Shown in pieces: positions 1 to 41,661 of a stretch of 41,661 bases of DNA. The stretch is taken from the NCBI GenBank assembly GCA_947166275.1, contig CAMVDP010000017.1, positions 1 to 41,661 of the forward strand, in the 5' to 3' direction. Both the position numbers and the translations under genes were made by a program. Source of the stretch: an uncultured Clostridia bacterium (GTDB lineage Bacteria > Bacillota > Clostridia > Oscillospirales > Ruminococcaceae). The notes under the pieces are model-generated. The model did no database searches, had not been told where the DNA came from, and saw only the letters and a program-made list of their open reading frames with translations. Within the stretch, counting starts at the first letter, position 1; every line of letters begins with the position of its first letter.

Positions 1-733
1 TCACGGTGATCTGCTGCAGCGACGTTCTCACCTGATCGGACAGGCGCGAGCTGTTGCCGTACAGCGACGCGAGCACATCGGGAAGATTTGTGACTTTCAG
101 TATCGGAGCAAGCTCATCGAGCTGCTTCTGTGTTACGATCACATTCTTCTTTGCTTCCGTCATATCGAAGCCGGAGTCTGTCTTAAGGCGGTTGTTGACC
201 TTGACTGGCTTGCCGTTGTCATCGGTCTCTTCCTTCTCAACGTATGTGAGCGTAGTGCCGTCCTTGATGAACTCAAGCACCGCGTTATAGTCGTCGGGGC
301 TTGCCATGAGAGTCTGTGCTATATCCACCTCACGCGCCGCGCTTACTATTGCGTTGATGTCATCGCCGCCGAAGTGCTCCATGTGCGTCATAGGCTTATA
401 GACAACATCGATGACGCCGAAGAGTATAACGAACGTGAGTACCATAGGCAGACAGCCGCCGGTGGGGTTATAGCCCTCCTTCTGGAGCTTCATCAGCTCC
501 TCCTGCTGTTTCTGCTGATTGTTCTTGTACTTGGTCTGTATTTCGCGCACTCTCGGCATATAAAGCTGAGAGATAGCGGTATTTTTCTGTTGTTTGAGGT
601 TTATCGGGAACATCGCCGCACGCATGATGAGCGTGAAAATGATGATCGCCCAGCCGACATTCTGTACGAGGGCATAGCATACCCACATTACATATCCGAG
701 CGGTACTCCCACCAAAGTATACAGGAAGTTAAT
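1..733 (-). CDS. yidC: YidC/Oxa1-family membrane protein insertase, C-terminal part outside window
   Basis: Inserts proteins into the cytoplasmic membrane, alone or with SecYEG. The readable N-terminal ~244 residues contain the short Gram-positive type first membrane segment (VGVPLGYVMW), the hydrophilic loop with KYKNNQQKQQEELMKL, and the NPTGGCLPM motif that precedes the second conserved membrane segment. After VVYKPM the protein continues for more than 120 polar residues and has not reached the next membrane segment at the window edge, so it carries a large extracytoplasmic or loop insertion. It is the last gene of the rpmH-rnpA-yidD-yidC operon and begins 18 bases after yidD. No ATG lies near the expected start: after the in-frame stop at 737-739 the codons are ATT ATT AAC TTC CTG. 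An AGGGTGAT ribosome-binding site sits at a good distance from the ATT codons, so I placed the start at ATT 731-733. TTG at 713-715 is the alternative. Confidence 0.9.
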   Translation of the reverse strand, partial: MNFLYTLVGVPLGYVMWVCYALVQNVGWAIIIFTLIMRAAMFPINLKQQKNTAISQLYMPRVREIQTKYKNNQQKQQEELMKLQKEGYNPTGGCLPMVLTFVILFGVIDVVYKPMTHMEHFGGDDINAIVSAAREVDIAQTLMASPDDYNAVLEFIKDGTTLTYVEKEETDDNGKPVKVNNRLKTDSGFDMTEAKKNVIVTQKQLDELAPILKVTNLPDVLASLYGNSSRLSDQVRTSLQQITV

Positions 734-751
734 AATTTATCACCCTTTATT

Positions 752-1033
752 TTACTTTTGCCGATCCTTATCTTGTTTCTCTTTTGTCTTGTTTTTACCC
801 GTGCGGTCAAAAAAACTGAACTCTTCCGGGACCGGGTCATATCCCCCCGCGCTGAACGGGTTGCACCGAGCTATCCTTTTTACAGTCAAATAGCCGCCCT
901 TGACAGAACCGAACCGTCTTATCGCATTGATCCCGTAAGCGGAACAAGTCGGATAAAACCGGCAGCAAGGCGGCTTAATTTTAGACAATGTGATCCTGTA
1001 AAGCTTTATCAGTCCGATCAGTAGATATTTCAT
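752..1033 (-). CDS. yidD: YidD, membrane protein insertion efficiency factor
   Basis: Small amphipathic membrane-associated protein that assists YidC-dependent insertion. The 93 residues match the family in length. They contain its conserved core: LIxLYRxTLS near the start, the cysteine motif CCRFYPTCSAYG around residues 23-34, IRRFGSVKGG, and RCNPFSAGGYDPVP around residues 57-70. A charged Lys-rich tail follows. It sits between rnpA (21 bases upstream) and yidC (18 bases downstream), the standard arrangement in this operon. Its ribosome-binding site is weak, which suggests translation coupled to rnpA. Family assignment is secure; the exact mechanism is not known from sequence. Confidence 0.95.
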   Translation of the reverse strand: MKYLLIGLIKLYRITLSKIKPPCCRFYPTCSAYGINAIRRFGSVKGGYLTVKRIARCNPFSAGGYDPVPEEFSFFDRTGKNKTKEKQDKDRQK

Positions 1034-1054
1034 TGGTACATTTCCGGGGGCGTC

Positions 1055-1438
1055 TTATCCGCCCTTTTTATCCACGTTGTCTTTTCCCAGAAGAAGAGGT
1101 CTGAGCTTCACACGCATGGTACCCAGTATCTGCGTCGATTTGAGCGTAGGTGTTTTGTCCCTCGCCACGAATATAAAGTCAAATCGTTTTTCTGTCATTG
1201 CCGTAAGCTCATTGTCGAAGATACGGAAAGCCTCACGGATAATTCTTCTTGAACGGTTCCTCGCGACCGCGCCCCCGACTTTTTTCCCTGTTACGATGCC
1301 GCATCTGTTGCGGCGGCGGTTATTGGGCTTATAGTAACACACAAAGCCATAACTCGGACAGGAACTTCCTTTTTTAAAAAGGTATCGGAACTCGCGGTCC
1401 TTCTTGATAGCGTAAAACCGTTTTGAGAACTCACCCAT
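1055..1438 (-). CDS. rnpA: Ribonuclease P protein component
   Basis: Protein subunit of RNase P, which with the RnpB RNA removes the 5' leader of tRNA precursors. The 127 residues show the family signature: an N-terminal REFRYLFKKG strand, VGGAVARNRSRRIIREAFR (the RNR motif that binds RNA, around residues 53-71), and the C-terminal DFIFVARDKTP strand. Its ATG lies 4 bases after the rpmH stop codon, so the two genes are co-transcribed and probably translationally coupled. The site before the ATG (GAGAGA) is a poor Shine-Dalgarno sequence. The C-terminal tail beyond the core domain is Lys/Gly-rich and probably disordered. Confidence 0.97.
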   Translation of the reverse strand: MGEFSKRFYAIKKDREFRYLFKKGSSCPSYGFVCYYKPNNRRRNRCGIVTGKKVGGAVARNRSRRIIREAFRIFDNELTAMTEKRFDFIFVARDKTPTLKSTQILGTMRVKLRPLLLGKDNVDKKGG

Positions 1439-1442
1439 TCTC

Positions 1443-1577
1443 TCAATATGTGAGCTGTTTTCTGCCCTTTGCGCGTCTTCTTGCGAGTACCTTGCGGCCG
1501 TTAGCCGTTCTCATTCTTTTTCTGAAGCCATGCTCAACTTTTCTCTGGCGCTTTTTGGGCTGATATGTTCTTTTCAT
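1443..1577 (-). CDS. rpmH: 50S ribosomal protein L34
   Basis: A 44-residue, extremely basic protein of the large ribosomal subunit. The translation begins [18 protein letters not shown] and ends GRKQLTY, with the hallmark RKRMRT and [13 protein letters not shown] segments in the middle. The start is fixed by GGAGGT eight bases before the ATG. It is the first gene of the operon and lies behind a perfect promoter. It is usually next to dnaA in Firmicutes; here the upstream neighbour is an EAL/HDOD gene in the same orientation. Confidence 0.98.
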
Positions 1578-1652
1578 GTCGATTACCTCCGTTTCAAATT
1601 ATTTCTCATATTGCTATCGGGGCATACTTCCCCCATAAAATACAGCTATATT

Positions 1653-1681
1653 ATTATAAACAAATTTTATCCCCTTGTCAA
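1653..1681 (-). promoter_or_regulatory. Consensus sigma-A promoter of the rpmH operon
   Basis: On the minus strand TTGACA (1676-1681) is followed after exactly 17 bases by TATAAT (1653-1658). Both hexamers match the vegetative sigma factor consensus in all positions. It lies about 75 bases upstream of rpmH and fits the high expression expected of ribosomal protein L34. Confidence 0.93.
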
Positions 1682-1726
1682 GAGGGAAAAAGCATTTTCC
1701 GTATTTTTTTGAATTGCCGGAGCCTA

Positions 1727-2947
1727 TCACGCGAAATTTCCGTACTTTTTCACAAAATTCTGCGCCTCGATATACTCATTTGCCAGCACATCAAACTCTA
1801 TATTGCACACAGCGGCAAGCATGGACACGCTCTCCCACTCGCCGTTCTCATAGCTGCGGGACAGATTGAAGATATCTCCGAACACGCCGCCGCCGGTGAT
1901 ACCCTCTTTTATCTCCTGCGACACGGGAAGGTCCGCGAGCGCCCTTGTTAACGCCTCTTCATCCTTACTGCCGGTGACTATCGAGATAAGACCCATGAGG
2001 TACACCTCGTTGCTGCGCGAACCTACTCCGCCGCCGGAATTACGCGAGATCTGCTCGCAGAACCTCGCCCTGAACAGCGCGAGCTTCAGGATCTCTGCAG
2101 GCGAGTTACGGTTGAGCCTTTGCAGACCCACGAGATAGATCCACTCCTTGAGCCTGTCAATACCGAGCATGACGAGTGCCTGCTTTACCGTCGATACGGA
2201 GTTGCCCTTATCGGCGCAGAGCTGATTGATGACCTTCAGAAGCTTTATGGTAAGCACCGGGTCGGTGGAGATCACCGCTGAAATGTACTCGATGTTGGGG
2301 TCGGGGCTGTACAGCAGAGCAAGTATCTGCAGAAACGTCTTTATCATCGGACCGCCCGAGCGCTTTGTCTCAAGCACGGGGCGCGAAAAAAAGCTGCCGT
2401 AAACATAGTCGACGTCTATTTCCCGTGCGAATTCGAAGTTCTCCTGCTCCTCTACGCAATCCGCGAGAGCGCGCTTTCCGCGTTCATGACACTTCTTGAC
2501 CGTATATGCGATCTCATCGCTGTCGGAATTGATATCGAAGCGCAGGATATCCGCAAAGTTGAAAAGCTGTTCATTATCCTCGTTGTATAATACGCCGGAC
2601 AAGGCTATCGTATAGCCGAGTCTTTTCAGTCTCATGCACTGTTGGAGCGACACCGGATCCGCGAGAAGCTCGGTCGGCAGCTCTATGACCAGCATATCCT
2701 TGAGGAACAGCTCATGGAAATTGTTGTCGAGCAGCAGTTGGGAAAACCTGATATACGCTATCTTCTTGTCGAAAATAGCGTCCATGTTGCGTTTTATGTA
2801 ATCTTTGGCTTCATCGATCTCGGAATTATTCACAAGCGATTCGTCGCCGAGAGGATTTCTTTTGCTTGCAAAGGAGTACAGCATCTGATACATATCTGTA
2901 CCGCCGCTCTGATTAAAAACGGCCTGCTTTGAAATAAGAAAGCCCAT
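1727..2947 (-). CDS. EAL-like and HDOD domain signalling protein (YuxH type)
   Basis: Cytoplasmic signalling protein of 406 residues. The first ~205 residues form an EAL-like domain that is degenerate. The usual start is replaced by LISKQAVFNQSGGTDMYQMLYS, DDFG is absent (SGVLYN in its place), and the loop that is AEGVE(T) in active enzymes reads ADCVEE. The C-terminal fold signature YGSFFSRP is kept. Residues ~205-400 match an HDOD domain (IEYISAVISTDPVLTIKLLKVIN, VKQALVMLGIDRLKEWIYL). Active EAL domains hydrolyse cyclic di-GMP; this one probably cannot and may bind ligand or protein instead. The ABC ATPase gene lies 110 bases upstream on the same strand, with a strong hairpin between. The target of the protein is unknown. 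Confidence 0.88.
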   Translation of the reverse strand: MGFLISKQAVFNQSGGTDMYQMLYSFASKRNPLGDESLVNNSEIDEAKDYIKRNMDAIFDKKIAYIRFSQLLLDNNFHELFLKDMLVIELPTELLADPVSLQQCMRLKRLGYTIALSGVLYNEDNEQLFNFADILRFDINSDSDEIAYTVKKCHERGKRALADCVEEQENFEFAREIDVDYVYGSFFSRPVLETKRSGGPMIKTFLQILALLYSPDPNIEYISAVISTDPVLTIKLLKVINQLCADKGNSVSTVKQALVMLGIDRLKEWIYLVGLQRLNRNSPAEILKLALFRARFCEQISRNSGGGVGSRSNEVYLMGLISIVTGSKDEEALTRALADLPVSQEIKEGITGGGVFGDIFNLSRSYENGEWESVSMLAAVCNIEFDVLANEYIEAQNFVKKYGNFA

Positions 2948-3004
2948 TTATCGTTTGTCCCTTCTTTATTTTTATCCGTCTGAACAAACCACCGGTTCAT
3001 ACGT

Positions 3005-3027
3005 ATTCCCCGCCGCAGGCGGGGAAT
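3005..3027. repeat. Perfect 10-bp inverted repeat between ABC ATPase and EAL/HDOD genes
   Basis: ATTCCCCGCC and GGCGGGGAAT are separated by three bases (GCA). The hairpin would be very stable. On the minus strand it lies between the ABC ATPase stop and the EAL/HDOD start but is not followed by a T-run, so it is not a textbook terminator. It could be a transcript-stabilising or processing hairpin. Confidence 0.75.
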
Positions 3028-3057
3028 GCGCGATCTGACGTTGGATCCACGGTTTTA

Positions 3058-3759
3058 TCACCACTCGATCTCCTCTACAGGGGTCGGGTGTTCATTTATG
3101 ACCTCGTCTATAACTCTGCTGTTTTTGAGGTAGATAACTCTGTCCGCCATAGGAGCGATCGCGGAGTTATGCGTGACAAGCACGACAGTCATACCGCGCC
3201 GGCGGCAAGTGTCCTGGAGCAGCTTGAGTATCATCTTTCCGGTGTTGTAGTCAAGTGCGCCCGTAGGCTCGTCGCACAACAGCAGCTTAGGCTTCTTTGC
3301 GAGAGCCCTAGCTATCGCAACTCTCTGCTGCTCACCGCCGGAAAGCTGGGCGGGGAAGTTGTCGAGTCTTTCTCCGAGCCCAACCTGCTCAAGTATCTCG
3401 TCAGCGGGAATGAAGTCCTTGCAGGTCTGCGCCGCAAGCTCGACATTCTCTCTTGCTGTAAGGTTCTGTATCAGATTGTAGAACTGGAAGATGAAGCCTA
3501 TCTCATATCTGCGGTAGGTTATCAGCTCCCGCCGGGTATATCCCGCGATGTTTTTACCGTCAACGAGCATAGTGCCGCTGTCCGCGGTATCCATGCCGCC
3601 AAGCATATTGAGCACCGTTGTCTTTCCCGAGCCCGAAGGTCCGAGCACGATGGCAAGCTCGCCCTTTTCGATATCGAAGGTAATACCGTCGGATGCGTTG
3701 ATCGTGATCTCGCCCATTTTATAGCGCTTATAAACGTCTTTGACGGAAACAAATCCCAC
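3058..3759 (-). CDS. ABC transporter ATP-binding protein, LolD/MacB type
   Basis: ATPase of 233 residues of the family that drives lipoprotein release, peptide export or MacB-type mechanotransmission. Walker A is GPSGSGKT (residues 40-47), the Q-loop is at FQFYN (~91-95), the signature is LSGGEQQR (139-146), Walker B is LLLCDEPTG (159-167), and the switch His is in VTHN (~195-198). All catalytic residues are intact. The start is GTG at 3757-3759, supported by AAAGGAG seven bases upstream. No permease gene is adjacent: the upstream neighbour is the FapA-like gene (45 bases away) and the downstream neighbour is the EAL/HDOD gene. Its membrane partner must be elsewhere, so substrate cannot be assigned. 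Confidence 0.93.
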
Positions 3760-3804
3760 CGCGATACTCCTTTCGTCTGCACTTATGCGAGGATGCGACC
3801 CGGA

Positions 3805-5169
3805 TCACTTGATAACTACGTCCTTCGCCTCATTCATACGTATCGTGCAGGCACCGTTCTTCTGCGCCACCACAAGCTGAGCGTTGTTTATTCTCACCGT
3901 AACGCCGGGGAATATACCGCGCTTGACCTTTACGCACAGGTCGTTGGTATTCTCTATCTCATGCTCGATGTCGGCGATACGCTCGTTGGTCTCCTTGATA
4001 AGACCCATGTGACCGAACTTTGCCTTTATCGAACGCTTGAGCATCTCTTCTCTCTCGGGCGGGAGCGCAGACACCTTCTTCTGCTGCTGAAGCGTGGTAA
4101 CGACCATGTCAAGCTGGGTGAGCTGGTTCTCATAGCCCTGGAGCTGCTTTTTCAGCTCCGCGAGCTCCTCTGCCAGCACTGCCACGTTTCCGAGCACGAT
4201 AAGAGTACGCACATACGAGTCCGAGCCTATATAGTTCACTTCGATATCCGACAGGCAGGTGTACTTGCCGCCGACGATGACCGATTTGCCGCCGAGCACA
4301 TTGAGAGGTCCGTTACATACAACGGTACAGCCTACGAAGCTCTGCGCTTTGATGGAGCCTTCAGCGGTTATCTCCGAGTTCTCACCGAAGTTGACAGAAA
4401 TATCGCCGCCCGCCTTTATCTTCGAGCTCACAAATCCGAGCTTGGCGGTAATGTTGCCGTCAGCCTCGATAGTCGCGCCGGTAACGTTGCCGGCTATGTT
4501 CACGTTGCCGCCGGAACGCACAACGAAGCCCTCGTTGACATTGCCCTTGATCGTGATATCACCGATGAAATCAATGTTTCCCACTGAAAGGTCGACATCG
4601 CTCACCACGACTTCCTTATCCACGACAAAGTGGTCCTTGTTCCAGCGCAGGTTACCCTGTATCGCAGCAACAAGGTGCTCACCGTCCTCGCTGAGCGCAA
4701 CGCCGTTGCCCACGGTTATCTTTGCGGGCTTGCCGGGGTACTGCGGAAGCTCGATGCCGCGTATGTCGCGTCCCGGAGAGCCGGTAGTTTCAGGGAATAT
4801 GTCGGCGATTACGGTATCCTTCTCTATATTCTCGATCAGTCCGAGGTCACGGAAGTCGACGTTTCCGAACTCGTCCGCCTTCATCTGCGCACCGCTCTTG
4901 CGCTCATAATGATATGTAAGATACCCGTTTCTGCCGTCAACGGGCGGGTCGCCCGAAGCAACGAGCACGCTGAGTCCGCCGTTGGTAAAAGCTTCCTTGA
5001 TCGCGTCTTCATTGATATTGTATCTGATACCATTGAGCGCGAGCTGCTCACGCACCGAAGCGTCGGTGGCAGGTTTGCCGCCGTTCTTCTCCGGCTCTAT
5101 GCTGAGTCGTGCGTTCATGAACTTTTCATCGATCTCGAGTTTGATAACAGCATCGATAGGATTTGCCAT
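3805..5169 (-). CDS. FapA family protein (DUF342)
   Basis: A 454-residue protein of the DUF342/FapA family. The N-terminal part is mixed alpha/beta. Residues ~170-310 show a beta-helix-like run of short Gly-rich strands (for example VRSGGNVNIAGNVTGATIEADGN is the repeating style, with GNI/GNV/GDI turns). A coiled coil follows at ~325-405 (LAEELAELKKQLQGYENQL and later EETNERI-type heptads), then a short C-terminal beta domain. The family was named from a flagellar assembly annotation but occurs in non-motile Clostridia, and no flagellar gene is visible here. It is encoded upstream of the ABC ATPase and probably shares its transcript. A -10-like TATAAT at 5290-5295 implies a leader of about 110 bases. 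Confidence 0.88.
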   Translation of the reverse strand: MANPIDAVIKLEIDEKFMNARLSIEPEKNGGKPATDASVREQLALNGIRYNINEDAIKEAFTNGGLSVLVASGDPPVDGRNGYLTYHYERKSGAQMKADEFGNVDFRDLGLIENIEKDTVIADIFPETTGSPGRDIRGIELPQYPGKPAKITVGNGVALSEDGEHLVAAIQGNLRWNKDHFVVDKEVVVSDVDLSVGNIDFIGDITIKGNVNEGFVVRSGGNVNIAGNVTGATIEADGNITAKLGFVSSKIKAGGDISVNFGENSEITAEGSIKAQSFVGCTVVCNGPLNVLGGKSVIVGGKYTCLSDIEVNYIGSDSYVRTLIVLGNVAVLAEELAELKKQLQGYENQLTQLDMVVTTLQQQKKVSALPPEREEMLKRSIKAKFGHMGLIKETNERIADIEHEIENTNDLCVKVKRGIFPGVTVRINNAQLVVAQKNGACTIRMNEAKDVVIK

Positions 5170-5199
5170 GTCATATCATCTCTTTCCGTTGGAAATTAG

Positions 5200-5295
5200 T
5201 GCGGCAAGCGGGCGGTCTGATCTGCTGCCGCCGCGTAAAAACAATCTGTCCGCCGCAAGTATTTGCGTCATCGCATAATACATCAATTTATTATA
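5200..5295 (-). promoter_or_regulatory. Structured 5' leader and -10 element upstream of the FapA-like gene
   Basis: TATAAT on the minus strand (5290-5295) lacks a good -35 element. The presumed leader contains alternative pairings. One is a small hairpin, CGCAA/TTGCG (5254-5267). The other is a long-range stem between 5252-5257 and 5200-5205 (TGCGGC with GCCGCA) enclosing a CCGCC/GGCGG hairpin (5211-5232). The two share bases 5254-5257 and exclude each other. It does not match a riboswitch class I can recall. Confidence 0.45.
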
Positions 5296-5395
5296 TCACA
5301 TTTTTTTCAGAATTTCTACAATTTTTCAAAATTATTTTTATCCCAATGTAGAAAAAATCACTAAAAATTTAAGCAAAAGCACTAAATTCCGATGT

Positions 5396-7768
5396 TTATA
5401 CCTTCTCTATCTTCGCAAAAGCCACCGCAAGCTTTTTGGTACCGCCCTCGTCGAAGCTTATCTCAAGCAGCGTGTCATTGCCGAGCGGAGTAGCGGAGAT
5501 CACCGTGCCTTCACCGAATTTACGGTGCTTCACGCGGTCTCCGGGCGCGAAGGACTGCGCAGTTCTTGCAGCGGGAGCCGGCTTCGACGCTTTCGCGGCA
5601 GCCTTATCCTGAAGGTATGTGGACTGCTTTCTGCCGCCGTAGGTACGCTCGCTCATAGCTGCAGCGCGCGCGGTCTTGTCGGAAAGCTCGATATACTGCT
5701 GTGGGATCTCGTTTATAAATCTTGACATCTTGTTGCGCTGGGTCTGACCGTAGAGTACCCTCTGCTCCGCAGCAGTGATGAACAGACGCTTCTTGGCGCG
5801 CGTTATCGCCACATAGCAGAGTCTCCTGTCCTCCTCAAGCTCGTACATATCACCGAGACTGCGATAGCTCGGGAATATGTTCTCCTCCGCGCCGACGATG
5901 TATACGTTCTCGAACTCCAGGCCCTTCGCGGAGTGCATGGTCATCAGCGTCACGCGATCCTGGCTGTCATCGTACTTGTCGATATCGGAGATAAGAGCTA
6001 CCTGCTCAAGAAAATCGAACAGCGAGTGGCTGTCGGGATTATCTTCAGCGAAGGTCATCATAGATGACTTGAGCTCCTCGATGTTTTCAAGCCTGCCGAT
6101 ACCCTCTTCGCCCTGAAGCATCAGCATTTCACGGTACCCCGTCTGCTCCAGCAGATCCTCAAGTATATCGGTGAGCTCGCGCTCCTCCGCGGTGTCTATA
6201 AGCTCGCGGAACATCTTCCCTACAGACTTGAGCGCTTTTGACTTCTTGGCGAGCGACGCGAATTCATCGCTTCTCTCCATGACCTCAACGGGTGAGATAC
6301 CGCACGCGTTCGCAACATTCTGCACCTCCGCCCATGTCGCATCGCCTATACCGCGCTTCGGCTCATTGATTATGCGTCCGAGACGCACCGCGTCGTTGGG
6401 ATTGCTCACAACGCTCAGGTACGCGATCATGTCTCGTATCTCCTTGCGGTCATAGAACCTTGTGCCGCCCACGATGACGTACGGTATGCCCATTTTGCCG
6501 AGCGCAAGCTCGAAGCTCTGTGACTGTGCATTGTTGCGGTAGAGTATGGCGTGATCGCAGAAATGCGCACCGTCTTTGGTACGGTTCATTATATCATCAC
6601 CGACGAACTGTACCTCTGCGCGGTCATCGCTGAACCGCATCACGTGTATCTTCTCGCCCTCGCCGAGATCCGACCAGAGCTTCTTTTCCTTATGCTGCGT
6701 ATTGTTGCGGATAACGGTGTTTGCGGCATCAAGAATGTTGCTCGTCGAACGGTAGTTCTGTTCAAGCTTGACTACCTCGCTCTCGAACTCGTCCTCGAAC
6801 GAGAGTATATTCTCTATCGTAGCTCCGCGGAAGCGGTATATCGACTGGTCTTCATCGCCGACAACGCACAGGTTGCCACACTTTCCCGCGAGGAGCTTCA
6901 CGAGCTCGTACTGCGCCTTATTAGTATCCTGATACTCGTCCACCATTATGTAGTCAAAGTGGCTCCGCCAGTACTCAAGCGCCTCGGGATCGGAGCGAAA
7001 CAGCTCCACGGTCTTCATTATGATATCATCAAAATCCAGCGCGTTCGCCGCTTTGAGCCGCGCCTGATAGTCACGGTAAACATCGCGCACGATGCCGAGC
7101 TGGAAGTCTTTTTCTCCGTCCTCTTTGGCGACAGGGAAGTTCTCGGGAGCAATCAGCTTATCCTTCGCGGCGGAAATGGCACCCATAAGCATCTTGGGCG
7201 CAAAGCTCTTGTCAGAAAGGTTCATAGCTTCAAGCACGCTCTTTATCACGCGCTTGCTGTCATCGGCATCATAAATGGCGAAGTTGCTCTGATAGCCGAG
7301 GCTCTCTATGTTTCGGCGCAGTATGCGCACGCAGGTGGAGTGGAACGTGGAAGCCCACACATCTGAAGCTCCCGGCGCGTTCATCTTCTCAAGACGGGTC
7401 TTGAGCTCCTTCGCCGCCTTGTTCGTGAATGTCACCGCGAGTATCTTCCACGGTACGGCGCGGTTATGCCCGATATGCGACGAGAGCCACGCCGTCACTT
7501 CGGGAGTATTTCCGAAAGTGCCCGCAACGTATGCCTCTAAAAAACGCATATCATCATCGGTAAGCTCCGGTACCGCCTCACAGTGGTACGCGTCGCCGAA
7601 CAGCAGCAGATTGGCTATCCTGTTGCACAGAACGGTCGTTTTGCCGCTTCCCGCGCCCGCTATGATAAGAAGCGCACCTTTCGTTCTGAAGATCGCTTTT
7701 TTCTGCATATCGTTGGCACGCTCGAAAAACCTTTCGAGCGCTTTTCTTTTAAGCTCGTTGTACTCCAT
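5396..7768 (-). CDS. pcrA: ATP-dependent DNA helicase PcrA/UvrD
   Basis: Superfamily 1A 3'-5' helicase for nucleotide excision repair, plasmid rolling-circle replication and removal of RecA or stalled polymerase. Motifs in order: AGAGSGKT (37-44), TFTNKAAKEL (motif Ia), VDEYQDTN (II), CVVGDEDQSIYRFRGA (III), EQNYRST (IV), TLMTMHSAKGLEFE (V) and YVAITRAKKRL (VI). The C-terminal ~50 residues (PGDRVKHRKFGEGTV) are the Tudor-like domain typical of PcrA. The open frame begins at 7837, but the ATG at 7766-7768 follows GAAAGGAA closely and starts a normal N-terminus, giving 790 residues. About 45 extra residues lie between motifs I and Ia (~57-105), compared with the compact Bacillus enzyme. It lies downstream of a terminator that ends the SPFH gene. 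Confidence 0.96.
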   Translation of the reverse strand: MEYNELKRKALERFFERANDMQKKAIFRTKGALLIIAGAGSGKTTVLCNRIANLLLFGDAYHCEAVPELTDDDMRFLEAYVAGTFGNTPEVTAWLSSHIGHNRAVPWKILAVTFTNKAAKELKTRLEKMNAPGASDVWASTFHSTCVRILRRNIESLGYQSNFAIYDADDSKRVIKSVLEAMNLSDKSFAPKMLMGAISAAKDKLIAPENFPVAKEDGEKDFQLGIVRDVYRDYQARLKAANALDFDDIIMKTVELFRSDPEALEYWRSHFDYIMVDEYQDTNKAQYELVKLLAGKCGNLCVVGDEDQSIYRFRGATIENILSFEDEFESEVVKLEQNYRSTSNILDAANTVIRNNTQHKEKKLWSDLGEGEKIHVMRFSDDRAEVQFVGDDIMNRTKDGAHFCDHAILYRNNAQSQSFELALGKMGIPYVIVGGTRFYDRKEIRDMIAYLSVVSNPNDAVRLGRIINEPKRGIGDATWAEVQNVANACGISPVEVMERSDEFASLAKKSKALKSVGKMFRELIDTAEERELTDILEDLLEQTGYREMLMLQGEEGIGRLENIEELKSSMMTFAEDNPDSHSLFDFLEQVALISDIDKYDDSQDRVTLMTMHSAKGLEFENVYIVGAEENIFPSYRSLGDMYELEEDRRLCYVAITRAKKRLFITAAEQRVLYGQTQRNKMSRFINEIPQQYIELSDKTARAAAMSERTYGGRKQSTYLQDKAAAKASKPAPAARTAQSFAPGDRVKHRKFGEGTVISATPLGNDTLLEISFDEGGTKKLAVAFAKIEKV

Positions 7769-7800
7769 ATTTTTCCTTTCTTCCGAATAAACACAAAAAC

Positions 7801-7839
7801 AAGTGAGCCGGGCGCGCTTTCGCGCGCCAAGCTTCACTT
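7801..7839 (-). terminator. Intrinsic terminator after the SPFH gene
   Basis: On the minus strand a long GC-rich stem with GGCGCGC and GCGCGCC closes on a GAAA tetraloop, extends outward to AAGTG/CACTT, and is followed by a T-rich stretch (GTTTTTG). It separates the SPFH gene from pcrA. Confidence 0.85.
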
Positions 7840-7860
7840 CCGTTCATATTTCTTATTGCC

Positions 7861-8808
7861 TTATTCAGCCGATACCGACGGTACCGCTGCCGATGATTCT
7901 GTCGACGACTTTGCCGATGTGGATGTCGAATTGCCGCCTATTGCGACGAAGGGGTTGGTGCTGTCACTCATGACCTGCGGAAGAATGCCGTTCCACTTCT
8001 GTATCGTGTAGTACTCGATATAATTGGGGCTCTTCGCGAGCTGCTGCTCGATAAGCTCGATAGCTTTTGCTTCCGCCTCCGCGATAGCCACCTGGCTGTC
8101 TGCGTCCGCCTGTGCCGCGATAACTATCTGCTTGGCTTCCTCTTCCTTCTCTCTTGTCTTGTTTTCCATTTTGAGAGCGTCCTGTGCAGCTATGACCTTT
8201 TCCTGGATAGATGCCTCGAAAGCCGGGTCGAAGTTGAGGTTCTCGATAGCGAACGCGGTCACGATTATACCATAGGGGCTGAGCACTTCGGTGAGCTCGC
8301 TCTGGATAGTGGTCTGTACCTGTCCTCTGGTCTGTACCAGGTCTTCAGCCTTGACTTTACCGATAGCGTCCTTTGCTATCTTTGCAACGTTCGGCACGAG
8401 AAGCTTGTTCTCAACATTATTGATGCCGGTGTCGCGGATTATGCTTGAAAGCATGGAGCTGGAATAGCGGTAGTTGAGCTTGAGCTGGAGATCGTTGACA
8501 CTCTGGGTATCGCTGGTGTACGCATCCGCGGTCACAGAATAGATCTGATCGCGGATATCAACTTCCTGTATCTCCTCAACGAAAGGAATGCGGAAGTTGA
8601 GACCTGCCGAGAGATCGTCCTCGATTATCCTTCCGAACTGATATTTAACACCGATGAAGCCCTCCTGCACTATGGTGAAGCAGTTGAACAGCACCGCGAG
8701 TATGATCACGATGATAACTCCGGTAAATATCAGCGCGCCGGTGTTCTTGCCGCCGGTCTTTTTTGTATTGCCGCCGTTTCCGTTGTCTGTAAATTTGAAT
8801 TCAGCCAT
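7861..8808 (-). CDS. SPFH/Band-7 (prohibitin-like) membrane protein
   Basis: A 315-residue protein with a cytoplasmic Gly/Asn-rich N-terminus, one membrane segment (about 25-47), then an SPFH domain (VQEGFIGVKYQFGRI through AIENLNFDPAFEASI). An Ala/Glu-rich helix follows (KTREKEEEAKQIVIAAQADADSQVAIAEAEAKA style, ~215-255), with a Ser/Thr-rich tail. SPFH proteins form ring-like oligomers that organise membrane microdomains and control proteases such as FtsH (HflKC) or act as flotillins. No FtsH or NfeD partner is next to it. It is monocistronic: its own promoter is flanked by paired operators and a terminator follows. That implies stress- or metabolite-controlled expression. It is closer to prohibitin/HflC than to flotillin by its tail, but the exact subfamily is uncertain. 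Confidence 0.9.
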   Translation of the reverse strand: MAEFKFTDNGNGGNTKKTGGKNTGALIFTGVIIVIILAVLFNCFTIVQEGFIGVKYQFGRIIEDDLSAGLNFRIPFVEEIQEVDIRDQIYSVTADAYTSDTQSVNDLQLKLNYRYSSSMLSSIIRDTGINNVENKLLVPNVAKIAKDAIGKVKAEDLVQTRGQVQTTIQSELTEVLSPYGIIVTAFAIENLNFDPAFEASIQEKVIAAQDALKMENKTREKEEEAKQIVIAAQADADSQVAIAEAEAKAIELIEQQLAKSPNYIEYYTIQKWNGILPQVMSDSTNPFVAIGGNSTSTSAKSSTESSAAVPSVSAE

Positions 8809-8844
8809 GGTTATCTCCTTTTCCGATTCAGTGCCTACGTTTTA

Positions 8845-8859
8845 GTAAATGTCATTTAC
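8845..8859. promoter_or_regulatory. Operator 1 of the SPFH gene
   Basis: GTAAAT, three bases (GTC), ATTTAC: a perfect inverted repeat. It lies just downstream of the -10 element, around the predicted transcription start, where a bound repressor would block transcription. Confidence 0.65.
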
Positions 8860-8868
8860 CGTATTCTT

Positions 8869-8897
8869 ATATTACCACATATCCGATGATTTGTCAA
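8869..8897 (-). promoter_or_regulatory. Promoter of the SPFH gene
   Basis: Minus-strand TTGACA (8892-8897), 17-base spacer, TAATAT (8869-8874). The -35 is perfect and the -10 matches in five of six positions. It is enclosed by two identical-arm operators. Confidence 0.85.
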
Positions 8898-8907
8898 TAC
8901 CTTTCAA

Positions 8908-8922
8908 GTAAATTTTATTTAC
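8908..8922. promoter_or_regulatory. Operator 2 of the SPFH gene
   Basis: GTAAAT, three bases (TTT), ATTTAC: same arms and spacing as operator 1. The centres of the two sites are 63 bp apart, which is six helical turns at 10.5 bp per turn, so two dimers would lie on the same face of the DNA. Confidence 0.65.
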
Positions 8923-8939
8923 ATTCTCCGAATATTGGT

Positions 8940-11900
8940 TTATACCGCCTTGTTCTTCATAAGCTCCGAGTACTTGTCGCTCGTTTCAAGCTCCGGAACA
9001 GCAATAGCATCGCGGTTGCGTATCTTTTTCAGCGCCGCCGTGAGCATCAGCTTGATACGGTTGATCTGATTTACCTCGGACGCGCCGGGATCATAGTCCA
9101 CCGCGATGATGTTGGACTCGGGGTTGCGCCTGCGAAGCTCCCCGATGACGCCCTTGCCCGTAACGTGGTTGGGCAGGCAGGCAAACGGCTGCATACAGAT
9201 GATGTTGCTTACTCCGCTCTCAAGCAGCTCCAGCATCTCCGCCGACAGGAACCAGCCCTCGCCCGCGATGTTGCAGGTGGAGACTATGCCGTCTACCAGC
9301 TCGCGCATCTCGCGTATCGGCGTGAAGCCGCCGAACTTGGTCCCCTTTATCGCGTCTATGAACGGCTTTTCGAGCCGCTCCAGCATATTGATAGCCTTGT
9401 TGCTGAAGAAGTATCTCGCGCCCGACACAGTGAGAAACTCCTTGCGGGAGTTCGCGTGATCGCAGAAGAAGTAGATGAAGCCCATGAGATCGGGCACTAC
9501 CGCCTCGGCACCCTCGGATTCAAGGAAACGCACCACATCGTTGTTCGCGGCCGGACTGTACTTGACGAGTATCTCGCCCACCACGCCGACGCGCGGCTTT
9601 TCGATATCATGCACGGGAAGCTCGCCGAACTCCTTCACCATTCGGCGGATGTTCTGTTTGTAGCGCTTGAAGCTGATGTGCTTCAGGTCCTCGCGCAGAT
9701 ACTTGTTCCACTTCTCGTAGAGCCTGTCGGCGCTGCCCTCCTCGACCTCGTACGGACGCACACGGTACAGACAGCGGCATATCGCATCGCCGTACACCAC
9801 GCCCATGAACGCGCGTATCGCAAGCGCGGGAGTGATCTTGAAGCCCGGCTGCTTCTCGAAGCCGTTGAAGTTCAGCGAAAGCAGCGGCGTATCAGCATAT
9901 CCGCCGTCCGCAAGAGCCTTCTTGATCATGCTGATGTAGTTCGTCGCTCTGCACGCGCCGCCGGTCTGGGTTATCAGCAGAGCCGTGCGTGAGAGGTCGT
10001 ACTTGCCGCTCTCAAGCGCGTTCATAAGCTGTCCCACCGTGAGTATCGACGGGTAGCACGCGTCATTGTTGACGTATTTCAGTCCGGTATCGACTATCTG
10101 CTTCGAGTAGTCCTTCAGCACCACGAAATCGAAGCCCGAGTAGCGGAACGCCGCCTCAAGCAGCTCGAAGTGATACGGAGCCATCTGCGGCGCGAGTATC
10201 GTGTAGCGCTTTTTCATTTCCTTTGTGAACACCGGCTGGCGCTTGTAGCCCTCGTACACCTTGTCCGACTTGTAGCCGGTGCGCTCACGCTCCTCCATTA
10301 CGGATATCAGCGAACGCAGACGAATCCTTGCCGCGCCGAGGTTGTTCACCTCATCTATCTTCAGCAGCGTGTACATTCTGCCGCTGCCCTGAAGTATCTC
10401 CTGGACCTCGTCGGTAGTTACCGCGTCAAGACCGCAGCCGAAGCTGTTGAGCTGCACAAGCTCCAGATCGGTGCGGGTCGATACGAACGCTGCCGCATTA
10501 TACAGCCTGTTATGGTACATCCACTGATCCACCACGCGGATAGGTCTCGGCAGATCGCCGAGCTGCGCTACGCTGTCCTCGGTCAGCACCGCGTAGCCAT
10601 AGCCGTTTATCATCTCGGGGATGCCATGGTTTACCTCCGGGTCAACGTGATACGGACGTCCCGCGAGCACTATGCCCTTCTTGCCCTCGGTCTCAAGCAG
10701 CTTAAGGATCCGCTCGCCCTCCTTATGCACATCGTCCTTGAACTTCGCGTCCTCGGCGTATGCCTTTGCCAACGCCGCTCCGAGCTCCTCGCCGCTTATA
10801 CCGAGCGGTGAGAACTCCTCAACGATACGGCGTGTCATAGCCTTCTTGTCGTATATCGGCAAGAACGGATTCATAAATCTCACGTTCTTGTCGCGAAGCG
10901 CCGGCACCGAGTTCTTGATGACCTCGCTGTATGTCGCCACAACGGGGCAGTTGTAGTGATTGTCGCCCTTGCCGCCGTTGTCCATCTCGTATGTAAGCGA
11001 GGGATAGAAGATAAACTGAACGCCCTGCTTCAGAAGCCACTCGATGTGACCGTGGGAGAGCTTCGCGGGATAGCACACCGACTCGGACGGCATAGTCTCA
11101 ATGCCCATGTCGTATATCTCGCGCGAGGACTTCGGCGAGAGCAGCACGCTGTACCCGAGCTCCGTTAGGAACGTGAACCAGAACGGGTAGTTCTCGTACA
11201 TTCCCAGCACACGCGGAACTCCCACAACGCCGCGCTTTGCCTTGTCGGCTTCAAGCGGCTTGTAGTAGTCGAACAGGCGCTTATATTTAAAATCGAACAT
11301 ATTCGGCAGGGTCGCCTTGCCCGCGCCCGTGCCGGCACCGCGCTCGCAGCGGTTGTTCGTGATGAAGCGCTTGCCGTCCGAGAACTTGCTGATAGTCAGC
11401 AGGCAGTTGTTCGAGCAGCGTCCGCAGCGTGCCGTGGATTTCTGTATCGTGAAGTTTTCAAGCTTTTCGAGCGGCGAGATAGTCGAGCCTGTGCCGTCAT
11501 CGCGCTGCATCGCCACGAGCGCGCTTCCGTAAGCTCCCATGAGTCCCGCCTTATCGGGGCGTACCACCTCGCGTCCGCAGGTAAGCTCGAACGCGCGCAG
11601 CACCGATGCGTTCATGAATGTGCCGCCCTGAACTATTATCTTCTCGCCCATCTGTTTCGGGTCGCGTATCTTGATGACCTTGAACAGCGCGTTCTTTACC
11701 ACCGAGTAGGAAAGTCCGGCGGAGATATCCGCGACGGACGCGCCCTCCTTCTGTGCCTGCTTCACGCGGCTGTTCATGAATACCGTGCAGCGCGAGCCGA
11801 GATCTACGGGGTGCTCGGCTTCAAGTCCCACAGCAGCGAACTCACGGCTGGTCATGCCAAGTGCGGCAGCGAAGTTTTCGATGAACGAGCCGCAGCCCGA

Positions 11901-13226
11901 TGAACACGCTTCATTCAGCAGTATGCTCTCGATCTCGCCGTTCTTGACCCGCATACACTTCATGTCCTGACCGCCGATGTCAAGTATGAACTCCACACCC
12001 GGCAGCACACGCTCGGCAGCCTTGTAATGCGCCATTGTCTCGATCTCACCGTAGTCCGCGCCGAGCGCCGCTTTGATAAGGTGCTCGCCGTAGCCGGTAG
12101 CTGTCACTTTAGCTATGTACGCGCCCTCCGGCAGCTTCGAGTATATGTCTTTGAGTATGCCGATGACCGATCTGAGCGGGTCACCGAGGTTGTTGTTGTA
12201 GAAAGAGTACAGTATCTCTGCGTTCTCATTGATAAGACACGCCTTCGTGGTGGTCGAACCCGCGTCGATGCCGAGATAGCACTTACCCTTGTGAGACGCA
12301 AGGTCGGCAGTCGGTATCACGCTCTTCGAGTGACGCTCAAGGAATGCCTGCTTCTCGGCTTCGTCGCTGAACAGCGGCGCAAGGCGCTCCACCTCATGCA
12401 CCTGTACGCTGCCGAGAGCTGCTATGCGCTCCTTCAGCGCCGACACGCTTATGGTCCCGCGATTGTCCGCGAGCGCCGCTCCCGTAGCTACGAACAGGTT
12501 CGCGTCTGGCGGGAAGATCACATCCTCGGATTTCATGTCAAGCGTCTCGATGAAACGCTTGCGCAGCTCCGACAGATAGAACAGCGGGCCTCCGAGGAAC
12601 GCCACCTTGCCGCGTATCGGTTTACCGCACGCAAGGCCGCTTATGGTCTGGTTAACCACCGACTGGAAGATGGACGCGGCAACGTCCGATTTCTTCGCGC
12701 CGTCATTGAGCAGCGGCTGGATATCGCTCTTGGCGAATACTCCGCAGCGGGAAGCTATGGGGTATATGGTCTCGTATTCCTTCGCAAGCTCGTTGAGCCC
12801 GGTAATATCGGTGTTCAGCAGAGCCGCCATCTGGTCGATGAACGCGCCCGTACCGCCGGCGCAGGAGCCGTTCATGCGCTGCTCGATACCGCCGCGCAGA
12901 TAGGTTATCTTCGCGTCCTCACCGCCGAGCTCGATAGCGATGTCTGTCTCGGGTATGAGTGCTTCTATTGCCACCGCGCCTGCTTCGACCTCCTGTATAA
13001 AAGGTATATCGAGCCATTTCGCGGCGTTGATGCCGCCCGAGCCGGTGACTGCCGCGGTCACTTCGCTTTCGCTCACCTTTTCGAGCCCGGCCAGCAGCAC
13101 TTCCGCCAGCGTTTTCTTTATGTCAGAGTAGTGGCGCTGATAGTTTTTGTACACAAATTCATTATTCTCGTCAATGACGGCGATCTTCACCGTCGTAGAG
13201 CCTACGTCAAGTCCGATATGGAGCAT
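8940..13226 (-). CDS. Fused 2-hydroxyacyl-CoA dehydratase activase (BadF/BadG/BcrA/BcrD family, with DUF2229 and HgdB-like parts)
   Basis: A 1428-residue protein with two ASKHA ATPase domains in tandem. The first (1-~270) has [24 protein letters not shown] and ASRCGVF. The second (~314-590) has [24 protein letters not shown] and GSRCTVF. In HgdC-type activases the Cys of the SC/CSSGC and SRC motifs hold a [4Fe-4S] cluster at the dimer interface; both domains keep them. A Cys-rich linker (CGRCSNNC, ~597-604) leads into the DUF2229 region (~667 onward) and a C-terminal half related to the dehydratase HgdB/HgdA proteins. By analogy it injects a high-energy electron at the cost of ATP. The annotated frame can begin at GTG 13235, but ATG 13224-13226 is better placed after AAGGGTGATC. 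It is transcribed alone; no separate dehydratase, acyl-CoA transferase or electron carrier gene is adjacent. The physiological substrate is unknown. Confidence 0.92.
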
Positions 13227-13267
13227 AGTGATCACCCTTATATACTATTAAAAATCATACCCGAAGA

Positions 13268-13287
13268 ATTACCCTTTGCAGGGTAAT
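13268..13287. promoter_or_regulatory. Inverted repeat in the leader of the dehydratase activase gene
   Basis: ATTACCCT and AGGGTAAT are separated by four bases. It begins about ten bases after the -10 element on the minus strand, so it covers the early transcribed region. It could be a repressor operator or a 5' hairpin. Confidence 0.6.
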
Positions 13288-13296
13288 ACAAAATAT

Positions 13297-13325
13297 ATTA
13301 TACACCAAACAATGCTCAATTGCAA
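13297..13325 (-). promoter_or_regulatory. Promoter of the dehydratase activase gene
   Basis: Minus-strand TTGCAA (13320-13325), 17-base spacer, TATAAT (13297-13302). The -10 is perfect and the -35 matches four of six. Divergent from the PadR promoter in the same 299-base spacer. Confidence 0.8.
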
Positions 13326-13435
13326 TGCTTTTTTACATTTTTTGCCAAAAAAGTTTCTTCCGGTGCTTTTATCCACTGTTTTGGATATATTTTACAAAAC
13401 AATACGTAAAACAAGCACAAGTTTTGTTCACATAG

Positions 13436-13507
13436 TACCTTGCAAAATAAGGTAGCTTGTGATATAATACAAACATACAAGGTAGCTTGCAACGCAAAGT
13501 ACCTTGT
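13436..13507 (+). promoter_or_regulatory. PadR operon promoter with overlapping operator array
   Basis: Promoter TTGCAA (13440-13445), 17 bases, TATAAT (13463-13468). Two inverted repeats with the same core overlay it: TACCTT-N7-AAGGTA (13436-13454), covering the -35, and ACAAGGTA-N15-TACCTTGT (13477-13507), downstream of the -10. The 11-mer AAGGTAGCTTG also occurs as a direct repeat exactly 30 bases apart (13449-13459 and 13479-13489). The layout is that of an autorepressed PadR operon. Confidence 0.75.
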
Positions 13508-13534
13508 AAATATAAAAACACGGAGGAGTAAATA

Positions 13535-13855
13535 ATGCAGACACAGCTCAAACGCGGGACACTCGAGCTTTGCGTATTATCGATACTCCGGCGGGGCGAC
13601 AGATACGGATACGAGCTCGTGAATATCATATCCGGCTGTATGCACGTGACCGAAGGCACGATATATCCGCTCATGAAGCGACTGAAAGACTCGGGAAGCA
13701 TAGATTCCTACATCGTGGAATCCCAGGAAGGACCACCTCGAAAATATTACAAGATAACTGACGGCGGCGTTGCCGCACAAAAAGAGCAGGAGACCGAATG
13801 GCGCAGCTTTTCGACAGCCGTGAACAGGCTCCTTGACGGGGAGGAACAACTATGA
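13535..13855 (+). CDS. PadR family transcriptional regulator
   Basis: A 106-residue winged-helix repressor. The family pattern is clear: QLKRGTLELCVLSIL at the start, GDRYGYELVNII (helix before the recognition helix), VTEGTIYPLMKRLKDSG (recognition helix, ~39-55), and PPRKYYKITDGG (wing, ~66-77). It ends in one dimerisation helix. The start follows CGGAGGAG. It overlaps the next gene by four bases (ATGA), and the promoter region carries repeats suited to PadR binding. It therefore most likely represses its own operon until an envelope or drug-related signal releases it. The inducer is unknown. Confidence 0.96.
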   Translation: MQTQLKRGTLELCVLSILRRGDRYGYELVNIISGCMHVTEGTIYPLMKRLKDSGSIDSYIVESQEGPPRKYYKITDGGVAAQKEQETEWRSFSTAVNRLLDGEEQL

Positions 13856-14559
13856 TCTGCAATTCAAAGACTGAATTTCTTACAAACCTGCGGATAGCGC
13901 TCGAAAACAACAACGTCGCAGACCGCTCCGATATTTTAAGCGACTTCCGCCAGCATTTCGAAGACGGCGCCGCAGCAGGTGAAAGCGAAGCCGATGTCTG
14001 CCGGAAGCTCGGCGACATCGACGAAATAATCAAACAGTACATTTCCGAACAGTCGGACGCAGCAAGCACACCTACCGGCGGCGCAATGCCGGATACCAGC
14101 GGCTTCGAGGCACAGAGCGGCGAACAGCCGTACAGCCAGCCGAGATACGTTGCTCCGCAGCCGCAGCAATTCACGCCAAGTGCCGGAAAGATCGTCGGTA
14201 TCCTCTGTCTCGACACGTTCGTCTACTCATGGGCTCTTCCCGCACTCGCGGGAATCATAGTCGGGCTCATCGGCGTAACAATATCGTTCATCACAACAGG
14301 TATCATATCGCTCATCGGCGGTACCGCGGGATTGTTCATCGATATAAGCGGACTGATATCTACCGGCTTCGCTTCGATAAGCCTGCTGTTCTTCGGGATC
14401 ATGATATCGGCGCTCGGCGGTATGCTCGTGATAGCTTCGATAGCATCGGTAAAGGGCTTCATCAACATAATCATCGCGATAATAAACCACCACGCAAATA
14501 TCTTCACCGGTCACAAAGTACTCAATAAGATAGGAAAGAAAAAGGAGGCCGTTCAATGA
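13852..14559 (+). CDS. HAAS/DUF1700 domain membrane protein
   Basis: A 235-residue protein. Residues 1-~65 form the small helical HAAS domain (FLTNLRIALEN, ILSDFRQHFEDGAAAGESEADVC-type, LGDIDEIIKQYI), a cytoplasmic signalling or binding domain found beside PadR regulators. A Pro/Gln/Ser-rich linker (~70-110) follows. After it come roughly four hydrophobic segments from ~125 to 215 with many Gly and Ile, and a basic C-terminus. HAAS domains occur with PadR and DUF4097 proteins in Firmicutes envelope-response loci. Its coding region overlaps both neighbours by four bases, so translation is coupled. Role inferred: membrane sensor or partner of the DUF4097 protein. Confidence 0.88.
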   Translation: MICNSKTEFLTNLRIALENNNVADRSDILSDFRQHFEDGAAAGESEADVCRKLGDIDEIIKQYISEQSDAASTPTGGAMPDTSGFEAQSGEQPYSQPRYVAPQPQQFTPSAGKIVGILCLDTFVYSWALPALAGIIVGLIGVTISFITTGIISLIGGTAGLFIDISGLISTGFASISLLFFGIMISALGGMLVIASIASVKGFINIIIAIINHHANIFTGHKVLNKIGKKKEAVQ

Positions 14560-14639
14560 CAAAGACAGACATACTCTATTCGGCAGTCATCGTCCTCGGG
14601 GTCATCGCAGTCATCTGCACAGTGGCCTTCGGATTTTGA
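14556..14639 (+). CDS. 27-residue single-span membrane peptide
   Basis: The sequence from ATG 14556 encodes MTKTDILYSAVIVLGVIAVI followed by CTVAFGF and stop. A near-perfect ribosome-binding site (AAGGAGG, 14542-14548) precedes it. It overlaps the DUF1700 stop as ATGA, and the next gene begins 17 bases after it with its own AGGGAGG. Residues 7-27 form one hydrophobic segment after a short polar head. The coupling and spacing strongly suggest that it is translated, though it is too short for most gene callers. I recognise no family; a small regulator or subunit of the neighbouring membrane protein is a reasonable inference. Confidence 0.75.
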   Translation: MTKTDILYSAVIVLGVIAVICTVAFGF

Positions 14640-14656
14640 ACAGGGAGGATAAAACA

Positions 14657-15718
14657 ATGAGAAAAGCAGGAAAATGGCTCCTGATATTCGGCATAATAGC
14701 ATTCGTGAGCGCGGTAGCGTTCGGCTGGTCTGTCGTGGCATTAGGAGTTCAGAATGACAACTATGGCATCACGATCGCGGGACATGATATCTCAAGTCTC
14801 GGCAAATTCAATTTCGGAGGTTTCAACATGGGAAAAGCAGGTATTAAATTCAATGACAACAACACTGTGATCACTTACGATTTCGAGAAGAACAAAGAGT
14901 TCAGCGGCGCTATGGATGCCACGGGGCTCTCTGATATCAAGCTTGAGCTCGCGTCCTGCAAAGCAAAAATAACATGCGCGGATACAGATAAGGTGTCCGT
15001 GACTTACACTTCAACAAGCACCCCCGTGGAATTCGAAGCCAAGGTGAAAGACGGCGTGCTCACCATCTCGGAAAAGCTGGCAACGCTGTTCAACTTCAAT
15101 ATGAGCAGCGGTTCGGACCTCAATGTGACTGTTCCGAAGACTCTTTATAACTCGATCGACGTGGATATGGCATCCGGTAAGATCACCTCTGACGCTCTCA
15201 CCACAGACACATTCACGGCAAACGTGGCAAGCGGCTCCCTGGAAATGGGTATCTACTCCGAAACCGTCGACGTCAACCTCGCTTCCGGCAAAGTGATACT
15301 CACCAACTCCACTGACAGCGTATGCAATAACATCAAGCTCGACGTCGCATCCGGCAGCATAGAGATGACAGGCTATAAAGCAGACAACATCAAGGCTTCC
15401 ATCGCAAGCGGCGGCATAACTCTGAATGGTATTTCGGGCAAGGTCAAGGGCGATCTCGCGTCAGGCAAGCTCGTGCTCACATATGCGGAGTGGAACGATG
15501 ACCTCGATATACACCTTCTCAGCGGCAAGTGCGATGTCACCCTCCCCGCAGGCTCCGGAGTCAACGCGTCGCTTTCGAAGCTCTCGGGCGGCATGAGCAT
15601 CGAACTTGACGGTCAGAGCGCAAAGCTGGACGGCAATTCGAACCTGACGCTCGGCGGCAGCAACGTCCACAATGTCAAGGGCGATGTCGCAAGCGGTAAT
15701 ATTTCGATACACAACTAA
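14657..15718 (+). CDS. DUF4097 family beta-strand repeat protein
   Basis: A 353-residue protein with one N-terminal membrane anchor or uncleaved signal (KWLLIFGIIAFVSAVAFGW, ~6-27) and a long beta-repeat domain outside. About nine copies of an ASG motif recur every ~20-22 residues (MASGKI, VASGSL, LASGKV, VASGSI, IASGGI, LASGKL, LLSGKC, LSGGMS, VASGNI), a solenoid signature of DUF4097. The true start is ATG 14657, with AGGGAGG seven bases before it; the frame itself is open from TTG 14636. It is the last gene of the PadR operon and is followed by a terminator. Related proteins act in envelope stress (for example LiaX-like systems), so a surface sensing or protective role is likely but unproven. 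Confidence 0.9.
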   Translation: MRKAGKWLLIFGIIAFVSAVAFGWSVVALGVQNDNYGITIAGHDISSLGKFNFGGFNMGKAGIKFNDNNTVITYDFEKNKEFSGAMDATGLSDIKLELASCKAKITCADTDKVSVTYTSTSTPVEFEAKVKDGVLTISEKLATLFNFNMSSGSDLNVTVPKTLYNSIDVDMASGKITSDALTTDTFTANVASGSLEMGIYSETVDVNLASGKVILTNSTDSVCNNIKLDVASGSIEMTGYKADNIKASIASGGITLNGISGKVKGDLASGKLVLTYAEWNDDLDIHLLSGKCDVTLPAGSGVNASLSKLSGGMSIELDGQSAKLDGNSNLTLGGSNVHNVKGDVASGNISIHN

Positions 15719-15720
15719 TA

Positions 15721-15763
15721 AAAAGCTCCCCCTGCCTCTGTCGGTAGTCCGGGAGCTTTTTGC
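15721..15763 (+). terminator. Terminator of the PadR operon
   Basis: AAAAGCTCCC (15721-15730) pairs with GGGAGCTTTT (15751-15760), and a T follows. The perfect 10-bp stem ends in a T-run, a classic intrinsic terminator. Confidence 0.9.
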
Positions 15764-15767
15764 CGTC

Positions 15768-15796
15768 TTGACATTATACGTATTATATGATATAAT
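15768..15796 (+). promoter_or_regulatory. Consensus promoter of the secreted fibronectin-like protein
   Basis: TTGACA (15768-15773), 17 bases, TATAAT (15791-15796): a perfect vegetative promoter, eight bases after the preceding terminator stem. Confidence 0.93.
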
Positions 15797-15844
15797 GATA
15801 TTTAATTATACGCTTTACCGCGTAAAACAAAGGGAGGAAAACCA

Positions 15845-17035
15845 ATGAAAAAACTAAAAAAACTGATTTCTGCACTACTTGTTGTAGCAATAGCTGTGAC
15901 ATCGCTTGTTGTCGGAGCTGTGACCTCAAGTGCAGCAGACGGAGACTACTATTGTTATTATGACGAAACGGGTAAAGAGCTTCAGTTCGACGGCAGTACT
16001 GTAGGCTCACCTGTATTAGTCATCAGCGGTGTAACAGCGGTTGAAGACGGAAACTATTACGCCAATGTTATCTATAGCGACTACTATGTTTATATAGTAA
16101 AAGCTACCATTCTTTCGGGTGATGACCAGCTTACATTCGAGTTCTCGTATCCCGAAATGACCAAGTCGCGTCATATGAATATTTACGATGCAAACGGCAA
16201 CAATAAGAACGGCCTTCTGCGTTCTTATTTCTTTAGAACCTTTACCGATGGGAAGGGCAGAGAGCCTGTATTCGTGCTTAATGACAGCACACCCGAGAAT
16301 AAAAGGCTCATCAAGCTGATATCAGAAGCTGAAACATGTAAAGTGACTGTCGGTCTCATCGATACATCTGGCAAAAATCCCGGGTACTTCTATAACTATT
16401 ATAAATTAAAAGAAGATAAAGAAGGTCCGGTAAAGAACTTTACCGGTAGACCTTACCCCTACGAGGAGCCCGCACCTGCCGAAGAAGAAACCGCGGAAGA
16501 TACGACGACACAGAACGAAACACAGACACAGACCGCAGCTCTCAAGGATATCTCCTCCTTCAGCTTCGGAAAGATCGCTGACCAGACCTATACCGGCAAG
16601 AAGCTCACTCCCGCAGTTTCGGTAACCGACAACGGCAAGGCTCTCACAAAGGACACAGACTATACCGTGACCTATGCTGACAACAAGGATATAGGCAGGG
16701 CTACAGCAACCATTACGGGCAAGGGAAGCTATGCAGGCTCAAAGACTCTGTCGTTCAACATCGTTCCCAAGAGCACGACCCTCACGGCAAAGAAGTCCGG
16801 CAGCAAGATCAAGCTCTCGTGGAAGGCTGTAAGCGGTATCACAAAGTATCAGGTACAGTATTCCACCGATGGCGGCAAGACCTTCAAGAGCGGCGGCAAG
16901 TTCGCAGCATCGAAGAAGAACGCGTCGCTCAAGCTTGACACGAGCAAATCCTATGTGTTCAGGATCCGCACATACAAGACCGTGAACGGTAAAAACTACT
17001 ACAGCGCATGGTCAAAGAACGTAAAAGTAAAGTGA
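15845..17035 (+). CDS. Secreted protein with C-terminal Ig-like and fibronectin type III domains
   Basis: A 396-residue exported protein. The signal peptide is clear (KKLKKLISALLVVAIAVTSL, cleavage near SSAADG, ~residue 30). Residues ~31-200 form a Tyr-rich domain I do not recognise. A Glu/Thr linker (~205-235) leads to an Ig-like module (FGKIADQTYTGKKLTP through TITGKGSYAGS) of the type common in clostridial surface proteins. Residues ~315-396 are a fibronectin type III domain (IKLSWKAVSGITKYQVQYS). No sortase motif or lipobox is visible, so it is probably secreted or loosely wall-bound. GGGAGG precedes the ATG. The gene is monocistronic with strong promoter and terminator. Confidence 0.85.
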   Translation: MKKLKKLISALLVVAIAVTSLVVGAVTSSAADGDYYCYYDETGKELQFDGSTVGSPVLVISGVTAVEDGNYYANVIYSDYYVYIVKATILSGDDQLTFEFSYPEMTKSRHMNIYDANGNNKNGLLRSYFFRTFTDGKGREPVFVLNDSTPENKRLIKLISEAETCKVTVGLIDTSGKNPGYFYNYYKLKEDKEGPVKNFTGRPYPYEEPAPAEEETAEDTTTQNETQTQTAALKDISSFSFGKIADQTYTGKKLTPAVSVTDNGKALTKDTDYTVTYADNKDIGRATATITGKGSYAGSKTLSFNIVPKSTTLTAKKSGSKIKLSWKAVSGITKYQVQYSTDGGKTFKSGGKFAASKKNASLKLDTSKSYVFRIRTYKTVNGKNYYSAWSKNVKVK

Positions 17036-17051
17036 CACACAAAAGCTGTAA

Positions 17052-17089
17052 AACCGCCCCGACCGTCAATACAGACGATCGGGGCGGTT
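17052..17089 (+). terminator. Hairpin terminator after the secreted protein gene
   Basis: AACCGCCCCGA (17052-17062) pairs with TCGGGGCGGTT (17079-17089), an 11-bp perfect stem. The following T content is modest (GTATAC), so termination may be incomplete. Confidence 0.75.
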
Positions 17090-17197
17090 GTATACACAAA
17101 TTTTGAATTATTATATCAAAAATCCTGCCGTTTGCATCGTTTTTTTGGGGTATAAAACCCTTTTTTCAACTTTTTTTGATTTTTTCATAAAAAACTA

Positions 17198-17226
17198 TTG
17201 CAAATTCAATGCAGATGTGATATGAT
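17198..17226 (+). promoter_or_regulatory. Promoter of gdhA
   Basis: TTGCAA (17198-17203), 17 bases, TATGAT (17221-17226). Both hexamers are near consensus and lie about 70 bases upstream of the gdhA start. Confidence 0.75.
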
Positions 17227-17243
17227 ATATCACGTAAGTTTAC

Positions 17244-17262
17244 AGCGGAGAGGGTCTCCGCT
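17244..17262 (+). promoter_or_regulatory. Perfect hairpin in the gdhA leader
   Basis: AGCGGAGA, loop GGG, TCTCCGCT. It begins about a dozen bases after the probable transcription start and is not followed by a T-run, so it is not a terminator. It could protect the 5' end of the transcript or be a protein-binding site. Confidence 0.6.
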
Positions 17263-17297
17263 ATTTCAGCCAATATTTATACAGGAGGGTCATCAAA

Positions 17298-18650
17298 ATG
17301 GCACTGAAAAATCAGTATCTCACCGAACTTTTAGAGAGAGTGAAGAAAAGAAACGCGAATGAACCCGAGTTCATTCAGACCGTAACGGAAGTATTCGAGT
17401 CCATCGAGCCCGTTATCGAAAAGAGACAGGATCTCGTTGACGCAGGCGTTCTCGAGCGCATCGTAGAGCCCGAAAGACAGATCATGTTCCGCGTACCGTG
17501 GGTAGATGACAAGGGCAAGGTACAGGTAAACCGCGGTTACCGTGTACAGTTCAACTCGGCTATCGGTCCGTACAAAGGCGGCCTTCGTTTCGCTCCCAAC
17601 GTATATATCGGTATAATCAAGTTCCTCGGCTTCGAGCAGATCTTCAAGAACAGCCTTACTTCGCTTCCTATGGGCGGCGGCAAGGGCGGTTCCGACTTTG
17701 ACCCCCAGGGCAAGTCTGACGCTGAAGTTATGCGTTTCTGCCAGAGCTTCATGAGCGAGCTTTACAGACACATCGGTCCGAACCTCGACGTTCCCGCAGG
17801 TGACATCGGTGTCGGCGGACGTGAGATAGGCTACCTCTTCGGACAGTACAAGAGACTCAAGAACGAGTTCTCCGGCGTTCTCACAGGTAAAGGCATCCAG
17901 TACGGCGGCTCCCTCATCAGACCTGAAGCTACCGGCTACGGTGCAACATACTACACAGTCGAGATGCTCAAGCACTTCGGCGACGATATCAAGGGCAAGA
18001 CAGTTGCTATCTCCGGCTTCGGTAACGTTGCATGGGGCGTTGCGCTCAAGGTTACAGAGCTCGGCGGCAAGGTAGTTACACTTTCCGGTCCGGACGGCTA
18101 TGTATACGACAAGGACGGCATCAGCACTCCCGAGAAGATCGCTTACATGCTTGAAATGCGCGCTTCCTGCCGCAACAGAGCACAGGATTACGCTGACAAG
18201 TTCGGCGCTGAATTCCATGCAGGCGAGAAGCCGTGGGGCGTTAAGGCTGACATCATCATGCCGTGCGCTACACAGAACGAAGTCAATATCGAAGAGGCAA
18301 AGAAGATCGTTGCTAACGGCGTAAAGTACTATGTTGAGGTTTCCAACATGCCTACAACAAACGAGGCTATCGCTTACCTGAAGGAAAACAAGGTTATCGT
18401 TGCTCCGTCCAAGGCTGTAAACGCAGGCGGCGTTGCAGTTTCCGGTCTCGAAATGTCCCAGAACTCCATGCGTTACAACTGGACTTCCGAGGAAGTTGAC
18501 CAGAAGCTCAAGACCATAATGAAGAACATCTTCGAAGCTTCCGTAAATGCAGCTCACGAGTACGGTCTCGGTGATGACCTCGTAGCAGGCGCTAACATCG
18601 CAGGCTTCCTCAAGGTCGCAGAGGCTATGAAGGCTCAAGGCGTGGTTTGA
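17298..18650 (+). CDS. gdhA: NADP-type glutamate dehydrogenase
   Basis: A 450-residue hexameric enzyme converting 2-oxoglutarate and ammonia to glutamate, the main ammonia-assimilation entry when ammonia is plentiful. The length and landmarks match the small hexameric class: GPYKGGLRFAPNV (~88-100), the catalytic Lys and glycine run of LPMGGGKGGSDFDPQGKS (~122-139), DVPAGDIGVGGREIGYLFG (~163-181), and the Rossmann motif SGFGNVAWG (~234-242). The sequence is far more similar to NADP-dependent bacterial enzymes than to the catabolic NAD class. The codon mix (more GCT, GTT, GTA) differs from its GC3-rich neighbours, as expected for a highly expressed gene. GGAGGGT precedes the ATG. It is monocistronic, with its own promoter and terminator. 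Confidence 0.97.
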   Translation: MALKNQYLTELLERVKKRNANEPEFIQTVTEVFESIEPVIEKRQDLVDAGVLERIVEPERQIMFRVPWVDDKGKVQVNRGYRVQFNSAIGPYKGGLRFAPNVYIGIIKFLGFEQIFKNSLTSLPMGGGKGGSDFDPQGKSDAEVMRFCQSFMSELYRHIGPNLDVPAGDIGVGGREIGYLFGQYKRLKNEFSGVLTGKGIQYGGSLIRPEATGYGATYYTVEMLKHFGDDIKGKTVAISGFGNVAWGVALKVTELGGKVVTLSGPDGYVYDKDGISTPEKIAYMLEMRASCRNRAQDYADKFGAEFHAGEKPWGVKADIIMPCATQNEVNIEEAKKIVANGVKYYVEVSNMPTTNEAIAYLKENKVIVAPSKAVNAGGVAVSGLEMSQNSMRYNWTSEEVDQKLKTIMKNIFEASVNAAHEYGLGDDLVAGANIAGFLKVAEAMKAQGVV

Positions 18651-18673
18651 TCTGACCTGAAATAAAAGATCCG

Positions 18674-18703
18674 AACGGCAGTCCGTATGGACTGCCGTTT
18701 TTT
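18674..18703 (+). terminator. Terminator of gdhA
   Basis: AACGGCAGTCC (18674-18684), loop GTAT, GGACTGCCGTT (18689-18699), then a T-run. Perfect 11-bp stem. Confidence 0.95.
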
Positions 18704-18704
18704 A

Positions 18705-18733
18705 TTGACATCAAGGGAGTTTTATATTATAAT
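18705..18733 (+). promoter_or_regulatory. Consensus promoter of the mscS operon
   Basis: TTGACA (18705-18710), 17 bases, TATAAT (18728-18733), all positions consensus. It starts right at the end of the gdhA terminator. Confidence 0.93.
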
Positions 18734-18775
18734 ATATGTAAAATCACAGATCGATCCCCGAAGAAAGGTAATATT

Positions 18776-19729
18776 ATGATACAATTGCTTGCAGCAGAAA
18801 CTGTCACGGAAACCACCGCGGAAGCTGCCCCCATAGAGGACGAAATAGCCGAGGTCATAAGCGAGACCCTCGGTGAGGAGCTCGTGGAGAATGTCAGCGG
18901 ACTCAGCAAGTTCCTGGCGGAGATCTGGGACGGCTTTATGAGTAAGCTCCCAACGATAATCTTCGCCATAATCCTGCTCATTGTCGGGATATTCATATCA
19001 AAGCTCATCGTTAAGCTCATGGGGAAGGCTATGGACAGGTCAAAGCTCGACCTCACCATCAACCACTTCATCAAGTCCATGGTGAAAATAGTACTGTATG
19101 TCGTGCTTATCACCGTAATACTCACGCTGCTGGGCGTTCCTACCACATCTATCATCACCGTAATAGGTACTGCCGGAGTAGCGATAGGACTTGCACTGCA
19201 GAGCAGCCTTTCCAATCTCGCCGGCGGCTTCCTGATACTGATAGCCAAGCCTTTCCGTGTGGGAAGCTATATTGCCGTGAACGGCGTTGAGGGTACGGTC
19301 GTGAGCATAAATATACTCTACACCAAGCTGATGACCCTCGACAACCGGGCAGTATACATACCCAACGGCATGGCTTCCAACGCTGTGCTCACAAATGTCA
19401 CCGAGGCGGAGCTTCGCCGCGTGGACAACATATTCTCGATATCCTATGACGAGGATTACAAGAAAGCCGCCGCAGCTATCGAAAAAGCGCTCGGCAAGTG
19501 CGACAAGATAATCTCCGATGGTCCGCACAAGCCATTCATACGTATGTGCGCCCACAGCGCGAGCAGCATAGATATCGCTGTTCGCGTATGGTGCAAGACC
19601 TCGGATTACTGGGACGTTTACTTCGATGTTATAGAGTTTATCCGTGCAGAGTTCATCGAGCAGAATATCGAGATACCGTATCAGCAGCTCGATGTTCACA
19701 TGAGATCGCAGGAAAGCATTGTAAAATAG
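18776..19729 (+). CDS. MscS-family mechanosensitive ion channel
   Basis: A 317-residue membrane channel that opens under membrane tension and releases solutes on hypo-osmotic shock. An acidic N-terminal extension (~1-55) precedes TM1 (~58-80) and TM2 (~100-120). The pore helix TM3 (~125-155) reads TAGVAIGLALQSSLSNLAGGFLIL, with the Gly/Ala packing and the LQ-LSNLAGG turn typical of MscS. The beta domain follows at once (AKPFRVGSYIAVNGVEGTV), then NRAVYIPNG and the C-terminal alpha/beta domain. AAAGG precedes the ATG. It is the first gene of a four-gene operon with two lipoproteins and a Tim44-like protein; the next gene starts 20 bases downstream. Confidence 0.94.
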   Translation: MIQLLAAETVTETTAEAAPIEDEIAEVISETLGEELVENVSGLSKFLAEIWDGFMSKLPTIIFAIILLIVGIFISKLIVKLMGKAMDRSKLDLTINHFIKSMVKIVLYVVLITVILTLLGVPTTSIITVIGTAGVAIGLALQSSLSNLAGGFLILIAKPFRVGSYIAVNGVEGTVVSINILYTKLMTLDNRAVYIPNGMASNAVLTNVTEAELRRVDNIFSISYDEDYKKAAAAIEKALGKCDKIISDGPHKPFIRMCAHSASSIDIAVRVWCKTSDYWDVYFDVIEFIRAEFIEQNIEIPYQQLDVHMRSQESIVK

Positions 19730-19748
19730 CATTTTCGGGAGCAAAGCT

Positions 19749-21056
19749 ATGAAATTATCAAGAATATCGGCATTGACAGCGGCAGCAGCGCTCGTATTAT
19801 GCGGCTGTACGAACGGTAAACCCGCGGAGAGCACAACTGCTGCGGCTTCAGCGACCACTTCAGCGACCACTTCAGAAAGCACAACGGCATCGGAGACGGA
19901 GGCTTCACCCACAACCGCGGAAAAGGAGCCCGACATGGATATAGGTGCAGGCATCTGGCTCGCCAAAAACAACGGTAAAACTCCGCAGTACTACTACCGG
20001 TTCGACGGCAGCGGCAACGGTGAACGGCGCAGTCAGGAGGACGGCGAGGAAAAACCGTTCACATATTCGGTAAACGGCTCGACCCTTACCATACAGTACA
20101 AATGGGATGACAACCCCATCGACATAAGCGTTACCGACAACGGTGACGGAAGCATGGAATTCGTCGGCGCGAACGGCAGAAGCCAGACACTCAGATACCT
20201 CGGCGGGTTCGGGTTCGACTGGTTCACATTCTATACCAACAAAGAGCTCCTGGATATGGCGCAGGCGTACTACGCCAACAGAAACAGCGGCAAAACCTTC
20301 AGTGACCAACTTTCCGCGTACATACTCGACGACGACATGATAAGAATAGAGCTCATCAACTTTTCATCGTCGGGCGAGCCCGAGGATGCCGCGATATTCA
20401 CGATCGACCGCTATACCGCCAAGGGAACGCATACCACAGGCAGCGGAGAAGTACCCGTCGACCTCGCAGATATGCAGTACGAGACAGTGACTCCCGCACC
20501 CTGGTCACCCGATGTGACAGCGCGTGACGAGATGACAGGCGAGGAAAAGCATATCGGAGTCATGTATCTCGGCGTACCATTGGTGAAAAGCGGCTACGGC
20601 CCGGGCGACCCGATGTTTGCCACAGACCTGCATTACAACGGCGCGGAGGAAAAGTTCCCCTGTGTGACGGAGCTTCCCGCGGACAGATTTATCTGCACCG
20701 TCCGCGGACGCGAGATGTTCCTTATAGTACCGGCCGACAAGGAAGCGAGCGTCACGGTGCGGGAGATCCTGTACGATAACGAGACCTATTCCGAGTACCC
20801 CGATGACACCCTGTACAGCAGCTCCGACGGCGCACCGTTCGTTATCGTCTGCAACTCCGACCGCAGGCGCTGCGATGTGATGATAACGGTCACGGAAAGC
20901 GACGGCACCACATACGAATGGTATCCGTGGGTCGATCACCCCGAAAACTCGGATGTATACGCGAATTCAATAAACGACTATGACGGCACGATAAAGGACT
21001 TCACCGACTACCCGAAGGTAAACGGTGAAGACGACCCCGATGCAAGAATAAGGTGA
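19749..21056 (+). CDS. Lipoprotein of unknown function
   Basis: A 435-residue exported lipoprotein. The signal peptide ends in a lipobox, LCGC, with Cys20 as the lipidated residue. A Thr/Ser/Ala/Glu-rich linker (~25-60) follows. It includes a short internal duplication: the 13-base unit GCGACCACTTCAG occurs twice in a row near 19850-19876. The remainder is acidic, rich in Asp, Tyr and Gly, and looks like two beta-rich domains: ~65-215 resembles small lipocalin-like lipoprotein domains, and ~250-430 is a second globular part. I recognise no named family. It is co-transcribed with mscS and overlaps no gene; the next start follows five bases after the stop. Confidence 0.8.
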   Translation: MKLSRISALTAAAALVLCGCTNGKPAESTTAAASATTSATTSESTTASETEASPTTAEKEPDMDIGAGIWLAKNNGKTPQYYYRFDGSGNGERRSQEDGEEKPFTYSVNGSTLTIQYKWDDNPIDISVTDNGDGSMEFVGANGRSQTLRYLGGFGFDWFTFYTNKELLDMAQAYYANRNSGKTFSDQLSAYILDDDMIRIELINFSSSGEPEDAAIFTIDRYTAKGTHTTGSGEVPVDLADMQYETVTPAPWSPDVTARDEMTGEEKHIGVMYLGVPLVKSGYGPGDPMFATDLHYNGAEEKFPCVTELPADRFICTVRGREMFLIVPADKEASVTVREILYDNETYSEYPDDTLYSSSDGAPFVIVCNSDRRRCDVMITVTESDGTTYEWYPWVDHPENSDVYANSINDYDGTIKDFTDYPKVNGEDDPDARIR

Positions 21057-21060
21057 TGAT

Positions 21061-22002
21061 ATGAAAAAGATACTGAAGCTTGCGCTTGCGCTGATATTAT
21101 CGGCGTTGCTCCTTTGCACTGCCGTATACGCTTTTGACGCCAACGACTATGATTACGGCGGCGGAGGAGGCGGCTGGGGAGGCGGCGGAGACTGGGGAGG
21201 CGGCGGCTACTCCTACGACAATGATTATAGCTCCAGCTACTCAAGCAGCTCCGGCGGTTCCAGCGACATGACATGGGAGGAACTTCTTATCACCATAGTC
21301 GTGATCGTTGGGTTTCTGGTAGTCGGCGGTATCTGGGCATCGCACCCCTCGAAGAGCAAGAAAAACAAGCCTCCTGTTTCGGGCGTGTCGAGACCTGTCC
21401 CGAACAGGAACAACGAGATCCGCGACGCGGTGCGGCAGTTCGACCCGTCCTTCACCGCAGACGGTATGATATCCCACGCTGTCACCACCTTTACAAAGGT
21501 ACAGAACGCATGGTGCGCACGTGACCTTGAACCCGTACGCAGCCTGATGCACGTAAACCTGTACAACACAACTGTGAAGCAGGTGCAGTCGAAGATCGAC
21601 CAGCATGTTACGTACCATTACGAGAACATCACGATAAACAACGCATACCTTACAAGCTATGTGCGTGACAGCGAATACGAGTACGTAACCGTATACCTGA
21701 ATACGAAGTACATCGACTATCAGACCGATGACAACACCGGCAATATCTTAAGGGGCGACAAGACCACGATGTGGAACCTGCGCTACCTGATGAAGTTCAT
21801 GCGAAGCACCTCGGATACGGCAGATGCGCCGAAATTCTGTCCTAACTGCGGAGCACCGCTTGATATCGCAAGCTCGGGTAAGTGCGAATACTGCGGAAGC
21901 ACCGTCACTACGACTAACTTTGACTGGCTGCTCAGCGACTTTACGACGGTTCGCGCAGATACAAAAGACGACGGCATAAGAATAAACGGAGGTAACAAAT
22001 GA
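21061..22002 (+). CDS. Tim44-like domain protein with C-terminal zinc ribbon
   Basis: A 313-residue protein. The N-terminus is a signal-like segment (KKILKLALALILSALLLCTAVYA, ~2-24) followed by a low-complexity Gly/Trp/Tyr/Ser stretch (~28-68). A second membrane segment follows (LLITIVVIVGFLVVGGIWA, ~75-93). Residues ~115-240 look like a Tim44-like/NTF2 fold (FDPSFTADGMISHAVTTFTKVQNAWCARDLEPVRSLM style), and a treble-clef or rubredoxin-like zinc ribbon is inserted near the end (Cys260, Cys263, Cys275, Cys278 in CPNC-x11-CEYC). The final strand returns to the Tim44-like fold. Tim44-like proteins bind membranes or translocating chains. It overlaps the next gene by four bases. Confidence 0.82.
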   Translation: MKKILKLALALILSALLLCTAVYAFDANDYDYGGGGGGWGGGGDWGGGGYSYDNDYSSSYSSSSGGSSDMTWEELLITIVVIVGFLVVGGIWASHPSKSKKNKPPVSGVSRPVPNRNNEIRDAVRQFDPSFTADGMISHAVTTFTKVQNAWCARDLEPVRSLMHVNLYNTTVKQVQSKIDQHVTYHYENITINNAYLTSYVRDSEYEYVTVYLNTKYIDYQTDDNTGNILRGDKTTMWNLRYLMKFMRSTSDTADAPKFCPNCGAPLDIASSGKCEYCGSTVTTTNFDWLLSDFTTVRADTKDDGIRINGGNK

Positions 22003-22907
22003 TAAAAAGAAAAACAGCGATAATACTTGCTGCGGCAATGATACTTTCTGCCGCATCATGCACATTTCCGGGGCTTCCTGCCGAGACTACCGCAGCAGTC
22101 ACTACCACTGCCGCGGCAGAAGAAACACAAGCCAAAGTGACAACCGCGGGGGAGTCTGCTCTTGCAACGGATCCGGCACCGAACGGCGAAGAGAGCACTA
22201 ATGCTGCTGCTTCGGCAGCGCCCACTGATACCGAGGACACCGAAGCGGAGGTGACCACCGAAGCTCACTTGGAGACCGAAGCTCCTGCAGAGACCGAAGC
22301 GCCCGTTGAGACTACCGCAGAGCCCGCAACGTCAAAACCGGGCATATTCGACAACATCGGCGTCACCACGACGACTGCTCTCGAACCCAACGAGGGCATT
22401 GACAGCCGCGGCAACAAGTACGTCGACGTAGTGTTCGACTCGCTTCCCACCACGTACGAGGAATTCATCGCACTGCCGCAGGCATCGCTTTCAAACGTAT
22501 ACGACACCGCTGCAATGACGGTGCTTGCGCTGTGCTTCTACCCGTCCGACCCCGAGCTCTCGATAAAGATGTACGAGTACGTCAGCGGTCCGCGCACCAT
22601 AAACAGCACCGAGTACAGCTTCATCAAGGACAGATTCATGGACTATGACTATATTCCGCGCTCCTACTTCACCGGAGCTGTTCCGTCCAACGACTATAAA
22701 CCCTCCGAGCCGTACACTGTACGCGTGAGCGAGAACCCGTACACCTACGAAAACGAGGGATACGCAAAGATGTTCCTCACATCGGGCGGCGCAGACACCG
22801 AGCGTTTTGTGATGCTCCGCAAGGGCAAAGATGACAAATGGTATCTTTGGGAGCAGTTTATACTTGTTGGCATCAGAGAACCCGAAAGCGCAAGCCCGTG
22901 GGCATGA
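21999..22907 (+). CDS. Lipoprotein with probable DUF6935-type domain
   Basis: A 302-residue lipoprotein. Signal peptide with the lipobox-like LSAASC (Cys21), then about 110 residues of Thr/Ala/Glu-rich linker containing imperfect ETEAPAETEAPVETT repeats. The C-terminal ~160 residues form a globular domain. It contains FYPSDPELSIKMYEYVSGPR, DRFMDYDYIPRSYFTGA and NDYKPSEPYTV. I recall these as features of a clostridial domain of unknown function (DUF6935), but the number is from memory. It is coupled to the preceding gene by an ATGA overlap and GGAGGT. It ends the mscS operon, followed by a strong terminator. Confidence 0.8.
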   Translation: MIKRKTAIILAAAMILSAASCTFPGLPAETTAAVTTTAAAEETQAKVTTAGESALATDPAPNGEESTNAAASAAPTDTEDTEAEVTTEAHLETEAPAETEAPVETTAEPATSKPGIFDNIGVTTTTALEPNEGIDSRGNKYVDVVFDSLPTTYEEFIALPQASLSNVYDTAAMTVLALCFYPSDPELSIKMYEYVSGPRTINSTEYSFIKDRFMDYDYIPRSYFTGAVPSNDYKPSEPYTVRVSENPYTYENEGYAKMFLTSGGADTERFVMLRKGKDDKWYLWEQFILVGIREPESASPWA

Positions 22908-22921
22908 TATCAAAGCAAAAC

Positions 22922-22954
22922 AAAAGCATGGCAGAGACCCTGCCATGCTTTTTT
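22922..22954. terminator. Bidirectional terminator between the mscS operon and the HIT gene
   Basis: AAAAGCATGGCA (22922-22933) and TGCCATGCTTTT (22941-22952), perfect 12-bp stem with a seven-base loop, T-run on the plus side and A-run on the other. The flanking genes converge, so it serves both. Confidence 0.92.
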
Positions 22955-22964
22955 ATTATCCGGT

Positions 22965-23306
22965 TTATGCCATTTTCTCGGAGAGCTTCACACCGCCGAG
23001 CAGGTGGAAATGCAGATGCTTTACGGTCTGACCGCCGTCATCGCCGATGTTCGTTATGATACGGTAGCCGGAATCGAGCCCGTTCTCCTTGGCGAGCTTC
23101 GCCGCCAGCAGCATTATATCGGCAACAATGGGAGCGCTCTTCTCGTCAAGCGCGTTCACGCTGTCATAGTGTGTCTTGGGGATTATCAGAATATGCACGG
23201 GAGCTTGAGGATTGATGTCCCTGAAAGCCAGCAGCTTATCGTCCTCATATACCTTTGTTGACGGGATCTCACCCGCGATTATCTTGCAGAAAATACAGTC
23301 GCTCAT
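22965..23306 (-). CDS. HIT family (HINT-like) nucleotide hydrolase
   Basis: A 113-residue member of the histidine triad family, which hydrolyses purine nucleoside phosphoramidates and related AMP conjugates. The catalytic triad motif is HLHFHLL (His97, His99, His101). The N-terminal Cys pair C-x2-C (residues 4 and 7) is the partial zinc site seen in many bacterial HINT proteins. It lies 18 bases downstream of nrdR with no terminator between, so the two probably form one transcript. The biological substrate is not deducible. Confidence 0.96.
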   Translation of the reverse strand: MSDCIFCKIIAGEIPSTKVYEDDKLLAFRDINPQAPVHILIIPKTHYDSVNALDEKSAPIVADIMLLAAKLAKENGLDSGYRIITNIGDDGGQTVKHLHFHLLGGVKLSEKMA

Positions 23307-23324
23307 ATCAATTCTCCTTTGCGG

Positions 23325-23765
23325 TCATTCAAGCTCGGAAATCATGCTGATGAAACTCTGCGCGTCAGTAAACTCCTTGTATACCGATGCAAAGCGGATA
23401 TATGCCACAACATCCGTGCTTTTGAGCTTTTCGAGCACCATGTCGCCTATCTGTGCGGAGGATACTTCCTTCTGAAGATTATTCTTGAGCTCGGCTTCTA
23501 TATCGTCTACCATGGACTCTATGGTCTCAAGGCTGACGGGACGCTTTACCGTCGCACGTCGTATACGCTCCGCGAGCTTTTCGGCATCAAACGGCTCTAT
23601 CGAATGATCCTTCTTGACGACCATAAGCGGTATATTCTCGACTATCTCGTATGTAGTAAAACGATATTTACACTCAAGGCACTCACGGCGGCGTCTGATC
23701 CTGCCGTCGGTGGGTCTTGAATCAATGACCTTGCTGTCTGCGAAGCCACATTCGGGACATCTCAT
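23325..23765 (-). CDS. nrdR: Transcriptional repressor NrdR
   Basis: Represses ribonucleotide reductase genes in response to ATP/dATP. It has a zinc ribbon with Cys3, Cys6, Cys29 and Cys32 (MRCPECG and RECLECKYRF), then an ATP-cone domain (VVKKDHSIEPFDAEKLAERIRRA). The frame is open from 23798, but ATG 23763-23765 starts the conserved N-terminus and is preceded by AAAGGAG, giving 146 residues, the usual length being about 150. No nrd genes are in the window. It is followed closely by the HIT gene. Confidence 0.97.
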   Translation of the reverse strand: MRCPECGFADSKVIDSRPTDGRIRRRRECLECKYRFTTYEIVENIPLMVVKKDHSIEPFDAEKLAERIRRATVKRPVSLETIESMVDDIEAELKNNLQKEVSSAQIGDMVLEKLKSTDVVAYIRFASVYKEFTDAQSFISMISELE

Positions 23766-23809
23766 ATAATCGCTCCTTTCACCTGAACGGTGTGACACTT
23801 CATGTTTTT

Positions 23810-23838
23810 ATTTTACCATAATTATTTTACAATTGCAA
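23810..23838 (-). promoter_or_regulatory. Promoter of nrdR
   Basis: Minus-strand TTGCAA (23833-23838), 17 bases, TAAAAT (23810-23815), in an AT-rich spacer. About 45 bases before the nrdR start. Confidence 0.65.
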
Positions 23839-23881
23839 TATTTTTTTACAATTTTGTTCATATTTTTTGTATTTAAGAAAA

Positions 23882-24670
23882 TCAGCTGTTTGCCTTTATG
23901 ATATTTTCGAGAGCGTTTATACTATTCGTTAAATTCGAATACTCTGTATAGTTTCGCCGATACAGCTCCAGTACCATAGAACCGTCAAAGCCCACGGACT
24001 TCAGATCGCGCAGCAGCCCCGAGAAATCGTAAGTACCCATGCCTATCGGCAGGCAGTCCGCATCGGGACGGTTATCGCTCACATGAAGGTGTATAATGTC
24101 GCCGCCGAGAGCCTTTACGAAGTCCTTCGGGTCGTATCCCGCGCGGACAGCCTGCTTTATATCGAGAACGAACTTTGCACGCCCGTAGCACGCACTCTGA
24201 AGTTTTTCGAGAAATTCCACGCTCCCGCTCTTGCAGTAGTGTACATTCTCCAGTGCAACGGTAAGCCCGTATTCCGCCGCAGCATCGCTTATCATCAGGT
24301 ATCTTTCCGCATACTCCTCATCGGAGCATCTCGCTCCCTTGTACGCGCCGTGCAGCACGAAGATCTTCGCACCCGCCTCACGTGCAAAACCGAAAAACTC
24401 ACGGTATATTCCCATTATAGTTTCAACTCTGCGTTTATAATCCGAGAACAGGAAATGCGTTTCAAGCGGTGACGCGAACGGGTGCACCGACACGATGTTC
24501 ATTCCGTACTTCTTTATGCACGATATTATTTCGCGTCGGATATCGCCATGAAGCTCCGAGCTGTCGTTCACGAATATCTCTATGTTACGCACGCCAAGCT
24601 CACCGAGCATCTGTACGGCACGCTCTGTTTCGAGCGGATATAGCGAAGCACTTGAAACTCCCGTTATCAT
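23882..24670 (-). CDS. Sugar phosphate isomerase/epimerase family protein (xylose isomerase-like TIM barrel)
   Basis: A 262-residue TIM barrel of the AP-endonuclease 2/xylose isomerase-like superfamily. Family landmarks include NIEIFVNDSSEL near the start, VSVHPFASPLE, KIFVLHGAYKG, VALENVHYCKSGS (metal-binding Glu), FVLDIKQAVRAGYDP (metal-binding Asp), DIIHLHVSDNRPD (His/Asp) and MVLELYRRN (Glu near the C-terminus). The metal ligands of the superfamily are present. The open frame extends to 24766, but ATG 24668-24670 follows GGAG at a proper distance, and the earlier residues lie in the secF terminator. Substrate is unknown; no sugar operon is adjacent. It lies right after the secDF terminator, so expression may rely on read-through or a weak promoter. 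Confidence 0.88.
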   Translation of the reverse strand: MITGVSSASLYPLETERAVQMLGELGVRNIEIFVNDSSELHGDIRREIISCIKKYGMNIVSVHPFASPLETHFLFSDYKRRVETIMGIYREFFGFAREAGAKIFVLHGAYKGARCSDEEYAERYLMISDAAAEYGLTVALENVHYCKSGSVEFLEKLQSACYGRAKFVLDIKQAVRAGYDPKDFVKALGGDIIHLHVSDNRPDADCLPIGMGTYDFSGLLRDLKSVGFDGSMVLELYRRNYTEYSNLTNSINALENIIKANS

Positions 24671-24683
24671 ACATATTCTCCTA

Positions 24684-24710
24684 TAAAAATCCCCTGCCGT
24701 GAAGCAGGGG
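24684..24710 (-). terminator. Terminator after secF
   Basis: On the minus strand CCCCTGC, six-base loop, GCAGGGG, then ATTTTTAT. It sits between secF and the isomerase-like gene, only about a dozen bases before the latter's ribosome-binding site. Confidence 0.85.
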
Positions 24711-24717
24711 AGCCTTG

Positions 24718-25653
24718 TTAAGCATTTTTTGCCTTGTCCGGATGAGCGTTCTTCCAGACTGTCCACGCGGGTCCCGCGATGAACACGGAAGAGTAGCAGC
24801 CCGCAAGAAGTCCGATGAACATCGGGAACACGAAGCTGATGATCGACTCAACGCCGCAGATCATAGCGACAACGCACATCGAAAGTACTGCGATCGCAGT
24901 GGTTATCGTGGTCTTGATGGAACGTGTGAGTGACTGGTTGATCGAAGTGTTCACGAGCTCGTTTATAGTGAGCTTCTTGCCGTAGAGCTTGCGATTCTCA
25001 CGGACACGGTCGTAAAGCACGATAGTGTTGTTTATCGAGTAACCGAGGATCGTGAGTATTACCGCCATGAAGTTCGCATCTATCGGAAGACGCATGAACA
25101 CGAATGTAGCAAATACCATGAATACATCGTTTGCGAGCGCTACGAGAGCGAATGCGCCTGCCGACCAACCACCGATGTTCTTGAAGCGCACAGCGATATA
25201 GATGATGAGCAGCAGGAACGAGAACATTACTGCCACGAAGCACTTGAGGAAGAACGAGAAACCTGCGCTCGGCTTAACGTCCTGGCTGTTCACGAGGGTG
25301 AGGCTGTTCGAAGCGAACTCTTTCTGCAGATCGCTTGTAACGCCTGCCTGTACCTCCGCGGTAAGACCTTCATCGGACGCGAATGTCACCTGAACTGTCT
25401 CAAGGTCGGACCCGAACGCGGAACCGGTCGAAACTCCGACAGTACCGAGATTCATACCTTCGACCTTTGCTTTTACCGCATTCACATCGATCGTACCGGT
25501 GTAGCTGTATGTGAGCATCGTACCGCCCTTGAACTCGATATCTATGGGGATACCGAAAACGAGTCCGGTGATGACGGTCGCGAGTGCGATCACGATCGGG
25601 ATTATGAAGAAGATCTTCTTGTTCTTGAGGAAGTCAAATCTGTTCTTATTCAT
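24718..25653 (-). CDS. secF: Protein translocase subunit SecF
   Basis: A 311-residue subunit of the SecDF complex that uses the proton gradient to pull secreted proteins across the membrane. N-terminal TM at ~14-32, then the periplasmic/extracellular P1 region beginning FGIPIDIEFKGGTMLTYSY. Five C-terminal membrane segments follow from ~130, including GYSINNTIVLYDRVREN and TTITTAIAVLSM. The gene starts three bases after the secD stop, as normal. Separate secD and secF genes (not the fused Bacillus form) are common in Clostridia. Confidence 0.96.
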   Translation of the reverse strand: MNKNRFDFLKNKKIFFIIPIVIALATVITGLVFGIPIDIEFKGGTMLTYSYTGTIDVNAVKAKVEGMNLGTVGVSTGSAFGSDLETVQVTFASDEGLTAEVQAGVTSDLQKEFASNSLTLVNSQDVKPSAGFSFFLKCFVAVMFSFLLLIIYIAVRFKNIGGWSAGAFALVALANDVFMVFATFVFMRLPIDANFMAVILTILGYSINNTIVLYDRVRENRKLYGKKLTINELVNTSINQSLTRSIKTTITTAIAVLSMCVVAMICGVESIISFVFPMFIGLLAGCYSSVFIAGPAWTVWKNAHPDKAKNA

Positions 25654-25656
25654 AAA

Positions 25657-27063
25657 TCAGCCCTCCCTCTTCTTGCCGCCGTAGAGGGCGGGATTTCTGA
25701 ACGCCTTGAACCTCGAGATCGACATGGTCATCAGCCTTGTCGTAAGGATACCAAAGAGGAAGTTGAGCACAACGCCGACTGCAAGCGTGTAACCGAAGGC
25801 GTAGATAGAGCCCGCGGTGGAAACGCCGAACCATGTGAATATCGGAGCGAGGATTATGGAAGCCCAGCTGTCGGGAGTGCCGAACGCGCCCATTAAGATG
25901 ACAGCGATGATAAGCATTGTGATATTGCCGTCAAAAATCGCGGAGAACGCACGCTTGAAGCCGATATACAGCGAACCGTCTATCGTCTTGCCTGCGTAGA
26001 GCTCCTCCTTGATGCGCTCGTTGGTGATAACGTTCGCGTCAACGCCCATGCCGACCGCGAGAATGATACCCGCGATACCGGGGATAGTGAGCGTGAAACT
26101 GTCATTGAACGCGAAGAAGCCTGTAATAGCTGCGAATGTGCCTGCGACCTGACCTGCCAGCGAAATGACTGCCATAACGCCGGGCAGACGATACATGCAG
26201 ATCATAAGGATCGCGATAAGTCCGAACGCGATAACGCCTGCGATAGCCATAGCGTCACGCGCACCTGTACCGAGCGTCGGAGATATGGTGGAGAAGCTGT
26301 CCGTTACAAGCTTGAACGGCAGCGAACCGCCGTTTATCTTATCCGCGAGAGCCTTTGCATCGTCCGCGGTCTCAAAGCTTCCGGAAATGGTAGCCTTACC
26401 GTCGTAGATGACTGCGCTTACCGTCGGAGCGGATATCTCGATATCGTCCATCCAGATAGAGATGCGGCCCTGGTTGCCGTATGCTTCCTGGGTAGCGTTC
26501 TTGAATGCTTCCTTGCCGCTCTCATTGAGCTCAAGGTCAACGAGCCATTCGTGATCCTGAGTGTTGTACATGGGAGATGCCTTTGCTACGTCAGAACCTG
26601 TAAGCACGAGCTCAAGGTCTTCGTATGTCTGTCCTGTTGCGAGCTCACCGCTGTATCCCTTGCGGAATGTAAGCAGTGCGGTCTCACCGAGCTCCTTGAC
26701 CGCCTGCTCGGGGTCAAAGCTGCTGTCATCGGACTGCCACGGGAAGCGGCAGATTATTCTCTTGCTGTTCTGGTCAACGTAAATTTCATAGTCTGTGATG
26801 TTTTTCTCGACCATACGCGTCTCGATTATTGAGCGCGCCGCATCGATATCATCGGTAGTCACATTGAGCGCGTCCTGTGAGGGTGTGAATGTAACATCAA
26901 CGCCTCCGCGGATATCGATACCCCAACGGATATCCTTCACACCTCTGATGTGCGTGGTCTCGATATCACCATAGAACGTGCTGAATCCTGCTATCGCGAA
27001 GTATGTGAACACCGCGATAAGAATGAACACGATAAAAAACACCGGCTTTTTTACCTGCTTCAA
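25657..27063 (-). CDS. secD: Protein translocase subunit SecD
   Basis: A 468-residue partner of SecF. TM1 (~7-27) is followed by WGIDIRGGVDVTFTPS, the conserved start of the P1 domain, which is shorter than in proteobacteria. The C-terminal block of membrane helices (~265-450) contains ILAVGMGVDANVITNERIKEEL, with the Asp implicated in proton transfer, and AFSAIFDGNITMLI. The start is TTG (27061-27063); no ATG is available upstream in frame and GGAGTGAG precedes at a slightly long distance. It has its own promoter at 27109-27137. YajC, which joins SecDF, is encoded at 33.4-33.8 kb. Confidence 0.96.
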   Translation of the reverse strand: MKQVKKPVFFIVFILIAVFTYFAIAGFSTFYGDIETTHIRGVKDIRWGIDIRGGVDVTFTPSQDALNVTTDDIDAARSIIETRMVEKNITDYEIYVDQNSKRIICRFPWQSDDSSFDPEQAVKELGETALLTFRKGYSGELATGQTYEDLELVLTGSDVAKASPMYNTQDHEWLVDLELNESGKEAFKNATQEAYGNQGRISIWMDDIEISAPTVSAVIYDGKATISGSFETADDAKALADKINGGSLPFKLVTDSFSTISPTLGTGARDAMAIAGVIAFGLIAILMICMYRLPGVMAVISLAGQVAGTFAAITGFFAFNDSFTLTIPGIAGIILAVGMGVDANVITNERIKEELYAGKTIDGSLYIGFKRAFSAIFDGNITMLIIAVILMGAFGTPDSWASIILAPIFTWFGVSTAGSIYAFGYTLAVGVVLNFLFGILTTRLMTMSISRFKAFRNPALYGGKKREG

Positions 27064-27108
27064 TTTTTGGTCTCACTCCGTTTCTTTTGCTAATGGAAAT
27101 ACTATAAT

Positions 27109-27137
27109 ATTATAGTGCATAACCGCAAATAAGTCAA
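27109..27137 (-). promoter_or_regulatory. Promoter of secDF
   Basis: Minus-strand TTGACT (27132-27137), 17 bases, TATAAT (27109-27114). The -10 lies within a perfect 14-bp AT palindrome, CTATAATATTATAG (27102-27115). Confidence 0.82.
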
Positions 27138-27186
27138 GCATTTTCTTTCATTTATTCTATTATTTGCCGCATAAATCGTCAAAATG

Positions 27187-27220
27187 CACATTACGGCAGC
27201 ATAATTGCCGCCGTAATGTG
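27187..27220 (-). terminator. Hairpin terminator after purB
   Basis: CACATTACGGC and GCCGTAATGTG form a perfect 11-bp stem on the minus strand after purB. The following T-run is short (ATTTTG). Confidence 0.75.
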
Positions 27221-27247
27221 ATATTTATGCGTACTTTGTCTGTGCGA

Positions 27248-28684
27248 TCATACTGAAAGCTCTGCTTTTTCACCGAGCACATCCTTGTTTGCTTCAAGCA
27301 CCGGACGGACTACCTCGCTCAGGAACTCCGTCACCTGCTCGGGAGCGCGTCCCGTGAAATGCTCCGGCTGCAGCGTCGCGAGTATCTCTTCCTTGGTTAT
27401 GCCGAACAGCGGATCTGCGGCTATGAGGTCGACGAGGTTGTTCTCTCCACCCTCTTCCTTGACTACCTTCGCGGCCGCCATGCTGTGCTTACGTATCGCC
27501 TCGTGGAGCTGCTGACGGTCGCCGCCCTTCTTGACCGCGTCCATCATTATGTTCTCCGTCGCCATGAACGGGAGCTCCTTCATAACGCGCTGGCGCACCA
27601 CCTTATCATATACCACAAGCTTGCTCGTGACATTGAGCATTATATTGAGTATCGCGTCGGACGCGAGGAACGCCTCCGCCACCGCTATACGTTTGTTTGC
27701 ACTGTCGTCGAGCGTGCGCTCGAACCACTGCGTACCCGCTGTGAACGCGGGATTGAGCACATCTATCATAACATAGCGGGAAAGCGCCGTGATACGCTCG
27801 GAGCGCATCGGGTTGCGCTTATATGCCATCGCCGACGAGCCTATCTGGTTCTTTTCGAAGGGTTCCTCTATCTCCTTGAAGTTCTGCAGCAGGCGGATAT
27901 CGTAACTGAACTTCGAGCAGCTCTCCGCGAGACCCGCGAGCGCCGATACCACCTGATAGTCGAGCTTTCTCGGATAGGTCTGACCGCTCACCGCGAAGCA
28001 GCTGTCAAAGCCCATTTCCTCGGCTATCATCTGCTCAAGCTTCTTTATCTTCTCGCTGTCGCCGTCGAACAGCTCGACAAAGCTTGCCTGTGTGCCTGTC
28101 GTGCCCTTCTGACCGAGAAGCTTCAGATTTTTCGTGCGGTATTCGATCTCCTCAAGATCCATGAGAAGCTCCTGCATCCAGAGCGTCGCACGCTTGCCCA
28201 CCGTTGTGAGTTGGGCGGGCTGAAGGTGAGTGTACGCAAGGCACGGCATGTCCTTGTATTTCTCCGCGAAGTCCGCAAGGTTCGCTATAACGTTAACAAG
28301 CTTTCTGTGTATTATCCCGAGAGCATCGCGCATTACGATGACATCGGTGTTGTCGCCCACGTAGCACGAGGTCGCGCCGAGATGTATGATGCCCTTCGCC
28401 TTCGGGCAGACAAGGCCGTATGCGTAAACGTGCGACATTACATCGTGGCGCACTTCCTTTTCTCGTTCCTCCGCCTTTGCGAAGTCTATGTTATCTATGT
28501 TAGCTTCGAGTTCTGCCACCTGCTCCTCGGTTATATCCAGTCCGAGCTTCATCTCCGCGCGCGCAAGAGCTGTCCACAGCCTGCGGAACGTTGAGAATTT
28601 CTTCTGTGCCGAGAACACGTACTGCATTTCCTCGCTTGCATAGCGTGTACAGAACGGGCTTTCGTAAGTATCGTATTTTGTCAT
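27248..28684 (-). CDS. purB: Adenylosuccinate lyase
   Basis: A 478-residue homotetrameric enzyme that catalyses two fumarate-releasing steps: SAICAR to AICAR in purine synthesis and adenylosuccinate to AMP. Superfamily landmarks: DVMSHVYAYG (~80-89), HLGATSCYVGDNTD (~101-114), TQAS-type catalytic region at GTTGTQASFVELF (~199-211), and the flexible signature loop GSSAMAYKRNPMRSE with the catalytic Ser. The length and the N-terminal TYESPF/RYAS start match the clostridial/animal-like PurB subgroup. GGAGG lies just before the ATG. It is monocistronic with its own promoter and terminator; no other pur gene is in the window. Confidence 0.97.
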   Translation of the reverse strand: MTKYDTYESPFCTRYASEEMQYVFSAQKKFSTFRRLWTALARAEMKLGLDITEEQVAELEANIDNIDFAKAEEREKEVRHDVMSHVYAYGLVCPKAKGIIHLGATSCYVGDNTDVIVMRDALGIIHRKLVNVIANLADFAEKYKDMPCLAYTHLQPAQLTTVGKRATLWMQELLMDLEEIEYRTKNLKLLGQKGTTGTQASFVELFDGDSEKIKKLEQMIAEEMGFDSCFAVSGQTYPRKLDYQVVSALAGLAESCSKFSYDIRLLQNFKEIEEPFEKNQIGSSAMAYKRNPMRSERITALSRYVMIDVLNPAFTAGTQWFERTLDDSANKRIAVAEAFLASDAILNIMLNVTSKLVVYDKVVRQRVMKELPFMATENIMMDAVKKGGDRQQLHEAIRKHSMAAAKVVKEEGGENNLVDLIAADPLFGITKEEILATLQPEHFTGRAPEQVTEFLSEVVRPVLEANKDVLGEKAELSV

Positions 28685-28720
28685 TTTATGCGTCCTCCGT
28701 TTGGTTTTTCCGATACTGCT

Positions 28721-28749
28721 ATTTTACCATAAATCGCTGTAATTTACAA
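28721..28749 (-). promoter_or_regulatory. Promoter of purB
   Basis: Minus-strand TTGTAA (28744-28749), 17 bases, TAAAAT (28721-28726). I see no PurR-type box or purine riboswitch in the short leader. Confidence 0.7.
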
Positions 28750-28797
28750 CCATATTATCAAAAATTCGCAAATTTTTGAAAAAATTTAAAAAATCAC

Positions 28798-28826
28798 TTG
28801 ACAAATCGATACTGATGTGATAAAAT
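28798..28826 (+). promoter_or_regulatory. Promoter of tRNA-Gln
   Basis: TTGACA (28798-28803), 17 bases, TAAAAT (28821-28826), about 20 bases before the tRNA. Confidence 0.88.
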
Positions 28827-28846
28827 TGAAAAGCTGATATGAATAC

Positions 28847-28922
28847 TGCGGTGTAGCCAAGCGGTAAGGCACCTGACTCTGACTCAGGCATTTCCGGGGT
28901 TCAAATCCCTGCACCGCAACCA
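28847..28922 (+). tRNA. tRNA-Gln (anticodon CTG)
   Basis: A complete cloverleaf of 76 bases with an encoded CCA end. The acceptor stem TGCGGTG pairs with CACCGCA, followed by discriminator A and CCA. The D arm is AGCCAAGCGGTAAGGC. The anticodon stem CCTGA/TCAGG encloses loop CTCTGAC with anticodon CTG. The T arm has the GGTTCAAATCC consensus. Identity Gln is by anticodon and by similarity to bacterial tRNA-Gln. It is monocistronic between its own promoter and terminator. Confidence 0.96.
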
Positions 28923-28939
28923 GGCGCACGGCGCCACCT

Positions 28940-28975
28940 AAACCGTATGGCAAGTTTCTGCTATACGGTTTTTTT
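28940..28975 (+). terminator. Terminator after tRNA-Gln
   Basis: AACCGTATGGC (28941-28951) pairs with GCTATACGGTT (28960-28970) with one G-T pair, followed by a long T-run. Confidence 0.9.
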
Positions 28976-29032
28976 CTGCCTCGCAGTTCGGAGCAAGGGC
29001 AGAGCACGAAAAAAAGGAAGGAGATCTCCGCC

Positions 29033-31078
29033 ATGACACATTACAGGCTTGCCGTGCTCGGCGCGGTGGTATTCTCATGCTTCCTGATCTCATCATACAT
29101 CGGTAGCCTCGCCTCCGTCTTATGCTTCGCGATATGCGGGGCGGCAGCACTCACTATACGCTTCACTCTGAAAAACAAGCCCGCAGTCTTTTTCCTTACA
29201 GGCATGACTGCGGCTTTTCTTATTTACGGCGCGTACTCGGCAGTATTCATCGACCCGGTCGAAAAACTGTACGGCAGTCAGCAGGATGTGACCGCAAAGG
29301 TGCTCTCCGTGAGTGCGCCGGACAATGACACCGTTCGCATGACCTGCTCGGGCAGCGCAGGAGGGGTACCGCTGAAATTTACGCTGTTCTGTGCAGATAC
29401 CGGCATCGAGACCGGCGACACGATATCGACCTGCATAAAGCTGTCAAAGCCGCAGGCATCCGCCTCGTGGAACGGAGACTACGACTACTCCCACGGGGTA
29501 TTCGTCCGTGCGTCCGCGACAGATATCGTCGTTACGGAAAAGCACTCCGGCTTCTCGCTCACCTCGGCGCTCACCGCTTATTCCGCTTATCTGCGGGATC
29601 TGGTAAGAGAGCATCTGCCCGGTGAAGAGGGCGACCTCATGCTCGCGGTATGCTTCGGCGACAAGAGCCGCATGAGCGCGGAGCTGTCCGACGCCGTACT
29701 GCGCAGCGGGCTGTCACACATGACCGCGGTTTCGGGAATGCACATCTCGCTCATCGTAACGGCGGTCATGTCACTGCTGTCACTGGCAGGCGCGGGCAGG
29801 ATGCGTGTCGTGCGGTTCTGTGCCGCGACAGCACTGTCACTGGTATTCATGGTGTTCTTCAACATGACCGCATCGGTATGCAGAAGCGGCATCATGCTGA
29901 TAGCCTGCTACGGCTCTGTGCTGTTAAGACGCGGCAGCTCGCCCGTGAATGCTCTCGGGGCGGCGACACTGCTGATACTGCTCACCGAGCCGTGTGCCTG
30001 CCGGGATATGGGACTTATGCTGTCGGTGTGCGGCACACTTGGCGCGGTATCACTTGCGCCGAAGCTCGGGGAGCTGCTGCGCCGCAGGTGGGAGCTTCCC
30101 GGGTGGGCGGACACGGTGCTTGTATGCGTATGCGCGTCATACTGCACGCTGCCGGTGAGCGCGCTTGCGTTCGGGAAGCTGTCGCCGGTTTCGGTAGTAT
30201 CATCGCTGGCAGTGTACCCGCTGTTTTTCGGGATAATGACAACAGCGCTTATCATCATGTTTTCGGGCGGGCTTCTGGCTCCGGCAATACTGCTCCCCGC
30301 GGGAGTGCTGCTCAAAGCCATGATCGCGATCATGCGGGCACTCGCCGGGTTCAGATACAGCTGTGTGAGCATAAGCGGAGACTGGCTTATCCCGTTCATC
30401 GCAGTCTCCGCGGTGTTCATCGCGCTGACCGCAGCTGTCACATCGGGGTCAGACAAGCGCCTGAACTATCGTACTGCTGCCGCGGTATTCTTCGCGGCGG
30501 CTCTCACCGGTCTCGTGACCGCGCAGAAAGTGCATGACAACGGACTTACCCGCATATTCGTATACTCCGACGGCAAGGACTGCCTCGCGGCGGTCGCCAA
30601 TGACCGCGGAGTTTCAGCATACTGCACGGCGGTGACAAAGAAGCTTTCATCGGCAGCGTACTCGCTGCTCACCGACCTGGGCGCGCAGCGATACGATCTG
30701 CTGTGCGTAATGGACGAGAAGAAACGCAGCGCTGTGAGCTCAAAAGCGTTCGACTCGATAAACGCGCTTGAGAAGCGATATCTCGATAACACCGAGAAGG
30801 TGTATGATGTCTGCGGCAGGTACACTGCCGAGGTATACGAAGATATGGTGCTGCTGGATATCGGCGGTGTGAGCGTATCGATCTCCGATGCGGCAGCCGC
30901 AGAGGTCTACGGCGGACATGACATCGGGATATACAGCGGATACAAAAAGTCCGCGAACTGCGACATAAACGGTGTGACGGTCATGTGCGACAAGCGGTAT
31001 ACCGATGCCGCGCACAACGCATATCTCACCGAGACCGTGCTGCTCATCTCTCCCGACGGCAGAGTAATGATAAAATAG
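29033..31078 (+). CDS. ComEC/Rec2-type DNA-uptake channel protein
   Basis: A 681-residue polytopic membrane protein. N-terminal membrane helices (~5-70) precede an OB-like extracellular domain (~75-170). The Competence domain follows (~195-465) with the conserved SHMTAVSGMHISLI motif and about eight helices. The C-terminal ~170 residues occupy the place of the ComEC metallo-beta-lactamase nuclease domain but lack the HxHxDH metal motif; the region where it should be reads YDLLCVMDEKKRS. ComEC forms the channel for single-stranded DNA in transformation, and the nuclease domain degrades the other strand. Loss of metal ligands makes nuclease activity unlikely. AAGGAGATC precedes the ATG. No other competence gene is near. 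Confidence 0.9.
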   Translation: MTHYRLAVLGAVVFSCFLISSYIGSLASVLCFAICGAAALTIRFTLKNKPAVFFLTGMTAAFLIYGAYSAVFIDPVEKLYGSQQDVTAKVLSVSAPDNDTVRMTCSGSAGGVPLKFTLFCADTGIETGDTISTCIKLSKPQASASWNGDYDYSHGVFVRASATDIVVTEKHSGFSLTSALTAYSAYLRDLVREHLPGEEGDLMLAVCFGDKSRMSAELSDAVLRSGLSHMTAVSGMHISLIVTAVMSLLSLAGAGRMRVVRFCAATALSLVFMVFFNMTASVCRSGIMLIACYGSVLLRRGSSPVNALGAATLLILLTEPCACRDMGLMLSVCGTLGAVSLAPKLGELLRRRWELPGWADTVLVCVCASYCTLPVSALAFGKLSPVSVVSSLAVYPLFFGIMTTALIIMFSGGLLAPAILLPAGVLLKAMIAIMRALAGFRYSCVSISGDWLIPFIAVSAVFIALTAAVTSGSDKRLNYRTAAAVFFAAALTGLVTAQKVHDNGLTRIFVYSDGKDCLAAVANDRGVSAYCTAVTKKLSSAAYSLLTDLGAQRYDLLCVMDEKKRSAVSSKAFDSINALEKRYLDNTEKVYDVCGRYTAEVYEDMVLLDIGGVSVSISDAAAAEVYGGHDIGIYSGYKKSANCDINGVTVMCDKRYTDAAHNAYLTETVLLISPDGRVMIK

Positions 31079-31080
31079 CA

Positions 31081-31111
31081 AAAACAGCAGGCGTGCTCCG
31101 CCTGCTGTTTT
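31081..31111. terminator. Bidirectional terminator after comEC
   Basis: AAAACAGCAGGCG (31081-31093), five-base loop, CGCCTGCTGTTTT (31099-31111). Perfect 13-bp stem with A- and T-runs between convergent genes. Confidence 0.92.
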
Positions 31112-31114
31112 ATT

Positions 31115-31450
31115 TTATTGTTCGTCGCTGCCGTCGTCCGTCTCGTCCGCGCCGTCTGCGCGTCCGATGACCTGCGGCGGATTAGAGTCAGGCATAAGAT
31201 GCCGCTGGATGACCGCCATTATCTCATCGAGGCGCTGTCCGCCTATGCCTCTTATCTGGCTTAAGTCCTCACGGAGCTTTGCCATATCCACGTTCACGGA
31301 AGTGCCGGCATCGTCGGTCTTCAGCTTACCGTAAAGGTTCTCGTATGTGTTGATGATGAAATTTCCTCTGTCATCATCGCTCAAGCCCTTAACTGTCTCA
31401 AATATCTCTTTTGTGAAGTTCTCATAGAACCCTGCGCCGTCTTTGGACAT
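31115..31450 (-). CDS. Hypothetical acidic protein
   Basis: A 111-residue soluble protein I do not recognise. It is predicted mostly helical (FYENFTKEIFETVKGLSDDDRGNF, then KLREDLSQIRGIGGQRLDEIMAVIQRHL) with an acidic disordered tail rich in Asp. The frame is open to 31498, but that part contains the promoter. ATG 31448-31450 follows GAGGGGTGATG and is downstream of the -10 element, so it is the start. It has no cysteine, no signal and no membrane segment. It lies downstream of the M23 peptidase gene but has its own consensus promoter. Confidence 0.75.
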   Translation of the reverse strand: MSKDGAGFYENFTKEIFETVKGLSDDDRGNFIINTYENLYGKLKTDDAGTSVNVDMAKLREDLSQIRGIGGQRLDEIMAVIQRHLMPDSNPPQVIGRADGADETDDGSDEQ

Positions 31451-31469
31451 ATCATCATCACCCCTCAAT

Positions 31470-31498
31470 ATTATATCAGCACTTTCGCGGATTGTCAA
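31470..31498 (-). promoter_or_regulatory. Consensus promoter of the 111-residue protein
   Basis: Minus-strand TTGACA (31493-31498), 17 bases, TATAAT (31470-31475). All positions match. Its position proves that the upstream extension of the frame is not coding. Confidence 0.92.
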
Positions 31499-31513
31499 GT
31501 ACAGTACAGCGGT

Positions 31514-33286
31514 TTAGTAGTATACATGCTCAAGGTAGTTTATCGGGTTGAGCTTCACATTACCCATGCGCACCTCGAAGTGCAGATGCGGTCCGGTAAC
31601 ATAGCCGCTGCTTCCTTCCTTGGCTATCATCTGACCCTGGATCACCTGTTCGCCGACGGAGACCAGCAGCTCGCTGCAGTGTCCGTACAATGTCTGGTAG
31701 CCGTTGCCGTGGTCGATGATGACGCAGTTACCGTAGCCGTAGTTCCAGCCCGAGTGCATTACAGTGCCGCTCGCTCCGGCGTATATCGGTGCGCCGTAGC
31801 TCTGGACGATATCTATGCCCACATGACCCGCATATCCGCCGTCCCAGTAGGTGAGCTCACTTACATGGCTCTTGCCTACCTCCATAGGCCAGATGAACTT
31901 GCCATAGCCCGCATCCGCAGACGAGTACTGTTCAGGCGGTATCTTGGTACCGAGAGCGATTCGCTCTGTGACAGGGTTGGACACGACTCCTGCCGAGGTA
32001 ATGCGGCGCGAGGTCTCGATGTTGTTCACATAAGTCACGGAAGCCGTGATATGATTGATGCCGTTGACGCCCGCGGTAGTTACGCGCGAAACGCCGTTGT
32101 ACAACGAATCGTCGTTGTAGTATTCGGTAGCGTACGCGACCGGGGTGTCATACTCCTCCGTTACGGAAACGTTGACTGAAAGGAACGGTATCTCATCTCT
32201 GATCTTCACGTGGTCGCCGGCTGCCAAAGCTCCCTCGCCAAGCAAGGGATTCATAAGCCTGCCCTGGCGGAGCGTGATGCCGACTTTATCGCATATACCG
32301 GCAAGGGTGTCTCCCTCCTCGGCTATATAATAGCCCGCGTTCGCCTTTATGCTCGTAAGCTGTGACACGAGCCAGTCGGTATCGATGATACTTCCCGAGA
32401 GATAAAGACCCGCGGTGGAGTATTCAAGCGAATCGCGGAACGAAACATCCGCGTTCGGGTGAGCTTCCCTGTACTTCTGTAGCAGCCCGTCAAGCGCTTC
32501 CGCCACGGGAGTGTTGTCCGGTACCGCGCCCTGGAACACGCCGTTGAGATAGAAGCCGTAGGCGTACTCGACCTTGACATCGGAATACTCGAGTATCATA
32601 TCCGCGACCTGATACTTGGTGAGCATCGAGCTCGACCCGGCAAGCTCGATGGAGAACTCGGGTTCGAGGCGTATGCTCTCATCGCTGCCGAGGTAGTTGA
32701 TACGCTCTTTGAGTATCTCGTCCGCGTCATAGTAGACCTGCTCATTCTCGATATATCCGAGAAGCTTGTCGTTGACGGTCAGCTTCACGCAGTAATCGAT
32801 CCCCGAAGCATAGGACACTATATTAAACAGGAACAGCAGGCTCACTATCGGCGCCACGATGTTGAACAGCGTGACAACGACGCCTGTGCTGCCGAACACG
32901 AACTCGCCGAGGTGCGAGAACGCTATTTTAAGTGCGGCTCCGAAGCCCTTCGCGGCTCTGTTCTCACGGATATCACTGCGTGCGCGCTTCAGAGCATGAA
33001 GCACCTTCAGGAACGGTGACATCATAAGCACGAGAAGATACCCGATGCGCTTCAGAAGCTCTTCGACAAGGTTCTCCGACCTCTTCCACACATACGCTGC
33101 AAGCTTTGCTGTGCCCTTTGCCACTCTTTTTGCGAGATCGACGAATATCAGTACTATGTATCTGCCGAACTTGGAGAGATATACTCCGAGCTCGTCCAGT
33201 GTCTTATTCATCTTTTCCCTGAAAGCAGCTCCGCCGGTGCCGTTTTCTCCGGCTGCCGCGACATTTTCGCTCACACCGTCGCTCAA
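31514..33286 (-). CDS. M23 peptidase with LysM and G5 domains
   Basis: A 590-residue peptidoglycan endopeptidase-like protein. A long cytoplasmic/amphipathic N-terminus (~1-125) precedes one membrane segment (VVTLFNIVAPIVSLLFLFNIV, ~135-155). An extracellular part follows, with a LysM motif (YIAEEGDTLAGICDKVGI, ~315-365), a G5-like beta domain (~369-448) and a C-terminal M23 domain. The M23 zinc ligands are visible: HVGID (His ~488 and Asp four residues on) and GPHLHFE near the end. G5 and LysM bind peptidoglycan sugars. The start is TTG (33284-33286), eight bases after GGAGG; the nearer ATG opens a two-codon frame (ATG CTT TGA). A cell-wall remodelling role is likely. Confidence 0.92.
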   Translation of the reverse strand: MSDGVSENVAAAGENGTGGAAFREKMNKTLDELGVYLSKFGRYIVLIFVDLAKRVAKGTAKLAAYVWKRSENLVEELLKRIGYLLVLMMSPFLKVLHALKRARSDIRENRAAKGFGAALKIAFSHLGEFVFGSTGVVVTLFNIVAPIVSLLFLFNIVSYASGIDYCVKLTVNDKLLGYIENEQVYYDADEILKERINYLGSDESIRLEPEFSIELAGSSSMLTKYQVADMILEYSDVKVEYAYGFYLNGVFQGAVPDNTPVAEALDGLLQKYREAHPNADVSFRDSLEYSTAGLYLSGSIIDTDWLVSQLTSIKANAGYYIAEEGDTLAGICDKVGITLRQGRLMNPLLGEGALAAGDHVKIRDEIPFLSVNVSVTEEYDTPVAYATEYYNDDSLYNGVSRVTTAGVNGINHITASVTYVNNIETSRRITSAGVVSNPVTERIALGTKIPPEQYSSADAGYGKFIWPMEVGKSHVSELTYWDGGYAGHVGIDIVQSYGAPIYAGASGTVMHSGWNYGYGNCVIIDHGNGYQTLYGHCSELLVSVGEQVIQGQMIAKEGSSGYVTGPHLHFEVRMGNVKLNPINYLEHVYY

Positions 33287-33330
33287 AGCATATCCCTCCT
33301 TCCGTTGTTATTTATAAGTACGGACTTCAA

Positions 33331-33371
33331 AGGCGGCAGACACATTTCCCGCAAGGGGTGTTCTGCCGCCT
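33331..33371 (-). terminator. Hairpin after yajC
   Basis: AGGCGGCAGA (33331-33340) pairs with TCTGCCGCCT (33362-33371), with CAC/GTG inside. On the minus strand only CCTTTG follows, so it may be a weak terminator or an attenuator ahead of the M23 gene, which has no obvious promoter of its own. Confidence 0.6.
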
Positions 33372-33390
33372 CTTCATGCGCCGAACAGAA

Positions 33391-33753
33391 TTACTTCTTG
33401 ATAGTTACCTTCTCAACGTCATCGTGAGCGGTGCGGTTCTCCGCTATCGCGGTCTTGAGTACTCTGATACGGTTACGGTCGCTTCCGGTCTCAACGACTA
33501 CGGTCTCTTCCTGGATGCTGAGCACTCTTCCGATGATACCGCCGATGGTGACTACCTCGTCGGCTACCTGGAGATTCTCACGCATCTCCTTTTCCTTCTT
33601 CGCACGCTTCTTCTCTGGGCGTATCAGGATAAAATAGAATACGACCAGCATGAGTGCGAGAGGCACTACGGTGAAGAGAATGGATAATACGCCGTTGTTC
33701 TGAGCGGATGTAGGGTCGGCAGCCGTTGCCGCCATAAGTTCTGCAAAGTTCAT
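33391..33753 (-). CDS. yajC: Preprotein translocase subunit YajC
   Basis: A 120-residue single-span protein that associates with SecDF. The membrane segment (VLSILFTVVPLALMLVVFYFIL, ~22-43) is followed by the signature RPEKKRAKKEKEMRENLQVADEVVTIGGIIG. The YajC-typical small beta domain (VVVETGSDRNRIRVLKTAI) follows. AAAGGA precedes the ATG. It has its own promoter at 33798-33826 and lies between the DUF4015 and M23 genes. It is not next to secD here; in many bacteria yajC-secD-secF is one operon. Confidence 0.96.
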   Translation of the reverse strand: MNFAELMAATAADPTSAQNNGVLSILFTVVPLALMLVVFYFILIRPEKKRAKKEKEMRENLQVADEVVTIGGIIGRVLSIQEETVVVETGSDRNRIRVLKTAIAENRTAHDDVEKVTIKK

Positions 33754-33797
33754 ATTGTTGTCCTTTCTTGTCCGGTGATTTTTTGCCGTATTTGTTT

Positions 33798-33826
33798 ATT
33801 ATACTATACTTTTCGGATAAATGCAA
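33798..33826 (-). promoter_or_regulatory. Promoter of yajC
   Basis: Minus-strand TTGCAT (33821-33826), 17 bases, TATAAT (33798-33803). It lies just after the DUF4015 stop. Confidence 0.82.
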
Positions 33827-33838
33827 GAGAAATTTTTG

Positions 33839-35158
33839 TCATCTCATAATATAACTGTCGTATCCCAGTGCACCAAGCGCGGATACGATCTTTGTACGTT
33901 CCGCGTCATCAAATCCCGAGCTGTCGATCACAGGCACTATCTTGAGCCCCTTGCACTTCTTCTCCGCAAGAGCAGTCACCGTCTCTGTGAGCGTCTTTGT
34001 GTCAGCAGGATAGCCCGCCGAAGTCGGAAGGTCGTCGCGGCTTATTATCAGCGCAACCGAGTTGTCATGGAGCTGCGATACGTCGGTAAGGCACTCGGCG
34101 GATCTGCCGTACTTGTCTCCGATCACATCGGAAGCCTTCATCTCAATGATGTTGCCCGATTTGATCACATTGTACAGGTACTTGTATCGGTCATCCGCGA
34201 AATACCTCGCCGCGATGTACTCGGCATCATAATGCTGGAAGTCCGGGAAGGTCACATCAGTGATAAGGATGTTCTCAAAGCCTGCCAGAGCAAGTTCAGT
34301 GGTCACCTTCGCGAAATATTCGCGGGTAGCGTCACTGTCGGGGTTAGCCCAGCGCCGCGGAGGCGACTGGGAATAGTCGAGCCATGAGACCTCGGGGGAA
34401 TCTATACATTTATAGCTCATATCCGTGAAAAGCGCACAGCCCTTTTCGTCCGAAAGCACAGCTATTTCCGCGACAGGTATCAGCTCATTCTCCCGGAACA
34501 GCGTCATTATCTCGTCCAGCGTCATCGCGCCCGCGTCAAGGTCACTTCCCGCTATACCCTCGATAGTGGTCTTATATCTGAACATTCCGTTCCTATCCTT
34601 GAGCTGAAGCACCACGGAGTTGTACCCTCCCGCCTTCGCCTTTGCAAGCACTGCCGCAAGCGAGGAACGATTGGCGAGTGAGCTTGCGGGAGCCTCCACT
34701 GACACAAGTGAATCACTGTTCACCGGCATAAGTATAGTTGTTTCGGGTTTGATCTCGCTTTTTCCGGTGGAATGGGGTTGGTTCGTGCCGACGGAGCCTG
34801 CGTTTTCAGCCGCAGGGACAAGCTCACTTCCGTTATCGTCGGTGGAGACTGCGCTGTCGACCTGACCCTCTGCGGGAAGCTTATCGTCCGGATCGGCTTC
34901 GGGCGTACCGGCTGTGACCTCGTCGCTGTGCAGCGCGGTATAGGAAGCCTGCGGTGTCCATGCCGCGGTGTCATCCTTACCGATGCTGCCGATGTAGTCA
35001 AGCAGCGGCTTTCCTATGCAAAAGCCGAGAAACGCTATCGCCGACGCAGCGACCACAAGCAGCACCGTGCTGAGCAGCTTCTGACCGGTGCTCTTTCGCC
35101 TGCGGTAGAGGTTCTTCGTCTTTTTTATTTTTCTCCCGTAATATCTGCGCTTTTCCAA
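33839..35158 (-). CDS. Membrane-anchored DUF4015 putative glycoside hydrolase-like protein
   Basis: A 439-residue protein with a very basic N-terminus (RRYYGRKIKKTKNLYRRRK), one membrane anchor (~27-52), and an extracellular disordered linker rich in Asp, Ser and Pro (~60-145). A TIM-barrel-like domain follows (~150-439). Barrel landmarks of the DUF4015 family are present: YNSVVLQLKDRNGMFRYKT, LIPVAEIAVLSD, WLDYSQSPPRRWANPDSDATREYF, FENILITDVTFPDF. Sugar-hydrolase activity is predicted for the family but I cannot name a substrate. The start is TTG (35156-35158) after AAAGGGG. It is the last gene of the Rnf-like operon, 38 bases after rnfA, which suggests a functional link at the envelope. Confidence 0.85.
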   Translation of the reverse strand: MEKRRYYGRKIKKTKNLYRRRKSTGQKLLSTVLLVVAASAIAFLGFCIGKPLLDYIGSIGKDDTAAWTPQASYTALHSDEVTAGTPEADPDDKLPAEGQVDSAVSTDDNGSELVPAAENAGSVGTNQPHSTGKSEIKPETTILMPVNSDSLVSVEAPASSLANRSSLAAVLAKAKAGGYNSVVLQLKDRNGMFRYKTTIEGIAGSDLDAGAMTLDEIMTLFRENELIPVAEIAVLSDEKGCALFTDMSYKCIDSPEVSWLDYSQSPPRRWANPDSDATREYFAKVTTELALAGFENILITDVTFPDFQHYDAEYIAARYFADDRYKYLYNVIKSGNIIEMKASDVIGDKYGRSAECLTDVSQLHDNSVALIISRDDLPTSAGYPADTKTLTETVTALAEKKCKGLKIVPVIDSSGFDDAERTKIVSALGALGYDSYIMR

Positions 35159-35196
35159 AGCACTTTACCCCTTTCGCACCAAATGCGTATAAAGTA

Positions 35197-35793
35197 TCAG
35201 ACCGCCGATGTGGTGTAGCCCGTAAACGCGTAAAGCGCGAGCGACAGTATACCGACGTAAACTATCATTATCGGATATCCTCTGAACGCCGCAGGCACCA
35301 GTGAGGAGTTGAGCCTGTCGGCGGCAACGTACAGCAGGTACGCGGCAAGCAGAAAGCCCACACCCGTTCCGAAACCGTAGCCTATATATGTGAAGATGTC
35401 GCCGCCCTGCTGTGAACACAGGAAGAGCGAGCCAATGACCGAGCAGTTGAACACCGAAAGGTGGACATACTTCTTCAGCGAGCGGAAAAGCGGCGGGAAG
35501 AACCGCCAGATGACCACAAGCGATACTATATATATAAAAGCTATCACCAGCACGTACAAAATCGGCATGAAGATGCCGTAGTACTCGTTCTCGCCCAGCA
35601 GCGTGTCAAGAACCCAGACCAAAGGAGAGGATACGGTGGTCACATAGGTTATCGCGACAGCGAAGCCTATGCAGTGAGTCTTGTTTCTCGACGCGTACAG
35701 CAGCACGTTGGCACCAAGCGCGCGCTCAAGCACCAGGTTCTGTACAAATATCGCCACCAGCGCCGCGGAAACGATGTTAAGAAATATCTGCAT
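35197..35793 (-). CDS. rnfA: RnfA-like membrane protein with one iron-sulfur Cys replaced
   Basis: A 198-residue six-helix membrane protein of the RnfA/RsxA/NqrE family. The alignment is clear at NLVLERALG (family NFVLVKFLG), HLSVFNCSVIG (family TTNCAVLG) and FRGYPIMIVYVGILSLALYAFTG (family FRGNAIALI...SLAFMGFSG). In true RnfA, Cys in GLCPF and Cys in NCAVLG hold half of a membrane [2Fe-2S] cluster with RnfE. Here the first is replaced (GANVL; Asn29), and only Cys117 of the second remains. It overlaps rnfE by 17 bases and has GGAGG before its ATG. The redox function of the family is therefore doubtful in this protein. Confidence 0.88.
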   Translation of the reverse strand: MQIFLNIVSAALVAIFVQNLVLERALGANVLLYASRNKTHCIGFAVAITYVTTVSSPLVWVLDTLLGENEYYGIFMPILYVLVIAFIYIVSLVVIWRFFPPLFRSLKKYVHLSVFNCSVIGSLFLCSQQGGDIFTYIGYGFGTGVGFLLAAYLLYVAADRLNSSLVPAAFRGYPIMIVYVGILSLALYAFTGYTTSAV

Positions 35794-36715
35794 TATCGTT
35801 ATCCTCCGTTACGCCGGTGCTTTCGCTGTTTTCTGTGAGAGTTCCGCTATCATCCGCAGTCTCATCAGCGTTCTCATCCCCGGAGCCTTCATCGGCACCG
35901 ACCAGCTCGTTGCCCTCATTTATGATCGCCTCAAACGCCGCGAGAACGTCCTTGTTGTTCAGGAACTCCATGTCGAGCCAGTCGTTCTCTGTGCGTGCGC
36001 GCTTGACGGCAGCCTTGTATATACGTATCTTCTCTCGTTCCTCATGGCGGTGCTTGCCGACAAGGAACTCGCCCATTCCCTCGGCATAGTCCGCGAGAGA
36101 ATCCTCGTCATCCGCATCTGCGTGAGCCTTGCGGTAGTTGTACACCGCTCTGAACAGCCCCGCTCCGATGCCAACGAACAGAAAACCTCCGAACGTTGTC
36201 TCAAGCGCAGGCACCGTGAACAGTATCGGCACCTCGGCTCCGGCGATCTTACCCGTAGCGAGCAGCTCGCGAACGAGCCCCGTCATGAGGCACGCGATGT
36301 CAAATCCCGCAATGAAGCCGAGAACGTCGCTCACCATGTTGGCGTAAGGCTCAAGGTAGAAGCGGGTCTCGGTCTTTGAGAGTATCAGCGAGTTTGTGAC
36401 GAGTATCGGCAGGTATACGCCCGCGGCACCTATCACGGCTTCCCCGAACAGTATGCGCGCAAGCGCCGCCACCGGGATATACACCGCTGCCGCTGCGGCA
36501 GTGTACAGTGTCACTCTTATAGTATATACGATCGTTCTCGGAATAAACCGACAGAGCAGTATCGCCGCGAAAGAAACGAGGGAGAACACAAAACACAGCG
36601 CGAGACTCTTAACGAACGAGGTCGCGCAGGCTATGACCGGTGCAATAAGCATACCGCTCATGAATATCATATTCTGTTTTATGAATCCGTCGCGCGGATT
36701 GATCCTGCTTTCCAT
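35777..36715 (-). CDS. rnfE: RnfE-like membrane protein lacking both cluster cysteines, with acidic tail
   Basis: A 312-residue member of the RnfE/NqrD family, about 100 residues longer than usual. Alignable landmarks: MLIAPVIACATS (family GLCPLLAVTS), GVYLPILVTNSLILSKTE (family GIFIPLIVTNCIVVGRAE), LVRELLATGKI (family LREIIGNGTL) and the final GGFLFVGIGAGL. Both Cys that bind the [2Fe-2S] cluster in true Rnf are replaced, by Ala25 and Ser109. The other Cys of the protein are at non-equivalent places. The C-terminal ~110 residues are cytosolic, helical, then strongly acidic and Ser/Thr/Asp-rich. The gene starts three bases after rnfD and overlaps rnfA. Confidence 0.86.
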   Translation of the reverse strand: MESRINPRDGFIKQNMIFMSGMLIAPVIACATSFVKSLALCFVFSLVSFAAILLCRFIPRTIVYTIRVTLYTAAAAAVYIPVAALARILFGEAVIGAAGVYLPILVTNSLILSKTETRFYLEPYANMVSDVLGFIAGFDIACLMTGLVRELLATGKIAGAEVPILFTVPALETTFGGFLFVGIGAGLFRAVYNYRKAHADADDEDSLADYAEGMGEFLVGKHRHEEREKIRIYKAAVKRARTENDWLDMEFLNNKDVLAAFEAIINEGNELVGADEGSGDENADETADDSGTLTENSESTGVTEDNDNADIS

Positions 36716-36718
36716 GGC

Positions 36719-38119
36719 TTACTGTCCTTGTTTGTTGTTTTTCTGCTGTGATCTCTTGAGCGGCTGCTTGATGATGTGCTGTATAAAGCCCTTCTTCTCC
36801 TCGGTCTTGGGAGCAGACTCCTTGTTATGCCGCACTATCATCATGCGCATGGCGTTCATGTAGTTGTTTTCGCCGTCGCGTATCTGCTTTTTACGCACAA
36901 GCTCGTCCTTGCGACGCTTGATGCGCAGATTTTCGGCGTATCTTGTAATTATGTTGGTCTTTTTGCGATTGATTTTTATGACCTTATTGTCTATCGGCGG
37001 CATATTGTAATTCGTCGGTGGAACAATAATTTCCATAGTATCAGTGAGCTTCGGTCTGCCCTCGTTCTCCGCCTGGCTGCGGAGCTTCTCGTATCTGCCC
37101 ATGTTACCGCGCATATAGGAGAAGGACCTCTTTATAGCGCCCGCGACTGCCGCACAAAGCTCGTCAAGGTGCAGCGAGAACGCATTGGCTATGAGGATAA
37201 CGAACAGGAACGAGCCCTCCACCTTTCCGAAGTGGCGGAACAGACAGCCGACTATGCCTATTATGAAGCCATAGGCTATCTTTCCTTTTATGGTCTTCGG
37301 CATGGTCTGCGGGTCAGCAGCGAGGAACACGAACCCGAACAGCAGATATCCGCCGGACAGCTCCATGAGCATGGTATCTTCGATACTCGAAAACACAGGG
37401 AACAGCGCAGTGAGCGCACAGTACGAGCCAAGACCGAACAGCGCTACCAGCGGCGACAGCGACCTGCGCAGCATGAGACATACACCGCACACCGCGATGA
37501 TAAGGAACTGCGTTGAGCCCATGGGTCCCGCGACATTTCCGAGCATAAGGTTCTCAAGCGACACATCGGGCGCGGTACCGAGCTTCAGCAAATAGCTTTC
37601 GACACCGGAAACGAGCGGTACGCCGACATCTCCCCACAGTTCGGCCTTCGAACCCACGGCAGGGTACAGCAGCATATCGTTCGGATAGCATATTATAAGA
37701 AACGCGACCGCAACACAGGTCGGGTTGAAAATGTAGTTGTCCTTTCCGCCGAAAATGTGCTTCACGGCGATCGCGAGCAAAGCTCCGCCCGCAACGATCC
37801 CGTAATGCACGGAAGCAGGCATCATAAGCGCGATGCAAAGCCCCGACGCTATCGTGGACAGGTCGCGGGGATTATAAGTCTTGCGCGTCATACGGCAGAA
37901 TATCATATCCGCGATAACGCATACAAGCACCGAGCCCGCGCTGATAACGAGCGCCCTGTAGCCGCTCTGCCACACGCTCATGCCGAGGAGCGCCACAAGA
38001 CAGATAAGCTGGTCGCCGTATATGGACTTCGACTTTCGCTGCCGCTTGACAGCGCTTGTCTCGTATGTTTTTACGTCGCTGTCAAACTTGTCCAGCAGTT
38101 CAATGGTATTATCCGACAT
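36719..38119 (-). CDS. rnfD: RnfD-like membrane protein lacking the flavin-attachment Thr, with basic tail
   Basis: A 466-residue member of the RnfD/NqrB family. The membrane part (~35-335) keeps the family motifs: GGKDNYIFNPTCVAVAFL (~124-141), LGNVAGPMGSTQFL (~193-206), AADPQTMPKTIKGKIAYG (~267-284) and RHFGKVEGSFLFVILIANAFSLHLDEL (~295-321). In RnfD and NqrB a Thr in an SGAT-type motif binds FMN covalently; here the equivalent stretch reads SGVESY (171-176), with Glu174 in place of Thr. A cytosolic tail of ~135 residues, rich in Lys and Arg, is absent from standard RnfD. It is the first gene of an operon with rnfE, rnfA and the DUF4015 gene. No rnfB, rnfC or rnfG is adjacent. Its start is only 39 bases from the divergent mecA-like start. 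Confidence 0.87.
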   Translation of the reverse strand: MSDNTIELLDKFDSDVKTYETSAVKRQRKSKSIYGDQLICLVALLGMSVWQSGYRALVISAGSVLVCVIADMIFCRMTRKTYNPRDLSTIASGLCIALMMPASVHYGIVAGGALLAIAVKHIFGGKDNYIFNPTCVAVAFLIICYPNDMLLYPAVGSKAELWGDVGVPLVSGVESYLLKLGTAPDVSLENLMLGNVAGPMGSTQFLIIAVCGVCLMLRRSLSPLVALFGLGSYCALTALFPVFSSIEDTMLMELSGGYLLFGFVFLAADPQTMPKTIKGKIAYGFIIGIVGCLFRHFGKVEGSFLFVILIANAFSLHLDELCAAVAGAIKRSFSYMRGNMGRYEKLRSQAENEGRPKLTDTMEIIVPPTNYNMPPIDNKVIKINRKKTNIITRYAENLRIKRRKDELVRKKQIRDGENNYMNAMRMMIVRHNKESAPKTEEKKGFIQHIIKQPLKRSQQKNNKQGQ

Positions 38120-38158
38120 TGTTATCCTTTGTTTCCAATTTTTTATGGGGGTATCCAG

Positions 38159-38719
38159 ATGTATTACGATGCTTTGAGCAAAAATACCGTCAAGATCACG
38201 CTCACCGACCGGGATATGCGTGAAAATTCGATACGCGCCGAGGGGCTCCGCACGCGAAGCGCCGACTCAAAGCGCAGCCTTATCGACTTCCTTAAGAAGC
38301 TTCAGGCGGAAAGCAAGCTGTTCGCGGGCAAAAGCGCCGAGCGGCTGTTTCTTGAAGCGTTCCCGTCCGAAGACGGCGGCTGCGTACTGTATGTGAGCAC
38401 GCTCGGCTGCGACATCCTACCACAGCCCGACTCTGTGCCCCGCAGGCACGTCGTTATGTGCGGCACAGCCACTCTCGCGGATGCGGCACAGCTGTGCAGA
38501 TGCGTCAGCCGCAGTGTGAGCGGCTCGTCGCTGTATCGCCTTGACGGCAGGTATGTTCTTTTATTCAGGGTCCGTCCGAGCGCCGCGGACACCGTATCAC
38601 GCATGATCGCCGAATACGGCGTGCTGTCCGATGACCCGGTGGACATAGCGTTCACCGCCGAGCACGGCACAGTTCTTTGCGCTTCCGGCGCGGTACGAAG
38701 GCTGACCGGACTATGCTGA
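38159..38719 (+). CDS. MecA-like adaptor protein
   Basis: A 186-residue protein resembling MecA, the adaptor that delivers substrates to ClpC. The N-terminus (LSKNTVKITLTDRDMRENSIRAEGL) follows the MecA pattern of an N-terminal recognition domain, then KRSLIDFLKKLQAES. The C-terminal domain contains the expected ATLADAAQLCRCVSRSVSGSSLYRLDGRYVLLFRV (helix, then a YxxxGxYYLLL-type strand). The frame is open far upstream, but the MecA-like N-terminus begins at ATG 38159, after GGGGGT. It converges with rpe (seven bases between stop codons) and diverges from rnfD. Similarity to MecA is moderate and from memory. Confidence 0.72.
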   Translation: MYYDALSKNTVKITLTDRDMRENSIRAEGLRTRSADSKRSLIDFLKKLQAESKLFAGKSAERLFLEAFPSEDGGCVLYVSTLGCDILPQPDSVPRRHVVMCGTATLADAAQLCRCVSRSVSGSSLYRLDGRYVLLFRVRPSAADTVSRMIAEYGVLSDDPVDIAFTAEHGTVLCASGAVRRLTGLC

Positions 38720-38726
38720 ACCCGTA

Positions 38727-39365
38727 TCAGCCCTTCAGCTCGCGGACCGCTGCGGGCATATCCGACGATTTGAACAGGTATGTCCCCGCTACGAGCACAT
38801 TTGCGCCCGCGTCACGGACGAGCTCTGCGGTCTCGGGATTGATCCCGCCGTCAACCTGTATGTCCTTGTCGGGAGCTATCGAACGCACTGTGCGGATTTT
38901 GTCGAGCGTATCGTGTATAAATCCCTGGCCGCCGTAACCCGGCTCCACGGTCATTATCAGCACCATGTCCGCCGCCTCGATGTATGGTCTTACGGAAACG
39001 ACGGGTGTGCGTGGCTTTATGGCGACTCCCGCCTTGCAGCCGAGGCTGTGGATATCCTCGATGATCGTTTTCGGGTTACAGAAGCTCTCAACGTGGAATG
39101 TTATCATGTTGGCACCCGCGTCCGCGAACAGCTTCAGCTGCCGGGCGGGATGCTGTACCATGAGATGAACGTCAAGAAAGGCGTGGGTATGCGGCTTTAC
39201 CGCCTCCAGCACCGAGCTTCCGAATGTGATATTCTCTACAAATTCGCCGTCCATAACATCAAAATGCAGCCATGCAGCACCGCTCTTGTCGACTTTCGCG
39301 GCAGTCCCGCGAAGATCCGAAAGATCGGAATTGAGTATGGACGCGGATATAACAGTTTCGGGCAT
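38727..39365 (-). CDS. rpe: Ribulose-phosphate 3-epimerase
   Basis: A 212-residue TIM barrel that interconverts ribulose 5-phosphate and xylulose 5-phosphate in the pentose phosphate pathway. The catalytic and metal ligands are visible: SASILNSD (Ser near start), WLHFDVMDGEFV (His and Asp), DVHLMVQHP (His), MTVEPGYGGQGF and IQVDGGIN (Asp), with the phosphate-binding GANVLVAGTYLF at the end. The length is slightly short of the usual 215-225. Metal-dependent epimerase function is secure. It has its own promoter (39418-39446) and GGAGGG before the ATG; it may be monocistronic. Confidence 0.96.
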   Translation of the reverse strand: MPETVISASILNSDLSDLRGTAAKVDKSGAAWLHFDVMDGEFVENITFGSSVLEAVKPHTHAFLDVHLMVQHPARQLKLFADAGANMITFHVESFCNPKTIIEDIHSLGCKAGVAIKPRTPVVSVRPYIEAADMVLIMTVEPGYGGQGFIHDTLDKIRTVRSIAPDKDIQVDGGINPETAELVRDAGANVLVAGTYLFKSSDMPAAVRELKG

Positions 39366-39417
39366 TTTTCCCTCCGTATTGAATGGTAAGCATGGTTGTC
39401 CTATCGTATGCAGAATA

Positions 39418-39446
39418 ATTTTACCCTAAAAACGGGGTATCGTCAA
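39418..39446 (-). promoter_or_regulatory. Promoter of rpe
   Basis: Minus-strand TTGACG (39441-39446), 17 bases, TAAAAT (39418-39423). Confidence 0.78.
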
Positions 39447-39764
39447 GCGTTTTTACATCGTTATTCCCTGCAGTACAAAAAAATAGTGATTTTTGACAGA
39501 ATAAAAATGATTATGGGGAAATGTTTTGCTGTGGAAAATCTTGAAACGTGTGAAAAAAGTCTGTAAACACGCGGTTTTAAACAGTTTTTTAACAGTCTTT
39601 CAACGTTAAAAAGTGGAAAACGCGAAGGGCTGCTTTTTTACGGAAAATACGCAGACTTTGCCGTTTTTTGTGATAAAATGATGGAAAACTCAAAAAAAGG
39701 TTTGACATTTACGCTTAAATATGAGAAAATAGAAATATATAATCCCTATGAAAGGATCGTTTTT
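39447..39764 (+). other. AT-rich leader upstream of the GH25 gene with DnaA-box-like 9-mers
   Basis: A 318-base non-coding stretch. It contains 9-mers that fit the relaxed DnaA box on one strand: TGTGGAAAA (39530-39538) and TGTGAAAAA (39549-39557), plus the one-mismatch AGTGGAAAA (39612-39620). GGAAAA recurs four times between 39533 and 39690. TTGACA occurs at 39702-39707 with only a weak -10 (GAAAAT, 39725-39730), and a TATAAT at 39738-39743. Beyond this I see no gene. Confidence 0.45.
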
Positions 39765-41204
39765 ATGACAAAAGGCATAAGACTCCTGCGTATGGCAGCA
39801 GCGCTGCTGCTGTGCATCGGTCTCGCCGTTTCCATTATCCCCGTGAGCGCGGATGCCGCGTCGGCTGTGGTGTGGGACGGTCAGAGCGAGCTTAAGGCAG
39901 GACGTACATATTATGTGCTCGATACCGTTAAGGTCAAAACAAACATCACCGTTCCGAGCGGAACAAAAGTAAGTGTTCGCGACGGCGGTATGCTCAAGAT
40001 CTCCGCAAAAGGCAGAATGACCGTGTACGGAGAGCTCTCCGCGGCTATCGGCGGCACGATCATCAACTACGGTCTCCTCAAGATAAAAGCAGGCGGCAAG
40101 CTCAACATCTACGGCACGCTCCAGTCATCGGTAAGCGCCGAGATCGATATCGCGGGAAACATGACCGTTTACAACCGCGGCCTCTTCGAAACATCCTCGG
40201 CAGGCAAGATATACACCGGCGCACAGCTGTACATAAAAGGCACCGTAAGCTTCTACCGCAGCAGCGATGTGAAGATGAGCGGTACGATAACTACCGCCGT
40301 CAACAGTACTCTCGAACTTCGGGGCATAATGGCAATATCCGTCGGCGGCTCCATCGAGGTAAACGGTCACCTCACCGTGGGCACCGCGTCAAATGTGCGC
40401 TGCAGCGGCACGCTCACACTCACGGATTCAGCGACGTTCACACGTTTCAAGCCGATAACGCTCACCAAAAGCGGTAAGTTCACCGACAGCCGCCCGGTAT
40501 ATGAATACCGCGATATGACCGTCGATATCCTGATCGATGAGCCCGATGTGCTCCGCAAGGGCGTTGATGTATCATGGGCACAGGAAGAGATAGACTGGAA
40601 GCGCGTGGCGGAGTCCGGCATCGATTTCGCTATAATCCGTGCCGCACGCGGCGATGCAAGCTCCCCCGGCAAGTCAAAGCCCATGGCGGAAGACATCTAC
40701 TTCCGCAGGAACATCGAGGAAGCCCAGAAATACGGCATCGATGTCGGAGTTTACTTCTACAGCTATGCCTCCACCGTCGCGGAAGCCCGCGAGGAAGCGG
40801 AATTCTTCGTCAATGCCATAAAGGACTACAAAATACAATACCCCTGCATCCTCGATATGGAGGAGCAGTACCAGGGTCACATCGGCAAAAAGAAGCTCAC
40901 CAACATAATCGACGCGTTCTTCGAGGTGCTCATGGAGAACAATTACTTCCCCATGTTCTACTCCTACAAGAGCTGGATAGAGACTTATCTTGACATGAGC
41001 ACGCTTGACAAGTACGCCGTATGGCTCGCGCAGGTCGGCGATGAGGTCACCTACGACGGCGGTTACTATATGTGGCAGTACTCGTTCACCGGAAAGGTGA
41101 GCGGTATCACCGATATCGACGACAAAAACCGTACCGTAGACCTCGATTACAGCTATAAAGACTGGCCGTCGATCTTCAGAAAATATCACCTGAACAATAT
41201 GTGA
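39765..41204 (+). CDS. Secreted GH25 lysozyme with N-terminal beta-solenoid-like repeats
   Basis: A 479-residue exported protein. The signal peptide (RLLRMAAALLLCIGLAVSII, cleavage near SADAAS) is followed by ~220 residues of short Gly- and Ser-rich strands (GGMLKISAKGRMTVYGEL, GGKLNIYGTL, GNMTVYNRGL, ISVGGSIEVNGHL), a pattern like bactofilin or right-handed beta-solenoid repeats. The C-terminal ~215 residues are a GH25 muramidase that cleaves the MurNAc-GlcNAc bond: KGVDVSWAQEEIDW with the first Asp, GVYFYSYA, and the catalytic ILDMEEQ (Asp364, Glu366). The start is ATG 39765, with AAAGGA before it; the frame extends to 39678 but that part holds promoter-like sequence. The fusion to a solenoid is unusual; it may anchor the enzyme to wall polymer. 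Confidence 0.88.
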   Translation: MTKGIRLLRMAAALLLCIGLAVSIIPVSADAASAVVWDGQSELKAGRTYYVLDTVKVKTNITVPSGTKVSVRDGGMLKISAKGRMTVYGELSAAIGGTIINYGLLKIKAGGKLNIYGTLQSSVSAEIDIAGNMTVYNRGLFETSSAGKIYTGAQLYIKGTVSFYRSSDVKMSGTITTAVNSTLELRGIMAISVGGSIEVNGHLTVGTASNVRCSGTLTLTDSATFTRFKPITLTKSGKFTDSRPVYEYRDMTVDILIDEPDVLRKGVDVSWAQEEIDWKRVAESGIDFAIIRAARGDASSPGKSKPMAEDIYFRRNIEEAQKYGIDVGVYFYSYASTVAEAREEAEFFVNAIKDYKIQYPCILDMEEQYQGHIGKKKLTNIIDAFFEVLMENNYFPMFYSYKSWIETYLDMSTLDKYAVWLAQVGDEVTYDGGYYMWQYSFTGKVSGITDIDDKNRTVDLDYSYKDWPSIFRKYHLNNM

Positions 41205-41208
41205 TCTG

Positions 41209-41240
41209 TTCTCCCTCTGCCCTGTGCAGGGGGAGAATAT
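41209..41240 (+). terminator. Terminator after the GH25 gene
   Basis: TTCTCCCTCTGC (41209-41220) pairs with GCAGGGGGAGAA (41226-41237) with one G-T pair; the following ATTT is short. Confidence 0.8.
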
Positions 41241-41245
41241 TTGCA

Positions 41246-41274
41246 TTGACAATTAACGGCAAATGTGATATAAT
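41246..41274 (+). promoter_or_regulatory. Consensus promoter of the terminal lipoprotein gene
   Basis: TTGACA (41246-41251), 17 bases, TATAAT (41269-41274), all consensus. It implies a leader of about 80 bases. Confidence 0.92.
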
Positions 41275-41362
41275 ACACTATATTCTGTAAGATCTGTGCC
41301 TGCGCTCCCGCAGATCGGGAAAGACACGGAAATAAGAGAAATTAACGGAAGAGTGAAACAAT

Positions 41363-41661
41363 ATGCCTGAAAACAAACTCAAGACCACAGTGCTGACGCT
41401 GATACTCGCATCCATGATAATCTCCGGATGCTCGAACGGTACGACTGCGGTACAGACGACTGCACAGACAACGGTACAGACTGCCGTACGGGAGGCCGAA
41501 CAGACCTCTGCCGAACAGGAGGAACCCGATTCCGGTCAGTCTGATAATGATGAGGCTTCCGAAAAAGACCCGAAGAAAGAGAAAGAGAAAGAGAAAGAGG
41601 AAGCACAGGAATACCTCAATGCGCTCTCTGACGCATTCCACAGATACGCTGACGCAAGCGG
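41363..41661 (+). CDS. Lipoprotein, N-terminal part only
   Basis: The first 99 residues of a protein that continues beyond the window. The signal peptide ends in ISGC with Cys23 as the lipidated residue. After it come a Thr/Gln/Ala linker with repeated VQTT/AQTT units (~30-42) and an acidic stretch. A KEKEKEKEE-type charged helix (~72-82) follows, then the start of a helical domain (AQEYLNALSDAFHRYADA). GGAAGAG precedes the ATG. The linker style matches the two lipoproteins of the mscS operon. Function unknown because the main domain is outside. Confidence 0.82.
   Translation, partial: MPENKLKTTVLTLILASMIISGCSNGTTAVQTTAQTTVQTAVREAEQTSAEQEEPDSGQSDNDEASEKDPKKEKEKEKEEAQEYLNALSDAFHRYADAS

Follow-up and report, generated by a model that had tools for sequence, protein, structure and literature searches.

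Organization of the locus

The window, meaning the whole 41,661-nucleotide stretch of DNA that was analysed, carries three consecutive reverse-strand genes whose products are related to membrane subunits of the Rnf complex. The first, D', encodes an RnfD/NqrB-like subunit of 466 residues (36719..38119; PF03116, E = 5e-57), with a C-terminal tail (approximately residues 340-466) that is conserved in the genus. It is followed by E', encoding an RnfE/NqrD-like subunit of 312 residues that ends in a long acidic C-terminal tail (35777..36715; PF02508, E = 7e-17), and by A', encoding an RnfA/NqrE-like subunit of 198 residues (35197..35793; PF02508, E = 3e-28). D' and E' are separated by 3 bp, E' and A' overlap by 17 bp, and 38 bp lie between A' and a gene for a DUF4015 (PF13200) protein on the same strand (33839..35158; 45.9 bits, above the Pfam gathering cut-off of 27). 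Purine-rich sequence is found 5' of the start of each of D', E' and A'. The original prediction had described an RnfD/E/A set with intact frames, tight coupling and ribosome-binding sites, lacking RnfC, RnfG and RnfB; Pfam and PDB alignments, the spacing of the genes on their common strand and the purine-rich sequences bear this out, and a profile search of the window for RnfC, RnfG and RnfB gave no match.

A MecA-like gene diverges from D' (38159..38719, forward strand; PF05389, 50.9 bits against a cut-off of 22.5), its start taken as the ATG closest to the divergent D' start. Beyond it lies rpe, for ribulose-phosphate 3-epimerase, which serves as a syntenic anchor (38727..39365, reverse strand; TIGR01163, 238 bits against 212.6), and the downstream neighbour in the window is YajC (33391..33753, reverse strand; TIGR00739, 88 bits against 44.2).

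Cofactor sites lost from D', E' and A'

We compared the locus with 85 loci of the order among the matches listed, 44 from the window's genus and 41 from outside it, which include the near-duplicates L033/L035, L130/L131 and L074/L155; they were picked for a divergent or second RnfD-family match, so frequencies across the order cannot be read off them. Alignments were automatic. The window retains one of the four Cys of A and E that belong to the intramembrane [2Fe-2S] cluster. PDB alignments place Ala25 and Ser109 of E' at both RnfE cluster Cys positions and Asn29 of A' at the first RnfA cluster Cys, leaving Cys117 at the second, in agreement with what had been proposed from the sequence. Across the related loci, at most one cluster Cys is kept in 84/85 (three without A' sequence being counted on E' alone), compared with canonical loci in which 19/20 have all four and the remaining one has two, and the loss exceeds chance. 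The Cys losses are not random among relatives, though the replacing residues vary. A' Cys117 itself is Cys in 29 of the 42 genus A' rows, one of which is truncated there, and looks like a leftover since it is not conserved in the genus.

The region of D' that corresponds to the covalent-FMN Thr of RnfD reads SGVE (residues 171-174; 37598..37609, reverse strand), as the original prediction had it. Which residue fills the Thr column depends on the alignment, G172 in ours and E174 by the spacing used earlier, and neither is Thr or Ser. D' has a [GS]xE motif (GxE or SxE) in 42/44 genus loci, but the trait is limited to the genus and we reject the Glu as a general replacement for the Thr. The aligned column contains no Thr and five Ser in the 44 genus loci, whereas outside the genus it is Ser or Thr in 32/41 (12 of 17 loci with an RnfC-like gene, described below, and 20 of the 24 others), so the notion that the FMN Thr was lost in all relatives must be rejected as well; a loss can be stated only for the window and most loci of its genus. 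Where the column is Ser or Thr, covalent FMN may be present on D', to judge from the residue. L148 matches the strict ApbE flavinylation motif. Loss of the FMN contacts Asn90 and Ser284 tells little, because the same positions have been lost in 20/20 and 19/20 RnfD-family matches from other orders.

Two trivial sources of these losses were rejected. A wrong start or frame hiding the Cys or Thr residues does not fit alignments that span the domains, and an assembly artefact does not fit the same losses in 44 genus loci drawn from 44 assemblies.

Riboflavin and gate residues kept

The description of the complex as having its redox sites removed holds for the [2Fe-2S] Cys and, in the window, for the FMN Thr, but it is too broad, because both RnfD riboflavin-binding residues are kept. 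These are N132 (37724..37726, reverse strand) and D269 (37313..37315, reverse strand) of D', and each is found in 44/44 genus loci, a count of residues only. They align with N123 and D249 of Acetobacterium woodii RnfD, reported as riboflavin contacts in the parts of that study we draw on. E' likewise keeps the gate residues R67, N108 and E116 (RnfE R67, N107 and E115), each in 44/44 genus loci. A' keeps N116, and has L92 at the equivalent of RnfA E88. The labels of Vibrio cholerae Nqr residues in this comparison are presumed ones.

In the available sections of the A. woodii work, E88, T110, T111 and Q85 of RnfA are named around the Na+ gate; genus A' proteins have equivalents of none of the four. 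The same sections report that T111G had no phenotype except when sodium was depleted, and place the Na+ path in RnfA/E with none in RnfD, where earlier proposals had favoured RnfD/NqrB. The residues kept in D' and E' may serve a structural role. Outside the genus they fray: E116 is found in 3/17 loci with the RnfC-like gene, and the riboflavin Asn in 7/24 of the other extra-genus loci.

An RnfC-like gene in some lineages

The RnfC-like gene, C', precedes D' in 17 related loci. Its product has 8/8 of the [4Fe-4S] Cys in 17/17 loci and is missing the FMN/NADH motif in 17/17. These loci keep the riboflavin Asn in 15/17 and the riboflavin Asp in 14/17. Flavin chemistry may thus persist in the complex, as suggested by the riboflavin residues of the genus, by the 17 loci with C' and by the Ser or Thr in 32/41 loci outside the genus.

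The complex could then be a flavin-only redox device, in which riboflavin of D' (perhaps with FMN in some lineages) exchanges electrons with C' or, in the window's genus, with free ferredoxin or flavodoxin, the state of the flavin being sensed and not passed through the membrane. The genus-wide riboflavin residues, the composition of C' and the Ser or Thr in 12 of the 17 C'-bearing loci speak for it. So do operons of other families that consist of C and D without recognisable E or A (L076, L077, L164-L170, L172, L173 and L289): in the 10 that were aligned the RnfC-like protein, like C', has eight cluster Cys and lacks an intact FMN motif, and their RnfD-like protein, like D', has both riboflavin residues in 12/12. 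These operons differ from D'E'A' in that no E or A was recognised 3' of D, and their D groups with canonical RnfD in a tree from which L289 is absent. However, C' was not found in any locus of the window's genus (0/44), and the riboflavin Asn is gone in 17/24 C'-less loci outside it. We regard such a device as possible, if somewhat unlikely.

Recurrence and selection

D' and E' are found in 44/44 genus loci and A' in 42. Over the 85 loci A' is missing in three, at contig ends in L070 and L075 and away from one in L032, and is truncated in L065. L032, a genus locus with D'E' and no adjoining A', speaks against an obligatory three-gene unit. Gene order is conserved across families. By profiles built from part of the same loci, rpe is on the D' strand, upstream and within 4.5 kb, in 80/85, mecA matches in 63/85 (43/44 in the genus), and yajC matches within the fetched stretch in 33/44 genus loci, not always downstream.

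Because cofactor residues are gone together with RnfG and RnfB, in many loci also with RnfC and in L032 with A', the locus could be taken for what remains of a second rnf operon in decay. However, dN/dS is 0.02-0.18 across 13 genus pairs, four further pairs give 0.04-0.25, and the motifs are conserved genus-wide. D'E'A' is under purifying selection in the genus, and because this selection acts across species, decay is strongly disfavoured and, in our view, extremely unlikely. The earlier argument for a kept complex stands on this ground.

A further explanation makes D'E'A' a paralogue of canonical Rnf with an accessory or regulatory role, entering mixed complexes with it. At least two PF03116 matches occur in 58/71 genus genomes, among the matches listed, and a C-D-G-E-A-B operon is present at the canonical locus in 10/10 genus genomes whose locus was fetched. 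This reading is weakened by genomes without a canonical match: the divergent match stands alone, among the matches listed, in 11 genus genomes, including G067 (98% complete) and G034 (96% complete), and G265, of family f24 and 99% complete, has the divergent type only. The window's own draft genome (81% complete) and G067 have D'E'A' only by the PF03116 matches listed, and ApbE has 0 matches in this draft and 0 in G067. One ApbE match each is found in G034, G038, G047, G052 and G058, all without a canonical RnfD match. We consider the paralogue explanation very unlikely.

The DUF4015 neighbour

The gene for a DUF4015 TIM-barrel protein is found in 69/85 loci and undetected in 10/85 that have enough contig, nine of them from family f24; these counts, too, use a profile built from part of the same loci. 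The window protein has a basic N-terminus, a long helix (residues 24-61), a disordered linker and a TIM barrel (approximately residues 151-439). The helix is probably a transmembrane anchor, making the protein membrane-anchored. An active glycosidase is doubtful, as position 301 is Asp in only 15/50 relatives. One paper, a sporulation study, mentions DUF4015, named in the part consulted as a fusion to YkyA.

Comparison with known systems

D', E' and A' are homologous to subunits of the Rnf complex (RnfABCDGE; 7zc6, 9eri, 8ahx) by Pfam and PDB alignment, and D' also by fold. They share its D-E-A order, the RnfD riboflavin residues and RnfE R67, E115 and N107. They differ in that no RnfC, RnfG or RnfB match was found in the window, that D' has no FMN Thr and A' and E' together keep a single cluster Cys of the four, and that a DUF4015 gene follows instead. 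All three miss the Rnf NCBIfam cut-offs (TIGR01946, 115.5 against 207.05 bits; TIGR01948, 38.7 against 213.4; TIGR01943, 91.0 against 229.3), while canonical D and A of the genus do pass their own. NqrB, NqrD and NqrE of Na+-NQR (NqrABCDEF; 7xk3, 8a1t) are homologous to D', E' and A', and at the riboflavin Asp D' reads DP, like NqrB. The same cofactor losses set D'E'A' apart from Na+-NQR, the nqrB, nqrD and nqrE cut-offs are missed (75.7 against 349.9, 22.3 against 244.85 and 70.9 against 247.55 bits), and no NqrA, NqrC or NqrF is among the neighbours annotated in the window, going by annotation only.

The flavinylated NQR/RNF-like clusters of PMC8238504 likewise have an RnfD/NqrB domain outside a canonical operon. 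In the excerpts of that paper used here, they are called by a flavinylation-associated cluster together with an RnfD/NqrB protein that carries a fused NqrF-type domain, and no system like D'E'A' appears among them; D' differs in having no Thr and no second Pfam domain, in an 81%-complete draft genome with no ApbE match. No published description of such a system was found in the open-access literature searched.

Proposed function

In the genus, as read from sequence, the [2Fe-2S] cluster is without at least three of its four Cys, D is without the FMN Thr and no gene for RnfG, RnfB or RnfC was found alongside, while the riboflavin and gate residues are kept. Since related gut bacteria keep this stripped version under selection, usually beside a protein resembling glycan enzymes, it probably has a different job from canonical Rnf. 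Our preferred reading, to which we give a probability of about 0.38, is that D'E'A' is a functional, redox-truncated Rnf membrane core without transmembrane electron transfer, perhaps a gated conduit for cations or solutes that has a flavin pocket and in which DUF4015 replaces RnfG. Alternating access would still take place at a gate formed by E' and A', D' would be a barrel filled with ligand, and a small cation or solute would be moved or gated by the complex with no pumping driven by electrons. The adjoining DUF4015 barrel, probably membrane-anchored, would take the extracytoplasmic position of RnfG. Where present, C', with Cys for two [4Fe-4S] clusters and no FMN/NADH motif, would dock at D' and might determine whether a flavin there is oxidised or reduced. 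Both the fold of D' and the RnfE gate residues still in place are consistent with the non-redox ion or small-molecule conduit that we infer, as did the original prediction.

The complex might instead transport a specific solute, such as a flavin or another small molecule, with D' as a barrel like those of Amt and urea transporters and DUF4015 binding or processing glycan outside; D' is 7-12% identical to Amt/Rh and urea transporters in the compared rows, and we think this distinctly unlikely. Returning to the redox-truncated core, the fuller claim is of a distinct Rnf-derived class, (C')D'E'A' with DUF4015, acting as an ion or solute channel or transporter that is gated by flavin and not pumped by electrons, its membrane electron path erased, its riboflavin pocket and RnfE cation gate kept in the window's genus and an extracytoplasmic glycan-binding barrel replacing RnfG. 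That claim we hold to be doubtful.

How electron transfer is coupled to ion movement in Rnf and Nqr is debated, and D'E'A', which retains the riboflavin residues and some of the A/E gate but has dropped the cluster, RnfG and RnfB, would be a naturally uncoupled form in which to test what part is responsible for ion movement. If the reading is true, Rnf subunits can take on other tasks, and a locus recurring in gut bacteria of the order gains a function to look for. Annotation by Pfam only would name such genes Rnf subunits, giving misleading metabolic models of these bacteria.

Related matches in other orders

No (C')D'E'A' case was found outside the order in the sampled genomes with model A5, which may miss weak cases because it scores window D' (278 bits) below canonical D (up to 301). 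Twenty RnfD-family matches from other orders, mostly second matches and selected out of 33 genomes (L270-L289), include an RnfG match in 17. Their E and A cysteines, where read, are present except that L273 lacks the first A Cys; L274 is truncated by the end of its contig. In two C-D loci, L270 and L285, D has kept [ST]P, whereas L289, also of C-D type, is missing it.

Organization of the locus

The window's homologues of RnfD, RnfE and RnfA, here called D' (36719-38119), E' (35777-36715) and A' (35197-35793), are encoded by open reading frames on the minus strand, with the coordinates originally predicted. D' belongs to PF03116 and also matches RnfD in fold, and E' and A' are members of PF02508, but all three score below the cut-offs of every Rnf and Nqr model that NCBIfam lists. 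Profile searches of the window gave no match to RnfC, RnfG or RnfB, agreeing with the earlier claim that the operon lacks them. Judged by sequence, D'E'A' is a divergent form of the Rnf/Nqr type: it shares the Pfam families of the Rnf complex but appears to lack its defining cofactors, which would place it outside that complex. No published description of such a system was found in the open-access literature searched.

A DUF4015 gene (33839-35158, minus strand) lies 38 bp downstream of A' and is followed by YajC (33391-33753, minus strand) and an M23/G5 peptidase gene. A MecA-like gene (PF05389; 38159-38719, plus strand) is divergent from D', 39 bp upstream, with rpe next beyond it; this adaptor might control the operon. 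Elsewhere in the window, a 681-aa ORF (29033-31078, plus strand) resembles a ComEC/Rec2 competence protein by eye. In the nearest relative (L036:15120-16901), ORFs located downstream of the YajC/M23 genes resemble SecD and SecF by eye.

Cofactor and gate residues

Kumar et al. 2025 (PMC11889175) give N123 and D249 as riboflavin contacts of RnfD and T156 as its covalent FMN site, and place RnfE R67, E115 and N107 and RnfA E88, T110, T111, N112 and Q85 around the Na+ gate. Vitt et al. 2022 (PMC9588780) describe an FMN_D site of Thr153, Arg130, Glu185 and Ser284, with Asn90, like Glu185, close to FMN_D. Alignments with PDB entries put Ala25 and Ser109 of E' at the RnfE cluster cysteines and Asn29 and Cys117 of A' at those of RnfA. 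SGVE (D' residues 171-174) falls in the FMN-Thr region of RnfD. Both results reproduce the substitutions first read from the sequence. When residues are mapped from the structure papers, the riboflavin pair is retained as D' N132 and D269, RnfE R67, N107 and E115 as E' R67, N108 and E116, and RnfA N112 as A' N116. RnfD Arg130, Glu185, Asn90 and Ser284 become V138, S202, M99 and L305, and RnfA E88 and T110 become L92 and V114. By this mapping, the window's proteins have lost the [2Fe-2S] cluster and FMN attachment, but retain both riboflavin contacts and some of the cation-gate residues. The original prediction that the redox sites had been removed thus holds for the cluster and FMN attachment, but not for the riboflavin pair.

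These replacements are not equally telling. Among 20 RnfD-family hits from other orders, the Arg130 position is Arg in 20/20 and the Glu185 position Glu in 19/20, whereas Asn90 is retained in 0/20 and Ser284 in 1/20, so by this comparison the first two are informative and the last two are not; the riboflavin Asp position is Asp in 17 and Glu in three.

Conservation among relatives

We read 85 divergent loci of the D'E'A' type: 44 from the window's genus, including all 11 genomes with only a divergent hit, 17 from other lineages that carry an RnfC-like protein (C'), and 24 from other lineages that do not. Arg130 and Glu185 are both replaced in all 85. No cluster cysteine is kept in 33 loci, one in 51 and two in one, against four in 19 and two in one of the 20 canonical Rnf loci. 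In our own alignment, the Thr column is T in 19 and S in one canonical sequence; G in 37, S in five and a gap in two of the 44 genus loci; S in nine, T in three, G in four and A in one of the 17 with C'; and S in 16, T in four and G in four of the remaining 24. At this column neither the window nor most other loci of its genus retain an FMN acceptor; outside the genus a Ser or Thr usually remains, so covalent FMN may persist in those lineages.

The retained residues are consistent within the genus: D' N132 and D269 and E' R67, E116 and N108 each occur in 44/44 loci, and A' N116 in 41/41 readable sequences. Of columns at least 95% identical among the 20 canonical sequences, the genus retains 24/78 in D, 8/57 in E and 11/56 in A. 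All three RnfE side chains named in the A. woodii study fall among those eight E columns (chance 56/29,260, ~0.002, by our own arithmetic on a post hoc choice), unlike RnfA E88, T110, T111 and Q85, which are lost. Loci with C' retain the riboflavin Asn in 15/17, Asp in 14/17, R67 in 11/17 and E116 in 3/17; the other C'-less loci retain them in 7/24, 14/24, 24/24 and 19/24.

Gene order is also conserved. rpe lies upstream of D' on the D' strand in 80/85 loci, a MecA-like match is present in 63/85 (genus 43/44, others 20/41), and DUF4015 in 69/85, at most 800 bp from the last E/A gene in 68. Six DUF4015-less loci are cut by contig ends; ten have no match despite sufficient contig, namely L032 and nine of one family (f24). 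In L032 (genome G043, 68% complete), E' is followed by unrelated genes, and no A' or DUF4015 adjoins D'E' although the stretch runs on for ~7 kb; a rearrangement, a two-gene form of the locus or an error in assembly would account for this.

Proposed function

The most likely reading is that D'E'A' has given up electron transfer across the membrane. The three proteins would instead form a complex that controls or carries out the passage of a small cation or solute; D' would hold a flavin, and DUF4015 would sit outside. The data establish the residue losses and retentions, the selection, the order of the genes and the fold of D', whereas flavin binding, assembly of the complex, the placement of DUF4015 and transport are proposed.

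The main rival, in which D'E'A' would use a flavin for redox sensing or exchange, is favoured where C' is present. C' retains all eight [4Fe-4S] cysteines in 17/17 loci and lacks the GxGGAxFPT motif in 17/17, a motif present in all eight canonical RnfC compared. C' might therefore still donate electrons to a flavin in D', but NADH could not supply them by way of this motif. Neither the 44 genus loci nor the 24 others, some of them short stretches, yielded a C' gene. The rival is serious because C-D operons of other families (L076, L077, L164-L170, L172, L173 and L289), which unlike D'E'A' have no recognisable E/A, keep both riboflavin residues of D in 12/12, showing that a C-D pair can persist alone. 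Their FMN-Thr region is altered, with Ser/Thr-Pro still in several, and in the ten C proteins aligned the eight cluster cysteines are present and the FMN motif is not intact. In L077, an RnfB query matched the gene following D.

Selection and descent

Purifying values of dN/dS were obtained for 13 genus pairs (0.02-0.18, one A' comparison being partial) and for four pairs from outside the genus (0.04-0.25, where one value could not be calculated). When 84 D sequences were placed in a quick maximum-likelihood tree, 50 of the divergent ones grouped on one supported side, and those of L072, L075 and L171 sat closer to the canonical side; the divergent type thus likely arose once, though this is not proved.

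Among the matches listed, 58 of 71 genus genomes, the window's included, have at least two PF03116 hits, 12 have one and one has none; of the 12 single hits, 11 are divergent by score and one is canonical. In the window's draft genome (81% complete), as in G067 (98%), the searches gave a single match to PF03116, two to PF02508 and none to ApbE. ApbE is present, and a canonical RnfD hit absent among the matches listed, in G034 (96%), G038, G047, G052 and G058.

C-terminal tails and sources

In the genus, D' ends in a long C-terminal tail (36719-37102, minus strand) with a conserved stretch around EIIVPPTNYNMPPIDNK, near which several residues are invariant among 17 sequences; this tail might serve for docking in place of C'. 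The E' tail (35777-36140, minus strand) is long and acidic in the window, and the E' proteins of the genus are of two sizes, 205-256 aa in 26 loci and 297-347 aa in 18.

The 66 loci of close relatives in public records come from metagenome assemblies, titled mostly as Ruminiclostridium sp., Oscillospiraceae bacterium or uncultured Clostridia. Two, L196 and L202, bear the record titles Roseburia sp. and Bacteroides sp., labels that may be wrong because the locus matches the window's genus. Judged by record title, a number of the close relatives derive from ruminant gut samples.
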